Assembly (NCBI RefSeq): GCF_022984075.1
Contig: NZ_JALAAD010000001.1
Location: forward strand, 186,001-250,000
Source: Synechococcus sp. C9
Lineage (GTDB): Bacteria > Cyanobacteriota > Cyanobacteriia > Gloeomargaritales > Gloeomargaritaceae
Direction: 5' to 3'
Length of the DNA stretch: 64,000 nt
Shown in pieces: positions 1 through 64,000 of this stretch. Position numbers and translations under genes: made by a program. The notes under the pieces were generated by a model, which had not been told where the DNA came from, made no database searches, and was given only the letters and a program-made list of their open reading frames with translations. Every line of letters begins with the position of its first letter. Within the stretch, counting starts at the first letter, position 1.

Positions 1-2
1 TT

Positions 3-2237
3 CGCCTCTGGTGGCGCACGGATGAATTGCACCAGATCAAGCCGACGGTGTTGGATGAGGTGGACTACACCCTGCACTATTTCCAGGAGGTGCTGTTTGA
101 TGCGGTACCGCTATTGCATGAACGGTTTCGCCAGTCCTTGCACGCCGTGTTTCCCCATCTACGCCCGCCGAAGCTGGATTTTTGCCAGTTTGGTTCCTGG
201 GTGGGGGCGGATCGGGACGGCAATCCCTCGGTGACCCCCCAAGTGACCTGGCAAACGGCGGTATTCCAACGCAGTATCGTATTAAAAAAATACTTACAAT
301 CTATAGAAAAACTTACCAGTTTGCTTAGCCTGTCCCTGCATTGGAGCAATGTGCTACCGGAGTTGTTGGAGTCTTTGGAGCAGGACAAGTTGCAAATGCC
401 GGAGGTGTATGACCAGTATGCGATTCGCTATCGGCAGGAGCCGTATCGGTTGAAGTTGGCGTATATGCGCCAGCGGTTGCAGAATACCTTACAGCGCAAC
501 CAGCAGATGACCCACCCGGATTGTGTCCTGCCGGGGGGGCTGGTGTATTACGCTACGGGGGCGGAATTTTTGCAGGAACTGAACCTGATCCAGCGCAGTT
601 TGCAGGCGAGTGGCTTGACCTGCCGGGCGTTGGAGCATCTGCTGATCCAGGTGGCGACGTTTGGGTTTATTTTGGCACGGTTGGACATTCGCCAGGAGAG
701 TAGCCGCCATGAGCAGGCGTTGGCGGAGATTGCCCGGTATGTGCAGGTTTTGCCCCAGGATTATCTGGAGTTGGGGGAGGCGGAGCGGTGTGCCTGGTTG
801 TTGGGGGAATTGCAAACTCGCCGTCCCTTGATTCCTGCCCGGTTACCGCTTTCGGAGGCGACCCAGGAGACGGTAGCCACGGTGCAGATGGTGGCACGGT
901 TGCAACAGGAATTTGGCAGGGAGATTTGCGAGACGTACATTATCAGCATGAGTCATGCCTTGAGCGATCTGCTGGAGGTGTGGCTGTTGCTTAAGGAAGC
1001 CCAAATTTACGACCCGGTGACCCATCGCAGTTCGGTGCAGGTGGTGCCCCTGTTTGAGACGGTGGAGGACTTGCAACGCTCGCCCCAGGTGATGGAGCAG
1101 TTGTTCCGTCTGCCCTGGTATCAGCAGTATTTGGCGCAGGAGCGGGAGCCGTTGCAGGAGGTGATGTTGGGCTATTCGGATAGCAATAAGGACTCGGGGT
1201 TTCTCAGTAGCAATTGGGAGATTTACAAGGCGCAGAGGGCATTGCAACGGGTGGCGGCGCAGTACGGGGTGACCCTGCGCTTTTTTCACGGGCGGGGGGG
1301 TTCCGTCGGGCGGGGGGGGGGACCCACCTATGAGGCAATCCTGGCGCAACCGGGGGATACGGTCAACGGGCGGATCAAAATTACGGAGCAGGGGGAGGTG
1401 CTGGCTTCCAAGTATTCCCTGCCGGAATTGTGTTTATTTAATCTGGAAAATGTCAGTACGGCGGTACTCCAAGCCAGTTCTTTGAAGTTGGGGTTTGATG
1501 AAATTACCCCCTGGCATGAAATTATGGACGAGTTGGCACAGCGTTCCCGGCAACACTATCGCCAATTGATTTATGAACACCCGGATTTTTTAGATTTTTT
1601 CCATCAGGTCACGCCGATTGAGGAAATCAGCCAATTGCAGATTAGTTCTCGCCCATCCCGCCGCAAGGGGAAACGGGATTTTGCCAGTTTACGGGCGATT
1701 CCTTGGGTGTTTAGCTGGACGCAAATGCGCCTGTTACTGCCCGCCTGGTATGGGTTGGGAACGGCTTTGGCGGAATTTGTTGCCCAGAACCCGGAGGAAC
1801 ATTTGAAATTGCTGTGTTATTTTCATGCCAAGTGGCCGTTTTTTCGGATGGTGATTTCCAAGGCGGAAATGACCCTGGCGAAGGTGGATTTGAAGATGGC
1901 GCACCACTATTTAGAGCAGTTGGCGCAACCCCAGGATAAGCCCCGGTTTGAGCCAATTTTTACCCAAATTACTGAGGAATATCAGCGCACCCGGGAGATG
2001 GTTTTGACGATTACCCGGCGGGAACGGCTGTTGGATGAGGATGTGAATTTACAGCAGTCGGTGCAGTTGCGGAATGGGACGATTGTGCCCTTGGGATTTT
2101 TGCAGGTGTCTCTGCTCAAGCGGTTACGGCAACCCCAGCCGGTGGGTTTGTCCTCTCGTTACAGCAAAAGTGAGTTGTTGCGGGGGGCGTTGTTGACGAT
2201 TAATGGGATTGCCGCCGGGATGCGAAATACGGGTTAA
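3..2237 (+). CDS. ppc: Phosphoenolpyruvate carboxylase, C-terminal part (gene starts before the window)
   Basis: This enzyme carboxylates phosphoenolpyruvate with bicarbonate to oxaloacetate, the anaplerotic CO2-fixing step that feeds the partial TCA cycle and amino acid synthesis. The reading frame is open from the first full codon at base 3, and the early text [13 protein letters not shown] matches an internal part of the family. Roughly the first quarter of a protein of about 1000 residues therefore lies upstream. Visible hallmarks are the glycine-rich active-site loop [14 protein letters not shown], the block [11 protein letters not shown], the arginine-rich [13 protein letters not shown] near the bicarbonate site, and the invariant C-terminal ending RNTG. 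The next gene starts about 100 bp downstream on the same strand. The identification is very secure; only the N-terminus is unseen. Confidence 0.97.
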
Positions 2238-2343
2238 AAAGGTCGGTTCCGTTGGCGAACTTTGCCCGGGGGGGATTCGCAGATGGTGCGTCCCGAACGG
2301 GAAAACTATGGGATACTGAACGTGGCGTGTGTGGGGCTGTGCC

Positions 2344-4071
2344 ATGAGAACCTTTCCGACCACCGAGACCCTGCGGCGGTTGCCCTTCGGTTTGGCGGAT
2401 GTGGCGGTCATCCTGGGGACGTTGGTGCTGTTGGCGGTGATCGCCCGGGTGGGGGTGGGGACGTTGGATGTGTTTCACCCGCCCATGAATGTGCCCCGGA
2501 TTGACCTCGACCCCCGGAATTTGCCCTACTATGCGGGGCGTTCCACCCTGCGGATGTTTGTGGCGTTGTTGTTTTCGACGATGTTTACGCTGACCTACGG
2601 ATATATTGCCGCCAATAGTCGCCGGGCGGAGCGGGTGATGATTCCGCTGTTGGATATTTTGCAATCCGTGCCGGTGCTGGGGTTTTTGGCGATTACGGTG
2701 ACGGGGTTTATTGCCTTGTTTCCGGGGAGTTTGTTGGGGCTGGAGGCGGCTTCCGTGTTTGCCATTTTTACCAGCCAGGTCTGGAATATGACGTTTTCGT
2801 TTTACCAATCCCTGCGGACGGTGCCCCAGGAGTTGCATGAGGCGGCGACCTTGTATCAGCTGTCCCGCTGGCAAAGGTTTGTGAAATTGGAAGTGCCTTC
2901 GGCGATGATTGGGTTGCTCTGGAATGGCATGATGAGCTTTGGGGGGGGCTGGTTTTTTGTGGCGGAAAGTGAGGCGATTAGTGTATTGAACCAGGAATAT
3001 ACCCTGCCGGGGATTGGTTCCTATATGGCGGGGGCGATTGCGGCGGAAAATCTCCCGGCTTTGGGGTGGGCGGTGGTGACGATGGCGGTGGTGATTGTGC
3101 TGGTGGATCAATTGTTTTGGCGTCCTTTGATTGCCTGGGCGGATAAGTTTCGCATGGAGCAGAGTGCTTCGGCGGAAGCCCCGGAATCCTGGGTGTATGA
3201 CCTGATCCAAGCGGCGCGTTTGCCCCGGTTGTTGGGACAGGTATTTTTACCGGTGCGGGAGGGGGTGAATCAGTTTTTGTCCCGGTTGACCCGGATGGTG
3301 CCGCCGCCGGAGATGGCTCCTGAGGTGAACCCCCAGCAGGACCGGATTTATAACGCTTTTTTATTGTTACTGATTGGGGTGTTGTTGGCTTGGGGGTTGC
3401 ATTTTGTCATTACCGAGGTGGGGTTGGCGGAGGTGGGGGTGGTGTTCGGGTTGGGGTTGTTGACCTTGGGGCGGGTGTTGATTTTGTTGGCGGTGGCGAC
3501 GGTGATTTGGACACCGATTGGGGTGGCGATTGGGTTTCAGCCCCGCTTAGCCCGTTTGTTGCAACCGGTGGTGCAGTTTTTGGCTTCCTTCCCGGCGAAT
3601 TTTATCTTTCCGTTTGCCACCTTATTTTTTATCCGCACGGGGATTAGTTTGAATTGGGGCAGTATTCTCCTGATGGCGTTGGGTTCCCAGTGGTATATCC
3701 TGTTTAATTCGATTGCCGGGGCGCAGAGTATTCCCACGGATTTGCGGGAGATGTGTGCGGATGTGGGGTTGACGGGCTGGCAACGGTGGCGCAAGTTGAT
3801 TATTCCGGGGATTTTTTCCGCCTGGGTGACGGGGGGGGTGACGGCGAGCGGCGGGGCGTGGAATGCTAGTATCGTGTCCGAGGTGGTGAGTTGGGGGGGG
3901 CGCACCCTGAAGGCGACGGGGTTGGGGGCGTATATTACGGAGGCGACGGTGCAGGGGGACTGGGCACGGATTACCCTGGGAATTGGCATGATGAGTTTGT
4001 TTGTGGTGGGGCTGAATCGGGTGTTTTGGCGCAGGCTCTACACCCTAGCTGAAAATAAATATCATCTGTGA
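2344..4071 (+). CDS. ABC transporter permease, two permease domains fused (NitT/TauT-like)
   Basis: This is an integral inner-membrane permease of about 575 residues with two BPD_transp_1-type halves in one chain, where most relatives use two separate subunits. Each half has a cytoplasmic EAA-type loop for contact with the ATPase: ELHEAATLYQLSRW in the first, and LREMCADVGLTGWQRW in the second. Many hydrophobic helices surround both loops. An ATG at 2344 is preferred; a GTG five codons earlier is possible. The ATPase gene follows after 8 bp, so the two form an operon. Nitrate, sulfonate and bicarbonate importers belong to this superfamily, but no substrate-binding protein gene lies alongside, so the substrate is unknown. 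Confidence 0.85.
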   Translation: MRTFPTTETLRRLPFGLADVAVILGTLVLLAVIARVGVGTLDVFHPPMNVPRIDLDPRNLPYYAGRSTLRMFVALLFSTMFTLTYGYIAANSRRAERVMIPLLDILQSVPVLGFLAITVTGFIALFPGSLLGLEAASVFAIFTSQVWNMTFSFYQSLRTVPQELHEAATLYQLSRWQRFVKLEVPSAMIGLLWNGMMSFGGGWFFVAESEAISVLNQEYTLPGIGSYMAGAIAAENLPALGWAVVTMAVVIVLVDQLFWRPLIAWADKFRMEQSASAEAPESWVYDLIQAARLPRLLGQVFLPVREGVNQFLSRLTRMVPPPEMAPEVNPQQDRIYNAFLLLLIGVLLAWGLHFVITEVGLAEVGVVFGLGLLTLGRVLILLAVATVIWTPIGVAIGFQPRLARLLQPVVQFLASFPANFIFPFATLFFIRTGISLNWGSILLMALGSQWYILFNSIAGAQSIPTDLREMCADVGLTGWQRWRKLIIPGIFSAWVTGGVTASGGAWNASIVSEVVSWGGRTLKATGLGAYITEATVQGDWARITLGIGMMSLFVVGLNRVFWRRLYTLAENKYHL

Positions 4072-4079
4072 GGTGAGCT

Positions 4080-5429
4080 ATGACCCCGTTGATTTTGGTC
4101 GAACAGGTTTACAAGAGTTTTCCGCTTCCCCAGGGCAAGGGCGGGTTTTTGGTGCTGAATGATATTAGTTTGCAACTCCAGGCGGGGGAGGTGGTGGCAC
4201 TCCTAGGGCGCAGTGGCAGTGGCAAAAGTACCCTCCTGCGGATTATGGCGGGGTTGATTCCGCCGACGCAAGGGCGGGTGTGGAGCAATGGGGTGTTGTT
4301 GCGGGGGGCAAACCGGCACGTGGCAATGGTGTTTCAGAGTTTTGCCCTCCTGCCCTGGTTGACGGTGCAGGAAAATGTGGAGTTGGGGTTGGAAGCCCGG
4401 GGGGTGGCGCGGGAGGAACGCAGGCGGCGGGCGTTGAAAGCCATTGACCTGGTGGGGTTGGACGGGTTTGAAAGTGCCTATCCCCGGGAGCTATCCGGGG
4501 GGATGAAACAGCGGGTGGGATTCGCCCGTGCCTTTGCCCTGGAGCCGCAAGCCCTGTTTATGGATGAACCCTTTAGTGCGTTAGATGTCCTGACGGCGGA
4601 AAACCTGCGGGGGGAGATTGACGACCTGTGGCAGGCGGGGATGTTTCCGTCCCAAAGTATTCTCATCGTCACCCACAACATTGAGGAGGCGGTGTTTTTG
4701 GCGGATCGGGTGATCGTTTTGGGTGCCAATCCCGGTCGGATTCGGGGCGAGGTGGTGATTGATTTACCCCGTCCCCACGACCGGACATCCCCCCGGTTCA
4801 AAGCCCTGGTGGACTACATTTACACGGTGATGACCAACCCGGATATTGAAGTCACGGGCAAGGTGGAAGTGGCACAGCCGCCCCAACCTACCTCTCCCTT
4901 TGCCCAGCCGTTGCCCCATGTGCGGGTGGGGGGGATCAGCGGTCTGCTGGAATTGGTGGTGGATCAACCGGAGGCGCAGGTGGATATTCCCCTGTTGGCG
5001 GAGCGGTTGCAAATGGCGGTGGATGACCTCCTGCCCATTTTGGATGCCGCCCAGATGCTGGGGTTTGCGGAGGTGTCCCAGGGGGATGTGCGCCTAACCC
5101 CGGTGGGGCAGGACTTTGCGACCACCACGATTTTACGCAGTAAGGATTTGTTCCGTCAGCAGGTATTGCAGAATGTGCCGGTTTTGGTGAGCATGGTGCA
5201 AACCCTGCGGGAAAAGCGCAGTCATTCGATGGGGGCGGACTTTTTCCTAGACCTGTGGGATGACTATTTTCCCCGGGCGGAGGCGGAGCGGTTGTTTGCC
5301 ACGGCGGTGGACTGGGGACGCTATGCGGAGTTGTTTGAATACGATGCCAGCGAAGAACGAATTTATCTCTCGGAACCAACGGCGGTCAACGGTAGTAATA
5401 TGCCCCCGATGGAGGAGGAGTTGGGCTAA
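4080..5429 (+). CDS. ABC transporter ATP-binding protein with C-terminal AAA-associated domain
   Basis: This is the ATPase partner of the fused permease encoded 8 bp upstream. Within the first 230 residues are the Walker A loop GRSGSGKST, the Q-loop region VFQSFALLPW, the signature LSGGMKQR, the Walker B ALFMDEPFSALD, and a switch histidine in IVTHNIEEA. This matches NitT/TauT-type (SsuB/TauB-like) ATPases. From about residue 280 to the end is an extra region of some 160 residues resembling the AAA-associated C-terminal domain found in a subset of these ATPases, probably regulatory. The protein is 449 residues, against about 260 for a bare ATPase. The substrate is unknown. Confidence 0.88.
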   Translation: MTPLILVEQVYKSFPLPQGKGGFLVLNDISLQLQAGEVVALLGRSGSGKSTLLRIMAGLIPPTQGRVWSNGVLLRGANRHVAMVFQSFALLPWLTVQENVELGLEARGVAREERRRRALKAIDLVGLDGFESAYPRELSGGMKQRVGFARAFALEPQALFMDEPFSALDVLTAENLRGEIDDLWQAGMFPSQSILIVTHNIEEAVFLADRVIVLGANPGRIRGEVVIDLPRPHDRTSPRFKALVDYIYTVMTNPDIEVTGKVEVAQPPQPTSPFAQPLPHVRVGGISGLLELVVDQPEAQVDIPLLAERLQMAVDDLLPILDAAQMLGFAEVSQGDVRLTPVGQDFATTTILRSKDLFRQQVLQNVPVLVSMVQTLREKRSHSMGADFFLDLWDDYFPRAEAERLFATAVDWGRYAELFEYDASEERIYLSEPTAVNGSNMPPMEEELG

Positions 5430-5569
5430 GATTTAGGGATTCATTAAGTATTTTTTTATTTTTTTGAGAATTGCAAGTAAGTAATGCTAAATTAACAGGC
5501 CCATTAATCCTTAACTTAGCCAACAGGGGCAGAGTTAATTCAACCATTTTCTTACTTTTAGGGAACCTC

Positions 5570-5670
5570 TATAGCAATCCTACTTGATTAGTGAACAGAG
5601 ATTTGCCAGAACTAGGGACGGGGGCACTGCCCCTGCGACCCCTGTTCTATTTTCATTTAGGACTGCTATA
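5570..5670. repeat. Dispersed palindromic repeat, TAGCAATCC-ended (copy 1)
   Basis: This 101-bp element starts with TATAGCAATCCTACTTGATT and ends with ATTTAGGACTGCTATA, so its ends are inverted repeats with one mismatch. A G/C-rich core of about 20 bp sits in the middle (GGGGGCACTGCCCCTGCGACC type). It ends only 3 bp before the cutA stop codon. Short open frames inside it are artefacts of the repeat. No transposase is present, so it behaves like a non-autonomous element. Confidence 0.8.
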
Positions 5671-5673
5671 GTG

Positions 5674-5991
5674 TTAGGAACTGGTTTGTTGGATAACCCA
5701 ATTCAAGTACCGTTCCGAGGCGGCCACCACGGGCAGGGCAAGGATTTCCGGGATTTCGTAGCTATGAAGTTCTAAAATTTTGGCTTCCACTTGGGGATAA
5801 CGGCTTTTCACGGTTTTAATTAATAGTTGAAATTCCACCTGGTTTTCCCATTCCCCTTCCCAGAGATACATGGATTCAATCGGCACAATCCCCACGCAGG
5901 CGGCCAGCTTTTCCCCCACCAGGGCTTGGGCGATGTTGTCCGCTTCGCTCCGCTCCCCCACGGTGACCAGGACAATCAGTGCTTCCGCCAT
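5674..5991 (-). CDS. cutA: CutA1 divalent-cation tolerance protein
   Basis: This is a 105-residue protein of the CutA1 family, small soluble trimers with a ferredoxin-like fold linked to copper and other divalent-cation tolerance; the biochemical role is still debated. Typical family stretches are LIVLVTVGERSEADNIAQ, EKLAACVGIVP, SMYLWEGEWE and the C-terminal YLNWVIQ. The length is normal and the start at MAEALIV is unambiguous. A small gene lies 4 bp upstream on the same strand and the two may be cotranscribed. A dispersed repeat abuts its 3' end. Confidence 0.93.
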   Translation of the reverse strand: MAEALIVLVTVGERSEADNIAQALVGEKLAACVGIVPIESMYLWEGEWENQVEFQLLIKTVKSRYPQVEAKILELHSYEIPEILALPVVAASERYLNWVIQQTSS

Positions 5992-5995
5992 TGGG

Positions 5996-6136
5996 TCAAC
6001 CTAGGCTCCGCCGGATATGCTCAAACACCTTTTGCTTGCGGGCATCTCGGTCGCTGGCGGTGCGCTGAAAATTGATGTCCGTGGTGCGGCGCAAGTGTTC
6101 CTGAATTTGCCTCTGCCGGGATTCTGAGTTGGCCAT
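5996..6136 (-). CDS. Small conserved-looking protein, function unknown
   Basis: This encodes 46 residues starting MANSESRQRQIQEHL, rich in Arg, Gln and Glu, predicted helical and soluble, with no cysteine and no membrane segment. I chose this internal ATG because the longer frame would run into the end of the upstream R3H ATPase gene. It lies 40 bp downstream of that gene and 4 bp upstream of cutA, all on the same strand, consistent with an operon. I do not recognise a named family. Confidence 0.6.
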   Translation of the reverse strand: MANSESRQRQIQEHLRRTTDINFQRTASDRDARKQKVFEHIRRSLG

Positions 6137-6176
6137 GAAATTCCCCTCTGGTCTCCAGCCCCTATCATACCCGAAT

Positions 6177-7871
6177 TTAGGCCGGGAAAATACGGAGACG
6201 GCGGTTGGGTTCTTCCCCAAAACTATCGGAACGCAGACGGTAATGCTCCACCAGTTCGTGTTGCATTTTGCGGATGGCGGGGGGACGGGGCAAAAGTTCC
6301 ACCGGCTGACCCGTGGGAATGACGATCTGCTCCACGGCTAAACGGGCTTCCTCCAGGGCTTCCACCTCGTCCTCCTCCCGCCCCTGGGTGAGGAGCGGCC
6401 AATCGTCCCCCGGTTCCCCCTCATCCAGACGTAGGAGCCGCCGCAATGCCCGGGTGATGTGGGGCAGGGTATTGCCTTTGACCGTGTAAACCGGAATTTG
6501 CCGGGATTTGGACATCTGCCGCACCTTGGGATTTTGCCGGGCCTGCACCCGGGGGGTCAGCATTACATCCGCTTGGTGAATATCCCGCACCAAAATCACG
6601 GGCAAATCCAGAGCCATGATCACCTGGTTGAGCAATTCCAAACTTACCCCGTAGGGATACAGATGCACCGGGTCGTCCCCCTCCCGCTGTAAGTATGCCT
6701 CAAAGGGCAGGGGGTCTTCGTTCATGGCATGGTCGAGCAGTTGGGCAAATTCCTCCCCCGCTTCTGAGGTTTCCGGGAGAGCCACCATCCGTCCCGCCCG
6801 TCGCCACCGCCGCAGTTGGGTCGGGGGTTGGGGTTCCGGGGTGGGCAGTTCGTGGGTGGTGATTACCTGGCCGTTTTCCCCCAGGGTACGCAGTTGGGTC
6901 GCCCCTTTCCGCCCCCGCAAGAGGTTGTCCACCGTGTCCGCCACCTGTTCGTGGATTACCCAGCGGTACCGCTCCTGCATTTCCACGGCGATGGTAAAGG
7001 TGGGGGGGGCTTTGCGCTCCAAAACGGTTTTTTGGGTGCCCCGGCGGCGGGCTTCGTCATCTCCCAAGGTGACCGCCTGAATGCCACCGATCAAATCCGC
7101 CAGGGTGGGGTTTTTCATCAAGTTTTCAATTTGATTGCCATGCGCCGTGCCGATCAACTGCACCCCCCGTTCGGCAATCGTCCGGGCCGCCAGGGCTTCC
7201 AATTCCGTGCCAATCTCGTCAATGATGATCGCCTCGGGCATATGGTTTTCCACCGCTTCGATCATCACCTGATGCTGCAATTCCGGGCGCGCCACCTGCA
7301 TCCGCCGGGCCCGACCAATGGCCGGATGGGGAATGTCGCCATCCCCGGCGATTTCATTCGAGGTGTCAATGATCACCACCCGTTTGCCCAGGTCATCCGC
7401 CAGCACCCGGGCGATTTCCCGCAGGGCCGTAGTTTTCCCCACCCCCGGTCGCCCCAACAGGAGAATGGACTGGCCCGTTTCCACCAAATCCCGGATCATG
7501 CTCACCGTGCCAAATACCGCCCGCCCGACCCGACAGGTGAGGCCAATGATTTTCCCTTGCCGGTTGCGGATGCCGCTGATCCGGTGCAGGGTACGCTCGA
7601 TCCCCGCCCGATTGTCACCGCTAAATTCCCCCACCTGGGCGATGGCGTATTCCAAATCCTGGTGGGTCACGGGTTCAGTCCGCAGGTATTCCGTGCCGTT
7701 GGGAAACCGGGCCTCCGGCGGTCGCCCCAAATCCAGGACAATTTCAATAATTTCTTGACGCTGGGGGTGAACTTCCAGGGGTTGGCGAATCGGGGGCGGA
7801 ATAATGGCCAGTAGCTGATCCAGGTCGTCGGTAACGGTGAGATGTTCGGGATGGGCGGGGGAATGAACCAT
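6177..7871 (-). CDS. Ycf45-type AAA ATPase with C-terminal R3H nucleic-acid-binding domain
   Basis: This protein of about 564 residues combines a P-loop ATPase core with a C-terminal R3H domain, as in the Ycf45 family of cyanobacteria and some plastids. The Walker A is LLLGRPGVGKTTALRE, followed by the Walker B-like strands KRVVIIDTSNEIAGDGD and EAIIIDEIGTELEA. The ATPase core resembles the SpoIIIAA-like sporulation ATPases. The R3H motif near the end has the Arg-X3-His pattern (RKMQH). The role is unknown, probably binding single-stranded nucleic acid. The start at MVHSPAHP is conservative; ATGs 14 and 17 codons upstream are also in frame. It heads a probable operon with the small protein and cutA. 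Confidence 0.85.
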   Translation of the reverse strand: MVHSPAHPEHLTVTDDLDQLLAIIPPPIRQPLEVHPQRQEIIEIVLDLGRPPEARFPNGTEYLRTEPVTHQDLEYAIAQVGEFSGDNRAGIERTLHRISGIRNRQGKIIGLTCRVGRAVFGTVSMIRDLVETGQSILLLGRPGVGKTTALREIARVLADDLGKRVVIIDTSNEIAGDGDIPHPAIGRARRMQVARPELQHQVMIEAVENHMPEAIIIDEIGTELEALAARTIAERGVQLIGTAHGNQIENLMKNPTLADLIGGIQAVTLGDDEARRRGTQKTVLERKAPPTFTIAVEMQERYRWVIHEQVADTVDNLLRGRKGATQLRTLGENGQVITTHELPTPEPQPPTQLRRWRRAGRMVALPETSEAGEEFAQLLDHAMNEDPLPFEAYLQREGDDPVHLYPYGVSLELLNQVIMALDLPVILVRDIHQADVMLTPRVQARQNPKVRQMSKSRQIPVYTVKGNTLPHITRALRRLLRLDEGEPGDDWPLLTQGREEDEVEALEEARLAVEQIVIPTGQPVELLPRPPAIRKMQHELVEHYRLRSDSFGEEPNRRLRIFPA

Positions 7872-8101
7872 GCCTTCGCACCCACGGGTGAGCCGCTTAG
7901 TATTACTTATCATATTTAGCATTATTGCAGGCAGTTTTGCTAGAGCCGGGGGGAAATTTTTGGCCCTGGTTTTGCCCCTCCCCCAGCAGTCGCCCAAATG
8001 GAGGGGGAATTCCCTGATCCCTGGGGGCATTGGGCCAAAAAAACTTTAGATTTGCTCTAGCTTTCATTACACTGGAGGGGTAACCATTGGGGCAGAGGAT
8101 T

Positions 8102-8791
8102 ATGGCAGGAAAATCCGTGGTCATTGCGCCGTCGATCCTATCGGCGGATTTTAGCCGTCTGGGGGCGGAGGTGCAGGCGGTGGATGCGGCGGGGGCGGAC
8201 TGGATTCATGTGGATGTGATGGATGGCCGGTTTGTCCCCAATATCACCATCGGGCCCTTGATTGTGGAAGCCCTGCGCCCGGTGACGGCCAAACCCCTGG
8301 ATGTGCATTTGATGATTGTGGAGCCGGAGCGGTATGTGGCGGATTTTGCCAAAGCCGGTGCCGATATTATTTCCGTTCACGCCGAAAGTAGTGCCACGAT
8401 TCACCTGCATCGCACCCTGAGTCAGATTAAAGAATTGGGCAAGCAGGCGGGGGTGGTGCTGAACCCGGCCAGTCCCCTGGATTTGATTGAATATGTTTTG
8501 GATGTGGTGGACTTGGTGCTGATTATGAGCGTGAATCCGGGGTTTGGCGGTCAGGGGTTTATTCCCCAGGTGGTGCCCAAAATCCGGCGACTGCGGCAGA
8601 TGTGCGATGAACGGGGGCTGGACCCCTGGATCGAGGTGGATGGGGGTCTCAAAGCCAACAATACCTGGCAAGTCCTGGAAGCGGGTGCCAATGCGATTGT
8701 GGCGGGTTCGGCGGTGTTCAAAGCCCCGGATTACCGCATGGCGATTGAGGGGATTCGTCATTCCCGTCGCCCGGAGTTGGTACCCGCCTAA
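8102..8791 (+). CDS. rpe: Ribulose-phosphate 3-epimerase
   Basis: This is a TIM-barrel epimerase interconverting ribulose 5-phosphate and xylulose 5-phosphate in the Calvin cycle and the oxidative pentose phosphate pathway. It has 229 residues from the ATG at [11 protein letters not shown]. Motifs are [13 protein letters not shown], the metal and acid/base elements [14 protein letters not shown] and LDVHLMI, the [10 protein letters not shown] phosphate loop, and the catalytic WIEVDGGL. An AGAGGA ribosome-binding sequence just upstream supports this ATG over an earlier TTG. It is transcribed divergently from the R3H ATPase. Confidence 0.96.
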
Positions 8792-8800
8792 GTTACCCCA

Positions 8801-8830
8801 TTGAATTGGGGGCTGATCCTGGGGTATAAT
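8801..8830 (+). promoter_or_regulatory. Putative sigma70-type promoter for the M23 peptidase gene
   Basis: TTGAAT at 8801-8806 and a perfect TATAAT at 8825-8830 are separated by 18 bp, directly after the rpe stop codon. A start a few bases downstream would leave a leader of about 140 nt before the peptidase ATG. Confidence 0.6.
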
Positions 8831-8837
8831 TTGGAGC

Positions 8838-8977
8838 AGGGCCCCGCCGGGTGATCAACCAGCGATCAACCTGGGGGTTAGTGCCTGTTAATCAGCCGCC
8901 GGGCAAGGGTTTCGCTCCTGACTGCTATTGATTAACACGATTGAGGGGTGTCCTGGCAAATCCAGGGTAATTTTTTC
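8838..8977 (+). other. Long 5' leader with internal repeats, possibly structured
   Basis: Between the putative promoter and the peptidase ATG there are about 140 non-coding bases. They hold two direct copies of GATCAACC, two of CCGCCGGG, and a perfect 8-bp inverted repeat GTTAATCA / TGATTAAC that encloses the second CCGCCGGG. The arrangement suggests RNA structure, but I cannot match it to a known riboswitch. Confidence 0.35.
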
Positions 8978-9550
8978 ATGCGGTGGTGGCGTGGAGTGAT
9001 AGGCCTGCTGGTCATGGCAGGGGTGTCCGGTTGGCCTGGGTCGAGCCAGCCGCAAAGTGTGGCAACGGGGGGTTGGCATCAGGCTTCCTTTCCGGTGGAA
9101 CAGTTTGTCAGCTACACCTCACCCTTTGGCCCCCGGGGGGAGGAATTTCACTACGGACTGGATATTGCCGCACCCGAGGGGAGCTACATCCGCAACTGGT
9201 GGGTGGGGCAGGTGGTGGAGGTGAGCCAGGATGGGCTATGTGGCACAACGTTGATCATTGCCTCCGGGCGGTGGCGGCACATTTACTGCCATTTGCGGGG
9301 CCGGGCGGTGGCGGTCAAAGGGGTGAATTATTTGGATGACCCCGGTAGTGGCCTGGTGATCCGGGAGGGGCAATGGGTCGCCACGGGGGCCCGGGTGGGG
9401 CGGGTGGGGATGACGGGGCGTACCACGGGGCCCCATCTGCACTGGGGACTCAAGTACGACGGGGGATGGATTGACCCGGCCACCATTCTCCGGGTGATGT
9501 ATAGCCAACGGCGGGCACAGAATTCCCCCCTGCCCAAGGTAGGCCTATAG
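8978..9550 (+). CDS. Secreted M23 (LytM-type) peptidase
   Basis: This is a 190-residue protein with an N-terminal signal peptide or membrane anchor (MRWWRGVIGLLVMAGVSGW), followed by one M23 metallopeptidase domain. The zinc-binding pattern is present: HYGLDIA gives the H-X3-D pair and GPHLHWGLKY gives the H-X-H motif. These enzymes cut peptidoglycan cross-bridges or act as amidase activators in the periplasm. An upstream in-frame start at 8948 would place extra residues before the signal sequence, so the ATG at 8978 is preferred. The stop codon TAG is supplied by the TATAG terminus of the following repeat element, so the original C-terminus may have been a little different. Confidence 0.88.
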   Translation: MRWWRGVIGLLVMAGVSGWPGSSQPQSVATGGWHQASFPVEQFVSYTSPFGPRGEEFHYGLDIAAPEGSYIRNWWVGQVVEVSQDGLCGTTLIIASGRWRHIYCHLRGRAVAVKGVNYLDDPGSGLVIREGQWVATGARVGRVGMTGRTTGPHLHWGLKYDGGWIDPATILRVMYSQRRAQNSPLPKVGL

Positions 9551-9652
9551 CCATCCCACTTGATTAACCAATGGGAATTACTTAGAACCAAGGACGGGGA
9601 CGGCTCCCCTGCGACTCTTATTCTATTTCTATTTTCATTTAGGATTGCTATA
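9546..9652. repeat. Dispersed palindromic repeat, TAGCAATCC-ended (copy 2)
   Basis: This 107-bp copy begins TATAGCCATCCCACTTGATT and ends ATTTAGGATTGCTATA, with the usual G/C core. Its first five bases overlap the last codons of the M23 peptidase gene and provide that gene's stop. Confidence 0.75.
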
Positions 9653-9685
9653 TTTATTCTATCGGTGTATTTATCCCGTAGAAAT

Positions 9686-10132
9686 TTACTCTGGTAAAAA
9701 ATCCTCATCTAAAACTTGCTCAGGAGTGAATGGGGATGCTTGGGGAAAAGTGGTAATTGCCATCTCGGTTTCCACGCTAGCCAGTTTTCTTGCCCCTTGG
9801 TAACACTCGGCAAAGGTTTCTAAAAAATATCGTTTCAAACTGGGACTGATTCTAAAGTCTCTTTTCAATCTCCGGCGATGCTCCAAAAGAGTCACCCGCC
9901 AACTATTTGAACGTTTTTCTGGTTGATATTTGTATTTTAATAAATGTACTAAAATCACTTCTAAATTACTTTCAACACTCTTTTTTTCACTCCTACCCAT
10001 ACATTCAATTTCTTCCACGAGGTTTTCCACATCTAGCTTTTCAAATTTTCGTGCTTTCAATAACGCCGCAGTCTCTTCCAACCACAAATAAAAATCCTGC
10101 TCGTAAAGATTAGAGATGGGAGTGTTGGTCAT
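9686..10132 (-). CDS. DUF29 family protein (tandem copy B)
   Basis: This is a 148-residue soluble protein of the DUF29 family, which is common and often multicopy in cyanobacteria and has no established function. Family features are the N-terminal LYEQDFYLWLEETAALL, the ENLVEEIECMGR block, LLKYKYQPEKRSNSW and an acidic C-terminus DEDFLPE. It lies 6 bp downstream of a near-identical gene in the same direction; by hand count 17 of 148 residues differ. Differences cluster at residues 48-56 and 90-97, while the ends are almost unchanged, as expected of a recent duplication. Confidence 0.85.
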   Translation of the reverse strand: MTNTPISNLYEQDFYLWLEETAALLKARKFEKLDVENLVEEIECMGRSEKKSVESNLEVILVHLLKYKYQPEKRSNSWRVTLLEHRRRLKRDFRISPSLKRYFLETFAECYQGARKLASVETEMAITTFPQASPFTPEQVLDEDFLPE

Positions 10133-10138
10133 CGGCGG

Positions 10139-10585
10139 TTACTCTGGTAAAAAATCCTCATCCAAAACTTGCTCAGGAGTGAATGGAGATTCTCGGGGAA
10201 AAGTGGTAATTGCCATCTCGGTTTCCACGCTAGCCAGTTTTCTTGCCCCTTGGTAACAATAGGCAAAGGTTTCTAAAAAATAGCGTCTGAGACTGGGGCT
10301 AAATTGAAATATGTCCTGTAACCTACGCCGATGTTCTAACAGGGTGTAACGCCAACTATTTGAACGCTTTTCTGGTTGATATTTATACTTTAGTAGGTGC
10401 ATTAAAATCACTTCCAAATTGCTACGCAAGGCTTGTTTCTCACGCCTCCCCATACATTCGATTTCTTCCACGAGGTTTTCCACATCTAGCTTTTCAAATT
10501 TTCGTGCTTTCAATAACGCCGCAGTCTCTTCTAACCACAGATAAAAATCCTGCTCGTAAAGATTAGAGACGGGAGTATTAGTCAT
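10139..10585 (-). CDS. DUF29 family protein (tandem copy A)
   Basis: This is the upstream member of the DUF29 pair, also 148 residues, starting MTNTPVSNLYEQDF and ending DEDFLPE. Function is unknown; the family is predicted helical and soluble. The 6-bp gap to the second copy suggests one transcript. DNA of the two copies is similar over the full length, including the first and last codons, so the unit that duplicated was essentially one whole gene. Confidence 0.85.
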   Translation of the reverse strand: MTNTPVSNLYEQDFYLWLEETAALLKARKFEKLDVENLVEEIECMGRREKQALRSNLEVILMHLLKYKYQPEKRSNSWRYTLLEHRRRLQDIFQFSPSLRRYFLETFAYCYQGARKLASVETEMAITTFPRESPFTPEQVLDEDFLPE

Positions 10586-10669
10586 GGGGATTAAATCTAA
10601 ACAAGTTCTGGATACTGAATCTATCTTACCCAGGGGTATGGGATCAGGGCAACCAATATCGAACCATGA

Positions 10670-11743
10670 TTAGGCTGGGTGGTAATAAAACGCCGAGGCG
10701 ATCACCACATAGCTGGCTAAGAGCAAACTTCCTTCTAACCAATTGGAACGCCCGTCCAAACTAATCAAATTTGCTACCGTTACCGACACCGCCACCGCCA
10801 CGACCTCGAATAAATTGAAATTCAAATCCATCGGTTGCCCCAAAAATTCCCCAGCAATCACCAATACGGGTGCCACGAATAAAGCCACCAGAGAACTCGA
10901 ACCCATCGCCACCGATACGGACAAATCCATATTATTTTTCAATGCCACATTCACCGCCGTGACATACTCCGCCGCCCCACCCAACAAGGGCAGAACAATC
11001 ACCCCGGTAAATAGGGGTGTGAGACCAATTCTATGGGTAGCGGATTCAATCACCCCCACAAAAATTTCCGACTCCACCGCAATGCCAATCGTCACCACCC
11101 CTAAAACCCCTAACCACAGCCAGAGACTGGGTTTTTCGTGCGCTTCGCCCAACTCCGCCACCCCCACATCGTAGAGATAACTATGGGTTTTGAGGGAGAA
11201 AAATAGGGTCAAAGCATAGACAATGATTAACACTAAAGCGACGATTTCCGATAGGTTTTGAATGGCACGGGGGGCAATGGTGGTTCCTTCGATGGTACTC
11301 CCTAATAAGGTGGGTAAAAAGATGGCAATTACTGCTAAGGTCATCGCCGGTGCATTCACCTGGGGGACAATGGCTTGGAAATTTTGTTCCTTGTGCTTAA
11401 TTCCCCCCAAAAACATCGCTAAACCCAACACTAATAATAAATTTGCCACCACGGTGCCAGTAATGCTCGCCTTGACCACCTCTACCAATCCCGCCCGCAG
11501 AGCCACAATGGCGATAATTAACTCGGTGGCATTCCCAAAAACCGCATTCAGCAGTCCCCCCACCCCCGGCCCGGTGACCAGGGCAATTTCCTCCGTCGCC
11601 GTACTCAGCCAAATCGCCAAGGGCACAATCGCCAACCCCGCCGTCACGCAAACGACCAATTCATCCCAGTGGAGCCACTCCGCCGCCCAGGAAACGGGCA
11701 GAAAGACCAGTAAACCAAAGGCAATCACTTGCTTGAATGTCAT
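10670..11743 (-). CDS. Calcium/proton antiporter, CaCA (Cax/ChaA) family
   Basis: This is a 357-residue inner-membrane exchanger with about eleven hydrophobic helices in two inverted halves. The duplicated alpha-repeats are visible: GNATELIIAIVALRAGLV in the first half and GGAAEYVTAVNVALKN in the second, each with the ion-binding acidic residue. Such proteins export Ca2+ in exchange for H+ and help salt and alkaline tolerance. Length is typical of the Cax family. It is a single gene in a convergent or divergent setting, with no obvious operon partner. Confidence 0.92.
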   Translation of the reverse strand: MTFKQVIAFGLLVFLPVSWAAEWLHWDELVVCVTAGLAIVPLAIWLSTATEEIALVTGPGVGGLLNAVFGNATELIIAIVALRAGLVEVVKASITGTVVANLLLVLGLAMFLGGIKHKEQNFQAIVPQVNAPAMTLAVIAIFLPTLLGSTIEGTTIAPRAIQNLSEIVALVLIIVYALTLFFSLKTHSYLYDVGVAELGEAHEKPSLWLWLGVLGVVTIGIAVESEIFVGVIESATHRIGLTPLFTGVIVLPLLGGAAEYVTAVNVALKNNMDLSVSVAMGSSSLVALFVAPVLVIAGEFLGQPMDLNFNLFEVVAVAVSVTVANLISLDGRSNWLEGSLLLASYVVIASAFYYHPA

Positions 11744-11857
11744 GGGAAAAAGGGGCTTGTGCTAAAAGAATTTTCTCATGATAGCAGGTTGTGATACGGG
11801 CTAAAGCTACCAGGAAAAGGCGACGCTAAACTAGAAGCAAATCCACCCCCTGGCGTG

Positions 11858-13498
11858 ATGGTGGCACCGGCGGAGCCTAACCTGGTCTGGCAGAAACTCA
11901 AAAGCGGTGATTTGACCCCCACCGCCGCCCTAGCCTTACTTGTGCAACCGGATGGAACGGTGAACTTACCGCTACTCAACCCGGATGTCAGCCGCCGCTT
12001 TTTTCAAAAAGTCCCCCCCAGCCCCAATCTGCCCAAGGTATTGCCCCTGTTGCTGTGGCGCAATTGTTATTACCTGGGCATTTGCGAACCCCTGACCCCG
12101 GAGCAGGTGGAATTTATCAGCAATCGCACCCGCACGGGCATTGAAACCATCCCCATTCGCCCGGAAAGTTATCGGCAATGGTATCGGCAACGGCACGCCA
12201 CCCCCCCCCATCAGATTACCCTTGCGCCGCTGGTCAACCCTTGGACGGGGGAACCGGACCGAGCCGATGTGACTGAGGATGCGGAACTGTATTTGGGCAA
12301 AGCCGATAATTCTATTCACCGCATCAATGCCCTGTTGGCGGTTGCCCTCAACCACCGGGCCAGCGACATTCACCTGGAACCAAGCAGTGAAGGCTTGCGG
12401 GTGCGGTTTCGGATTGACGGGATTATGCGCCCGATTACCACCCTGCCGCCCCATTTGAGCCGTCCCACCGTAGTTGCCACCAAAGTGATGGCGGAGATGG
12501 ATATTGCCGATAGCCGCCGTCCCCATGATGGTCGGATTGGCAAAAAATACCTCAAGGATGGGGGTGGGGCGCAACATTTAGACCTGCGGGTGAGTACCCT
12601 ACCCTGTGTCGGCGGGGAAAAGGTGGTGATTCGGCTCCTGCCCCAGGAAAACCCCTTCACCTGTTTGGAAGATTTGGGGTTCAGCGGTTCCACCCTCGCC
12701 ACCTACACCCGTTGGCTGGAACAACCCCAAGGGTTAATCATTCTCACCGGCCCGACCGGCTCTGGCAAAACCAGTACTTTGTACACCAGTTTGCAACGGA
12801 TTGCTACCCCGGAAGTGAATGTGACCACGGTGGAAGACCCGGTGGAATACGTTTTGCCCCATATCACCCAGACCCAGGTACACGGGCGGGCGGGGATGAC
12901 CTTTGCGGCTGGTCTGCGCTCGATTTTGCGCCAGGACCCGGACATCATCATGGTGGGGGAAATCCGGGATGGGGAAACCGCCGAAACTGTGGTGCGAGCG
13001 GCTTTGACCGGGCATTTGGTGCTGACGACCATGCACACCATTGATGCGGCGACGGCGATTCCCCGCCTGCGGGATTTGGGACCTGACCCCGGACTGATCA
13101 GCGATGCCCTGCTGGGGGTGGTGGGGCAACGGTTGGTTCGCAAAATCTGCCCCCACTGTGCGGTTCCCTACACTCCGACTGTGCAGGAGTTGACCTGGTT
13201 GGGACTCACCCCGGAACATCCCTGGGCGCACAACTGGCGGATGGGCAAGGGCTGTGACCAATGTCTGGGCACTGGGTATCTGGGGCGGTTGGCGGTGGTG
13301 GAAGTGCTGAATGCGGACGACCGGATTCGCCAACTGGTCTATGGGGGCACCATTGGGGAATTGCGCCGCTATCTCACCGAGATTGATTTTGATTCCTTTC
13401 GCAAGGATGGCATTCGCAAAATTAGCCAAGGGTTAACCACCTTGCCGGAATTGCGCCGAGTCCTCCCCTACAGCATTCACCAGTGCGGCGAAATTTAA
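11858..13498 (+). CDS. GspE/PulE/PilB-family secretion or type IV pilus ATPase
   Basis: This is a 546-residue hexameric motor ATPase of the type II secretion and type IV pilus class. In order it has a divergent N-terminal domain of about 150 residues, the linker block NHRASDIHLEPS, the Walker A GPTGSGKTSTLY, the Asp box TVEDPVEY, the Walker B DPDIIMVGEIRDGET, the His box TGHLVLTTMHT, and a C-terminal tetracysteine zinc site built from CPHC and CDQC. It is shorter than the main PilB of cyanobacteria (about 670 residues) and resembles the second, PilB2/GspE-like, copies. No pilC or pilT gene is adjacent, so whether it drives pili or another system is open. The start is the ATG one codon after an in-frame GTG. 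Confidence 0.88.
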   Translation: MVAPAEPNLVWQKLKSGDLTPTAALALLVQPDGTVNLPLLNPDVSRRFFQKVPPSPNLPKVLPLLLWRNCYYLGICEPLTPEQVEFISNRTRTGIETIPIRPESYRQWYRQRHATPPHQITLAPLVNPWTGEPDRADVTEDAELYLGKADNSIHRINALLAVALNHRASDIHLEPSSEGLRVRFRIDGIMRPITTLPPHLSRPTVVATKVMAEMDIADSRRPHDGRIGKKYLKDGGGAQHLDLRVSTLPCVGGEKVVIRLLPQENPFTCLEDLGFSGSTLATYTRWLEQPQGLIILTGPTGSGKTSTLYTSLQRIATPEVNVTTVEDPVEYVLPHITQTQVHGRAGMTFAAGLRSILRQDPDIIMVGEIRDGETAETVVRAALTGHLVLTTMHTIDAATAIPRLRDLGPDPGLISDALLGVVGQRLVRKICPHCAVPYTPTVQELTWLGLTPEHPWAHNWRMGKGCDQCLGTGYLGRLAVVEVLNADDRIRQLVYGGTIGELRRYLTEIDFDSFRKDGIRKISQGLTTLPELRRVLPYSIHQCGEI

Positions 13499-13502
13499 TT
13501 AA

Positions 13503-14012
13503 CTATTCTTGGGTGACAGGTTTCACGCCCCGATTGCTCAGGACTTCCTGAAGTTCCGCCTCTTTATCCTTGGTCAGGGACGTGCGTAACACCTTACCAC
13601 CGTAGGGGGCAATTTCCTCCAACACCTTATCCGGCGTGAATTTCCGCACCAGGACAAACAGGGCTGACGTGCCGGGGCGCATGGTTTCCGCCAACTCCCG
13701 CATAAAATCATCATCCACCCCAATATCGGTCAAGGCACCGCTAATCGCTCCCGTAGTCGCCCCAATCGCCAACCCCGCCAAGGGCATGAAGAACAACGTA
13801 CCAATGAGCAAACCCCAAAAACCGCCGCTCACTGCGCCCATAGCCGTCAAATTCACCGCCTGTTTGAGTTGCACCTTGCCTTCCGTATCCTTGACCACCA
13901 CGGCGGCATCCCCCAGTTCAATCAAATGTTCCTTTTGCAATTTCGCCAGGGTCAAACGCACTTCCTCAGCTTTGAACATATCATCGTAGGCAATGGCAAT
14001 TAGTTCACTCAT
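13503..14012 (-). CDS. DUF1269-family membrane-associated protein
   Basis: This 169-residue protein starts MSELIAIAYDDMFKAEEV. Its N-terminal half looks like a small alpha/beta domain. Its centre is a glycine-rich hydrophobic hairpin of about 40 residues (GFWGLLIGTLFFMPLAGLA, then a glycine-zipper-like stretch). Its C-terminal part FVLVRKFTPDKVLEEI is soluble. This matches the DUF1269 family, whose function is unknown. It ends 4 bp from the stop of the convergent ATPase gene. Confidence 0.8.
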   Translation of the reverse strand: MSELIAIAYDDMFKAEEVRLTLAKLQKEHLIELGDAAVVVKDTEGKVQLKQAVNLTAMGAVSGGFWGLLIGTLFFMPLAGLAIGATTGAISGALTDIGVDDDFMRELAETMRPGTSALFVLVRKFTPDKVLEEIAPYGGKVLRTSLTKDKEAELQEVLSNRGVKPVTQE

Positions 14013-14077
14013 GGCTAACCTCCAAGACGTACCCCCACCCTATCACATCTGCACCCAGCTACCCGTTTAAGTTCAGA

Positions 14078-14911
14078 TTAAGTAAACACGACGGTTTTGT
14101 TGTGGTACACCAGCACCCGGCGTTCCAGATGCCAACGCACCGCCTGCGCCAATACCCGCCGTTCCACATCCCGCCCTTGGCGAACCAAATCCGCCACCGT
14201 GTCCCGATGACTGACCCGCACCACATCCTGTTCGATAATTGGTCCGGCATCCAGTTCTGGGGTGACGTAGTGGGCGGTGGCACCGATAATTTTCACCCCC
14301 CGTTGGTGCGCCCGTTGGTAGGGATTGGCACCAGGAAAAGCGGGTAAAAAAGAATGGTGAATGTTAATCACTGGCGGGCATTGATCAATAAAATCTTGAC
14401 TCAAAATTTGCATATATTTTGCCAGAATAATTAACTCAATATTATAGGCTTTAATCAGGGTTAATTGCTCCATTTCTGCCTGGAATTTATCTTCTATTTT
14501 GATGCAATAAAAAGGGATATGAAATTGCTCCGCAATGGGGGCACATTCCCAGTGATTGCTAATAATGAGCGTAATTTCTCCCGGTAATTCTCCCGCCCGG
14601 TATCGCCAGAGTAAATCCCACAGGCAATGGCTTTGTTTGCCCACAAAAACTGCGACCTTGGGGCGTTCATCCCGGGTGTGGTAGAACCACTGGGCATGGA
14701 TGGTTTGGGCAAGCGGGGCAAATTCTGCACGGGTCGCCGCTGGAGAGAGTTCAAACCCTGTCAATTCCCATTCCAACCGGCTGAGAAATAACCCCTCATC
14801 CAAGTGATGATCCGCATGGACAATATTGCCGCCCCACTGGTGGACAAACTGGCTGATTTTAGCAACCAACCCCCGTTGATCCGGGCAACACACCTGTAAA
14901 ATTCCGTGCAT
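14078..14911 (-). CDS. purU: Formyltetrahydrofolate deformylase
   Basis: PurU hydrolyses 10-formyltetrahydrofolate to formate and tetrahydrofolate, balancing one-carbon pools with purine synthesis. The protein has an N-terminal ACT domain (ILQVCCPDQRGLVAKI, NIVHADHH) and a C-terminal formyltransferase-fold domain. The catalytic Asn/His/Asp set lies in INIHHSFLPAFPGANPY, IIGATAHYV and LDAGPIIEQD. I chose the second ATG, at MHGILQV. The 16 residues before it would be encoded partly by a dispersed repeat that begins two bases upstream of this ATG. An AGGTG ribosome-binding sequence sits just ahead and falls inside the repeat end. Confidence 0.93.
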   Translation of the reverse strand: MHGILQVCCPDQRGLVAKISQFVHQWGGNIVHADHHLDEGLFLSRLEWELTGFELSPAATRAEFAPLAQTIHAQWFYHTRDERPKVAVFVGKQSHCLWDLLWRYRAGELPGEITLIISNHWECAPIAEQFHIPFYCIKIEDKFQAEMEQLTLIKAYNIELIILAKYMQILSQDFIDQCPPVINIHHSFLPAFPGANPYQRAHQRGVKIIGATAHYVTPELDAGPIIEQDVVRVSHRDTVADLVRQGRDVERRVLAQAVRWHLERRVLVYHNKTVVFT

Positions 14912-14912
14912 A

Positions 14913-15115
14913 GGGACACCTCTATGTTTGGGTACTCGCAGAAAATTATCCCATTTCATTAGCGAACTAAGATTCTGAAAACCAGATAGGGGGGCGGTGC
15001 CCCTGCGACCTCTATGCTCTTCTCATTTAGGATGGTTATATCTATAAACATAAACAGAAATTCCCTAGAATTAAATAGGGGGGTAATGCCTCTGCGACCA
15101 CTGTGCGGTTCACCA
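14913..15115. repeat. Composite of dispersed repeats upstream of purU and ffh
   Basis: The stretch starts GGGACACCTCTATG, one end type, and reaches ATTTAGGATGGTTATA near 15040, the other end type. A GGGGGGCGGTGCCCCTGCGACC-like core lies between them. A second decayed core (GGGGGTAATGCCTCTGCGACC) follows at about 15080-15100. The mixed ends suggest recombination between two elements. Confidence 0.6.
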
Positions 15116-15197
15116 TACCAGCCAGGTTCCTCCCGAGCGTGGTAAATTATTAAAACCCATAAAATTACACCCAACGGGTTCATCTAACCCCTGCCCC

Positions 15198-16589
15198 ATG
15201 TTTGAAGCCCTCTCTGAACAACTCGAAGCCGCTTGGAAAAAACTCCGAGGTCAGGACAAACTCACCCCTAGTAACATCCAAGAAGCCCTGAAGGTTGTCC
15301 GCCGTGCCCTGATTGATGCGGATGTGAATGTGCAGGTGGTGCGGGAATTTATCCAGGGGGTGGAAGCCAGGGCGGTGGGCAAGGAAGTCATCGCCGGAGT
15401 GCGCCCGGATCAACAATTTATTAAAGTCGTTTACGACGAACTCGTGCAGGTGATGGGCACGGAACAGGCTCCCCTGATTGCCGCCCCCGCACCTCCCAGC
15501 ATTATTCTCATGGCGGGTTTGCAAGGGACAGGGAAAACCACCGCCGCCGCTAAACTGGCTTTGTACTTAAAAAAACAGGACAAGAAACCGTTGCTGGTGG
15601 CGACTGATATTTACCGTCCGGCGGCCATTGACCAACTGCAAACCCTGGGGCGGCAGATTCAGGTGCCTGTGTTTGCCCTGGGGACGGACGTAAACCCGGT
15701 GAGCATTGCTGAGCAAGGGGTCGCCCATGCCCGCAGTGAGGGCTACGACTGGGTGATCGTGGATACGGCGGGGCGGTTGCAAATTGACCAGGACATGATG
15801 GCGGAACTCGCCCAGATCAAAGCGGCCATTCAACCCCAGGAAGTCCTGCTGGTGGTGGATGCCATGACCGGTCAGGAGGCGGCCAACCTCACCCGCACCT
15901 TCCATGAGCAAATTGGCATTACCGGGGCGATTTTGACCAAATTGGATGGGGATTCCCGGGGTGGGGCGGCGCTGTCCGTGCGGCATATTTCTGGTCAGCC
16001 GATCAAATTCATGGGCACTGGCGAGAAGGTGGAAGCCCTGCAACCTTTTTATCCTGAGCGGATGGCCTCCCGGATTTTGGGGATGGGAGATGTGCTGACC
16101 CTGGTGGAAAAAGCCCAGGAAGCGGTGGATTTAGCCGATGCGGAACGGATGCAGGAGAAAATCCTGCGGGCGCAGTTTGATTTCACGGATTTTGTCCAAC
16201 AGTTGCGCCTGCTCAAAAATATGGGTTCCCTGGGGGGGTTTCTCAAGCTCATCCCCGGCATGAATCAGATCAAACCGGAGCAAATCCAACAGGCGGAAAA
16301 GCAGTTAAAACGTGCCGAAGCGATGATCAATTCCATGACCCCGCTGGAACGGCAACAACCGGATATTCTGGCCAGTAGTCCCTCCCGTCGCCGCCGCATT
16401 GCCCGGGGTTCGGGGCACACGGAAGCGGAGGTACAAAAGCTGGTACAGGATTTTCAACAGATGCGTACCATGATGCAACGGATGAGCATGGGGGGAATGC
16501 CAAACCTGGCCGCCGCTGGGATGGGTTCAGGACGGTCGGCTCGCCGCAAGCAACAACCCAAAAAACGCAAGGGCTTTGGTCAATTATAG
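15198..16589 (+). CDS. ffh: Signal recognition particle protein Ffh (SRP54)
   Basis: Ffh is the GTPase of the signal recognition particle. It binds signal sequences and 4.5S RNA and delivers ribosomes to FtsY at the membrane. The 463-residue protein has the N domain, the G domain with P-loop GLQGTGKTTAAAKLA, the G2-G3 elements DIYRPAAIDQL and DTAGRLQID, and TKLDGDSRGGAAL. The methionine-rich M domain ends in MQRMSMGGMPNL and a basic tail KKRKGFGQL. The normal family length is about 450-490 residues. It stands alone between repeat-rich intergenic regions. Confidence 0.96.
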   Translation: MFEALSEQLEAAWKKLRGQDKLTPSNIQEALKVVRRALIDADVNVQVVREFIQGVEARAVGKEVIAGVRPDQQFIKVVYDELVQVMGTEQAPLIAAPAPPSIILMAGLQGTGKTTAAAKLALYLKKQDKKPLLVATDIYRPAAIDQLQTLGRQIQVPVFALGTDVNPVSIAEQGVAHARSEGYDWVIVDTAGRLQIDQDMMAELAQIKAAIQPQEVLLVVDAMTGQEAANLTRTFHEQIGITGAILTKLDGDSRGGAALSVRHISGQPIKFMGTGEKVEALQPFYPERMASRILGMGDVLTLVEKAQEAVDLADAERMQEKILRAQFDFTDFVQQLRLLKNMGSLGGFLKLIPGMNQIKPEQIQQAEKQLKRAEAMINSMTPLERQQPDILASSPSRRRRIARGSGHTEAEVQKLVQDFQQMRTMMQRMSMGGMPNLAAAGMGSGRSARRKQQPKKRKGFGQL

Positions 16590-17021
16590 GGTAGCGCTAT
16601 GACAGCCTTGTAAGTGGCTACGGGATAGGGCGGTAAACCCACTGGCTCTAAGGAACTATAGCAATCCTAAATGAGAATGGAACAGGGGTCGCAGGGGCAC
16701 CGCCCCCGCCCTTGGTTCTGGGTACTATGGGTATGCCAACGATGGGATTTATAACACAACAATTTTTAGATATTTGTAATCGCTCTATTTCCTGGCACCT
16801 CTATCAATTCAAAGTTAGCGGTCGCAGGGGGCACCCCCGTCTTTGGTTCTGGGTAGTATGGGTATGCCAACGATGGGATTTATGGCTACGCCACGCAGGC
16901 TATGGGTTAGCTCAAATAAATTAAAGATGTAAATTAAAGATGCCCTAAAACCATTCCTGGTCATTGAGATGATTCTTCGATTACAATCACGCACAATCAG
17001 TTAAAATCACGCAAAGAACGC
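16590..17021. repeat. Intergenic region with composite dispersed repeats
   Basis: This 432-bp gap holds a repeat starting TATAGCAATCCTAAATGAG at 16657 with a G/C core just after. Two nearly identical 26-bp blocks follow (ATGGGTATGCCAACGATGGG and six further bases) at 16726-16751 and 16858-16883. A second G/C core lies between them near 16820-16845, next to CACCTCTATCAATTC. No convincing gene is present. Confidence 0.65.
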
Positions 17022-18134
17022 ATGGATTGGCAATGGTTTCGCACCCAACTGTTGACCTGGTATGCCGTGCATGGGCGGGATTTACCCTGGCGGCGCACCC
17101 GTGACCCCTACGCCATTTTGGTATCCGAATTGATGCTCCAACAAACCCAGGTGGCAACGGTGATTCCCTATTATCAAAAATGGTTACAACAATTGCCCAC
17201 ATTGACTGCCTGTGCCGAAGCGCAACCCCAGGATATATTCAAACTTTGGGAGGGTTTAGGCTATTACCGCCGGGCGACCTATCTGCATCAAACCTGTCAA
17301 AAAATTGTGCAGGAATACGGGGGGCAAATTCCTCAAGAATTGAAGATTTTAATGACTCTGCCGGGGATTGGACGCACCACCGCCGGGGGGATTTTGAGCC
17401 ATGCGTTTAACCTGCCAACCCCGATTTTGGATGGCAATGTCCAGCGGGTATTGAGCCGTTTATTTGCCCTCACCACGCCCCCCCATCGGAATCAAAAACA
17501 ACTCTGGCATTATTCGCAAAGGTTGCTTGATCCGGTGGTGCCGGGTCGGTTTAACCAAGCCCTGATGGATGTGGGTGCCGGGGTGTGTTTGCCCAAAGAC
17601 CCCCAATGTGGGCAGTGTCCCTGGCAGAATGGATGTATGAGTGCGCAAAGCCAACAACAGCATGACCTGCCGGTGCGGGAACCGGGCAAGGAGATTCCCC
17701 ATCGCACGATTGGGGTGGGGGTGATTTGGAATGCCCAGGGGCAGGTGTTGATTGACCAGCGTCCAAGCACGGGTTTGTTGGCGAATCTGTGGGAATTTCC
17801 GGGGGGTAAAGTAGAACCTGGAGAATCCATCCCCGACTGTATTCGGCGGGAAATTGACGAGGAATTGGGCATTGATATTCAGGTTGGGGAACATCTGATC
17901 ACCGTGAACCATCGCTATACCCATCTACGGGTGACGTTGGTGGTGCATCATTGTTTTTATCGCCGGGGCACGCCCCAATTGCGGGGATGTCAAGCCTATG
18001 CCTGGGTGGCATTGCCGGATTTGTGCCGTTATCCTTTTCCCCAGGCGAATCAGAAAATTATCCAGGCTTTGCAGGCACGTCCGATTCCCCCTGATCCTCT
18101 CGAAAGGGGCGGGGGGCGGGTACAATCGAAATGA
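17022..18134 (+). CDS. mutY: A/G-specific adenine DNA glycosylase with C-terminal Nudix domain
   Basis: MutY removes adenine mispaired with 8-oxoguanine. The 370-residue protein has the helix-hairpin-helix LPGIGRTTAGGIL and the catalytic aspartate in PILDGNVQRVLSR. The iron-sulfur cluster motif is C-X6-C-X2-C-X5-C around residues 188-206 (CLPKDPQCGQCPWQNGC). After it comes a MutT-like domain with a complete Nudix signature (GKVEPGES, REIDEELGI), which in MutY normally recognises 8-oxoguanine. The retained Nudix acidic residues raise the possibility of residual hydrolase activity. The hairpin has Thr where many MutY have Tyr. lpxA follows 35 bp downstream. Confidence 0.94.
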   Translation: MDWQWFRTQLLTWYAVHGRDLPWRRTRDPYAILVSELMLQQTQVATVIPYYQKWLQQLPTLTACAEAQPQDIFKLWEGLGYYRRATYLHQTCQKIVQEYGGQIPQELKILMTLPGIGRTTAGGILSHAFNLPTPILDGNVQRVLSRLFALTTPPHRNQKQLWHYSQRLLDPVVPGRFNQALMDVGAGVCLPKDPQCGQCPWQNGCMSAQSQQQHDLPVREPGKEIPHRTIGVGVIWNAQGQVLIDQRPSTGLLANLWEFPGGKVEPGESIPDCIRREIDEELGIDIQVGEHLITVNHRYTHLRVTLVVHHCFYRRGTPQLRGCQAYAWVALPDLCRYPFPQANQKIIQALQARPIPPDPLERGGGRVQSK

Positions 18135-18169
18135 ACTAGGCCAGCCGCAGGTATGATTTTAACGAGGCA

Positions 18170-19003
18170 ATGTCTGAGGTTACTGTGACCCTAGCCCATG
18201 CGACGGCGGTCATTCATCCGGGGGCGCAGATTCACCCGACGGTGCGGATCGGTCCCTATGCGGTGATCGGCGAGCGGGTCAAGATCGGTGCGGGGACGGT
18301 GATTGATGCCCATGTGGTGATTGATGGGGATACGGAAATTGGCACGGGGAATCACATTTTCCCGGGGGCGGCGATTGGTCTGGAACCCCAGGATTTGAAG
18401 TACGACGGTTCCCTGTCTCGGGTGCGGATTGGGGATAATAATTTGATTCGGGAGTACGTCACCATCAACCGGGCGACCCGGGCGGGCGAAGAAACCGTGG
18501 TGGGGAACCATAATCTGCTGATGGCTTATGTCCATGTGGCGCACAATTGTGTGTTGGAAAATTCGATTGTGATTGCCAATAATGTGGCTTTGGCAGGGCA
18601 CGTGCATATCGAGTCCCGGGCGACGATTGGCGGGATGTTGGGGGTGCATCAGTTTGTGCGGATTGGGCGGTTGGCGATGGTGGGAGGCATGAGCCGCATT
18701 GACCGGGATGTGCCGCCCTATATGTTGGTGGAGGGGCATCCGGCGCGGGTACGTCTGCTCAACCGGGTGGGTTTGCAACGGGCGGGGCTGGCGCAAGGGG
18801 AGGAAGGTCAGGCGCTCAAACGGGCATTTCGCCTGCTGTATCGTTCCGGCTTAACCCTGTCCCAAGCCCTCGAACAACTCCAGCCCTTGACCGACCAGTA
18901 CGAAACCCTGCGGCATTTGCATCAGTTTTTGGTGGAGTCCCAGGGCCCGGGGCGACGGGGACCCATTCCAGGAATCAAACAGCGTGCCGAGGATTCTGAT
19001 TAG
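18170..19003 (+). CDS. lpxA: Acyl-ACP-UDP-N-acetylglucosamine O-acyltransferase
   Basis: LpxA transfers a 3-hydroxyacyl chain from acyl carrier protein to UDP-GlcNAc, the first step of lipid A synthesis. The 277 residues show the left-handed beta-helix hexapeptide pattern (repeated I/V-G-X4) from about residue 10 to 190. The active-site region HVAHNCVLENS carries the catalytic histidine. GGMSRIDRDVPPYMLVEGHPARV is typical of LpxA. A C-terminal helical region follows. The gene overlaps lpxB by 20 bp in another frame, indicating translational coupling. Confidence 0.94.
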   Translation: MSEVTVTLAHATAVIHPGAQIHPTVRIGPYAVIGERVKIGAGTVIDAHVVIDGDTEIGTGNHIFPGAAIGLEPQDLKYDGSLSRVRIGDNNLIREYVTINRATRAGEETVVGNHNLLMAYVHVAHNCVLENSIVIANNVALAGHVHIESRATIGGMLGVHQFVRIGRLAMVGGMSRIDRDVPPYMLVEGHPARVRLLNRVGLQRAGLAQGEEGQALKRAFRLLYRSGLTLSQALEQLQPLTDQYETLRHLHQFLVESQGPGRRGPIPGIKQRAEDSD

Positions 19004-20123
19004 TACGGGGGAAGTGTCCGGGGATTTGCAAGGGGCGTTGCTCGTCCGAGCCTTGCGTCACCTGCGCCCGGATGTGGAAATTCTCGCCATTGGGGGGGAA
19101 CGGATGGCCCAGGCGGGAGCCAAATTACTGGCCAATACGACGCACCTGGGTTCCATTGGTCTGCTGGAACATTTGCCGTTTGTCTTTCCCACCCTGCGGT
19201 TACTGCAAAAAATGCGCCGGGTTTTAGCCCCCCAGCCCCCGGATGTGGTGGTGTTGATTGACTATGTGGGGTTTAATCTGCCCCTCGCCCGCACCTGCAA
19301 ACGCTGGGGGTGTCCCCTGATTTATTACATCGCCCCCCAGGAGTGGGTTTGGCGGACGGCAAATACCCAGGGCATTGTGGCACTGATTGACCAGGTGTTG
19401 GCGGTCTTTCCCCAGGAGGCGGAGTATTACCAAAAGGTGGGGGTGCCCCGGGTGGATTGGGTGGGACATCCCCTGGTGGATGACCTAGCGACCGCCGAAT
19501 CCCGCCAGGAGGCTCGCCAAAAATTAGGCATTGCCCCGACGCAAAAGGTGGTTGCCCTATTGCCCGCTTCCCGCCGCCAGGAACTCAAGTATCTTTGGCC
19601 GGTACTGGCGCAAACCGCCCAGCAACTGCAACAGCATCACCCGGATGTGGAATTTTGGTTGCCCCTCGCCCTGCCCCAATATCAGGCGCAACTGCAAAAA
19701 ACTATTGACCAATCCCATCTGCGGGTGCGGGTGGTGAACGAACCTGCCCGCCGGGTAATTGCCGCCGCCGACCTCGCCCTCGCCAAATCCGGGACAGTGA
19801 ACCTGGAAACCGCCCTGTTGGATGTGCCCCAGGTGGTGATCTACCGGGTAAGTCCCGCCACTGCCTGGTTAGCCCGCCATCTCCTGCGCTTCCAGATTCC
19901 CTTCATGTCGCCGGTGAATTTGGTGGTGATGCGGGAAATCATCCCGGAGTTATTACAAGAGCAGGCGGAACCCCACCGGTTGACCCAACTCGCCCTCACC
20001 TATTTGGCAAACCCCGCCCCCATGCGCCAACGGTATCAGGAATTTCGCCAAGCCCTCGGTGCCCCCGGTGCCACAGCCCGAGCCGCCCAAGCCATCTTAG
20101 CCCATTGTGCTAAAGTTGGCTGA
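18984..20123 (+). CDS. lpxB: Lipid-A-disaccharide synthase
   Basis: LpxB is a GT19 glycosyltransferase that joins UDP-2,3-diacylglucosamine and lipid X into the lipid A disaccharide on the inner membrane. The 379-residue protein begins at a GTG with PRILISTGEVSGDLQG, the classic family start. It contains IDYVGFNLPLA, YYIAPQEWVW, VGHPLVDD, LLPASRRQELKYLWP and AKSGTVNLETALLDVPQVV. It starts inside the last codons of lpxA, and the two form an operon. Neither lpxC nor fabZ is adjacent here, unlike in some cyanobacteria. Confidence 0.95.
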   Translation: MPRILISTGEVSGDLQGALLVRALRHLRPDVEILAIGGERMAQAGAKLLANTTHLGSIGLLEHLPFVFPTLRLLQKMRRVLAPQPPDVVVLIDYVGFNLPLARTCKRWGCPLIYYIAPQEWVWRTANTQGIVALIDQVLAVFPQEAEYYQKVGVPRVDWVGHPLVDDLATAESRQEARQKLGIAPTQKVVALLPASRRQELKYLWPVLAQTAQQLQQHHPDVEFWLPLALPQYQAQLQKTIDQSHLRVRVVNEPARRVIAAADLALAKSGTVNLETALLDVPQVVIYRVSPATAWLARHLLRFQIPFMSPVNLVVMREIIPELLQEQAEPHRLTQLALTYLANPAPMRQRYQEFRQALGAPGATARAAQAILAHCAKVG

Positions 20124-20215
20124 ACAGACCCGCACCCCATCCTGCCCCACCCCGATCACCGAACAGTCTTGCCCCCAGGCATTAAACTAAAATTAATCTT
20201 GAATGTTGTGAGGCA

Positions 20216-21973
20216 ATGCGTCCCCCGCTGACCACCCATACGGTTTTACAAAATCGGTACCGGATTGTGCGGGTATTGGGACAGGGCGGGTTTGGGCGCA
20301 CCTATTTAGCCCAGGATCAAAACCGCTTTAATGAATACTGCGTCCTCAAGGAATTTATGCCCGCCCGGGGGGAACCCCACCAAATCCAAAAAGCTAAGGA
20401 ATTATTCAAACGGGAAGCTGCGGTTTTATACCAACTGCGCCATCCGCAAATTCCCCGGTTTCATGCCCTCTTTGAGCAGGAACAACGGTTATTTTTAGTG
20501 CAGGATTATGTGGAGGGCAAAAACTATCGCACCCTCCTAGCCGAACGCCTGCGCCGCCAACAAACCTTCACCGAACCGGAAGCCTATGAACTATTAATCA
20601 AAGTCCTGCCCGTCTTGGAATACATCCACAGTTGCGGGGTGATTCACCGGGACATTTCCCCCGACAATTTGATGTTGCGCCAACAGGATCAAATGCCGGT
20701 TTTGATTGATTTTGGGGTGGTGAAAGATATTGCCAGCCGCCTGCAACCCGCCCAGGCATCCGCCGCCACCTCGGTAGGCAAACTCGGCTATGCCCCTTCC
20801 GAACAACTGCAAACCGGACGGGTGTACCCCGCCAGCGACCTCTATACCCTCGCCGTGACCGTGTTGGTGCTCCTCACCGGCTGTGAACCCCAAGAACTGT
20901 ACGATGACCACACATTGACCTGGCGATGGCAACAGCGCATTACCCTGAGTCCCGCCTTGACCAACGTCCTGAATAAAATGCTCAGCCATCGTCCGGGAGA
21001 CCGCTACGCCAGCGCCAAGGATGTCCTGAAAGCGCTCGGGGAAATGCCCCCCAGTGGCACCAGCCCAGAATTGCCTCCAGTGACCAGCCTGCCTACGGTG
21101 GTCGCCCGTCCCCCACTGACCCCGCCCTCCCCCGTCTATGCCGCCAAACCCACCCCCCTGGCGGTGCCCAAGCCTAGCCCCTGGGAAAGTCCCATCGCCC
21201 TCGCGTTGGTCAGCGTTTTACTCGTCCTCTTTACGGGCACCCTGTCCTGGGTGGTGGTGAGTTGGTTGATGCGCCGTACCCCAGACACCCCCACCTGGGA
21301 AAATCCCGTGGTTCCCACCCCCCAAGCCAGCCCCAGCCCCACCGTAACGAAAGACCCCCTACCAGTAGTACCCCTCCCCTTGCAGGTGGGTATAGAAAGT
21401 ACCCTCAACGACCGCCTCGCCCCAGGGCAAACCCAGGTCTACGAATTTACCACCCCCGCCCCCCGGCAATTAACCCTCACCTTCAATGGGGACGGACTCA
21501 CCGCCAGCCTGGTCATGCCGGACAAGAAAACCATTGCGTTGTCCAAACAATGGCAGGACAAAATCCCCGCAGGCAAATATCAAATCCTAGTCACCAATCC
21601 CACTGATGTCCCCCAGGAGTACCGGTTAAGCGTCTTGTTGAGTGGAGCCCCACCCCCTGCCCCCACCCTGGAAGCGGTGCCCATTACCCTGGCGGAGGGA
21701 GCCACCCAGACCGAAGTAACCGCTCGCATCAGCCCCACTCAAGGCAAACGGTTTTTGTTCACCGCCCCCCCGGATCAGGAATTATTTGTCGAGCTTCGCA
21801 GTATTGGCATGGCGACCCTCACCTGTCGTACCCCGGAAGGGCGGGTATTGGCGGCACAGACTTTGTACTGCACAGCCCAACCCACGGTAGCGGGCACTTA
21901 CGAATTGGACGTGACCAGCACGGATGTGACCAACGCCACCCTAATTGTGGTACTCCGACCATTGACTAATTGA
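20216..21973 (+). CDS. Membrane Ser/Thr protein kinase with extracytoplasmic PPC-like domain
   Basis: This 585-residue protein has an N-terminal Hanks-type kinase domain. It includes the glycine loop GQGGFGRTY, the catalytic lysine in CVLKEFMP, the catalytic loop HRDISPDNLM, the DFG at LIDFGVVKD, and SDLYTLAVT near the end of the lobe. A proline-rich linker runs from about residue 275 to 320. One transmembrane helix follows around 325-348 (ALALVSVLLVLFTGTLSWVV). After a second Pro/Thr/Ser-rich spacer come about 200 residues outside the membrane with a beta-rich segment like pre-peptidase C-terminal domains (RLAPGQTQVYEFTTPAPRQL). The topology suggests a receptor kinase; its ligand and targets are unknown. 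Confidence 0.88.
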   Translation: MRPPLTTHTVLQNRYRIVRVLGQGGFGRTYLAQDQNRFNEYCVLKEFMPARGEPHQIQKAKELFKREAAVLYQLRHPQIPRFHALFEQEQRLFLVQDYVEGKNYRTLLAERLRRQQTFTEPEAYELLIKVLPVLEYIHSCGVIHRDISPDNLMLRQQDQMPVLIDFGVVKDIASRLQPAQASAATSVGKLGYAPSEQLQTGRVYPASDLYTLAVTVLVLLTGCEPQELYDDHTLTWRWQQRITLSPALTNVLNKMLSHRPGDRYASAKDVLKALGEMPPSGTSPELPPVTSLPTVVARPPLTPPSPVYAAKPTPLAVPKPSPWESPIALALVSVLLVLFTGTLSWVVVSWLMRRTPDTPTWENPVVPTPQASPSPTVTKDPLPVVPLPLQVGIESTLNDRLAPGQTQVYEFTTPAPRQLTLTFNGDGLTASLVMPDKKTIALSKQWQDKIPAGKYQILVTNPTDVPQEYRLSVLLSGAPPPAPTLEAVPITLAEGATQTEVTARISPTQGKRFLFTAPPDQELFVELRSIGMATLTCRTPEGRVLAAQTLYCTAQPTVAGTYELDVTSTDVTNATLIVVLRPLTN

Positions 21974-22135
21974 TGAATCCAGAGCAGTTGCACTGACCCA
22001 CCGTTATTAAAATTATTAACTTTCTACCAAATTTGCCTCGGTTGCAGGGATTTCTTAGCCCTCCACAACTGAAACTGAATAATGGGAATCTCTATTTATT
22101 TGAACCAATCATCAATCCCATCGTGGGAATGCCCC

Positions 22136-23067
22136 TATAGTCAAGCAGGGTAAGTTTGTCCTATTATAGAATAGATATTTTGGAGAAAAGCGATGGCAAG
22201 ACCATACAGTTACGATTTGCGTCAAAAAGCAGTCGAAGCAGTCTTAAATGGGGCAAAACTGGTTGAGGTTAGTGAGTTATTTGGTATGAGCAGAAGAACC
22301 GTACAAAGATGGTTAAAAATGTGGTCAGAAAGTGGTGATTATCGCCCGAAACAGAACTATCAAAAAGGTCATAGTGCTAAGATCACTGATTTGGAGGGAT
22401 TTCGCCAATTTGTAGAAGCAAATCAAGGGTTGACGCAAAAAGAAATGGGAGTCATTCTCGGTGTAAGTCATACAACCGTTGGTCAAGCCCTTAAAAAAAT
22501 CAACTTTACCCGTAAAAAAAAACATACTCTTATGAAGAACAAAACGAGGAAGAGCGACAACAATTTATCAAGATGATAAAAGAGGAAAAGAATGAAGATT
22601 TAGTCTATGTTGACCAGTCTGGGATGGATAATCGAGATATTTATGAATATGGTTGGGGGCTAGAAGGACAAAGAATATATGGTCAACGACCTGGCAAAAA
22701 GAGAGAGAGAATAAGCATGATGAGTGGTTATCATTTAGGGAAATTGGTTGCACCATTTACTTGGATTGGTAGTTGTAATTTGCAAGTATTGATTACCTGG
22801 TTAACAGAGATTTGGAGCAGGGAAGAAAATTGTTTTAGATAATGCAAGTTTTCATCGTTGCCAACTGGTTAGGAAGGTTGTGGAAGCCGCTGGGTGCGAA
22901 TTGATATATCTACCAAAATACTCTCCCGATTTAAATCCGATTGAGCATCAATGGCATAGAATCAAGCAGAGAGTTAGAAAAACCATGACATCTACAACCC
23001 AAAATCTTCATGATCTTATAGATTCAGTCATCTGCTCTATATGCCAACCTTTGCCTGCTTAGCTATA
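22136..23067 (+). mobile_element. IS630/Tc1-mariner-type insertion sequence, decayed, TA target
   Basis: This element of about 930 bp is bounded by imperfect inverted repeats of 23 bp: TATAGTCAAGCAGGGTAAG on the left, and on the right the reverse complement of TATAGCTAAGCAGGCAAAG. TA flanks both sides, as expected for IS630 elements. It is inserted in an older dispersed repeat: the bases before it (CCCATCGTGGGAATGCCCC) and after it (TTACCCAGAACCAAGG) together rebuild a sequence found intact near 35815. The transposase inside is broken, so the copy is probably inactive. Confidence 0.8.
22193..23062 (+). pseudogene. IS630-family transposase, two frame changes
   Basis: The N-terminal 115 or so residues (MARPYSYDLRQKAVEAV) carry a helix-turn-helix, SRRTVQRWLKMW. 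At 22514-22522 a run of nine A's precedes the point where the frame must shift -1 to continue as KKTYSYEEQNEEERQQF. Such A-runs are known sites of programmed frameshifting in this family. The second frame holds the first catalytic Asp (VYVDQSGMD) but ends at 22842. The frame must then shift back to read the second Asp (VLDNASFHR) and the final acidic residue (LNPIEHQWH). That second change, near 22815-22830, has no slippery sequence and is best seen as a mutation. Confidence 0.85.
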
Positions 23068-23204
23068 TTACCCAGAACCAAGGGCGGGGGTGCCCCCCTG
23101 CGACCGCTAACTTTGAATTGATAGAAGTGCCCAACAAACAGAAATTTCCCAGAACCAAAAACGGGGGCGGTGCCCCTATGACCTATTTTTAGAAGTGCCC
23201 ATAA
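23068..23204. repeat. Dispersed repeats 3' of the IS630 element
   Basis: Two G/C cores (GGGCGGGGGTGCCCCCCTGCG and GGGGGCGGTGCCCCTATGACC) lie in direct orientation, each preceded by CCCAGAACCAA and each followed by TAGAAGTGCCC. The first is the 3' half of the repeat into which the IS630 element jumped. No gene is seen between it and the DUF3181 start at 23328. Confidence 0.65.
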
Positions 23205-23327
23205 TTCAGATGCGATGGTTAGAGTTCCTGCCAGCCGGAAATTGCCCCAAGGCTCGGTTCGGTTCTCAGCGCAGGTTTTGCTAAGGTGAGGGTAAGCAGT
23301 CATCAACCGTTGCACCATTGCCCGCCC

Positions 23328-23639
23328 ATGAGTGACCCCCGCACCACCGAAGTGATTGAACGCTTGGCCGCTGATTTGGGCGACCGGGTATATATGGACA
23401 TTGCCCGCTGGCATTTGTACCTGAAAGATGCCCATTTAGACAAAATCCTTGCCCAACGCCTCTACGCCCAGGCCGAACAGGGCACCCTCAAGGAAGACCA
23501 AGCCCTGGCCATTTTGCGGGAAATTCTGGTGGATATTGGCGGCGGGCGGCGGCAAATTCCCCTGCTGGACTTGGTGCCCGTGCAGGCGCAGTTGGCGTAC
23601 ATGGATGTGGTGGAAGCCTTCCAAAAACGCCTCCCCTAA
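23328..23639 (+). CDS. DUF3181-family protein
   Basis: This 103-residue soluble protein starts MSDPRTTEVIERLAADL. The stretch VYMDIARWHLYLKDAHL and the ending YMDVVEAFQKRL agree with my recollection of the DUF3181 family, which is restricted to cyanobacteria and has no assigned function. An earlier in-frame start would add 14 residues of low quality, so the internal ATG is preferred. It lies 100 bp upstream of dnaK on the same strand. Confidence 0.7.
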   Translation: MSDPRTTEVIERLAADLGDRVYMDIARWHLYLKDAHLDKILAQRLYAQAEQGTLKEDQALAILREILVDIGGGRRQIPLLDLVPVQAQLAYMDVVEAFQKRLP

Positions 23640-23741
23640 GTTCGGAAACCCCACCTTTTAAGTCGGAAATCTATCGCCCATCATAGGAAATACGGGGGTA
23701 AACCCACCGAAATTTGCTTTTTTTAGGAGCGGCAGAGATTC

Positions 23742-25619
23742 ATGGCTAAAGTTGTGGGCATTGACCTAGGGACAACCAACTCGGTGGTGGCAGTGATGGA
23801 AGGCGGACAGCCCGTTGTCATTGCCAATGCGGAAGGATTTCGCACCACCCCTTCGATTGTGGCTTATGCCAAAAACGGCGACCGTCTGGTAGGGCAGATC
23901 GCCAAACGTCAGGCGGTGATTAATCCCGATAACACCTTCTATTCGGTGAAACGATTTATCGGGCGTAAGTACGATGAAGTCACCAATGAAGCCAAGCAGG
24001 TTCCCTACAAAGTCCTGCGGGATAGTAATGGCAATGTGAAGATTGACTGCCCCCAACTGGGCAAGCAATTTGCGCCGGAGGAAATTTCGGCTCAGGTGTT
24101 GCGGAAACTGGCGGATGATGCCAGCAAGTACCTGGGGGAACCGGTGACCCAGGCGGTGATTACCGTTCCAGCGTATTTCAATGATTCCCAGCGGCAAGCG
24201 ACTAAGGATGCGGGCAAAATTGCCGGTTTGGAAGTCCTGCGGATTATCAATGAACCGACGGCGGCTTCCCTGGCGTATGGGCTGGATAAGAAGGCTAATG
24301 AAACCATCCTGGTGTTTGACCTGGGGGGTGGGACATTTGACGTGTCCATTCTGGAGGTCGGGGATGGGGTGTTTGAGGTACTTGCCACCTCCGGGGATAC
24401 CCACCTGGGCGGGGATGACTTTGACAAAAAAATCGTGGACTGGATGGCGCAGGATTTTCTGGCCAAGGAAGGCATTGACCTGCGCAAGGACAAGCAAGCC
24501 CTGCAACGGCTGACCGAAGCCGCCGAAAAAGCCAAAATCGAACTTTCCAGCGTCAGCCAGACGGACATCAACCTGCCCTTTATTACCGCCACCCAGGATG
24601 GGCCCAAGCACCTGGAAATGACCCTGACCCGGGCGAAATTTGAGGAACTCTGTAGCGACCTGTTTGACCGGTGTAAGGTGCCGGTGGAGCAAGCCCTGCG
24701 GGATGCCAAGCTGGACAGGAGCAAAATTGATGAGGTGGTGATGGTAGGGGGTTCCACCCGGATTCCCGCCGTGCAACAACTGGTGCGCCAAATCCTGGGC
24801 AAAGAACCCAACCAGAGCGTCAACCCGGACGAGGTGGTGGCAGTGGGAGCCGCCGTGCAAGCCGGGGTACTTTCCGGGGAAGTCAAGGACATTCTGCTGT
24901 TGGATGTCACGCCCTTGTCCCTGGGGGTGGAAACCCTGGGCGGGGTGATGACCAAAATGATTCCCCGCAATACCACCATTCCCACCAAAAAAACCGAGGT
25001 GTTTTCCACCGCTGTGGACAACCAAACCAATGTGGAAATCCACGTCCTGCAAGGGGAGCGGGAATTGGCGTCCGGGAACAAGAGCCTGGGTACCTTCCGT
25101 TTGGATGGGATTCCCCCGGCGCCCCGGGGAGTGCCCCAGATTGAAGTTACCTTTGACATTGATGCCAACGGCATTCTGAATGTCACCGCCAAAGACAAAG
25201 CCTCCGGCAAGGTGCAGTCCATCACCATTTCCGGTTCCTCCACCCTGTCCAAAGAAGAGGTGGAGCGGATGGTGCGGGATGCAGAAATGAACGCCGCCGC
25301 CGACCGGGAGCGCAAGGAGCAGGTGGAGTTGAAAAACCAAGCCGACTCCCTCGCCTACCAAGCGGAACGGCAACTCAAAGAGTTGGGGGACAAACTCCCC
25401 GCCGCCGATAAAACCAAAATTGAGGGCTTGGTCAAAGACCTGCGGGAAGCCATCAACCAGGAAAACTGGGAGCGGATCAAAACCCTCAACAACGACCTGC
25501 AACAGACCCTCTACAGCGTCAACACCAACCTCTACCAGCAGGCCAGTGGGGACACCCCCCAATCGCCGCCGCCAGGGGATGGGGACGTGATTGATGCGGA
25601 CTTCTCGGAAGGGAAATAG
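23742..25619 (+). CDS. dnaK: Chaperone DnaK (Hsp70), DnaK2-like
   Basis: This is the ATP-dependent Hsp70 chaperone. The 625 residues contain the start [17 protein letters not shown], phosphate loop [28 protein letters not shown], the interdomain linker [13 protein letters not shown], the beta-sandwich substrate domain, a helical lid and the acidic C-terminus ending [11 protein letters not shown]. Cyanobacteria have several paralogues; the intact lid and EEVD-like acidic tail resemble the main stress-related DnaK2. No grpE or dnaJ lies alongside. A ribosome-binding sequence, AGGAGCGG, precedes the ATG. A hairpin terminator follows. Confidence 0.96.
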
Positions 25620-25647
25620 GACACCAAACCGGCCATGAATCCAACTG

Positions 25648-25675
25648 CCAGTGGGCTACCCCGCTGGTTTTTTTT
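25648..25675 (+). terminator. Rho-independent terminator after dnaK
   Basis: CCAGTGGG / CCCGCTGG form an 8-bp stem (one T-G pair) with a CTAC loop, immediately followed by eight T's. It separates dnaK from the downstream hli gene. Confidence 0.85.
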
Positions 25676-25687
25676 GGCGATAGATTT

Positions 25688-25705
25688 TTTACAAAAGTTA
25701 ACATT
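25688..25705 (+). promoter_or_regulatory. HLR1-like site (RpaB binding) upstream of hli
   Basis: TTTACAAA-AG-TTAACATT fits the HLR1 direct repeat (two KTTACAWW units two bases apart) with one mismatch in the second unit. HLR1 is the known binding site of the response regulator RpaB at high-light genes. A further GTTAACATA copy lies 20 bp downstream at 25717-25725. Both are 45-60 bp before the hli start codon. Confidence 0.6.
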
Positions 25706-25748
25706 CATGGTAAGGTGTTAACATAGTTTGAACTTTAGGAGTTTGACC

Positions 25749-25985
25749 ATGACCACCCAACAAGAGACCCTGCGTCCCCGGAGCTACACGGTGGAAGACG
25801 GCGGGCGTTTGAATAACTTTGCCATCGAACCCAAGATGTATGTGGATGAGGAGTCCCGGGTTGGGTTTACCGAGTACGCCGAGCGGTTGAACGGTCGTTT
25901 GGCGATGATTGGCTTTGTCTCCCTGATTGCTTTGGAATTGCTGACGGGTAAGGGACTGGTGGCGCTGTTGTCCAGCCTGCAATAG
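25749..25985 (+). CDS. hli: High light-inducible protein (one-helix chlorophyll a/b-binding family)
   Basis: This small thylakoid protein of 78 residues has one transmembrane helix with the chlorophyll-binding signature ERLNGRLAMIGFVSLIALE. Hli/Scp proteins bind chlorophyll and carotenoid, quench excess energy and assist photosystem II assembly and repair. The hydrophilic N-terminal part, about 45 residues, is longer than in the shortest Hli proteins. The ATG is preceded by TAGGAG. Possible HLR1 sites upstream suggest light-stress control through RpaB. Confidence 0.93.
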   Translation: MTTQQETLRPRSYTVEDGGRLNNFAIEPKMYVDEESRVGFTEYAERLNGRLAMIGFVSLIALELLTGKGLVALLSSLQ

Positions 25986-25990
25986 AGCAT

Positions 25991-26917
25991 CTAACGGGCA
26001 CCGGCCTGGATGGCTGTGTTAGCGTACTGCACCAAGCCGTCCAGGTCAGCATTTCTAGCGGTCATGCGGTAACGCACCCCCTGGTTGAGCCATTCCACCA
26101 TGGCTGTACAGTACGCCCCGCAACTGTTGACAAACTGACCTGGGATGCCCCCCGCTAAGGTTACTTTTTGACGGGTTTCACCAGGAAATTCCCGGTTAGG
26201 GGTGGATAATTTGCCGCCCCGTTCGCCGCTGAGGGAACCAAACGTACAGGCACCGGCAGTACAACCGGGAAAGGTGTACAACCCAATGTCATAACGGTCG
26301 GGCTGGACAGTTGCACTCACAAAAAAGAGTTGCATCGCTCCCGCTCGCAGGGGTTCCTGGGGCAGAAAAACTGGGATTTTGGTGCGTTTTAAGGTGTCCA
26401 TGATCTGGCGTACCTGACCAGCGGCATCCACCCAGGGGCGAAAATTTGCAGTCACATCCAGCCATTGGGCGATTCGTTCCCCGGTGAGGTTGAGGGTGGT
26501 CACCCGTAGCGTTTGGGATTGGTTGCCCACTTGGAGGGGGACGGTTTGCTCCTGTCCCTTGCCAAACCTATTCAGCATCGTACTCGCCATCTCGCAGGGG
26601 ATGCGAAATTCCCCCATCGGTATCTGCCCACCCCCCGCCCGGTAATCCCACCGCCAGCCCTGCACCTGGGGAAATTGGCGGCACAGTCCCCCGGTCACGG
26701 CAAACATCTGGGCAATATGCTGGTCATAAATCCGCAGGGGACGGCCTGGGGTGGTGCGGGTTTCCTGGGCAATCAACTGGGCAGAAAACCAAGTGCCTGG
26801 GGCGGGAGTCCCGGCTAAACGCACCTGGGGAGATGGCGTAGCACCCAGGGCATGGGAGGTTAAAGTGGAGACAAAACCCGCCAGAAGCAAACCCGCGAGT
26901 TTAGAGAGATGCGCCAT
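25991..26917 (-). CDS. Secreted protein of unknown function
   Basis: This 308-residue protein begins with a signal peptide (KLAGLLLAGFVSTLTSHALGA, cleavage probably after ALG-A). The mature part has two halves. The first carries short hydrophobic and polar blocks such as GRPLRIYDQHIAQMF. The second is cysteine-containing, with CTAGACTFGSLSGERGG and NSCGAYCTAMVEWL, which may form disulfides in the periplasm. I do not recognise the family. The stop lies 5 bp from the convergent hli stop. Confidence 0.75.
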   Translation of the reverse strand: MAHLSKLAGLLLAGFVSTLTSHALGATPSPQVRLAGTPAPGTWFSAQLIAQETRTTPGRPLRIYDQHIAQMFAVTGGLCRQFPQVQGWRWDYRAGGGQIPMGEFRIPCEMASTMLNRFGKGQEQTVPLQVGNQSQTLRVTTLNLTGERIAQWLDVTANFRPWVDAAGQVRQIMDTLKRTKIPVFLPQEPLRAGAMQLFFVSATVQPDRYDIGLYTFPGCTAGACTFGSLSGERGGKLSTPNREFPGETRQKVTLAGGIPGQFVNSCGAYCTAMVEWLNQGVRYRMTARNADLDGLVQYANTAIQAGAR

Positions 26918-26953
26918 AGGGATTTTTAGGGAGCCAGGGGCAATTGTACCAAG

Positions 26954-27145
26954 TCATTCCCCCGCCAATTGCCACCAGCCCAAGCCAGGACCAATGAAGC
27001 GGATGGTGACCCAAAAAAGTCCCAGAATGATAATGCCCGCCCACGTTCCCCGAGTTGTCCAGGTCATAAATTGTTGCATTAGAACGGCACGCCGGTTGGG
27101 AGAGGCAGGGGTGGTGGTAGCTTGACGACGTTTGGCTTCGCCCAT
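26954..27145 (-). CDS. Small one-helix membrane protein, DUF2839-like
   Basis: This encodes 63 residues starting MGEAKRRQATTTPAS, with a single hydrophobic helix (GTWAGIIILGLFWVTIRFIG) and the ending GWWQLAGE. The MGEAKRR start and the helix ending in a Trp pair resemble the cyanobacterial DUF2839 family; I infer this from memory of the pattern. An ATG eight codons upstream exists but MGEAKRR is the usual start. Function is unknown. Confidence 0.65.
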   Translation of the reverse strand: MGEAKRRQATTTPASPNRRAVLMQQFMTWTTRGTWAGIIILGLFWVTIRFIGPGLGWWQLAGE

Positions 27146-27216
27146 AAAATCAGCCGGTGGGTGGGTCAAACGTATTATACAATTTCAATAAACTTTCAAT
27201 AAACTTTGAGATTTCG

Positions 27217-27603
27217 ATGTCCGACCGCCAGTTTCTTTGGATTTTTGGGGGCATCTTTGCCGGAGTTGGGGCAATTTTTTTTGCCGTTGGGTTGGTTTTT
27301 TTGCACCACACCCGCACCTTTTTGGCAACAGCGGCGACTGCACCGGGGGAGGTCATCGCCCTAGAACGCAGGGGGGGTTATCATCCCGTTGTGCAATTTC
27401 AATTACCGGACGGGGAACCGATGCGATTTGCCGGTCAGGTGGGGCAATCCGTAGAGGTGTTGTACAACCCGGAGCAACCTCGTTCGGCTCGCATTCGCAG
27501 TTTTTTAGAACTTTGGTTTGTCGCCACCCTTTTCACTAGCATGGGGGGATTATTCCTACTCATTGGCGGGGTGCCCCTGCTCAGTCAATTCCGACCTCGG
27601 TAA
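27217..27603 (+). CDS. DUF3592-like membrane protein
   Basis: This 128-residue protein has two transmembrane helices, one N-terminal (FLWIFGGIFAGVGAIFFAVG) and one near the C-terminus (LFTSMGGLFLLIGGVPLL). Between them is a small beta-rich domain with GEVIALERRGGYHPVVQFQL and VGQSVEVLYNPEQP. This layout is that of the DUF3592 family, of unknown function. The ATG at MSDRQFLW was chosen because the longer frame begins in AT-rich non-coding DNA. It diverges from the DUF2839-like gene. Confidence 0.75.
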   Translation: MSDRQFLWIFGGIFAGVGAIFFAVGLVFLHHTRTFLATAATAPGEVIALERRGGYHPVVQFQLPDGEPMRFAGQVGQSVEVLYNPEQPRSARIRSFLELWFVATLFTSMGGLFLLIGGVPLLSQFRPR

Positions 27604-27625
27604 GCAAAATGATTTCCCGCTTTTT

Positions 27626-28417
27626 TTATGCTTCCCCCGCCGTCATCCCCATAATTTCATAGCCCGCATCCACGTAGAGAATTTGCCCCGTAATCCCACT
27701 GGCTAAATCGCTACACAGGAACGCCGCCGCATTCCCCACCTCCACCTGGGTCACCGACCGGCGCAAGGGCGCCACCTGCCGCACCTGCTGAATCATGTCC
27801 CGAATCCCCCCCACCGCCGAAGAAGCCAGGGTTTTAATGGGGCCAGCGGAAATCGCATTCACCCGCACCCCCTGCGCCCCCAACTCGTAGGCGAGATAAC
27901 GCACACACATCTCCAACCCTGCCTTGGTAATCCCCGCCGTATTGTAATTGGGCACCACCCGCACCCCGCCCAAATAGGTCAATGTAATCACAGAAGCCGT
28001 TGGGGTAAACAGGGGTTTCGCCGCCCGACATAGAGCAACCAGCGAATAGGTACTGACATCCAAGGCTTGCATAAACCCAGCACGGGAAATCCGGCTAAAA
28101 TCCCCTTCCAAACCCTCTTTCGGGACAAAAGCCAGACAATGCACTAATATATCTAAACTGCCCCACTTGGCTGTTACGGCTTGAAACAGCGCTTCAATCT
28201 GCTCATCTTTTTGCACATCGCAGGGGAGAAACAACTCCGGCTCCAGGGGGGCGGTCAACTGCCCGACCTTTTGCTTGAAGCGGTCTTTTTCATCCGGGAG
28301 ATAGGTCACCCCCAAAGTCGCCCCCGCCTGATGCAACTGTTGGGCAATCCCCCAGGCAATCGAATACTCATTGGCAATCCCCAAAATTAAGGCTTTTTTC
28401 CCCTGCAAATTCAACAT
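27626..28417 (-). CDS. fabI: Enoyl-[acyl-carrier-protein] reductase (NADH)
   Basis: FabI reduces trans-2-enoyl-ACP in the last step of each fatty acid elongation cycle. The 263 residues form a short-chain dehydrogenase fold. Landmarks are the cofactor loop KALILGIANEYSIAWGIAQ, the catalytic Tyr pair and Lys in TYLGGVRVVPNYNTAGITK, and VNAISAGPIKTLASSAVGG. The start at MLNLQGKK is typical; the 23 codons upstream are in frame but unlike the family. It is divergent from ntcA, and the gap of 161 bp carries the ntcA promoter. Confidence 0.95.
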   Translation of the reverse strand: MLNLQGKKALILGIANEYSIAWGIAQQLHQAGATLGVTYLPDEKDRFKQKVGQLTAPLEPELFLPCDVQKDEQIEALFQAVTAKWGSLDILVHCLAFVPKEGLEGDFSRISRAGFMQALDVSTYSLVALCRAAKPLFTPTASVITLTYLGGVRVVPNYNTAGITKAGLEMCVRYLAYELGAQGVRVNAISAGPIKTLASSAVGGIRDMIQQVRQVAPLRRSVTQVEVGNAAAFLCSDLASGITGQILYVDAGYEIMGMTAGEA

Positions 28418-28493
28418 GAATGTTTCGCCAAAAATGTCTGTACCCTGTTTCACCCTACCCTGGAATGTGCCCGAACACAAGAGCAAGCCAATG

Positions 28494-28536
28494 GTTACAA
28501 GGGATACAATCTATTTTGACCAGTTCCCGATAGGTT
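28494..28536 (+). promoter_or_regulatory. NtcA-activated promoter of ntcA
   Basis: GTT-N8-TAC at 28494-28507 matches the NtcA consensus GTA-N8-TAC in five of six fixed positions. It is followed 23 bp later by TAGGTT at 28531-28536, a TAN3T -10 box. This is the class II NtcA promoter layout (spacing 20-24) and sits 43-85 bp before the ntcA ATG, so ntcA is probably autoregulated. Confidence 0.75.
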
Positions 28537-28578
28537 GAAATGATAGTTATTTATCCTTAGAACTGGTGCCCCCAAGCG

Positions 28579-29250
28579 ATGGCTGTACTGCAAGACAAAC
28601 CCCTTTACACCCTTTTACAGCGTCTATCGAACGGCACCTTTCCCCAGGGCGTAGAAACCTTTGAGCGGGGTAAAACCATTTTTTTCCCTGGCGACCCTGC
28701 CGAGCGGGTTTATTTTTTAATCAAAGGGGCGGTCAAACTCTCCCGGGTCTATGAATCAGGGGAGGAGATTACCGTAGCATTACTGAGGGAAAATAGTGTG
28801 TTTGGGGTGCTTTCATTTATTACCGGACATCGCTCGGATCGGTTTTATCATTCCGTGGCTTTTACCACCACGCAATTGTATTCGGTGCCGATTGAACAGA
28901 TTGAAATCCTGTTGAAAAGTGACCCGGAATTATCCCTCATGTTGCTACGGGGGTTGTCCTCACGCATTTTGCAAACGGAAATGATGATTGAAACCTTGGC
29001 GCATCGGGATATGGGGGCACGGTTGGCGAGTTTTTTATTGATTTTGTGTCGGGATTTTGGGGTACCTGCCAGTATGGGGGTGACGATTGATCTGAAACTT
29101 TCACACCAGGCGATTGCGGAAGCGATTGGTTCGACGCGGGTGACGGTCACCCGTTTGCTGGGGGATTTGCGCCAAAGTGGCATGATTTCAATTAGTAAGA
29201 AAAAAATTACCGTCCATGACCCGATGAATCTCAGTCAACAATTTACTTAG
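28579..29250 (+). CDS. ntcA: Global nitrogen regulator NtcA
   Basis: NtcA is the CRP/FNR-family regulator that senses 2-oxoglutarate and activates nitrogen assimilation genes in cyanobacteria. The 223 residues include the effector domain ([20 protein letters not shown]), the dimer helix ([20 protein letters not shown]) and the DNA-binding helix-turn-helix [21 protein letters not shown], which is nearly invariant in NtcA. The ending is typical of the family. Length is normal at 222-225. A self-binding site lies upstream. It converges with tsaB after 18 bp. Confidence 0.97.
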
Positions 29251-29268
29251 GAACACTTTCTACAGCAT

Positions 29269-29871
29269 TTACACTTGCAGTCCCACCGCATCCACAGGGG
29301 AGCGGCCATAGAAGGGTTGGGCGGCTGACCAATGGGGACGTTCCCCGTTCACCCAAAGCTGTCCCGCCCAGTGGAGCAGTTGATCCGCCGGGGCCTGGGT
29401 ATGAATGTCCTCTGCCACCTGCACCGGTTCCGGCCAATTTTTGATCAGTTCCTGCCAGGCAGCGAGGGTAAAGACCTGGTCGGGGTGCTGAACATAGCCC
29501 CGGTGGTAGATGCCCCCATAGATTAAATCTGTCCCCGCCGGCCAGGAGAGGGCGACCGGTTCCGAGTAGGCAAAACTGGCAACCCCCAGGGTGGACAGGG
29601 CAAATAGGGGAATGTGCAACTCCTGCGCCAAAATCCGTGCGGTTACCAGCCCCAACCGCAGGGTGGTAAAGGAACCTGGACCCCGGGTCACCGCCAGCAA
29701 GTCCAGGTCTGCCCACCGATAGGGCTGGAGGAATTGGGCGAGTTGGGCATGAAAGTGACGGTTGGTGTCCCACCCCCAGGCGTATTGCTCGACCCGATAA
29801 GGTTCACCGATCTGACCCACCGCCAGCCCCACCGTGGCACCCGCCGTATGGAGTGCCAGCCCCAGGGTCAT
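29269..29871 (-). CDS. tsaB: tRNA threonylcarbamoyladenosine biosynthesis protein TsaB
   Basis: TsaB is the partner of TsaD in making the t6A37 modification of ANN-decoding tRNAs. The 200 residues begin LGLALHTAG and contain LLAVTRGPGSFTTLRLGLVTA, the family signature. The C-terminal half is variable, as usual. Its ATG overlaps the stop codon of ycf34 (ATGA), so the two genes are translationally coupled. The longer frame upstream is just the ycf34 region in another phase. Confidence 0.92.
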   Translation of the reverse strand: MTLGLALHTAGATVGLAVGQIGEPYRVEQYAWGWDTNRHFHAQLAQFLQPYRWADLDLLAVTRGPGSFTTLRLGLVTARILAQELHIPLFALSTLGVASFAYSEPVALSWPAGTDLIYGGIYHRGYVQHPDQVFTLAAWQELIKNWPEPVQVAEDIHTQAPADQLLHWAGQLWVNGERPHWSAAQPFYGRSPVDAVGLQV

Positions 29872-30116
29872 GTGGGCACCGGTTCCCCCGGACGCAGGCG
29901 GCTCCACCGTCCCATTTCCAGGGCAAAGGACTCGCACCCCACCACGTCCCATTCCATCTCAATCACCTCTGCCCGGGAGCGGATATTCACATTGATGCTG
30001 GGGGATACCGGCTCAAAGGTGGGCGTATCGGTCAAATGGGGTTGCTGGTGTTGGTGTTCCACCGCATGGTAGGTGACGCACTGATCCACATAGGCACAAT
30101 TCACACAAATACACAT
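29868..30116 (-). CDS. ycf34: Ycf34 iron-sulfur protein
   Basis: This 82-residue protein is a close match to the cyanobacterial and red-algal plastid Ycf34 family. It begins MCICVNCAYVDQCVTYHAVE, with four cysteines that bind an iron-sulfur cluster, followed by EHQHQQPHL, EMEWDVVGCESF and WSRLRPGEPVPT. Work on Synechocystis links it to photosynthetic electron transfer. It is directly upstream of tsaB with an ATGA overlap. Confidence 0.95.
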   Translation of the reverse strand: MCICVNCAYVDQCVTYHAVEHQHQQPHLTDTPTFEPVSPSINVNIRSRAEVIEMEWDVVGCESFALEMGRWSRLRPGEPVPT

Positions 30117-30175
30117 GGTCGCTAGCCCTCGGGGGCGGAATTACCTTACTGCTAATCTAACCCAGACAGCAGGGG

Positions 30176-30826
30176 TCAGGATTGGGTGCCAAAAATTTCT
30201 TCAATTAATTCCGGGTTGGTGGGGGTGGGGGGCATGGTCAGTTGCGCTCGCCGCAGGGGGGGGTGGGTGCCATCCTGGGGTAAAATCGCATCGGTTAAAA
30301 TCGTCTCTTGCAAATTCACCCCCGTGAGGTTGGCGCCGCTCAGGTTGGTTTCCGTCAGGTCTGCCCCTGTAAGAATGGCACCCCGCAAATTCGCCACGAT
30401 CAAAAACGCCCCCCGCAGGTTGGCACCCGTGAGGTTGGCACCGTAGAGATTGGCTTCAATCAGGTTGGCACCGCTCAAATCCGCCCCGCTTAAGCCCGCC
30501 CGGGTCAAATCCGCCCCCCGCAAATAAGCCTTGCTCAAATTAGCGTGATCCAGTTTTGCCCCGTTCAAATTCGCCATGTATAAATCCGTTGCCCGCAAAA
30601 TTGCCCCGGTCAAATTGGCACCGCTGAGATTTACCCGGCAGGCGACCGCATAGCTGAGATTGCTTTTTTCCAATTGGGCGAGCAATAGGTCAGTGCGAAA
30701 CAAATTGGCACGGTTCAAACTGGCTTCGCTGAGGACAATCCGGCTCAAATCCAAACGGCTTAAATCAGCGCCATCGAAATTGCGCTCCCCACTGCGATAC
30801 CGTTCCTGCAATTCCCGATTGCTCAT
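30176..30826 (-). CDS. Pentapeptide-repeat protein, cytoplasmic
   Basis: This 216-residue protein has a run of A(D/N)LXX pentapeptides from about residue 18 to 180 (for example GANLTGANLRGAFL), predicted to fold into a right-handed quadrilateral beta-helix. There is no signal peptide. The N-terminal MSNRELQERYRSGERNF and the non-repeat tail PTNPELIEEIFGTQS flank the repeats. Function is unknown. It lies 27 bp downstream of the giant hybrid kinase on the same strand, so the two may be cotranscribed. Confidence 0.9.
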   Translation of the reverse strand: MSNRELQERYRSGERNFDGADLSRLDLSRIVLSEASLNRANLFRTDLLLAQLEKSNLSYAVACRVNLSGANLTGAILRATDLYMANLNGAKLDHANLSKAYLRGADLTRAGLSGADLSGANLIEANLYGANLTGANLRGAFLIVANLRGAILTGADLTETNLSGANLTGVNLQETILTDAILPQDGTHPPLRRAQLTMPPTPTNPELIEEIFGTQS

Positions 30827-30853
30827 GCCTTGTCCCCAGGGATTACCGGCATT

Positions 30854-33800
30854 TTACCCCAATTCCTGGGCAACCTGAGCCAAGGTACTGGTAATGGACT
30901 GGACCAAGCCCGCCACCTGCTCCGGGTTCTGCTCATGGCTGGCGAGTTCCTCCAACTGCTGGGCAAGGCTTCGCATCCCGTCCGCTCCCACGTTGGCACT
31001 GGCACCCTTGAGTTGATGGGCTTCCTGGCGCAGGCGTTCCCATTGCACCGGCTGACTCGCCTGTTGCAACGCCGCCACCCGCTCCTGGGCATCGCTGAGA
31101 TACAACCCCAGCAATTCCTGGATAAATTCCGGGTCATCCCCAAAGGTTTCCCGTAAATAATCTTTATTAATCACCCCGTTGACATTTGCCATTCGCTGAT
31201 CCTCCTGTTGTGGTGCCGTAACCCGTGCCCCCCATTGCTGGAGGGCTACCCCCAGATGCTCCCGGGCAATCGGCTTACTTAAATAATCATCCATCCCGGC
31301 GGCTAAACATTTCTCCCGGTCATCTTTCATCACATGGGCGGTCAGGGCGATGATCACCGGCTGGGGAATAGCTAACTGCCGTATGCGTCGGGAGGTTTCA
31401 TACCCGTCCAAATCCGGCATCTGACAGTCCATGAGAATAATATCATAAGTATGATGTTCTAATAATTTTAGTACTTCAACCCCGTTGTTTGCCACCTCCG
31501 CCTGGTAGCCCAACTGGCGCAGCTGTCCGAGGGCGACTTTTTGGTTCACCACGTTGTCCTCTGCCAGCAAAATCCGCAGGGGCAGGGCATTGGGGGCACT
31601 GGGTGGGGGCGGGGGCGCTGGGGTGGGTGCCTGCCAGAGTTCTTGCAAGAGATTCACCAGGCGTTCCTGGCTGACGGGTTTGGGCAAAAAACCCCGCACC
31701 TGGCGGTCCAAGGGGGGAAACAGGGTGGGACTTTGGGTGGAGGTGGTCAACAGCACCAGCGGCAGGGGACGGTCAGCGGTTTTGGCTAGTTCCGCCGCCC
31801 AATCCACCTGGGACACCAGCACCCCCTGGTAGGTTTGGGTACGCAAGTGCTGAAGGGCATGGGCAACATCCTCACACAGCGTCACCTGCAACCCCAGACT
31901 GGCTCCCTGGTAAAAGAGACTGCGGCGGCTGGGGCTATGGTCATCCACCACCAATAGGTGATTGCCGCGCCAGGGGTATTCGGGGGGCGGTGGGGGCGGG
32001 ATTTGCCGGGGCAGAGTCAAATCGAACCAAAAACAGGAACCTTCCCCCAAAATGCTGTCCACCCCAATCCTGCCGCCCATCAACTGCACCAACTGTTTGC
32101 AAATGGTCAACCCCAAGCCCGTACCCCCTTGCCGCCGCGCCGGGGACGCATCCACCTGCACAAACCGCTCAAAAAGACTGTCCCGTTTGTCGTTGGGGAT
32201 GCCAATGCCCGTATCGGTAACGCTGAAATGCAAGGTCGCCTGGGTTTCCTCCACCTGCACCGGGTCAACTTGAATGGTGATACTCCCCCGTTCGGTGAAC
32301 TTGATGCCATTCCCCACCAAATTCACCAAAATCTGCCGCAGACGGGTGCTGTCTCCCCGCAAATGCACGGGGATTTCCGGGGGCAAAAGCAGGGTTAAAT
32401 ACAGCCCCTTTTCCAAAGCCAGGGGCGCCTGCAAATCCAGCACCGCTTCCAGGCAGTGGCGCAGGTTGAAATCCTCACAGACCAACTGCATTTTCCCGGC
32501 TTCCAATTTCCCCAGGTCGAGCAGTTCATTGATTTGGTGCAGGAGAATTTTGGCACTGGTTTGGATGGTGGTCAGGTAATCCCGTTGCTCCCGAGTCAGC
32601 GGCGTATCCAACAGCAGTTCGGTCATCCCCAACACCCCATTCATCGGGGTACGGATTTCGTGGCTGATATTGGCTAAAAATTCCGATTTGGCACGGCTCG
32701 CCGCCTCCGCCGCCCGCCGGGTTTCCTCCAAAATGCGGTTTTGCGCCGCCAACTGCGCCCGCTGTTCCCGCTCCTGCTCCAAGAGACGGGCTTGCGCCAG
32801 GGCAATTCCCACCTGGTTCGCCACGTCCTCCAACAGGGTAATTTCCGCCGTCGTCCAGTCCCGGTACCGGTCGCACTGGTGTAACCCGATCACCCCATTG
32901 GCTTGTCCCTTGTAGGAAGTGCGTACCGCCAACATCGAGTGAATCTGCAAGGTTTGGCACAGGGACTGCATCGGTGCCAGCAGGGGGTCCTGGGTAACAT
33001 CCGCCGTCGCCACCGCCGTATCATGAGCCAGTACCTTTTGGGCGTGGGGATTACCCAGCACCGGAATGGTGTAGGTCTGACTGGGGGCAACCCCTGGAGC
33101 CACGTATTCCGCCACGCATACCAGGTAAGGTTCCGGTTTCGGCTCATAGACCAACAACAGACAACGGCTCGCTTGAAATGCCGGACCGACCTGTTGCACG
33201 GTGGTCTGGAAAATCTTTTGGGCATCCAAACTGCGGCGAATTTCCTCGGTGATCTGTTTGAGCAAAAGCGAGCGTTGCAGTTGTTGGTGCAAAGCCATGG
33301 CCGCCTGTTTCCGCTCGGTAATATCACTCTGGGAACCTGCCATGCGGTACACCTGCCCATCGCTATCCCGGATCGCCAACCCCCGGCTGAGCATCCACCG
33401 ATATTCCCCCGATTCATGGCGCATACGGTATTCGCTTTCAAAATACTCCCGTTCCCCCTGGAGATGGGCCGCCACATCCTGCCGCACCCGCCCATAGTCC
33501 TCCGGGTGAATGCGCTCAAACCATTGTTCCGGGTCCCAGACAGCGGCTTCCGGCGGCAGTCCCAAAATGGCGTGCCAGCGGGGGGAGACGTAAATGGTAT
33601 TGGCCTCCAAATCCCAGTCCCACAGCCCGTCATTGGCCCCATTCATCGCCAGCACATACCGTTCCTCATTCAAACGGCTGGCTTCTGCCATTTGTTTGCT
33701 AGCGGTAATGTCACTCAAGGTACAGACCAATTCCTCCACCTGCCCCTGGGCATCCAGTTCCACCGCTACGGAGATCATCAACCACACCCGCTCCTGGGTA

Positions 33801-34846
33801 TTCGCCCGGTACAAGCCCATCACCACCTGATGCACCGGCTTGCCCGTGAGCAGTGCTTGGGTAATCGGATGGGTATCGAGGGTGTAGAACGTACCATCCT
33901 CCTGAATGGCATTCCAATCCAAACTCAAGCGGTCAGAGCTAAGCAATTGCCGTCCCGTCAGCCCCAGCAGTCGCAGCGCCATCGGGTTAATCAACCGCAC
34001 TTCCAACTGGCGACCCAAAACCAACACCCCCACCTGCAGGTTTTGGATCAACCGGCGGTTGCGGGCTTCACTGGCAGCCAGGGCAATTTGCGTCGTTTTT
34101 TGCTGTTGTTCCAAGCCCAATTGGGTCAGCCCCCGTTCCAAAAATTGCGCCAACAACTGCGCCAGGTGTTTCTGCAGGGGGGACAGGGGTGCCGGGGGCG
34201 TGAGGGCGGCAAAACGCAGATACCCCACCCCTTTTTGGGGAACCTGCACGGGCAAAGAAATCCCCAAATACAGCCCTTTTTGGCTAAAGGCATTCACCCC
34301 CGCCAGGATGCTCCCCGTCCGCAAGGGACAGTCCCCGCCCACCAAACGCACGGTTTCCCCCTCCGTCCAAAGCCCAATGGGCAGACCCAAAATCTGGCAA
34401 CCGGTATCCAGATAGGCTTGGATCATCGCATCGGGTTCGGCATAGGTGGTTTGCCCCAGGTGGTGCAATTGGCTGAGCTGTGCCTGGGGGGCATCAGCAC
34501 AAGGCGGTTCCACCCGTTGGAGTACCCCTTGCACCCGTTCCAAAGTCATATCTTGGCGGGGCAGATAGGCATACGCGCCCCTATGGAGACTGGTGATGGC
34601 TAGGGCGCTATCCCGGGGACCAAGCACACAGTGGGGCAACCCCTGCCAAACCTGCACCACCCGTTGTTGCCGTTGGATTTCTCCCGTTTCCCCCAAATCC
34701 ACCCAGACCATCGGCGCCAGGGGACAGGTTTGGGGCATCACTTGGTCAGGGATCAGGCAGTCCCACTCGACACCTAATTGCGTCAAATACTGCCCCAATT
34801 CCTCGACCAATTGGGGGTCAGCACTGACCAGTAATACCCGTTCCAT
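30854..34846 (-). CDS. Multi-domain hybrid sensor histidine kinase (GAF, PAS, HK, REC, HPt)
   Basis: This is a protein of about 1330 residues. In order there is an N-terminal receiver-like domain ([21 protein letters not shown]), a GAF-like region (about 110-250), two PAS domains (about 265-385 and 395-515, the second with [14 protein letters not shown]), and a GAF domain (about 525-690). The histidine kinase follows, with phosphoacceptor [15 protein letters not shown] near 725, N box [18 protein letters not shown] and GGTGLGL. Next is a receiver that lacks the usual phosphoacceptor Asp ([13 protein letters not shown]), then an intact one ([14 protein letters not shown]). A C-terminal HPt domain carries His in [14 protein letters not shown] full phosphorelay is therefore encoded in one soluble protein. 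It sits between two pentapeptide-repeat genes. Confidence 0.9.
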
Positions 34847-34912
34847 GCCGCTGGTTTGTAGGATGAGCACTAATGGAAATTCTAACGCTCTACACGGAAC
34901 CATCGGGCTGAA

Positions 34913-35647
34913 TTACCGCCCCCGCACGGAACCATCGGGCATCAACGTCCCCCGCCAAATCACACTGGTGAGCAATGCCCCCTGCATCTGCGCCCCGTAC
35001 AAATTCGCCCCACTCAGATTCGCCCCGGTGAGATTTGCCCCCCCCAAATTCGCCCGGGTTAAATTCGCCCCAGTCAGATTTGCCCCCCGCAAATTCGCCC
35101 CCTGGAGGTTCGCCCCGCTCAAATTGGCTTCATTCAAATTGGTCAAAGACATCGCCGTAAACTGCAAATTACTCTCAGATAAATTCGCCTGGTAAAGTTG
35201 GGCTTTGATCAAGAGAGCGCCGCTGAGATTTGCCTTGTGGAAATTTACCCCTGTTAAATCCGCATCCCGCAGGTCAGTTTTGATGAGCGTCGCCCCCGGT
35301 AATTCAGCTTTAATTAGTTTGGCTGTGACCAAAAAAGATTCATTCAAAATGGCACCGGTGAGATTCGCCTGGGTGAAATTGCTCAAAATCAAATTGCATT
35401 TACTCAAATCCGCCCCCTGAAGATTTGCCCCGGTAAAATTCGCCTGTTGCAGAACGCTACCTGTGGCTTTAATTCCCGGTAAATTCGCCCCCTGCCAGTC
35501 GGTTTGGGCAAGATCGCATCGCAAACATTCCCCTTGTTTCAGCTTTTGGATATGTTCTGGGTTGGCTTGCCGGACTTGTGCCTGGGCAATTGCCGCTCCA
35601 CCCACCGCCAGCAGTGCCATGCCGATGATTAACCGCGCCTGAGTCAT
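34913..35647 (-). CDS. Secreted pentapeptide-repeat protein
   Basis: This 244-residue protein has a signal peptide (LIIGMALLAVGGAAIAQAQV), then the short cysteine motif LKQGECLRCDL common in exported members, and a nearly unbroken series of A(D/N)LXX repeats from about residue 48 to 230. It is predicted to be a periplasmic beta-helix. Function is unknown. It lies 66 bp upstream of the hybrid kinase gene in the same direction, so this gene, the kinase and the cytoplasmic pentapeptide protein may form one unit. Confidence 0.9.
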   Translation of the reverse strand: MTQARLIIGMALLAVGGAAIAQAQVRQANPEHIQKLKQGECLRCDLAQTDWQGANLPGIKATGSVLQQANFTGANLQGADLSKCNLILSNFTQANLTGAILNESFLVTAKLIKAELPGATLIKTDLRDADLTGVNFHKANLSGALLIKAQLYQANLSESNLQFTAMSLTNLNEANLSGANLQGANLRGANLTGANLTRANLGGANLTGANLSGANLYGAQMQGALLTSVIWRGTLMPDGSVRGR

Positions 35648-36253
35648 GGGGAAATTTCCTCTGTTGGGTCTATGGCTAATTTAGATGATCCCCCCTAGAG
35701 ACGGTGAACCATTGGGGGAAGTTTCCGTTAAAAATAGGTTGCAGGGTCGTAATTACTGGCGTTCCATAAAGGGCATTTTTATTTATTTGCGGCAACTATA
35801 AATCTCATCCTTGGCATACCCATATTACCCAGGATCAAGGGTGCTAAGACCGCTAACTTGAAATTGCTAGAGCTACCCTTTTATCAAGATGATTTCTGGC
35901 TAATTCAAAAAAAATAAAAATGTGGTTAACTCGATCAGAATATATAGCAATCCCACTTAATTTAGAAACAAGAATTTTCTAGAACCAAGGGCGGGGGATG
36001 CCCCCTGCGACCGCTAACTTTGAATTGATATGTAGCAATCCCACTTAATTTAGAAACAAGAATTTTCCAAAACCAAGGGCGGGGGATGCCCCCTGCGACC
36101 GCTAACTTTGAATTGATACATAGCAATCCCACTTAATTTAGAAACAAGAATTTTCCAAAACCAAGGGCGGGGGATGCCCCCTGCGACCTATTTTTAGAGG
36201 TGTCCTAAATATAGAGGTGTTCTAAAATGATAAAAACGGCTGATGAACCAATA
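35648..36253. repeat. Repeat-rich intergenic region with 88-bp tandem array
   Basis: This 606-bp gap has a decayed repeat near 35810-35880 (GGCATACCCATATTACCCAGG). It also has 2.8 tandem copies of an 88-bp unit, starting at 35945, 36033 and 36121. Each copy begins TAGCAATCCCACTTAATTTA and contains CCAAGGGCGGGGGATGCCCC. The last copy passes into CTATTTTTAGAGGTGTCC, the other end type. I see no gene here. The copies differ at only a few bases, so the array is recent. Confidence 0.85.
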
Positions 36254-37150
36254 ATGGATGGGTTTTTGAACCTGAATAAACCCCTGGGCATCACCTCCCA
36301 TGACTGTGTGGCACAGGTGCGGCGATGTCTGCGACTCAAACGGGTGGGGCATGGGGGTACGCTTGACCCTTTGGCTACCGGGGTTCTGCCCATTGCCCTC
36401 GGACGGGCGACCCGTCTGCTGGATTTTCTCCCCAAAACCAAACGCTACCGAGCCACCCTTCGCTTCGGTCTGCAAACCACTACGGATGACTTGGGGGGAG
36501 GTATATTAGTACAAAAAACTGCTGAAGATTTGACGCTAAACCAAGTCCAGAGCGTCCTCCCAGAATTTATCGGCTCGATTCACCAAACCCCGCCCGCCTT
36601 TAGTGCCATCCATATCCAAGGACAACGAGCCTACGACCTCGCCCGCCGGGGGGAACCCGTCCACCTGCCAGAACGGTCAGTGGAAATTTTTGAGATCACC
36701 GTTGAGGACTGGCGACCGGGGGACTTTCCTGAATTGACGTTATTAGTACATTGTGGCGCAGGCACCTATATCCGTTCCCTAGCACGGGATGTGGGACAAA
36801 AATTAAGTATCCCCGCCACGCTGAGTGCCTTAACCCGGATGCAGAGCGGGGGCATGGTTATAGAAAACAGTATGACCTTAGAACAATTGCAGGACAAAAT
36901 CCGGGCAAAAACTTGTCCGATCCAAGCCCCGGATCACCTGCTCAACCATTTGCCCGCCGTCACCTTAACTTTAGCCCAGGCGCAGGCGTGGTGTCAGGGA
37001 CAAAAGCAGGTGTGGTCAGCCCCCCCATCGCCCTGGTGGCGGGTGTATGATGAACAGGGACGTTTTTTGGGAATCGGGCAACAAATTGGGGCAACGGAAC
37101 TGAAGCCGCATATCGTTTTGGTTGATCCCCGCCGAGAATGCTACCTTTGA
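36254..37150 (+). CDS. truB: tRNA pseudouridine(55) synthase
   Basis: TruB makes pseudouridine 55 in the T-loop of most tRNAs. The 298-residue protein starts MDGFLNLNKPLGITSHD, contains the catalytic aspartate in GHGGTLDPLATGVLPIALG, the YRATLRFGLQTTTDD and RGEPVHLPERSVEI blocks, and CGAGTYIRSLARDVG. The second ATG fits the family better than the one at 36227, which lies at the edge of a repeat. kaiA begins three bases after its stop, so the clock genes may have been read from the truB transcript. Confidence 0.94.
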   Translation: MDGFLNLNKPLGITSHDCVAQVRRCLRLKRVGHGGTLDPLATGVLPIALGRATRLLDFLPKTKRYRATLRFGLQTTTDDLGGGILVQKTAEDLTLNQVQSVLPEFIGSIHQTPPAFSAIHIQGQRAYDLARRGEPVHLPERSVEIFEITVEDWRPGDFPELTLLVHCGAGTYIRSLARDVGQKLSIPATLSALTRMQSGGMVIENSMTLEQLQDKIRAKTCPIQAPDHLLNHLPAVTLTLAQAQAWCQGQKQVWSAPPSPWWRVYDEQGRFLGIGQQIGATELKPHIVLVDPRRECYL

Positions 37151-37283
37151 TCTATGGATTTTTCTGCGGTTAGCACCTGTATTCTGCCTACCACTTCCCT
37201 GGAACGGGACCCGCAACAGTTCTGGGGAAACCTGACTTTGGAACAGCGGCAGGAGTGGTTACACCAGTTGCGAACCTTGTATT

Positions 37284-38370
37284 CAGTAGTGTTGAATGTC
37301 CGTAATAAAACTTAACATAAGGGGTCAGGGTTATCCTACGAGCGGCTCTACCCCTACGAGTTCCATGAAGCTACAGTGTCGGCCTATTTCTATTTGTAAA
37401 TATCGCAACTTGTCAATCAATTCATAGGTCTTATTGTGACCTATCTCCAGCAATCTTAAAATTAGATAACCAATCAATACGGCATAAATCTGTAGCCGCA
37501 CACCATTCTCATTCTTGGTAATGATTCTATCCAATTTCAAGTGCATCTTTAGTGCCTTCCAAAGCAACTCAATTCGCCAGCGCAAACGATAGGCTGAACA
37601 AATCTCTTCATCCGTCATCGAAGTCACGTTAGTCGCTAGCCTATATTCTGTGTTTTCCTCTTCATTAAAAAATTGAATTACCCGAATATCCGGATTGTCA
37701 GGTTGCAACTTCATATTATTTCTAATCCGCACAATAAACAATGTATTTCGTTTACACATTTCGTCCATTAATTTCCAGGAAGCAAAACCCCTATCCATGA
37801 TACCAACGGCATTCTCAGGTATCGTCCCAATCACAAGATGCCCAATTTTATGGTCATTAGTCTTTCCAAATATAATTGATTCGTCACCGATATTGCCCTC
37901 ATTTATATCCAGGCCAAGCGTCAATTTTACCTGCTTGTAGTGCCAGAATAATTTGCTGGTCAGGGTGATAATGGTAGAATCTAATGGGAATAAGTGCTTA
38001 AATTCACCTTGATGATGTTTAAGCCGTTTTTGCAGTTCTCTTAGGATCACTTGAAACGGCTCGGTGCTACGATGTTTACACGCCTTAGAAAACGTTGATA
38101 TGTCAACTTTAAAATTGAGATGATTCAAGAGGAAGAATAAGCCCCGCATGGTGGCGACTCTTGCATCTAAAATGAAGTGCATCCATATGAGTACAAACAA
38201 GCGAGTATCCAAGACTGGATAGTCGTTTTTGGGAAGAAGGTTCAGCAAGGGCTTGATAAGTCCCTGAATTTGTCGTCTCATAAAAATACTGTTACTCGTG
38301 GTTTCTACCAATCTAAAATACCATTTTTAGTCTCCCTTTTCCACCCTTTCGTTAACATTCAACACTACTG
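37284..38370 (-). mobile_element. IS4-family insertion sequence in kaiA
   Basis: This 1087-bp element has perfect 16-bp terminal inverted repeats (CAGTAGTGTTGAATGT on the left and its complement on the right). It is flanked by a 9-bp target duplication, CCTTGTATT, at 37275-37283 and 38371-38379. It carries one intact transposase on the minus strand, opposite to kaiA. Perfect ends, an identical duplication and an open transposase all indicate a recent, possibly still mobile insertion. Confidence 0.95.
37331..38281 (-). CDS. IS4-family DDE transposase
   Basis: This 316-residue transposase starts MRRQIQGLIKPL. The first catalytic Asp is in LFPLDSTIITL and the second in VGIMDRGFASW. The Glu lies in YRLRWRIELLWKALK, which matches the IS4 signature Y-X2-R-X3-E-X6-K exactly. 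No frameshift or stop interrupts it. An in-frame TTG ten codons upstream could extend it. It fills most of the IS. Confidence 0.92.
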   Translation of the reverse strand: MRRQIQGLIKPLLNLLPKNDYPVLDTRLFVLIWMHFILDARVATMRGLFFLLNHLNFKVDISTFSKACKHRSTEPFQVILRELQKRLKHHQGEFKHLFPLDSTIITLTSKLFWHYKQVKLTLGLDINEGNIGDESIIFGKTNDHKIGHLVIGTIPENAVGIMDRGFASWKLMDEMCKRNTLFIVRIRNNMKLQPDNPDIRVIQFFNEEENTEYRLATNVTSMTDEEICSAYRLRWRIELLWKALKMHLKLDRIITKNENGVRLQIYAVLIGYLILRLLEIGHNKTYELIDKLRYLQIEIGRHCSFMELVGVEPLVG

Positions 38371-38647
38371 CCTTGTATTATCAAATCATTTTGCTCTACT
38401 TTCGGGATGCCCCGGATGTCCACGAACGGATTGCCCAGTTCACCTACATTGCCTATATGCTGAATTTGCCGATTTCCGAGGTATTGGGGATGCATATGCA
38501 CTTTATGGATGAAATCATCAAACAATTGAAACTAGAAGGACGCAGTGAGGAGGTGGTATTGGACTATCGGCTGACGTTAATTGATGTGATTGCCCATTTG
38601 TGTGAACGGTATCGCCGTGCTATGGTCGAAGTGACGAGGGAAACACC

Positions 38648-38965
38648 ATGAATCGCACCACCAAAAAAGTCTATATTCTCAAACTGTATGTGGCGGGCAA
38701 TACCCCCAATTCCGTGCGGGCTTTAGCCACCCTGCGGGACATTTTGGCTACCGAATTTAAGGGGGTTTATACTTTGAAAGTGATTGACATTTTAGCCAAC
38801 CCCCGGCTGGCGGAGGAGGATAAAATTTTAGCCACCCCCACCCTGTCCCGGATTTTGCCCCCACCGGTGCGGCGGATCATCGGGGATTTGTCGGATCGGG
38901 AAAAGGTCTTGATCGGACTTGACCTCCTGTATGATGAATTAGTGGAAGACGAATCATCGGGTTAG
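38648..38965 (+). CDS. kaiB: Circadian clock protein KaiB
   Basis: KaiB is the fold-switching thioredoxin-like clock protein that binds phosphorylated KaiC and sequesters KaiA. The 105 residues begin [20 protein letters not shown] and contain [24 protein letters not shown] and [16 protein letters not shown], all family landmarks. The ATG overlaps the kaiA stop (ATGA), and kaiC starts two bases after its stop, so the operon order is kaiA-kaiB-kaiC. With the IS upstream, transcription of kaiBC may now depend on a promoter in or beyond the IS. Confidence 0.97.
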
Positions 38966-38967
38966 TT

Positions 38968-40509
38968 ATGTCCGCTGGAAGCGTAATGGGTGTGCAAAAA
39001 ATTCGCACCTTAATTGAAGGATTTGATGAGGTAAGTCACGGGGGATTACCGGCGGGTCGTTGTACGATTGTCAGCGGCACCTCCGGGACGGGAAAAACGA
39101 TTTTTGCCATGCAGTTTTTATACAATGGCATCATCCATTTTGATGAACCAGGGATTTTCGTCACCTTTGAGGAGTCCCCGGAGGATATTATCAAAAACGC
39201 CCTCAGTTTTGGTTGGAATTTACAAGCCCTGATTGACCAGGGAAAGTTATTTATTTTGGATGCTTCCCCGGAGCCGGAGGGACAGCAAATTATTGGGGAA
39301 TTTGATTTATCCGCCCTGATCGCCCGGATCGAATATGCGGTGGAGAAATTCAAAGCCAAACGGGTGTCTATTGATTCGGTAACGGCGATTTTTCAGCAGT
39401 ATAGCGGTAACAATGGGGTGTCCATGATCCGCAATGAGTTATTCATCATGGTCGCCCGGTTAAAGAAATTGCAAGTTACGACGGTGATGACCACAGAACG
39501 GATTGATGAATATGGTCCCATTGCCCGGTTTGATGTGGAAGAATTTGTCTCGGATAATGTGGTAATTTTACGCAATGTTTTAGAGATGGAACGCCGCCAT
39601 CGCACGATTGAAATCCTCAAATTGCGGGGCACGACCCACATGAAGGGGGAATATCCATTTACGATTAGCCAGGATGGGGTGAATATCTTTCCTTTGGGGG
39701 CGATGCAGTTGACCCAGCGTTCTTCCAATGTGCGGGTGTCTTCCGGGATTCCCACCCTGGACGAGATGTGTGGCGGGGGCTTTTTCAAGGATTCGATTAT
39801 TTTGGCGACGGGGGCGACGGGGACGGGCAAAACCCTGTTGGTGAGCCGGTTTTTGGAAAATGCCTGTCAACGGGGGGAACGGGCGCTGTTGTTTGCCTAT
39901 GAGGAATCCCGGGCGCAATTGTCCCGCAATGCTTCTTCCTGGGGGGTGGATTTTGAGCGGTTTGAACGCCAGGGGTTGCTGAAAATTATCTGCGCCTACC
40001 CGGAATCCACTGGGTTAGAGGATCATATGCAGATTGTGCGCTCGGAAATTTCCAGTTTTCGTCCTTCCTGTTTTGCCATTGATTCCCTATCGGCGCTGGC
40101 ACGGGGGGTGAGCAATAATGCGTTTCGGCAGTTTGTGATTGGGGTGACGGGGTTTGCCAAACAGCAGGAAATTACCGGATTTTTTACGAATACGTTAGAC
40201 CAGTTTTTGGGTTCTCATTCGATTACGGAGTCCCATATTTCCACGATTACGGATACGATTTTGCTCTTGCAATATGTGGAGATTCGGGGGGAAATTTCCC
40301 GGGCGATCAATGTGTTCAAAATGCGGGGTTCTTGGCATGATAAAGGCATCCGGGAATATGTGATTACCAACCAGGGTCCAGATATTCAGGATTCCTTCCG
40401 CAACTTAGAACGGATTATCAGTGGTTCGCCCACCCGGGTGATGGTGGATGAAAAAACGGAACTTTCCCGGATCATGCGGGGGGTACAGAATCCAGAAACG
40501 CCCCTCTAG
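38968..40509 (+). CDS. kaiC: Circadian clock ATPase/kinase KaiC
   Basis: KaiC is the hexameric clock protein with two RecA-like domains, an ATPase (CI) and an autokinase/phosphatase (CII). The 513 residues contain Walker A loops GTSGTGKT (CI) and GATGTGKT (CII), and the paired catalytic glutamates (VTFEESPED in CI, AYEESRAQL in CII). The adjacent Ser-Thr phosphosites are in ESHISTITDTILL. The C-terminal A-loop and tail (GIREYVITNQGPDIQDSF to the end), which form the KaiA docking region, are intact. KaiC therefore still looks built for KaiA control even though kaiA is broken. Its 3' end overlaps the convergent cobU by 38 bp. Confidence 0.98.
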   Translation: MSAGSVMGVQKIRTLIEGFDEVSHGGLPAGRCTIVSGTSGTGKTIFAMQFLYNGIIHFDEPGIFVTFEESPEDIIKNALSFGWNLQALIDQGKLFILDASPEPEGQQIIGEFDLSALIARIEYAVEKFKAKRVSIDSVTAIFQQYSGNNGVSMIRNELFIMVARLKKLQVTTVMTTERIDEYGPIARFDVEEFVSDNVVILRNVLEMERRHRTIEILKLRGTTHMKGEYPFTISQDGVNIFPLGAMQLTQRSSNVRVSSGIPTLDEMCGGGFFKDSIILATGATGTGKTLLVSRFLENACQRGERALLFAYEESRAQLSRNASSWGVDFERFERQGLLKIICAYPESTGLEDHMQIVRSEISSFRPSCFAIDSLSALARGVSNNAFRQFVIGVTGFAKQQEITGFFTNTLDQFLGSHSITESHISTITDTILLLQYVEIRGEISRAINVFKMRGSWHDKGIREYVITNQGPDIQDSFRNLERIISGSPTRVMVDEKTELSRIMRGVQNPETPL

Positions 40510-41041
40510 GCACGGGTTGCCCTAATTCAGTGAGGTTGATTGCCCACCCCCCGGTGACGAGGTACACCTGGTCAGCGATGGCACCAATTGCCTGCACCAA
40601 TTCTCCCAAACGATCCCGAAATGAACGCCCGGAAGGATAGGCGGGCACCACCCCCCAACCTACTTCTTCGGCGACCAAAATGATCGGGGTAGAAATGGTT
40701 TTTAAGGCAGTCAGCAATTGGGTTTCTAGGGTGAGCCATTCGGAGGGATTTAATGCTAAAAATTCTGCCACCCAAGTCCCCAGGGAATCCACCAATAAAC
40801 AGGTATCGGGCGGCGGATTGTGGCAAAGGGCGACCAAATCCAGAGGCGGTTCCAGGGTACGCCAGTGGGCGGGTCGTCGCTGTTGGTGGTGGCGAATCCG
40901 GTTTTGCCATTCCGGGTCGTCGGGGGCGGGGTGACTGGTGGCGACGTAAATGACGGGTAATTGCGAGCAGTGCGCCAGATGTTCCGCCCAGCGGCTTTTG
41001 CCGGAGCGACTAGGACCGGTGACCAGGGTGATCGGGCAGGG
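40472..41041 (-). CDS. cobU: Adenosylcobinamide kinase / adenosylcobinamide-phosphate guanylyltransferase
   Basis: CobU/CobP phosphorylates adenosylcobinamide and adds GMP, activating it for attachment of the lower ligand in cobalamin or pseudocobalamin synthesis. The 189 residues start with the P-loop VTGPSRSGKSRWAEHLA, followed by VIYVATSHPAPDDPEWQ and the R-X-H-X2-R nucleotide site in RIRHHQQRRPAHW. DTCLLVDSLGTWVAE and VAEEVGWGVVPAYPSGR complete the family pattern. The ATG at MPCPITLV is preferred over one 16 codons upstream. Other cobalamin genes of the window (cbiD, cobA) are about 14 kb away. Confidence 0.92.
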   Translation of the reverse strand, partial: PCPITLVTGPSRSGKSRWAEHLAHCSQLPVIYVATSHPAPDDPEWQNRIRHHQQRRPAHWRTLEPPLDLVALCHNPPPDTCLLVDSLGTWVAEFLALNPSEWLTLETQLLTALKTISTPIILVAEEVGWGVVPAYPSGRSFRDRLGELVQAIGAIADQVYLVTGGWAINLTELGQPVPRGAFLDSVPPA

Positions 41042-41224
41042 CATGGGGGATTGTGAACTTGGGATCGATCTAATCTTAAGTTGGGGCAAGCATGGGTCAA
41101 AAAGCTGACGACCGCAATCTGCCCAAATTTATTTTTATCCCCCATCCCTCTTGCCATTCTTTTGGATGGGTTCTGAGGCGCATTTTGAACATTCAATCAT
41201 TCATGCTCCCACTGGGCAACGCCT

Positions 41225-41842
41225 TTATTTATTGACCTGCGCCAAAAATGCTTTCACCAAATTTTCCTTTTCAGATTCTGATAGCTGATTATTGGGATTT
41301 GAATAAATACGAATTTCCGTAAACCGGTCATTTTTCACTTGTGTTCCCGATGACTGAAATCCATTGCCCCAACGGGCAGGAGGCTTGAGCAACGGTGAAA
41401 AACTATTTTCTTTGGGACGATAAACATCATGTAAAATGACGTAATTTCGCTCCGAAACTGTTATTTGTTTGTGAAAGGGAAAAATGGATTGGGGTTCCTC
41501 GGCAAGGGTTCTGTCCCTGGTGTAAGCAATCAAAATTACTGGCGATGGATTGGTGGAAGCGTCTATGGTAAATTCCCGGGAACTGTAACCATACCACAGT
41601 GCCACGCCAGCCAAGAACACAACTTCTACAGTGGAAAGTAGCACTAACGGCACTGTCATTGAAAGCCATCGGTCCAGTCCCCAAAGTCCCCCTAAAATGG
41701 CAATGCCAATCAATAGATATATGCCGCCAATCGCTGACACGGAATCTCGGCTCAGGAGGTAAAGCGCATAGGGCAATCCTATCGCCATGAGCAACGGACA
41801 CAGGACAGAGAAAATAGTTACCCTTTGGAAGAATAGATTCAT
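41225..41842 (-). CDS. Membrane protein of unknown function
   Basis: This encodes 205 residues with three hydrophobic helices in the first 85 (ILGGLWGLDRWLSM lies between two of them), then a polar domain of about 120 residues with the stretches ITVSERNYVILHDVY and FTEIRIYSNPNNQLSESEKE. No family recognised. Its ATG overlaps the stop codon of a truncated upstream frame (ATGA), which shows that it was once the second gene of an operon whose first gene has been cut by a repeat element. Confidence 0.7.
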   Translation of the reverse strand: MNLFFQRVTIFSVLCPLLMAIGLPYALYLLSRDSVSAIGGIYLLIGIAILGGLWGLDRWLSMTVPLVLLSTVEVVFLAGVALWYGYSSREFTIDASTNPSPVILIAYTRDRTLAEEPQSIFPFHKQITVSERNYVILHDVYRPKENSFSPLLKPPARWGNGFQSSGTQVKNDRFTEIRIYSNPNNQLSESEKENLVKAFLAQVNK

Positions 41843-41986
41843 TTGGCAGTGACCCCTAGGGTGGACTTAGAAAGGTTGGGTTTTTCGTCTTCAAAAATAA
41901 CATGAATCTCCAAAAACTCCCTTCCTCTCACCGTAACCACTAGGTTGTTAGTGGTACCCGAAGTTATCTCTTTACCGTTACCATAA
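41839..41986 (-). pseudogene. 3' fragment of a gene cut by a dispersed repeat
   Basis: Reading on the minus strand from the repeat boundary, the frame is open for 48 codons (NNLVVTVRGREFLEIHVIFE to LSKSTLGVTAK) and ends at a TGA that overlaps the next gene's ATG. No start codon of its own is seen in frame. The 110-bp repeat element at 41987-42096 removed or separated the 5' part. The original product is unknown. Confidence 0.6.
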
Positions 41987-42096
41987 GGACACCTCTATTT
42001 ATTCACAACGATACAAAATTATCTCGCTGGAACCCTTATATTCAGGAGAACCAGAGATGGGGGCTACGCCCCTGCGACCTATTTTTAGAGGTGTCC
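41987..42096. repeat. Dispersed repeat with GGACACCTCTA ends and ATAA target duplication
   Basis: This 110-bp element has inverted ends GGACACCTCTATTTATTC and TATTTTTAGAGGTGTCC, a core GATGGGGGCTACGCCCCTGCG, and identical ATAA on both sides (41983-41986 and 42097-42100). It is the clearest complete member of this end type in the window. It has no coding capacity. Confidence 0.8.
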
Positions 42097-42120
42097 ATAA
42101 TTTATTTTTTTGATCCACTC

Positions 42121-42217
42121 TAGCAATCCTACTTGATTTACAAACAAAAATTTTCCAAAACCAAGGACCGGGGCGGTGCCCCTGCAACCCCTGTTCCATT
42201 TTCATTTAGGATTGCTA
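42121..42217. repeat. Dispersed palindromic repeat, TAGCAATCC-ended
   Basis: This 97-bp copy starts TAGCAATCCTACTTGATTTA and ends TTCATTTAGGATTGCTA, with a core GGGGCGGTGCCCCTGCAACC. Here the outer TA is the only flank shared by both sides, which supports TA as the target duplication. From 42218 to 42403 I see nothing further that I can name. Confidence 0.8.
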
Positions 42218-42403
42218 CAGATGGGGTTTGAGCCGCATTTTAGACATTTATAGTCGTTTCACAAGAAAATGCAACACTTTGAGGCACTGGTAATCACTGC
42301 ATCCCCTTCTAGGACAGGGTTTGCAGGTAAAGGCGAATGTCGCAAACTTGTTTGAAATTACTACAATCCTGGGCTAATCCCATAGGCAACGCTGAAAATT
42401 TGA

Positions 42404-42484
42404 TGCGGATGGCGAGACTCGAACTCGCAAGGCGAAGCCACACGCCCCTCAAACGTGCGCGTATACCAATTCCGCCACATCCGC
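42404..42484 (-). tRNA. tRNA-Leu (anticodon GAG)
   Basis: On the minus strand the sequence folds as a class II tRNA. The acceptor stem is GCGGATG / CATCCGC. A D arm is present, and the anticodon stem CACGT / GCGTG closes a loop TTGAGGG with anticodon GAG. A long variable arm (GGCTTCGCC) and T arm GCGAG-TTCGAGT-CTCGC follow. The discriminator is A. The 3' CCA is not encoded. It reads CUC and CUU leucine codons. Confidence 0.93.
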
Positions 42485-42486
42485 AT

Positions 42487-43107
42487 TCAGAGCTTTAGTT
42501 TAGCATGGGCAAAAAGCACCTGCCCTGCCTCCGCCGCCGTGCGCCCAAAACTAAAGATACCGTCCTGGTGACCCGCCATGACAAAGCAATTGCGCTCAAA
42601 GGGGTCATGGGGGTAGAGTGCCCGGATCGCCTGCGCCATCGCCTGGGTGCCGTAGGGAATCTCCGGGGGGGTGCGGGGCATCTCCGGCTGTTGCAGTAAC
42701 TGCGTCCAGAGGGTGGGGCAGTGAATATGAAACACGACCTGAATCCGGGGGTCCAGTTGGTAGATTGCCCAGTGGGTGGGGGCTTCGCTACTGGCACAGG
42801 TAGAACCGATGACGGTGAGGGTATGGGTCGCCGGGTCGTAATCGGTCACCAGTACATAATCAGCACAAGTTAATTTTGTCCGATGCGCCACCTGGGTCGC
42901 CGTGATCACCAACCCGCCTTGGGGATGGCGTTGGCTGACATTCCCATAGCTCACCCCGTCCGGGTACTGCCCCAACCACCCCTGTTGGTGTAACCGTTGC
43001 CGCCAGGATTCCAAAAGCTGGAGGTCTGCCCAGTCCAGGGGCGCACCTGGTTGATGAACCACCCGGTATTTGACGACCCCTTCCCGATCAGCAGTCCTAG
43101 CTCCCAA
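42487..43107 (-). CDS. Class II aldolase/adducin-family protein
   Basis: This protein of about 206 residues has the class II aldolase fold, metal-dependent enzymes acting on sugar phosphates or related compounds. Visible features are the SYGNVSQRHPQGGLVITATQ substrate region, a zinc-binding His-X-His (FHIHCPTLW), and the third metal histidine in VMAGHQDGIFSFG. Cyanobacterial relatives start shortly before an EGxIKY-like motif, here EGVVKY, so I place the start at the TTG at 43107; a TTG at 43143 is the alternative. Either start overlaps the upstream transporter gene. The reaction is not known. Confidence 0.75.
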   Translation of the reverse strand: MGARTADREGVVKYRVVHQPGAPLDWADLQLLESWRQRLHQQGWLGQYPDGVSYGNVSQRHPQGGLVITATQVAHRTKLTCADYVLVTDYDPATHTLTVIGSTCASSEAPTHWAIYQLDPRIQVVFHIHCPTLWTQLLQQPEMPRTPPEIPYGTQAMAQAIRALYPHDPFERNCFVMAGHQDGIFSFGRTAAEAGQVLFAHAKLKL

Positions 43108-43705
43108 TGCCCTGCGCTCCTTGCACCAATTTCCACATCCCAAATCCCATCAGCACCACTGCCGCCGTGACATTTACCCACCGCTGGGGAAATTTCGCCC
43201 GGGTGTTTTGCCCCAGCCATTGTCCCAGGGAGATGGGCAGGATGCTAAAGACAAACATCAGGAGCGTCATCCGCCCCGGGTCAAAGCCCGCCAGTCCCGC
43301 CCCAACCCCACCGGCTAAATTGCTAACGGCAGTCCCCAACCCCACCGCCCCCGCTTCCCGGTAGGAAACCCGTACTGGTACCACCGGCGGGAACCCATCC
43401 TCCACCTGTGCCTCCACCGATTGTTCTGCTAAATAAACTTCCCAAACGGTCAACATTCCCAAGGTTAAAAAAGCCAAACCCCCCAGCAATTCCCCTACGG
43501 ATTCACTCAAAAATTGGCGCAGAAAATCCCCAGCCAGTACTGAAAAAAACGTAGCAGACGCATTACATATTGCAATCATCAAATTGCCCAGAAAATTGAT
43601 CCGTCTGCCCCGTAGCCCATAGGTGGTGCCAATAATCAAATTGTCAATATTCGTCGCCACTCCTAAGAGCAAGTAGGTCAATACCATGGGTATCCCATTC
43701 ATCAT
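43097..43705 (-). CDS. MntP/YtaF-like membrane transporter (copy 2)
   Basis: This 202-residue protein has six predicted helices in two inverted halves. The first helix contains LLLGVATNIDNLIIGTTYGL with a buried Asp, and the second half opens with GTAVSNLAGGVGAGLAG. This is the layout of the MntP/YtaF family, which includes manganese exporters. A charged loop of about 30 residues separates the halves. An AGGAG box precedes the first ATG. It follows a related gene by 122 bp and overlaps the class II aldolase gene. The metal specificity is not visible from sequence. Confidence 0.8.
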   Translation of the reverse strand: MMNGIPMVLTYLLLGVATNIDNLIIGTTYGLRGRRINFLGNLMIAICNASATFFSVLAGDFLRQFLSESVGELLGGLAFLTLGMLTVWEVYLAEQSVEAQVEDGFPPVVPVRVSYREAGAVGLGTAVSNLAGGVGAGLAGFDPGRMTLLMFVFSILPISLGQWLGQNTRAKFPQRWVNVTAAVVLMGFGMWKLVQGAQGIGS

Positions 43706-43827
43706 TAGGTCTCCTGGTTTAAGTTAGGTCATCGTCACTGCTAATACTTGTATCTGACTGCCATTTTAGCCAAAGCGGTTAGGAAATCCCCATTCAGGGA
43801 AAATTCCCCAGTGAATAACTATTTTGC

Positions 43828-44421
43828 TTAGGACATCACCCCCCCGATCAATTTCCAAATGCCAAACCCGGTAAGCACGGGAGCGGCTGTGATATTTGCC
43901 CACCGCTGGGGAAATTTAGAGGCGGTATGTTGACCAATCCATTGCCCCAGGGAAATGGGTAAAATGCTGAAAGTAAACATTAAAAGGGTCATCCGCACCA
44001 CCTCAAATCCTGCTAAGCCCGCCCCCACGCCCCCGGCGATATTGGTCACACTCAACCCCAACCCCAGACCCAAGGCTTCCTGGCGAGATACTCGGACATA
44101 GCCGGATTTAATATTGTCCGGTGGTGCTTCCCCCTCTGCCTCGAGTTCTTGATCCATCATGTAGGTTTCTGCAATCGTCAAAAAACCCAACGTCAAAAAG
44201 ACCAATCCACCCAACAATTCCCCCACCTGGGCGGTCAAAAATTGCCGTAAAAAATCCCCGATCAATACTGAAATAAAGGTAACCGCCCCATTCAGGGAGC
44301 CAATCATCACATTGTTGACAAAATCAATCCGGTGCCGCTTGAGACCATAGGTCGTGCCGATGATCATATTGTCAATGTTGGTGGCGACCCCCAAGAGCAG
44401 GTAAGCAACAACTTCATTCAT
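43828..44421 (-). CDS. MntP/YtaF-like membrane transporter (copy 1)
   Basis: This 197-residue protein is similar along its whole length to the downstream copy. It has LLLGVATNIDNMIIGTTYGL at the start, GDFLRQFLTAQVGELLGGLVFLTLG in the middle of the first half, and SVTNIAGGVGAGLAGFEVVRMTL in the second (shared anchors: NIDN, GELLGGL, AGGVGAGLAG, LPISLGQW). Six helices are predicted. A GGAG box and a TATAAT-like -10 sequence lie upstream, so this gene probably heads the unit with copy 2 and the aldolase-like gene. Confidence 0.82.
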   Translation of the reverse strand: MNEVVAYLLLGVATNIDNMIIGTTYGLKRHRIDFVNNVMIGSLNGAVTFISVLIGDFLRQFLTAQVGELLGGLVFLTLGFLTIAETYMMDQELEAEGEAPPDNIKSGYVRVSRQEALGLGLGLSVTNIAGGVGAGLAGFEVVRMTLLMFTFSILPISLGQWIGQHTASKFPQRWANITAAPVLTGFGIWKLIGGVMS

Positions 44422-44803
44422 GGCACGACTCCTACAGCAAAATTAGTCAATTCCTGGCAAATTATACCCCTTTTTTGAACAAAAACTAGATTAGCTTGAT
44501 TTATTATTCTGGCTTGGAATAACCGATAAAAAACTATTTCCGAGAATTTGCCAGATTGCCAGTATTTATACAAAGTAATTACCAAAATTTTTGAATTAAA
44601 CCCAAAACTATTGGTGCAGTTTTATGACGACAGGTGATTGAAAACCAGTGGATAACCAGGATTTATAAGTTTTTTTACCGATTGAGAATCGTTCTATGAC
44701 TGTGTCTTTCCCTGGCTATACATCCGATGGCAAGGGGCATCCCTCGCTTCACCCGCATGGGTACGTTAAGATCAAAGAAAAGTAAATTTTTGTAACAAAA
44801 ATC
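44422..44803. other. Intergenic region between divergent genes
   Basis: In this 382-bp AT-rich gap the only signal I trust is a TATAAT on the minus strand at 44461-44466, 40 bp before the MntP-like ATG; its -35 is weak. I see no yybP-ykoY-type manganese riboswitch and no small gene. The crtD-like gene starts at the right edge. Confidence 0.4.
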
Positions 44804-46297
44804 ATGAGAATCGGCGTGATTGGGGCGGGGATCGGGGGCTTGACGGCGGCGGCTTTGTTGGCTCGGCGGGGGTTTGAGGTGGTGGTGTGGGAGCAGGCGG
44901 CGCAGGTGGGGGGGTGTGCGTCCACGTTCCGGCGGGGTGGGTTTACGTTTGACGTGGGGGCGACCCAGGTGGCGGGTTTGGAACCGGGGGGGATTCATTA
45001 CAAAATCTTTACAGAATTGGGGATACCTGTCCCGCCGGGGGTATGGTGCGACCCGGCTTGTGCGGTGTATTTGCCGGGGGAATCCCAGCCGGTGCGGGTG
45101 TGGCGGGACCCGGAGGCTTGGCGGGCAGAGCGACAACGGCAATTCCCTGGAAGTGAACGGTTTTGGCAGTGGCTGGATTGGCTGTTTGCGGTGGGCTGGC
45201 AATTTCAACAACGGCAACCGGTGATTCCGCCTCGCTCCTGGGGAGATTGGGGGCAATTGTTGCGGGCGTTGGACGGGGATACCCTGCTCATCAGTCCCCT
45301 AGCCCTGCTCACGGTGGGGCAGGCATTACAACTTTTCGGTCTGGGGGGGGAGCGCCGCTTGCAAACTTTTTTGGATATGCAGTTAAAATTATATTCACAA
45401 TGTAATGCAAATGAAACGGCTTTGTTATACGGGGCAACGGCTTTGGGAGTGGCGCATAGTCCCCAGGGTTTACAGCATTTGCACGGCAGTATGCAGGTTT
45501 TGAGCCAGGGGTTGCTCCAGAGCTTGCAGAAGTGGGGGGGACGGGTGCGGCGGCGGCATCGGGTGACGGCAATTACTGTAGAGCGGGGGCAGGTGCGGGG
45601 GGTGTGGGTAGAAAATCAGCGGGGCAAGGGTTGGTACGAGCCGGTGGATCACCTGGTGGCGAATGTGACGGCGGTGGATTTGGTGCGGTTGCTGGGGGAT
45701 GCGGCGCCTGAGGGGTATCGCCAGCGGATTGCCGGGTTGCCCCCTGCGTCCGGGTGCTTTGTTCTGTATCTAGGGGTGAAACAGTCGGCGATTCCGGCGG
45801 GCTGTCCTCTGCATTTACAATTTATGTACGATGCCCAGGGGGAGATTGGGGAAAACAATTCCCTGTTTGTCTCGGTCAGCCAACCGGGGGATGGGCGGGC
45901 ACCGGCGGGCATGGCGACAATCATTGCCTCATCCTTTACGGCGATTCACCGTTGGCAACAGGGGGATTATGACGCATTAAAACAGCAGTACACGGCGCAA
46001 GCCCTGGCTCGGCTGGGGGAATTTTTTGATTTATCCCCAGGACAAGTGGTTCACTGTGAAGCGGCGACCCCCCGGACGTTTGCCCGCTATACGGCTCGCA
46101 CCCAGGGTATGGTGGGGGGCATTGGGCAACGGGTGCATACCTTTGGTCCGTGGGGATTGGCAACCCGCACGCCGATCCGGCACCTGTGGTTGGTGGGGGA
46201 TTCGGTGCATCCAGGGGAAGGTACTGCTGGGGTGAGTTATGCCGCTGTGCAGGCGGTGGGGCAAATTCTCGCCAGTGGGCAACGGCGCAAACATTAA
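44804..46297 (+). CDS. crtD: Carotenoid desaturase of the CrtD type
   Basis: This is a 497-residue FAD-dependent amine-oxidase-fold protein. The N-terminal dinucleotide site is IGVIGAGIGGLTAAALLA with the following acidic residue in VVWEQA, then GGCASTFRRGGFTFDVGATQ. The C-terminal FAD motif is LWLVGDSVHPGEGTAGVSYA. The pattern fits the cyanobacterial C-3',4' desaturases (CrtD) used for myxol-type carotenoids better than CrtISO or CrtQ, but this choice rests on remembered similarity. It acts at the membrane. The gene stands alone. Confidence 0.75.
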   Translation: MRIGVIGAGIGGLTAAALLARRGFEVVVWEQAAQVGGCASTFRRGGFTFDVGATQVAGLEPGGIHYKIFTELGIPVPPGVWCDPACAVYLPGESQPVRVWRDPEAWRAERQRQFPGSERFWQWLDWLFAVGWQFQQRQPVIPPRSWGDWGQLLRALDGDTLLISPLALLTVGQALQLFGLGGERRLQTFLDMQLKLYSQCNANETALLYGATALGVAHSPQGLQHLHGSMQVLSQGLLQSLQKWGGRVRRRHRVTAITVERGQVRGVWVENQRGKGWYEPVDHLVANVTAVDLVRLLGDAAPEGYRQRIAGLPPASGCFVLYLGVKQSAIPAGCPLHLQFMYDAQGEIGENNSLFVSVSQPGDGRAPAGMATIIASSFTAIHRWQQGDYDALKQQYTAQALARLGEFFDLSPGQVVHCEAATPRTFARYTARTQGMVGGIGQRVHTFGPWGLATRTPIRHLWLVGDSVHPGEGTAGVSYAAVQAVGQILASGQRRKH

Positions 46298-46318
46298 GTT
46301 TCCGTAGTCAAACCGGCA

Positions 46319-46828
46319 TCAATCAAACAAGCGCAGGTAGGGGTAACGCACGGGGGTTCCCGGCTCCTTATCCAAATAAAAATTAATCACTTCCCAGCAG
46401 GGTTCCGTTGCCGGGTCGGGGCTGAAAACCACCGGCAGTCCATAGAGCCGATAGCGACATCCCTCCTCGCCGGGGCGGTTGGCTTTTTCCAGGTATCCCG
46501 TCATCAATTCCTGATACCGCTGGGCAATTGTCACTTTGGTCGCCCGATAGCCCTGGCTATACAGTTGGTCCAACGCCTCATGGATTTCAAAGCGGATGCC
46601 GTCCGGGTGCGTATGTTGTCGGTACCAATGCTGTTGCCATTGCCGCCAGCGTCGCCCCGATTGCAGATGTACCAATTCCCCTGTCTCTGGGTTGGATTCA
46701 AACGCCCCATGCCGTGGACATAGGTAGGTATCCGTCAGGGTGAGGGCGGGAATCATTTGCCGACAGTGGGGGCAGGCAATCTCTGGTCCAAAAATCGGGT
46801 ACTGCCAACTCGGTGAAATCAAGGGCAC
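46319..46828 (-). CDS. Cyanobacterial conserved protein, TIGR02652 family
   Basis: This protein of about 169 residues has a zinc-ribbon-like start (CPHCRQMIPALTLTDTYLCPRHG: two CXXC/CXXH pairs, 17 residues apart), the block GELVHLQSGRRWRQWQQHWY, HTHPDGIRFEIHEALDQLY, and YRLYGLPVVFS. This is the pattern I associate with TIGR02652, a family found only in cyanobacteria with no known role. I start it at the GTG at 46828; a TTG four codons earlier is also possible. It converges with crtD after 21 bp. Confidence 0.8.
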   Translation of the reverse strand: MPLISPSWQYPIFGPEIACPHCRQMIPALTLTDTYLCPRHGAFESNPETGELVHLQSGRRWRQWQQHWYRQHTHPDGIRFEIHEALDQLYSQGYRATKVTIAQRYQELMTGYLEKANRPGEEGCRYRLYGLPVVFSPDPATEPCWEVINFYLDKEPGTPVRYPYLRLFD

Positions 46829-46860
46829 AACTCCCAACAACCTAATGCTATTGTAACGGT

Positions 46861-47238
46861 CTATTTCGCCGGGATGGTGATAAATTGTCGGGCGATGCCA
46901 ATGGTGCGATAGGTATTCCCAAAAAGCTCGGTGGTGTAGAGGCTAAAGAAAAAATAGTTTTGTACCCGGGTATTTCGGCGTAAAAAGTCCTCTGTGGTGC
47001 CCCGGATGGCGGTTAAAATATCCGCGCAGGATTGATTCAGATAGGTGGTTAAAAATTGGGGAATTTCTTGAGCCTCAGTAGCCTCTTTGAGGATGTCCGG
47101 CAAACGGGGGCAAAGTTCCTGGCGCAGGGTGACAAAGGCAAAGCCAATAAATTCCTGTTCCGAGGGATTGGTCAGCCCCAAACCCAAACCGACCGCCGCC
47201 ACCACCCCCAAGCTACCCAATAGAATATGCCGTTTCAC
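46861..47238 (-). CDS. Exported small protein, DUF4359-like
   Basis: This 125-residue protein begins at a GTG with an N-terminal hydrophobic segment (ILLGSLGVVAAVGLGLGLTNP), followed by a soluble part with two cysteines and the ending NYFFFSLYTTELFGNTYRTIG. The NPS motif right after the hydrophobic segment and the late F-S-x-Y-x-T block recall DUF4359 of cyanobacteria. An AGGAG box lies 9 bp before the GTG, which supports this start. Function is unknown. Confidence 0.65.
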   Translation of the reverse strand: MKRHILLGSLGVVAAVGLGLGLTNPSEQEFIGFAFVTLRQELCPRLPDILKEATEAQEIPQFLTTYLNQSCADILTAIRGTTEDFLRRNTRVQNYFFFSLYTTELFGNTYRTIGIARQFITIPAK

Positions 47239-47447
47239 TAATCCTGACTCCTAAATTTGAATTGGTTGATGGGCATCTTGAGCAATTGAGAAATCCTAGA
47301 AAGCAATTGAGAATCAGAATATGGATTCATGATCACGCAACCCCCGTCTTTGGCTCTCATTAACATAGGTATTTCATCGAGATCATTTTCGGCACCTGCC
47401 CCTAAATCTACTGGCATGGGTTTTATTCTACTGGAATCAGCATCCAC
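47238..47447 (-). CDS. Doubtful small open frame upstream of the DUF4359-like gene
   Basis: This is a 69-codon frame (start MDADSSRIKPMPVD) whose TAG stop shares one base with the GTG of the next gene, as in coupled genes. A shorter version could start at MPVDLGAG. It has plausible amino acid composition but no recognisable family, and the AT-rich context could produce it by chance. Confidence 0.25.
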   Translation of the reverse strand: MDADSSRIKPMPVDLGAGAENDLDEIPMLMRAKDGGCVIMNPYSDSQLLSRISQLLKMPINQFKFRSQD

Positions 47448-47617
47448 TCAGGCGACTTGTAACAATATCACCTGAATTGTGAGTAAATTTTACACTTAAA
47501 AGATTAAGGGTCGCAGGGCATTACTGCGTCTTTGATTCTCCATAATCTGATGATTTACATCAATCATCTAGGATTGCGTGAAATTACGATAGGATCAAAC
47601 AATGATTGGGGGATGGC

Positions 47618-48127
47618 ATGGCACTGGTGGGCATCATTATGGGAAGCGACTCGGATTTGCCGGTCATGTCCCAGGCGGCTCAGGTCTGTGAGGATTTTCA
47701 CCTCGCCTACGACTTGGCAATTGTTTCCGCCCATCGCACTCCCCACCGGATGGTCTCCTACGCCGAAACCGCCCACCAACGGGGCTTGCGGGTGATTATT
47801 GCCGGAGCCGGGGGAGCCGCCCATCTGCCGGGTATGGTCGCCGCTTTGACCCCCCTGCCGGTCATTGGGGTGCCTATTCCCACCGCCCAGATGCAGGGTT
47901 TAGATTCCCTGTACTCGATTGTACAAATGCCCAAGGGGATTCCCGTCGCCACCGTCGCCATCGGCAACGCCACGAATGCGGGGTTACTCGCCGTGCAGAT
48001 TCTCGCCTGTGGGAACGAGGAACTCTGGAGCCGCCTGCACGCCTATCGCCAACAGCTTACCGAGCAGGTTTTGGACAAGCAGGAACGATTGGCACAACAG
48101 GGTTGGCGCAGTTATCTCAACCCTTGA
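47618..48127 (+). CDS. purE: 5-(carboxyamino)imidazole ribonucleotide mutase
   Basis: PurE converts N5-CAIR to CAIR in purine biosynthesis. The 169 residues from [17 protein letters not shown] contain the substrate loop SAHRTPHRM, the catalytic region [14 protein letters not shown], and [13 protein letters not shown]. All are hallmarks of class I PurE. The ATG is four codons inside a longer frame. The 3' end overlaps the convergent ispH by 11 bp. Confidence 0.96.
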
Positions 48128-49322
48128 TGGCAAAAATTTTCTCAATCACATCCGCCACCACCTTATCCGGGGTAGAAGCCCCCGAGGTTACCCCCACTGT
48201 AATCGGTCCCGCCGGGAGCCAGGGTTCCACCGTTTCCAGGTAATGCAAATCCGGGCTGAGGGGTTTGTGTTGCACCCGATTCCCCGGTCCAATCCGATCC
48301 GCACTGTCAATGTGGTAGGAAGGAATCCCATGCTCAATGGCAATTTCCTGCAAATGGGTCGTATTGGAAGAATTAAATCCACCAATCACCACCATCACAT
48401 CCAAGGGGTTTTTCACCAGGTCAAACATGGCATCCTGGCGTTCCTGCGTGGCATCGCAAATCGTATTAAAACTGAGAAAATGCTCATGCAAATTCACGGG
48501 TCCATATTTTTTCAGCATGGTATGTTCAAACAGTTTGCCAATTGCCTCCGTTTCCCCCTTGAGCATGGTGGTTTGATTGGCAATTCCCACCCGTTCCAAA
48601 TCCCGATCCGGATCAAATCCCTCCGAACAGGCATGGCGAAATTTGGCTAAAAATTCCTGCCGGTCGCCCCCCTGCAAAATGTAGTTGGCAACATAGCGAG
48701 CTTCCTCCAAATTCAACACCACCAAATACCGCTCCGCATGGGAACTGGTGGCAATCGTTTCCTCATGTTTGTATTTCCCATGAATAATGGAAGTGTAGCC
48801 CCCCTTGCGGTGCTTGCCGACCCGATTCCAGACTTTGGAAACCCAAGGACAAGTCGTATCTACGATCACGCATTCCCGTTCATGGAGCAATTCCATCTCC
48901 TGCACACTGGCACCAAAGGCGGGTAAAATCACCACCGACCCCCGGTCCACCCCGCTAAAATCCTTGCGTCCGTCCGCTGTCACCGGGATAAATTCGATCT
49001 GCATTTGCCGCAGATTTTCATTCACCGAGGGGTTGTGAATAATCTCATTGGTAATCCAAATCCGCCCATCGGGAAACTGCCTGCGGGTCTCATAAGCCAT
49101 AGCGATTGCCCGTTCCACCCCCCAACAAAACCCAAAGGCTGACGCCAGCCGAATCGTCACCTCTCCCTGGGTGAGGGTGTAATGTTCATTCCGCAGGCGT
49201 TGCACCAGGGAACTTTGGTACTCGCTTTGTAATACGGGTTCCACCTCCGCCTCCCGCCCAAAACTCTTGCGGAAGTAGCGGTCAGAGTCCCGGAGGTTTT
49301 GACGGAGGACACGGGGGTTCAT
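48117..49322 (-). CDS. ispH: 4-hydroxy-3-methylbut-2-enyl diphosphate reductase
   Basis: IspH is the last enzyme of the MEP isoprenoid pathway, making IPP and DMAPP with a [4Fe-4S] cluster. The 401-residue protein has the three cluster cysteines, in [20 protein letters not shown] and [12 protein letters not shown]. It also has the HNPSVNENL histidine, HGKYKHEET, and [11 protein letters not shown]. The extra N-terminal 50 residues or so are typical of the long cyanobacterial and plant form. Its start lies 88 bp from the divergent tRNA-Phe. Confidence 0.96.
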
Positions 49323-49410
49323 GGGCAGGCACCATCACTACACTTCGCATGATAAAGGAGTTTTCCCTATTCTGGTACAAATTGTTTTGGGCTATAATGA
49401 TTAATCGCCC

Positions 49411-49483
<73 letters not shown>

Positions 49484-49544
49484 TAGCTCCACAACCGAAT
49501 ACCGAAGCCAATTCCAGAAAAATTTGTACTGATTAAGTATGGCG

Positions 49545-49633
49545 ATATGCCCCTGGCTGTTGCCAGGGTATTGGGTCTAAAAGCCCAGCGGGTCGGCAAT
49601 GGGGAACCGACAGCATAGCTCATGATCCCCATT
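49545..49633 (+). ncRNA. Candidate structured RNA with hairpins and a pseudoknot
   Basis: Downstream of tRNA-Phe are successive inverted repeats. They are CCCTGGC-TGTT-GCCAGGG (49551-49568, a perfect 7-bp stem), TTGGG / CCCAG (49571-49588), and GTCGG / CCGAC (49592-49611). The loop of the third contains AATGGGGA (49598-49605), perfectly complementary to TCCCCATT at 49626-49633, so an H-type pseudoknot can form. No open frame fits. I cannot match it to a named RNA; it could also be a fragment of a mobile element. Confidence 0.35.
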
Positions 49634-49642
49634 TCTTAAGCC

Positions 49643-49831
49643 ATAGTAATCCTAACTAAGTTTAGAGCAGGGGTCGCAGGGGCACTGCCCCCGTCTTGGC
49701 TTCTGGAGGATTTTGGTATGCCAATCAAATATAGCAATCCTAAATGAAAATAGAATAGGGGTCGCAGGGGCACCGCCCCCGTCCTTGGTTCTGGGAAATC
49801 TCTGTTCGCTAATTCAAGTAGGATTGCTATA
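49643..49831. repeat. Two dispersed repeats, TAGCAATCC-ended
   Basis: A decayed copy (ATAGTAATCCTAACTAAG at 49643, core GGGGCACTGCCCCCG) is followed by a complete copy at 49730-49831. The complete copy has ends TATAGCAATCCTAAATG and GTAGGATTGCTATA and a core GGGGCACCGCCCCCGTCC. The complete copy forms the 3' boundary of the broken HNH gene and supplies it with an artificial C-terminus. Confidence 0.8.
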
Positions 49832-50877
49832 TATTGTCTTCTGAGATTTTCTAAGGACAGCAACTCATCCTTACTTGAGAAACTTAAATCCAAAAGATAT
49901 GATTCTGCCCATTTATCCCCACTCATATATTCATTGGCAGTAACCAAACCAAGATGTTGTACTTGAATAAATTTATCAAAATAAATCTCACTTGGAACTT
50001 GATTTGACTTGGATGAATTGACTGATTTGGGAACAGGAATTAGATTCCATAATTGGTTGTGGGCTACAAATGTCCAAGGTAAGTAATGATCTAGAGAAAA
50101 ATTCTCTTGTACTATCTGATTTGAGTAGATGCAACGGAGATTTTCAGAATATTTGATAATAAGATTCTAAAAGTTAGTTTGTTGTGTTATTGGCTCCTAT
50201 GTGAGAGGAGGAAAAATTTTATTAGCAATGGCTGGCGTACTCGGATTTTTACCTTGCATATATTGTAAAAACTCCCATGCTGCCCATGCCCGAACAATTG
50301 AAAAATTCACTTTAAGATATTCAATCCACAGAGGGTGTAATATAATACTGTCTTTTGTAAGTTTATATAATGGTTTACGATTTTCAAATTCTTGCTCAGC
50401 AAGATCGCTAATCCTTTGATTAACCTGTTGGTCTTTAAGTCCTCTTAGCAGATCAGAAAAAAAGGGTCTGATCAATCTGTAAGGTACATATCTTAGTAGG
50501 TCTATAGTTGTCGAACTAAGACTACATTGAGAGATAATTTCTCTTATCTTTTCCTGTTCATTTTGCGAGACTCCTGACAAATATTTATCAATTTTTAACT
50601 CATTTCTAAGTGTATCAAGCTCCCTGGCAATCATATCTTGTGAACCGAAAGATAAATTAAAAACAGAATGAGGATACCAAGCGATTGCTAGCATTCCGAC
50701 CAAAATATCCTTAAACCTAAATAAATCTTGATCAAACTGACTTCTCTCTAATAACTGCATAATGCTCAATAAAAAGAGGAATTTATAGGAATTAGTCCTA
50801 TCACTAAATATACTAGAGAGTACAGAGATATTTAGATATTTTGAGTGTGGCAACTGGTATAAATTTTTATTTTCCAT
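49832..50877 (-). pseudogene. HNH endonuclease-domain protein broken by two in-frame amber stops
   Basis: The first 226 codons are open (start MENKNLYQLPHSKYLNI; AWYPHSVFNLSFGSQD). Then come two TAG codons in the same frame, at 50197-50199 and 50167-50169, and the frame runs on open to the repeat at 49831. The part after the stops is clearly meaningful: NLRCIYSNQIVQENFSLDHY, then LPWTFVAHNQLWNLIPVPKS and VNSSKSN, an HNH nuclease motif with its conserved D-H and N residues. The second TAG stands where NFWNL would be expected, that is a Trp codon changed to amber. The role may have been in DNA defence. AT-rich DNA suggests horizontal origin. Confidence 0.8.
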
Positions 50878-51009
50878 TAGAAAGAATCTCCTTACAGAGA
50901 TGATCCTAGTATATATCTAGCTTGCCCCATAAATTATGTTCTTAATAATTGCAAAGCTGAAAATGACCCGATTTTACCAATATTTACAGGTTTTGTCTAG
51001 GGCAACGAT

Positions 51010-51585
51010 CTAAAACTTAGATAACTGTTCGACTGTTAACGCTAAGTGGGTTAGTAAGCCAGACCTGATTAGAGCTTGACCCATGTACTCAGTGGATGTG
51101 TAAGAGCGGTCTTTCAATAAACAAACCGTAACTTTCTGTTCTTCTGCGTCAATAATCCAATACTCAGGAATGCCCATCTGTAGATATTCTTCCCGTTTTT
51201 TTTGATAATCCCGCTCCTGATTTTCACTCCTTGGACTGACCACTTCGATAACCAGTAACAGTGGACGTTCGACAATGGCTGACTTGGGATTTTGTTTACG
51301 CAATGCTTCCCACTCTTCCCGATGCAGAATACATAAATCTGGTTCTCTTGACGAACGGATACCAGTGCGTACACTGATACCGCCAGGAAAAATTTCTAGG
51401 GATAGATTATGATCGTTTATGTATTGTTGAATTAGGGAATATAAAAAGCGAATAATTGCAATATGTTGGGGACTGGCGGTGGACATGATAATTAATTTCC
51501 CATCTTCTAATTCCACACGATCATCCTCCGCATCATAGTCCAAGAACTCTGCAAAAGTATATTTTTTGATCTGTGTTTGAGCCAT
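51010..51585 (-). CDS. Uma2-family (DUF820) PD-(D/E)XK nuclease-like protein
   Basis: This 191-residue protein belongs to the Uma2 family, which is expanded in cyanobacteria. The restriction-like catalytic pattern is visible: Glu in the N-terminal helix region (DRVELEDGKLIIM), Asp in REPDLCIL, E-X-V-S in VIEVVSPRS, and a Lys before EEYLQMGIPEYWIID. The cellular role of the family is not known; many copies sit in mobile or variable regions, as here between an HNH pseudogene and a transposon-like end. Confidence 0.88.
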   Translation of the reverse strand: MAQTQIKKYTFAEFLDYDAEDDRVELEDGKLIIMSTASPQHIAIIRFLYSLIQQYINDHNLSLEIFPGGISVRTGIRSSREPDLCILHREEWEALRKQNPKSAIVERPLLLVIEVVSPRSENQERDYQKKREEYLQMGIPEYWIIDAEEQKVTVCLLKDRSYTSTEYMGQALIRSGLLTHLALTVEQLSKF

Positions 51586-51723
51586 GATCCTACTCCTTAT
51601 TTCAGATATGATTGCCTAATTTTCTGTGTGCCAGTCAAGCAACAACGCTTAGCCATCTAGTTACCCTTGAAGATATGGGAACAAGGAATTGCTCAGGGCG
51701 AACCCTGTGGACTAACTGGCTTT

Positions 51724-51799
51724 AGTATACAACTTTATTGTCGAGTTTACAACTTTATTGTCCAGTATACAAGTTTATTTTCTGCGAACAACACGTACA
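51724..51799 (-). mobile_element. Probable terminal end of a Tn7/TnsB-type transposon
   Basis: Three 20-bp units stand in tandem on the plus strand: AGTATACAACTTTATTGTCG (51724-51743), AGTTTACAACTTTATTGTCC (51744-51763) and AGTATACAAGTTTATTTTCT (51764-51783). Sixteen more bases follow, ending ...CGTACA at 51799. Read on the minus strand the end starts TGTACGTGTTGTTCGCAGAA and continues with ACAATAAAGTTGT repeats. A 5'-TGT terminus followed by tandem 20-bp AT-rich sites is the design of TnsB/TniA-type ends. It lies 17 bp beyond the glmS stop codon, close to where Tn7 inserts. No tns genes are in the window and I found no matching other end. Confidence 0.55.
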
Positions 51800-51816
51800 A
51801 CAGCTAATTTTTTCGA

Positions 51817-53646
51817 CTATTCCACAGTGACAGACTTGGCGAGGTTGCGGGGTTGATCCACATCTAAACCCCGATGGGCGGCAATGTAATATGCTAGCAA
51901 TTGTAAAGGAATGACTGTAACTAGAGGAGAGAGTAATTCGGGTACTTCTGGTATGGTTAAATTCACCTGAAATAGATCGGGAATTTCCATATTGGCGGCT
52001 GAACCCACCCCAATAATATGGGCTTCCCGCGCTCGGGCTTCTTGTACGTTACTCAAAACTTTGTCGTACACGGTTCCTGGGGTGGCAATGGCAATGACCG
52101 GCACACCCTTATCCAATAGGGCAATGGGACCATGTTTCATCTCTCCGGCAGGATAACCCTCGGCGTGAATGTAGCTAATTTCTTTCAGTTTCAATGCCCC
52201 TTCTAAAGCAATTGGAAAATTGATGCCCCGCCCTAAATAAATGACGTGTTGCACTTCTTGAAATTCATAGGCAAGTTGTTCAATGGCTGGTGCTTGAGTT
52301 TCTAAAATCCACTCCAATTGGTTGGGAATTTTTTGCAAATTGGCTAAGTATAATTCCAATTTTTCTTGGCTGAGGATTTGCCGTTGGTAGGCTAGGTCAA
52401 AAGCTAATAAATAAAAGGCAACGACCTGAGCGATAAAGGTTTTGGTGGCGGCTACCCCAATTTCAATTCCCGCACGGGTGTCTATCACATAGGGCACCAG
52501 GCGACCCAAACTACTCTCCGGGCGGTTGGTAATCCCCAATAACCAGGGGGTACCCGTCAACTGGCGGCTGGATTCCAAACTCAAGGCGGCAAGGGTGTCG
52601 GCGGTTTCCCCGGACTGGGTGACCCCAATGGTGAGGGTGCGGGGACGGTAGGGGGGCGGAGCATAGCGAAATTCGGACGCATAATGTACGGTGGTGGGTA
52701 CCTGCGCCACTTGCTGTAAAATGTACTGCCCGACCAAACCGGCGTGCCAACTCGTACCACAGGCGACAATTTGAATTTGCTCCACCTGGGGATACAATTC
52801 CTGCACGGGTCCCAGGGCAATCTGCCCGTCCAAAAGATGGGACTCCAACCCCTGGCGCAACACCCCCGGCTGGTCGTGGATTTCCTTGAGCATATAATGC
52901 TTGAACCCACCTTTTTCCACCAGGACGGGACTCCAGGTGAGCCGCTCAGGATAACGCCGCACCCGCTCCCCGGCAAAGCTGTACAGTTCCACCCCCAGGG
53001 GCGTGAGCCGGGCGAGTTCCCCATTTTCCAAACTCAAAAACGCCTGGGTATGATTCACCAAAGCGGTGGTATCGGAGGCGCAAAACAATTCCCCCTGCCC
53101 CAACCCCACCACCAACGGTGCCTGCTGACGGGCAATGATAATCTCATCCGGCGCATCGGTGGCAATGGCGGCAATGGCAAAAGCCCCCTCCAATTGGGCA
53201 ACGGTGAGACGCATCGCCTCGAGGAATGGGTAATTATTTTGTAAATACTGGCTCAACAGGTGGGGAATGACTTCCGTGTCCGTGTCAGAGGTAAACACAC
53301 AGCCCTGGGCAGTGAGTTCTTCCCGCAGGGGGCGATAGTTTTCGATAATGCCGTTTTGCACGACGGCGACCCGGTGCTGATTGTCGCAATGGGGATGGGC
53401 GTTGCGCTCTTCCGGCTTGCCGTGGGTTGCCCAGCGGGTGTGACCAATCCCGATGTGGCTGTTCGTATTCGGCAGACGGGCTTGGAGATTGTGCAGTTTT
53501 CCCGGTGCCCGCAGGACGTGAATTTCCCCGTCACTTTGCCAGGCAATCCCGGCGGAATCGTAACCCCGGTATTCCAGACGGCGCAAGCCTTCCATCAAAA
53601 TCGGGGTGGCTGATTGTAACCCCACATAGCCCACGATACCGCACAT
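51817..53646 (-). CDS. glmS: Glutamine-fructose-6-phosphate aminotransferase (isomerizing)
   Basis: GlmS makes glucosamine 6-phosphate from fructose 6-phosphate and glutamine, the first step to UDP-GlcNAc for peptidoglycan and lipid A. The 609-residue protein starts with the N-terminal nucleophile cysteine, MCGIVGYVG, and has HTRWATHGKPEERNAHPH in the glutaminase domain. Two sugar isomerase domains follow (VACGTSWHAGLVGQY, VTQSGETADTLAAL, KEISYIHAEGYPAGEMKHGP), and the protein ends AKSVTVE. The last codons are the sequence that TnsD-type targeting proteins recognise in other bacteria; a transposon-like end lies just past the stop. Confidence 0.97.
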   Translation of the reverse strand: MCGIVGYVGLQSATPILMEGLRRLEYRGYDSAGIAWQSDGEIHVLRAPGKLHNLQARLPNTNSHIGIGHTRWATHGKPEERNAHPHCDNQHRVAVVQNGIIENYRPLREELTAQGCVFTSDTDTEVIPHLLSQYLQNNYPFLEAMRLTVAQLEGAFAIAAIATDAPDEIIIARQQAPLVVGLGQGELFCASDTTALVNHTQAFLSLENGELARLTPLGVELYSFAGERVRRYPERLTWSPVLVEKGGFKHYMLKEIHDQPGVLRQGLESHLLDGQIALGPVQELYPQVEQIQIVACGTSWHAGLVGQYILQQVAQVPTTVHYASEFRYAPPPYRPRTLTIGVTQSGETADTLAALSLESSRQLTGTPWLLGITNRPESSLGRLVPYVIDTRAGIEIGVAATKTFIAQVVAFYLLAFDLAYQRQILSQEKLELYLANLQKIPNQLEWILETQAPAIEQLAYEFQEVQHVIYLGRGINFPIALEGALKLKEISYIHAEGYPAGEMKHGPIALLDKGVPVIAIATPGTVYDKVLSNVQEARAREAHIIGVGSAANMEIPDLFQVNLTIPEVPELLSPLVTVIPLQLLAYYIAAHRGLDVDQPRNLAKSVTVE

Positions 53647-53778
53647 AACCCCTCACATCAGTTGGAACGAACCGGGCTGAGCATCCAACGAAAATGTAAA
53701 TGTATTTTAATTTTATTTAGATTAAAGCAACGCCGAATGAATTAGGCTGATTGTACTGGATAAGGCTGGTTTTTGTCA

Positions 53779-54249
53779 TCACTCTGCCGCCGTCGCCTGG
53801 GCAATACTCCGCACAATATCCCCCCGGGTGAGGATGCCCACCACCCGATTTTCCGAATTCACCACCGGCAGACGGCGAATCCGATGCTGGTGCATTTTGT
53901 GTGCCGCCACGCTCACCAATTCCTCCGGGCGAATACTGATTGGATTAGGAGTCATCACATCCCCTACCGTCGCCCCCAAAACCTTGTGCAGTTCTTGCCG
54001 ATAGTGATGGGGATTTTCCAGCCAAATCACCGCATCCATAAACCAAAAAAACACCGGCGGACGCACCCCTTCCTGGCGTTCCAAAATGTCCTGGTTGGAT
54101 AGCACCCCCACCAATTGATGCCGCTCATTCACCACCGGCAGTCCGCTGAACTTGTGTTCCCCCAGGATGGCAATCGCCTCCTCAATCGGGGTCTCGGGGT
54201 AGGTCACCACCGGGTTGGCGGTCATCACCTCGGCAACGGTTTGGGTCAT
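53779..54249 (-). CDS. Protein with two CBS domains
   Basis: This 156-residue protein is almost entirely a pair of CBS motifs (Bateman module). It opens with VAEVMTANPVVTYPETPIEEA and FSGLPVVNERHQLVGVLSNQ, and the second motif is VGDVMTPNPISIRPEELVS with RRLPVVNSENRVVGILTRGDI. Such modules bind adenosine nucleotides and act as energy sensors. There is no fused effector domain, so it probably regulates another protein. A Trp/Phe-rich loop of 40 residues separates the motifs. Confidence 0.9.
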   Translation of the reverse strand: MTQTVAEVMTANPVVTYPETPIEEAIAILGEHKFSGLPVVNERHQLVGVLSNQDILERQEGVRPPVFFWFMDAVIWLENPHHYRQELHKVLGATVGDVMTPNPISIRPEELVSVAAHKMHQHRIRRLPVVNSENRVVGILTRGDIVRSIAQATAAE

Positions 54250-54304
54250 AGATTGCTCTCTGTTCGGATTATTGTGGATTTTAGCGCAGAGCGTCGCCCC
54301 GCCA

Positions 54305-55381
54305 TTAGGTTAGGTACGCCGTTACCCCAGGGGTTTGCGCCACCACCTGCCGCTCACGGTTGAATAAAATCACCTCCACCCCCAGGGGACTGCCCCCGTG
54401 CGCTTGGAGGTATTGCCGGGTGCGCTGTTGAATTTGGGCTAAAATCACTTCATACAATGTTCGTACTTTGAGGGGTTGCACCTGCTGTAAATAGGTGATA
54501 GCCGCATCTACCGTGGGTTGGGTCAAGAGTTTTTGCAAGATGGGCAGGGACAGCCCACAGCGCAGACCACAGGCGGTGAGAATTTCCAACCGGGCATCGG
54601 CAAGGTGATGATGGGTGTGGAAAATGCCCCCGGCTAATTTCAGCAATTTACCGTGATAGCCCAGCAGGACAATGGTTTTAATTTGTAATAACGATGCCTC
54701 GACCAATAGCGGACCCAGCCAATTCCCGGTTTTCACTAGAACATTTTCAGGGATGCCCCAACTGCGGGCTAAATCCAAGCCGTTTTCCCCAATACAAAAA
54801 ACCAAATTCCCCTGGTCTGCCTTCTGGCGCAATTCCTCCCGAAAGCAGTCTAATTGCTCCGGGGCACTGAGGGGATGGGCGATGCCGCTGGTGCCCAGCA
54901 GGGCTAAACCCTCCACCACCCCAAAGGCGGCATTCGAGGTGCGTTCTGCCAATACCCGTCCCTGGGGCAAGATGATCTCCACCCGCAGAGGACGACTGGG
55001 TTTTAAGTGGTGATGGAACAGCCGTTGGGCGTAGCGATAAATAGCCGCCTGCCCCGTATCCTTGTGCCAGCCCACCCCAAAACCACCGGCAATCGTAAGT
55101 AATTCGTTTGTACTTGATACGTCCTCTGCCCAAGCCACCACCGCCCACACCGGCGTATTCCGGGTCAGGTCTAAATTATCCCCCGGCTGGGAGCGGGTAA
55201 TGGCTAACACCCCACCCCCCGGCAGAGGTGCCACCTGTTCGATGGGAAGGCGGGCGGTTTGGGCGGGTTCGAGCAAATCCAAAGTGACCGATGCTAAAAC
55301 TTCCCCCGTTTGTAGGTAATGCAACGCCGCCACCGCACTGGCACAGGCAAACACGGGCAGGGTATAACCGGCTTCAGCCAT
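54305..55381 (-). CDS. cbiD: Cobalt-precorrin-5B C1-methyltransferase
   Basis: CbiD methylates C1 of the corrin ring in the anaerobic (early cobalt insertion) cobalamin pathway. The protein of about 358 residues starts MAEAGYTLPVFACASAVAAL and contains LAITRSQPGDNLDLTRNTPVW, GGFGVGWHKDTGQAAI, and ALLGTSGIAHPLSAP, a strongly conserved family block. LLGYHGKLLKLAGGIFHTHHH is also diagnostic. The ATG overlaps the last 8 bp of bioF, so translation is probably coupled. Confidence 0.93.
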   Translation of the reverse strand: MAEAGYTLPVFACASAVAALHYLQTGEVLASVTLDLLEPAQTARLPIEQVAPLPGGGVLAITRSQPGDNLDLTRNTPVWAVVAWAEDVSSTNELLTIAGGFGVGWHKDTGQAAIYRYAQRLFHHHLKPSRPLRVEIILPQGRVLAERTSNAAFGVVEGLALLGTSGIAHPLSAPEQLDCFREELRQKADQGNLVFCIGENGLDLARSWGIPENVLVKTGNWLGPLLVEASLLQIKTIVLLGYHGKLLKLAGGIFHTHHHLADARLEILTACGLRCGLSLPILQKLLTQPTVDAAITYLQQVQPLKVRTLYEVILAQIQQRTRQYLQAHGGSPLGVEVILFNRERQVVAQTPGVTAYLT

Positions 55382-56558
55382 GCCCGTAACACTCCCGAAA
55401 TTCCGCCAAAATCCCCACCAATTCCTGGATATGGGCGGGGGTATGGGTACACATGACGGATAAGCGCAGGCGGCTGGTGGGCACGGTGGGGGGACGGACA
55501 ACGGCGGCAAACACCCCCGCTTGTAGTAACGCTGGTTCCAACGCCTGGGCAATCGCCGCAGACCGCAGGGGCAGGCAAATGATCGGGGACGGCACGGAGG
55601 AAAGCAGGGGCAAACCCGCTTGGGTCAAGCCTTCCCGCAGGTGGTGGACGTTCTGCCATAACTGTTGTTGCCGCTGGGGTTCCCCCTGGATAATCGCCAC
55701 CGCCATTGCCGCCGCCGCCGTATCGGGGATGGATAAGCCAGTGCTATAAATCCAGGTGGGTGCCCGGTGCCGGAGGTATTCGATTAAAACCCTGCTCCCC
55801 GCCACATAGCCCCCCATGCTCCCCAGGGCTTTGCTGAGATTGCCCACTTGCACCAAAGGTCGCCCCTGGCAGTTGCTCGCCTGCACCCAACCCATGCCAT
55901 TGTCGCCAAACACCCCGTTGGCGTGGGCTTCATCCACCAACACCATGCTGTTGTACTGCTCTGCTAAATCCAGAATTTCCGCCAGGGGACAGCAATCCCC
56001 ATCCATACTAAACAGGGTTTCGGTGGCAATCAAACAACGCCGGTACTGGGAACGATGGGTTTGTAATAATTCTTGCAAATGCTGTATATCGTTATGCTTA
56101 TAGCTGTACACTTGCGCTTGGCTCAACTTGGCTCCCTGTTGCAGACAACTGTGGTTGTACTGGTCTTGGAAAATCACATCCCGACTGCCCACCAAAGCCA
56201 TGACCGTACCCAGGCACGCCCCATAGCCACTGCTGAATACCAGGGCTTCTTCCGTGCGTTTCCAACGGGCGAGACCAATTTCCAACTTGCGATGCAATGC
56301 CCGGTGACCGCTCAATACCTGGGAACCCGTCGCCCCCACCCCGTAGTCCTGCATGGCACGGGTCGCCGCCTGCACCAAGCGGGGGTCACTGGCTAACCCC
56401 AGGTAATCATTGCTGGCGAAATTGAGGACATTCTGCGCCCCAATTTCCACAACCGCCCCGGAGCGGCTGGTGACCTGCTTGCGGCTCCGTTTCCAGTGGG
56501 CACGTTCCAGGGTATCCAAGGCTGTCGTCACCCAGTGGTAGGCATCCAGGTTGTCCAC
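55374..56558 (-). CDS. bioF: 8-amino-7-oxononanoate synthase (BioF-type PLP enzyme)
   Basis: BioF condenses pimeloyl-ACP or CoA with alanine in biotin synthesis. The 394 residues belong to the alpha-oxoamine synthase family. Landmarks are NFASNDYLGLASDPR, GVGATGSQVLSGHRALH, VDEAHANGVFG, and the PLP-lysine in VGNLSKALGSMGGYVAG. The PLP aspartate is in VLVDEAHA. Closely related synthases use other acyl donors, so the biotin assignment is likely but not certain. It precedes cbiD with an 8-bp overlap. Confidence 0.9.
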   Translation of the reverse strand: MDNLDAYHWVTTALDTLERAHWKRSRKQVTSRSGAVVEIGAQNVLNFASNDYLGLASDPRLVQAATRAMQDYGVGATGSQVLSGHRALHRKLEIGLARWKRTEEALVFSSGYGACLGTVMALVGSRDVIFQDQYNHSCLQQGAKLSQAQVYSYKHNDIQHLQELLQTHRSQYRRCLIATETLFSMDGDCCPLAEILDLAEQYNSMVLVDEAHANGVFGDNGMGWVQASNCQGRPLVQVGNLSKALGSMGGYVAGSRVLIEYLRHRAPTWIYSTGLSIPDTAAAAMAVAIIQGEPQRQQQLWQNVHHLREGLTQAGLPLLSSVPSPIICLPLRSAAIAQALEPALLQAGVFAAVVRPPTVPTSRLRLSVMCTHTPAHIQELVGILAEFRECYGHG

Positions 56559-56601
56559 CTAAATCCGTAGAAATACTGCCTTGCCCCAAAGTATAGCAGG
56601 G

Positions 56602-57834
56602 TTACTTGTCCTCCCCGGTGGCTGGTGGGGTTTTGGGGGGTAACAGTTGCTTCAGGTCAACCCCCGTGACCGCCCGTACCTGTTCCAAAAGCGTGACCAC
56701 CCCCGTCATGGGCGAAGTCCCATCCAAAACCGTCACCTGTTGCACCTTCACCGCCGGAACGGTAGCCGCCAGGGCTTGCAGGAGGGGTTCGAGCTTCTGG
56801 AGTAGGAAAATTTGCCGGGCGTAGGGGCCTGCCTTTTGCCAGGAGGCCGCCAGTTGGCGCATCCCCTCCACCAGGGCTTTCCCGTCTTCAATAATTTGGG
56901 CGGCATTCGCCTTGGCGGTTTCCGTGCCCCCAGTGCATTGGGCTTCCGCCGGGGCGACCACATCCGCCTGGAGTTGTTGGCGCACCTGCATAATCCGCTC
57001 CCGTTGGACTGCCAAATCCGCCTGGGTACGGGCGAGCTTTGACCCCACCTCCGCCTGGGTTTCGGCGATCAGGGCTTCCCGCCGGGTGACCGCATCCCGA
57101 ATCCGCCGTTGGGCTTCCGCCCGGACAATCTGCATTTCCGAGTCAATCTGGGCAAACACGGTTAACCGGGCATTTTCCGCGGCTTGAATCGCCGATTGGG
57201 ACTGGGCTTGGGCTTCGGCAATCCGGGCATCCCGCAGGAGTTCTGCCCGTTGTTTGCGCCCCAAGGAGTCCAAATACCCCACATCGTCGGAGATGTTTTG
57301 AATTTGCAGGGTATCCAAAACCAGCCCCAATTTCCCTAAATCTTCCTCCGCCTCATCCTGTAAACTGCGGACAAACGCCAATTTATCCTCATTCACCTGT
57401 TGGGGCGTGAGACTGGCTAAAACGCCGCGCAAATTCCCTTCTAAAGTTTCTTTGGCAATGCGCTTAATTTCCTCCCGATTTTTCCCCAACAACCGCTCAA
57501 TCGCATTGTGGATCACCGGCTCTTCCCCGGCGATTTTGATATTCGCCACCCCTTCCACTTTCAGGGGAATGCCCCCTTTGGAATAGGCACCGGAAACCTT
57601 AAGTTCAATAATTAAATTGGTTAAATCCAAGCGCAAAACCCGCTCAAACAGGGGCATCCGCAAACTACTCCCCCCTTTGACCAACCGATACCCCACCCGC
57701 CGTTTCAGGGATGGCACCCAACGGGTCGTGCCCGCAAAAATTAAAACCTCATTGGGTTGACAAATGTAATACAAATTGCGAATGGCGGTGGTAATAATGC
57801 CCACCCCAATCACCGCAATGACCACAAATTCCAT
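56602..57834 (-). CDS. Flotillin-family membrane protein
   Basis: This 410-residue SPFH-domain protein has one N-terminal transmembrane segment (FVVIAVIGVGIITTAI). The SPFH domain includes VGYRLVKGGSSLRMPLFERV, IIELKVSGAYSKGGIPLKVE and IERLLGKNREEI. A long Ala/Glu/Gln-rich coiled coil follows (about 180-320), and then a hydrophobic C-terminal region. Bacterial flotillins scaffold membrane microdomains. The ATG at MEFVVIA was chosen because the frame before it overlaps cobA. It lies 31 bp downstream of cobA. Confidence 0.9.
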   Translation of the reverse strand: MEFVVIAVIGVGIITTAIRNLYYICQPNEVLIFAGTTRWVPSLKRRVGYRLVKGGSSLRMPLFERVLRLDLTNLIIELKVSGAYSKGGIPLKVEGVANIKIAGEEPVIHNAIERLLGKNREEIKRIAKETLEGNLRGVLASLTPQQVNEDKLAFVRSLQDEAEEDLGKLGLVLDTLQIQNISDDVGYLDSLGRKQRAELLRDARIAEAQAQSQSAIQAAENARLTVFAQIDSEMQIVRAEAQRRIRDAVTRREALIAETQAEVGSKLARTQADLAVQRERIMQVRQQLQADVVAPAEAQCTGGTETAKANAAQIIEDGKALVEGMRQLAASWQKAGPYARQIFLLQKLEPLLQALAATVPAVKVQQVTVLDGTSPMTGVVTLLEQVRAVTGVDLKQLLPPKTPPATGEDK

Positions 57835-57865
57835 ACTTTGCCCCCAAGTGACCCGTTGCTTATCA

Positions 57866-58582
57866 TCATAGCCGCTCTCGGTCAACCACTTCCCCCACCA
57901 CCACCAGCGCCGGTGCCGTAAAACCCGCCTGGGCAACCAAATCATTCACCGTCCCCAAGGTGGCATACAAACGCCGTTCCTGCGGCCAAGTGCCCCACTG
58001 CACCACGCATACTGGCGTTTCTCCCGCCCGTCCCCCCCGCATCAATGCCGCCGTAATCTGGGGTAAGCGGTGCATCCCCATGTAAATCACCAGGGTATCG
58101 GCGGACTGGGCCAAGCCCTCCCAATGCACCGAGTCCTGGGATTTTTCCACCGCCTCGTGCCCCGTGACCAAGACCACGCTGGAACTCACCTGCCGGTGGG
58201 TGAGGGGAAACCCCAGCGCCAACCCCGCACTGATCCCCGGCACCACCTCGACGGGAATCCCGGCCTGCCGCAGACCCGCCACCTCCTCCCCGCCCCGGCC
58301 AAAAATAAAGGGATCGCCTGCCTTTAAGCGCACCACGGTTTGATATTGCTGGGCCTTGCTCACCAACAGGGCGGTGATCTGCGCCTGGGGTAAACTGTGC
58401 CAACCCCGATATTTCCCCACAAAAATCCGTTCCGCCTGGGGGTTGATCATGGCGAGGATGGGCGGGCTGACCAGGGCATCGTAAATCACCACCTCCGCCA
58501 ATTCCAAAAGGGTTTTGCCCTTGAGGGTCAATAAACCGGGGTCCCCAGGGCCCGCCCCGACCAGATAAACCGTGCCTGTCAT
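57866..58582 (-). CDS. cobA: Uroporphyrinogen-III C-methyltransferase
   Basis: CobA (SUMT) methylates uroporphyrinogen III at C2 and C7 to precorrin-2, for siroheme and cobalamin. The 238 residues show the family start VYLVGAGPGDPGLLTLKG, then VIYDALVSP, RLKAGDPFIFGRGGEE, VVPGISAGLALGFPLTHR and the C-terminal VVQWGTWPQERRL. There is no fused oxidase/chelatase (CysG) or HemD domain. It is upstream of the flotillin gene. Confidence 0.95.
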   Translation of the reverse strand: MTGTVYLVGAGPGDPGLLTLKGKTLLELAEVVIYDALVSPPILAMINPQAERIFVGKYRGWHSLPQAQITALLVSKAQQYQTVVRLKAGDPFIFGRGGEEVAGLRQAGIPVEVVPGISAGLALGFPLTHRQVSSSVVLVTGHEAVEKSQDSVHWEGLAQSADTLVIYMGMHRLPQITAALMRGGRAGETPVCVVQWGTWPQERRLYATLGTVNDLVAQAGFTAPALVVVGEVVDRERL

Positions 58583-58683
58583 TGCGAGGGTGTTGCCAAT
58601 AATGCCGCCAATTGTGAACCGCAGAGATAATCAGAGATTATTAAAACTACAATACTTGCGCCGATTTGACTACCCGGATTGCC

Positions 58684-59292
58684 CTAGGCTGAACTCAACA
58701 ACCGAATCGCCTTGCGAATCCACAGTTCCACATCCGTACTGGGTTGGCATTCCTGGTCCTGTGCCAGTTGGGCGAGGGCGTGGCTGATTTCCGCAGTGGT
58801 GTACCCCAAGGCCCCCAGGGTGAGGGTGACTTCTTCTTGGAGGGAGGGCGGTAACGTGGGGACTGGGAGTGCCCCCTGCCACTGTTGCAAGGGCTGGCGC
58901 AGTTCCAAACTCAAGCGCTGGGCGGTTTTGGCTCCTATCCCTGGGGTCTGGCTCAATAAGGCGGTGTTGCCGGTGACAATTGCCTGCACCAGGTCCGCTG
59001 GGGTGAGGGTATCGAGCAAGGCCAAGGCCAACTGGGGCCCCACCCCATTCACCCGGATCAACTGCCGAAACAAATCCCGTTCCTCCACCGTGCTGAAGCC
59101 GTACAAGACGGGCTGTTCCTCCCGGATTTGCAGATGGGTAAAGAGCTGAGCCGTGCTCCCAGGAATCAGGCTCTGCCCGCACCGTTGCCCCACCTGGAGT
59201 TCCCAGCCCACCCCCTGCACCACCAGGGTGACCACCCATTTCCCCTGGAGAAGGTTCAGCCCTGCCACCTGCCCAGTCAGGGAGCCGATCAT
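58684..59292 (-). CDS. ruvA: Holliday junction branch migration protein RuvA
   Basis: RuvA binds Holliday junctions as a tetramer and loads RuvB. The 202 residues contain the N-terminal OB-fold (GSLTGQVAGLNLLQGKWVV; REEQPVLYGFSTVEERDLFR) and the paired helix-hairpin-helix motifs VNGVGPQLALALLDTL and TPGIGAKTAQRLSLELR. A C-terminal UBA-like domain (LQEEVTLTLGALGYTTAEI) follows. Its ATG overlaps the stop of the CpcT/CpeT-like gene by four bases. Confidence 0.95.
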   Translation of the reverse strand: MIGSLTGQVAGLNLLQGKWVVTLVVQGVGWELQVGQRCGQSLIPGSTAQLFTHLQIREEQPVLYGFSTVEERDLFRQLIRVNGVGPQLALALLDTLTPADLVQAIVTGNTALLSQTPGIGAKTAQRLSLELRQPLQQWQGALPVPTLPPSLQEEVTLTLGALGYTTAEISHALAQLAQDQECQPSTDVELWIRKAIRLLSSA

Positions 59293-59861
59293 GCCCGTTT
59301 GTGAAACACATAAGGCCCCATCAAGGCACCCCAGAGGACTTGCCCAGTGCTGGGGTCAACCCCCCGGTCGTAGATGGTCAAGGTTTGGGCGTTCACCCGC
59401 CACCCCAATTCCACCCGCCGGGTCTGGCCGTTGTACGCAAATTCACAGCGATACCCAGGGGCGGGGCTGGCCTCGTATTCTGGGTTGGTTTCTAGGTAAT
59501 TGCACCGTCGTAATTGCAACACACAACCGGGCAGGGGGATTAAATCCTCTGCCGTCAGGCGGGTCAATCGTTCCGGTTGCGCCCCACTCCCCCGCCACTT
59601 TTGGGGTTCCCGACAACTGTAGTACTGCACCTGGTCGGGGAAGAGCACCATCACCCTGGGTCGGTAGGCCTGCGCTGGGGTGAGGGCACTGGCCTGCTCG
59701 ATAAATAGGGCGGGTTGCCCCTGGATGCCCCCCGGAATCAACCGTTGCCAGAGCCACAAATGCACATACCAGGCCGGTTCCGCCAGGGCTTGAGTGCGGT
59801 TATCAAACCAACCCGTTAACCAATCGCCCAACTGGGTCATTTCCTTGGTAGAAATACTCAT
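59289..59861 (-). CDS. CpcT/CpeT-type phycobiliprotein bilin lyase
   Basis: This 190-residue protein of the CpcT/CpeT family (DUF1001) covalently attaches a bilin to the beta-subunit cysteine of phycobiliproteins. Family signs are LGDWLTGWFDNRTQALAEP, the central YRPRVMVLF, LIPLPGCVLQLRR, GYRCEFAYNGQTRRVELGW and the ending LWGALMGPYVFHKR. Which phycobiliprotein it serves is not shown by its context. Translation is coupled to ruvA, a pairing without an obvious functional link. Confidence 0.88.
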   Translation of the reverse strand: MSISTKEMTQLGDWLTGWFDNRTQALAEPAWYVHLWLWQRLIPGGIQGQPALFIEQASALTPAQAYRPRVMVLFPDQVQYYSCREPQKWRGSGAQPERLTRLTAEDLIPLPGCVLQLRRCNYLETNPEYEASPAPGYRCEFAYNGQTRRVELGWRVNAQTLTIYDRGVDPSTGQVLWGALMGPYVFHKRA

Positions 59862-59946
59862 TTTTTAACCATTTTTAACCATTGGGGGAGAGCGGGGGCA
59901 AAAATCTTCTATCGTTAAAAATACACCGGTCAATTGCCAGTCGGGC

Positions 59947-61890
59947 ATGGTGCTTTTTCCCTCCCTATTGCAGGATTTGTTGCAGACCCATCCCCATCTG
60001 CGACCCCAGATTTATTTCAAAGCGTCCCTGACGGCGCTTTCCCATGCGATGGAAGACCAGGTGCTGGGCAGTGGGGATGAACCCCTGGTGATTGCCAATT
60101 TCCAAAAGGAACGCTACTACCGCCAGGAAACCCGTCGCTATCGCCAATTGGCCCAATACACCCCGCAAATTTATGTCCTGGCCGCCCCGGAGACGGATTT
60201 TGCCCAGGTGAGCGAACCCTACGCCACCATTCCCTTTGACCCCCAAGACCCCCTGGCGCAGGAATGGCATCTGGTGGTGCTCGGCTCCCATTACGCCGCC
60301 TGTTTGGTCTGCCGGGAACGACCGAGCGATACCCCCTTGATGGACCAGGCCCGCCGGTTTGAGGGGATTTGGACCTTTGACCGCACCGTGAGCCAGACCG
60401 TCGCCCGCCTGCTGTTGGAACGGATTCTCAGTTACCAGCCCCAATTGGCGGAGAAAATTCACCAGGCGCTGACCCGCTACGCCTGGACGGTGGAACCGCA
60501 GGAGACGGGCACATCCGGCTTGCACCCCGGCCCGTTTGTGGAGCGGCTGGTCACCTATCTCCAATCCAGTCAGTACAAAGTCCTGAAAGCCTACCGGGCC
60601 CTCAGCGACCAGGAACGGCAACAACGGCTGGTGAATTTAATCACCTCTGCCATCCGCAGTACCCTCAACCCGGAGCAAATTTTTCCGATTGCCGTGCAGG
60701 AGTTGGGGCAAAATTTCCCAGAATGTCGCTGTATTTTGTACCGCTGTCGTTCGCACCACCAGTCCGCCCGGATTGAATACGAATACACGTCGCCGGGGGT
60801 GCCATCCCTGAAGGGGGTGGATTGGCCTTTGGGGGAAAATCCCCTGTTTGGGTTGGCCTTGGGGCGGGACCGGGCGATTGGCTTGAACGATGTGACCACC
60901 GCCCCGGAATTGCGGGAATACGACCAACTGCGGGCCTTGCTCGCCCAGCACCGGGTGCGTTCCTGGTTGATGGCACCCATCATTCACCAGGGGATGTTGT
61001 TGGGGATGCTGGAATTGCACCACTGCGGCGGCGCTCCCTACCCTTGGCGGGAGGTGGATTTGAACTTGGTGACGGCGATTGCCAACCAGGTAGGCTTGGG
61101 GTTGGTGCAGGCGCAGGCGTACAAAAGTTTGGCGGAACTGAACCAGCAGTTGGAAGCCCTGGACCGCACCCGCACCAATTTGATCGCCATCATTGGGCAC
61201 GAATTGCGTACCCCCCTGTCCACGATTCAGGTCTGTTTGGAAAGTCTGGCCACGGAGCCGGAGATGCCTGCTTCCGTGCGCCAGGAGATGTTGGCGGCGG
61301 CGATGAGCGATGCGGAACGTTTGCACAAACTGATTCAGGATTTTCTCACCCTGTCCCGGTTAGAGAGTGGTCGGGTGCAGTGGCAAAGTGAGGCGATTAC
61401 CCTCTCGGAATGTGTGGAGTTGGCTTTGGCGCATCTGCGTTCCCGGGCACAGCGTTTGCCCCAGATTCAGGTGGATTTACCGGCGGATTTGCCCCTATTG
61501 CGTACCGATGGGGAGGGCATCGTGGAAGTGTTAGTAAAATTACTGGACAATGCCTGTAAATTTACCAGCCCGGAGGGACGGGTGACGGTGCGGGCACAGG
61601 TGCAATCGGGGCAGATGTTAGAGGTGGTGGTGGCGGATACGGGGCGGGGCATTGAACCCAGCCAACTCCAGGCGGTGTTTGACCGGTTTTACCAGGAGGA
61701 GGGGGCTTTGCGCCGCACGGTGGGGGGGACGGGGTTGGGGCTGGCGATTTGTCGGCAGATTGTCAGTGGCTTGGGGGGGCAAATTTGGGCGGAATCGGCG
61801 GGGCGGGGGCAGGGAAGCAAATTTCACTTTACGATTCCCCTGGGGGTACGCCCGGATTGGGGGGATATGTCCCGTCCGGTTGAAACTTGA
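59947..61890 (+). CDS. Sensor histidine kinase with DICT and GAF domains
   Basis: This is a soluble kinase of 647 residues. The N-terminal 200 residues resemble the DICT sensor domain (ISHAMEDQ-like ALSHAMEDQVLGSGDEPLVI, then FQKERYYRQETRRYRQLA), which is common next to GAF or GGDEF modules and thought to be linked to light signalling. A GAF domain (about 230-400) follows. The kinase core has phosphoacceptor IIGHELRTPLSTIQV, LLDNACKFTSPEG, ADTGRGIE and GGTGLGLAICRQIV. No response regulator is adjacent. The 3' end overlaps the convergent phosphatase gene by 62 bp. The start at MVLFPSLL may be a GTG-free ATG; little precedes it. Confidence 0.85.
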   Translation: MVLFPSLLQDLLQTHPHLRPQIYFKASLTALSHAMEDQVLGSGDEPLVIANFQKERYYRQETRRYRQLAQYTPQIYVLAAPETDFAQVSEPYATIPFDPQDPLAQEWHLVVLGSHYAACLVCRERPSDTPLMDQARRFEGIWTFDRTVSQTVARLLLERILSYQPQLAEKIHQALTRYAWTVEPQETGTSGLHPGPFVERLVTYLQSSQYKVLKAYRALSDQERQQRLVNLITSAIRSTLNPEQIFPIAVQELGQNFPECRCILYRCRSHHQSARIEYEYTSPGVPSLKGVDWPLGENPLFGLALGRDRAIGLNDVTTAPELREYDQLRALLAQHRVRSWLMAPIIHQGMLLGMLELHHCGGAPYPWREVDLNLVTAIANQVGLGLVQAQAYKSLAELNQQLEALDRTRTNLIAIIGHELRTPLSTIQVCLESLATEPEMPASVRQEMLAAAMSDAERLHKLIQDFLTLSRLESGRVQWQSEAITLSECVELALAHLRSRAQRLPQIQVDLPADLPLLRTDGEGIVEVLVKLLDNACKFTSPEGRVTVRAQVQSGQMLEVVVADTGRGIEPSQLQAVFDRFYQEEGALRRTVGGTGLGLAICRQIVSGLGGQIWAESAGRGQGSKFHFTIPLGVRPDWGDMSRPVET

Positions 61891-63367
61891 ACACCACCAG
61901 GGCCATGTCATCTAAAATTGCCGCCGGGCCGATAAAGGCTTGGACATTGCGCATAATCGCCTGCTGAATCCTGGCCACGGGCTGATGCCAATGGGTGCGG
62001 GCGACCTGGCAGAGCCGTTCGATGCCGTAGAGTTCCCCCTGGGGGTTGGCCGCTTCGGTGATGCCATCGGTGAATAAAATGCCCCCGTCCCCCGGTTGCA
62101 AGCGCACTTGGCGGTTCCGGACGTAGGGCTGAATGTCCGGTTCCAAGGCCAGGGGAAACCCCAAATCCAGGGTGTCAATCCGTTCCCAGTCCCCGTTGGT
62201 TCGCAAAATAATCACTTCCTCGTGTTGCCCGGTGATGGACAACTGCCCCCGGTCGTGGTGCAAAAGGGTGAGGGTGAGGGTGCGGCCGTAGCCCATCCGG
62301 GCCACGCTGTCATAAATCACCCGATTGAGAATGGTGAGCAAATGCGCCCCGCAGGATTCCCCCTGGGTGAGGAGCGTCCGTACCGCCACCTGGGTCATCA
62401 GCATCAGCACCCCACTTTCCAGACCATGCCCGGTAATATCGCCGATGCTCAACCAGGTCTGTTGCCCCTGGGGATAGACGTCGTAATAATCCCCCCCCAC
62501 CTCCGTCGCCGGGTACATCACACCGCTGACCGCCAACTGGGGGGTATGGGCCAATTCCTCGGGCCGGGGCAGGGACAGGGCTTGCAATTGGCGGGCCACC
62601 GCCACTTCCGCCCTAAGGCGCAGGTTATCCGATTGGAGTTGGTGGTTGAGGGTTTGAATCTGGGCATTCGCCTCTGCCAGTTGGTTGGTGCGCTGTTGGA
62701 CTTTTTCCTCCAGTTCTTCATTCAATTGCTCCAAGCGCTGAATCATCGGGTTGCTCACCCGCAGGAAGAGAAACGCCCCCAGCCCATTCACCACCATCGC
62801 CGCCCCCAGGGCGATCCAACTGGCGTGGAGAAAGGGTTCCCGCACCTCGCTCAGATGAATTTGGTTGGCCACCACCCAATTCAAACCCTGCACCGGCTCG
62901 ATGGCGGCCAAGACCTGCCTCTGGGTTTGCAAGGGGATTACCCCAACGAAGCGCTGGGGTGGGGTGCGGACCATTGCCGCCAGTAATCCCCCTTCTCGCA
63001 GTAAGGTCTGGCGGGATTTGATGTTGACCGCTAGTTCCAGTTCCACATCGTCCCAACGGCTGACGAAAATTTGGAAATCATCACCCGTGGGGATCAGGAG
63101 AATAAACTCCCCCGTCCGGGCGGAGCCGGTAAAACGACGGGCGGCTTCCTGGGCAATACTTAAGGTGAGCGGGATGTTTTTCGTTTGCCGGAATGTCTCT
63201 TCCAATAACCGCACCTGGCTATTGTTGGTTTCCTGGAGCCGCTCCAGGTTTTCCCGCACCGTCGCCCGAAACAAAATCAGCATCACCACCCCTGCCACCA
63301 CCAGGGCGACCCCATTCATAATCAGGAGCAACAACCCAAACCGTTGCCGGTAACGGGACCAGGGCAT
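61829..63367 (-). CDS. Membrane SpoIIE-type (PP2C-like) protein phosphatase
   Basis: This 512-residue protein has an N-terminal transmembrane helix (LLLLIMNGVALVVAGVVMLIL), an extracytoplasmic sensor region of about 150 residues, and a second helix (ALGAAMVVNGLGAFLFL). A coiled coil (about 215-260) follows, then a SpoIIE/PPM phosphatase domain with metal-binding aspartates in GGDYYDVYPQ, WLSIGDITGHGLESG, LFTDGITEAANPQG and DDMALVV. Such enzymes dephosphorylate anti-sigma-factor antagonists or similar partners. It starts three bases after hisZ on the same strand. It converges on a histidine kinase gene. Confidence 0.88.
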   Translation of the reverse strand: MPWSRYRQRFGLLLLIMNGVALVVAGVVMLILFRATVRENLERLQETNNSQVRLLEETFRQTKNIPLTLSIAQEAARRFTGSARTGEFILLIPTGDDFQIFVSRWDDVELELAVNIKSRQTLLREGGLLAAMVRTPPQRFVGVIPLQTQRQVLAAIEPVQGLNWVVANQIHLSEVREPFLHASWIALGAAMVVNGLGAFLFLRVSNPMIQRLEQLNEELEEKVQQRTNQLAEANAQIQTLNHQLQSDNLRLRAEVAVARQLQALSLPRPEELAHTPQLAVSGVMYPATEVGGDYYDVYPQGQQTWLSIGDITGHGLESGVLMLMTQVAVRTLLTQGESCGAHLLTILNRVIYDSVARMGYGRTLTLTLLHHDRGQLSITGQHEEVIILRTNGDWERIDTLDLGFPLALEPDIQPYVRNRQVRLQPGDGGILFTDGITEAANPQGELYGIERLCQVARTHWHQPVARIQQAIMRNVQAFIGPAAILDDMALVVFKFQPDGTYPPNPGVPPGES

Positions 63368-63370
63368 GAT

Positions 63371-64000
63371 TCACGCCGGGGCAATCAGGGCACCGCTGGC
63401 ATCCACCCAGACCAGTCCCTGGGAAGGCGGTTCCTGGGGCGGTGTCAGCGCCAATTCCACCCGCTGGTCGGGGTATTGGTGCCGCAGGGATTGGGCATGA
63501 TCCAGGGCCGCCCGGTAGGCCGTTTCCCCCCGGGGAATCACCACCCAATCGGGACGGGCGGGGCGTTGGGGCAAAACCCCCAAGGGCAAAAGTTGCTGAT
63601 GCAGGGTTTCCAAATTCAGGGAAAAGCCAATCCCCGGCACGGTTTTCCCCTGGGGATGGTAGGCACCCACCAGGTCATCGTAACGCCCTCCCTGCCCCAC
63701 CAACTGCACCGTATGCCCCTGGGTCACCGCCACCTGCAGGACGATCCCCGTGTAATAATCCCAGGGTTGCAAGAGACTCACATCCACAACCAGGGGAAAC
63801 CCGGCGGGCAGAAGTTCCACCAGGGATTTCAGGTGATTCACCCGCTGCCATTGCTGGGGCGTGAGTTCCCAGGTACCCAACCGCTGAAAGACCTGTGCCG
63901 GTTCCCCCCGCAAATCCAGCCACGCCAACGCCTGTTCTCGCCAGGGGGAGGGCAATTGCCCCAAGGCCACCCGGTCTAAATGGATGAGTGCCTGGGTCAC
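63371..64000 (-). CDS. hisZ: ATP phosphoribosyltransferase regulatory subunit, C-terminal part (continues past the window)
   Basis: HisZ is a catalytically dead histidyl-tRNA synthetase relative that activates the short form of HisG in histidine synthesis. The 209 visible residues include VVDVSLLQPWDYYTGIVLQV and the class II motif 3-like VGQGGRYDDLVGAYHPQG, GIGFSLNLETL. The Rossmann-like anticodon-binding part of true HisS is missing, and the protein ends shortly after. About half the protein lies beyond the window end. It precedes the SpoIIE phosphatase by three bases. Confidence 0.88.
   Translation of the reverse strand: MTQALIHLDRVALGQLPSPWREQALAWLDLRGEPAQVFQRLGTWELTPQQWQRVNHLKSLVELLPAGFPLVVDVSLLQPWDYYTGIVLQVAVTQGHTVQLVGQGGRYDDLVGAYHPQGKTVPGIGFSLNLETLHQQLLPLGVLPQRPARPDWVVIPRGETAYRAALDHAQSLRHQYPDQRVELALTPPQEPPSQGLVWVDASGALIAPA

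Follow-up and report, generated by a model that had tools for sequence, protein, structure and literature searches.

A probable right-end relic of a glmS-homing Tn7-like transposon beside glmS in a Gloeomargarita genome

The window, that is the whole stretch of 64,000 nucleotides analysed here, is part of contig C1 (C1:186001-250000) of a 2.96-Mb genome (G000). It encodes on the minus strand a glmS gene (51817..53646), the product of which has Pfam SIS and GATase domains and the C-terminus RNLAKSVTVE before the stop, and whose 3' end is the reference point of the Tn7 attachment site. Just 3' of the glmS stop codon lies an array of three 20-bp direct repeats (51724-51783), with units at 51724-51743, 51744-51763 and 51764-51783; alignment of the units gives a mutual identity of 85-90% and bears out the three tandem units of the original prediction. 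Such a triplet occurred in 0 of 300 simulated 2-kb pieces of matched composition. On its other side, the array adjoins an island of 2 kb with a G+C content of 36%, versus 54% for the window. This island holds only (i) an open Uma2-family nuclease gene (51010..51585, minus strand; Pfam PF05685, 3.6e-34; PADLOC candidate defence model PDC-S03, 4.8e-61) and (ii) an HNH nuclease-related pseudogene (49830..50877, minus strand) with two in-frame stops, the first at 50197-50199, past both of which the frame runs on. The earlier reading of nuclease-type cargo devoid of transposition genes is therefore accurate. The inner edge of the island is formed by a dispersed repeat (49700..49830).

The three units were scored with an end-site weight matrix built from 22 units of tnsA-bearing elements, all from outside Gloeomargarita. 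They correspond to three putative TnsB-binding sites on the minus strand, namely, from the outermost to the innermost, site 1 (GAAAATAAACTTGTATACT, 51764..51782; 27.2 bits), site 2 (GACAATAAAGTTGTAAACT, 51744..51762; 22.3 bits) and site 3 (GACAATAAAGTTGTATACT, 51724..51742; 23.5 bits). In comparison, the top score in a simulated background of 30 strands of 64 kb (1.9 million positions) is 17.3 bits. No further position in the 64-kb window reaches at least 12 bits with this matrix, and no left end above this score lies in the window. A copy of the unit with one mismatch at C1:2087749 is a solitary chance match.

In intact reference ends, the first site follows without a gap upon TGT and five further nucleotides. 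With TGT starting 8 nt ahead of the first site in these ends, the terminus in the window is the octamer TGTTCGCA (51783..51790, minus strand), whose outermost transposon base is 51790; it shares 7 of its 8 letters with the terminus TGTTCGCG of a Pelotomaculum element. The TGTAC at 51799, proposed originally as the terminus, is ruled out by the same spacing and falls outside the element. Likewise, the distance to the glmS stop codon, first given as 17 bp, measures 26 nt with the corrected terminus (host spacer 51791..51816, minus strand). This distance is 25 nt in the sister genome described below, 25 nt in E. coli Tn7 and 22-27 nt in the reference elements, a range that leaves aside three glmS-adjacent tnsA loci with a more distant end type missed by the matrix (L061, L066, L067) and one locus that has the sites without a TGT at the expected position (L059). 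The correction also moves the expected 5-bp target duplication from 51800-51804, where it had been anticipated, to 51791..51795, where one copy would read ACACG on the plus strand. Its partner is not identifiable, the left end being missing here and the outermost left site being lost in the sister genome. The flank of the only left end found elsewhere in the genome, on contig C2, reads GCAGT, whereas the right end at glmS is flanked by CGTGT. Because the partner end is lost and the flank on contig C2 is unequal, no target duplication can be shown.

Arrays of this kind are found beside complete sets of transposition genes. Indeed, a cyanobacterium of another family (G022) encodes tnsA, tnsB, tnsC, tnsD and a second tniQ directly behind glmS, with a right end carrying a matching kind of array 26 nt past the glmS stop codon. 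With the TnsA of this element as query, tnsA was found in 21 of 390 genomes of the class, and many of these loci adjoin glmS and have three or four units with a period of about 20 bp beside tnsA. By convention, the tnsA-adjacent end is the right end. In Tn7-type elements, the right end adjoins the transposition genes and the TnsD target, and TnsB sites are tightly spaced at the right end and spread out at the left (PMC11406308). The element of E. coli, Tn7, whose attachment site attTn7 lies at glmS, resembles the locus in the window by its TGT terminus, by a right end turned towards glmS (25 nt, compared with 26 nt here) and by closely packed TnsB-type sites (GACAATAAAGTCTTAAACT in Tn7, GACAATAAAGTTGTAAACT in the window). 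It differs in having four partly overlapping 22-bp sites according to the literature, as opposed to three sites with a 20-bp period, and the window holds a relic without tns genes that has lost its left end at glmS. The Tn7-like elements inserted at glmS in cyanobacteria (G022, G175, G130, G264 and others) share the 20-bp-period sites, the TGT plus five nucleotides and the position relative to glmS; their termini are of the TGTAAAAC type, unlike TGTTCGCA, and they have kept their transposition genes.

The group of glmS-inserted cyanobacterial elements includes type I-B1 CRISPR-associated transposons (CASTs), and its intact members possess tnsD and a second tniQ besides tnsABC. It is therefore conceivable, albeit rather unlikely, that the right end in the window stems from a type I-B1 CAST and not from a plain Tn7-like element. 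Type I-B1 CASTs, which are known from no other group than the cyanobacteria, are close relatives of Tn7 that home to glmS (PMC11406308), and two TniQ-domain genes are present in several of the glmS-inserted cyanobacterial elements. However, the 2-kb island that has been retained contains the Uma2 gene and the HNH pseudogene only, with no linked cas gene or guide, and the closest terminus outside Gloeomargarita among those compared (24 of its first 27 nt alike) belongs to a Firmicutes host. This terminus is that of a relic in a Pelotomaculum MAG (DNIT01000056.1, L081), a decayed element of about 3.2 kb with its TGTTCGCG end 24 nt past the glmS stop codon, which, unlike the relic in the window, has kept broken tnsA and tnsB genes and a three-site left end.

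The 3' flank of glmS was compared in 28 readable cases from the genus and the class (27 besides that of the window), and sites within 300 nt occur only in the window genome, the sister genome (G002), G004 and G022. In G004, a single unit stands 150 nt off, behind a MITE-like insert. Since only four of the 28 flanks carry sites, the objection that the repeats are conserved behind glmS in the absence of any insertion falls; relatives without the element have no repeats there, nor do the repeats flank an unrelated small IS. The description of this flank as the classic Tn7 attachment region holds as well, intact Tn7-like elements sharing both the position and the type of end. A regulatory origin of the repeats, as operators or iteron-like sequences that serve glmS or the Uma2 gene and have no role in transposition, would fit AT-rich direct repeats located upstream of Uma2. 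This explanation is nevertheless extremely improbable, as the array, the terminus and the spacing recur beside intact tnsA operons in unrelated genera and the repeats are missing in relatives that have glmS without the element.

Other repeats were observed in these regions. The MITE-like repeat of G004 (L011/L043, 415.0-415.2 kb) has the ends GGACAYCTCTA...TAGAGGYGYCC and separates glmS from one surviving right-end unit with the terminus TGTAAGCA; a MITE-like repeat with the same ends is present in the window at 41985-42100. In G006 (L013), CRISPR-like repeats (GTTGTCCCCACGCATGTGGGG) start about 10 nt past the glmS stop codon.

The sister genome G002 (Gloeomargaritales VI4D9), a close relative that puts the window genome within Gloeomargarita or beside it, contains an island that is 88% identical to that of the window over 1.9 kb, with a glmS gene that is 95% identical. 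Its matching right end (terminus TGTACGCA) lies 25 nt past the glmS stop codon, and both cargo genes are present, the HNH gene (HNH_4, 4.5e-09) being frameshifted. The insertion was thus inherited, since the island is common to both genomes. In G002, two inner, inverted left-end sites stand 3 kb from the right end, behind a 5'-truncated cysteine-desulfurase-like gene, and the outermost site is missing. Similarity between the two islands ends at about 49830, in the dispersed repeat, and the left end of the window copy is gone; the remainder of the element was probably lost at this repeat. The dispersed repeat (TAGCAATCCTACTTGA...GGACGGGGGC...) is found in many places in G000 and G002 and stands at the edges where the relics are broken off, and a REP-like piece adjoins the left end in G002.

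The right end and the inverted left-end sites of G002 bracket about 3 kb without tns genes, as would be expected of a small non-autonomous Tn7-like element, made up of a right end, cargo and a left end and mobilizable by the TnsABC of a visiting element. Several observations speak against this and leave it little probability: the chromosome of the window genome has no left end near the right end, the outermost left site of G002 is gone, the cargo is broken in both genomes, and tnsA is absent from G000-G007, that is from the window genome and from all seven related genomes searched (0/7).

Inverted copies of the unit, which had been suggested as a check, exist in the window genome as a three-site left end on contig C2, although none lies near the right end on the chromosome. 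This left end, the only one found in G000 (C2:18265-18414, L108), is complete, with three sites spaced 67 and 56 bp and the terminus TGTATGCG, and belongs to the same Tn7-like family. Contig C2 (86.9 kb) is plasmid-like and carries, by reading, parA and cas genes; the left end adjoins a piece read as the end of HsdS, and no right end was found on this contig. A second orphan left end of the same family is present in G002 (C1:1840900-1841042, L111; terminus TGTCAGTG). It lies upstream of a putative DNA polymerase III delta gene (holA by reading).

The genome also has tnsB, tnsC and tniQ, for which a search had been suggested, but in a different element with other ends. The sole tnsB and the sole tniQ of G000 are indeed in this separate element (C1:2668129-2688717), which was considered as a partner of the relic and discarded, since its ends (TGTACAATCTCAAATT) have no site in common with it. 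In brief, this element (L006, L007) spans 20.6 kb between TGTACAATCTCAAATT ends with a 5-bp duplication (GCCAT), and encodes a tnsB split into two ORFs, a tnsC of 273 aa and a tniQ of 164 aa, with restriction-modification and helicase cargo. Its sizes resemble those of type V-K CASTs, and no Cas12k was seen.

Two further scenarios, which even together have only a slim chance of being correct, are that the right end on the chromosome and its counterpart on contig C2 are the halves of one element split by recombination, or that the solo end has been kept for the protection of glmS. In the first case, a Tn7-like element would have moved DNA between the plasmid and the chromosome, breaking in the act. 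In the second, bound TnsB would shield glmS from further Tn7 insertions by cis-acting target immunity.

In summary, the repeats very probably represent the right end of a glmS-homing Tn7-like (TnsABC+TnsD) transposon that is now an immobile relic. The original prediction of a Tn7/TnsB-type end, relic or solo, lacking transposition genes, is supported by intact tnsABCD elements (e.g. those of G022 and G175) and by E. coli Tn7. The locus is assigned as a relic of such an element and not as a complete member, because no left end lies near the right end in the window. By analogy with Tn7 (PMC11406308), TnsD would have bound the 3' coding end of glmS in the common ancestor of this Gloeomargarita and VI4D9, which presumably received the insertion, and TnsC would then have recruited TnsA and TnsB on the transposon ends, so that the right end, facing glmS, could be joined about 25 nt downstream. 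The element was probably then eroded by deletion and repeat insertion, which took away its transposition genes, the greater part of its cargo and, in the window genome, the left end at glmS. The right end is left on its own, with one open and one broken cargo gene, and can no longer move.

The kind of element is already known, and the case in the window is a further, decayed member. A literature search retrieved no description of solo or remnant Tn7 ends at glmS, and a search on Gloeomargarita transposons returned nothing on such an element. The known mechanism of transposition is unchanged by this relic. It provides a simple rule for recognizing orphan Tn7 ends: at 22-27 nt from the glmS stop codon, TGT and five nucleotides lead into 20-bp sites. 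Gloeomargarita is considered the closest lineage to plastids. The relic indicates that glmS-homing Tn7-like elements reached this lineage, though the genomes searched there are without tnsA today.
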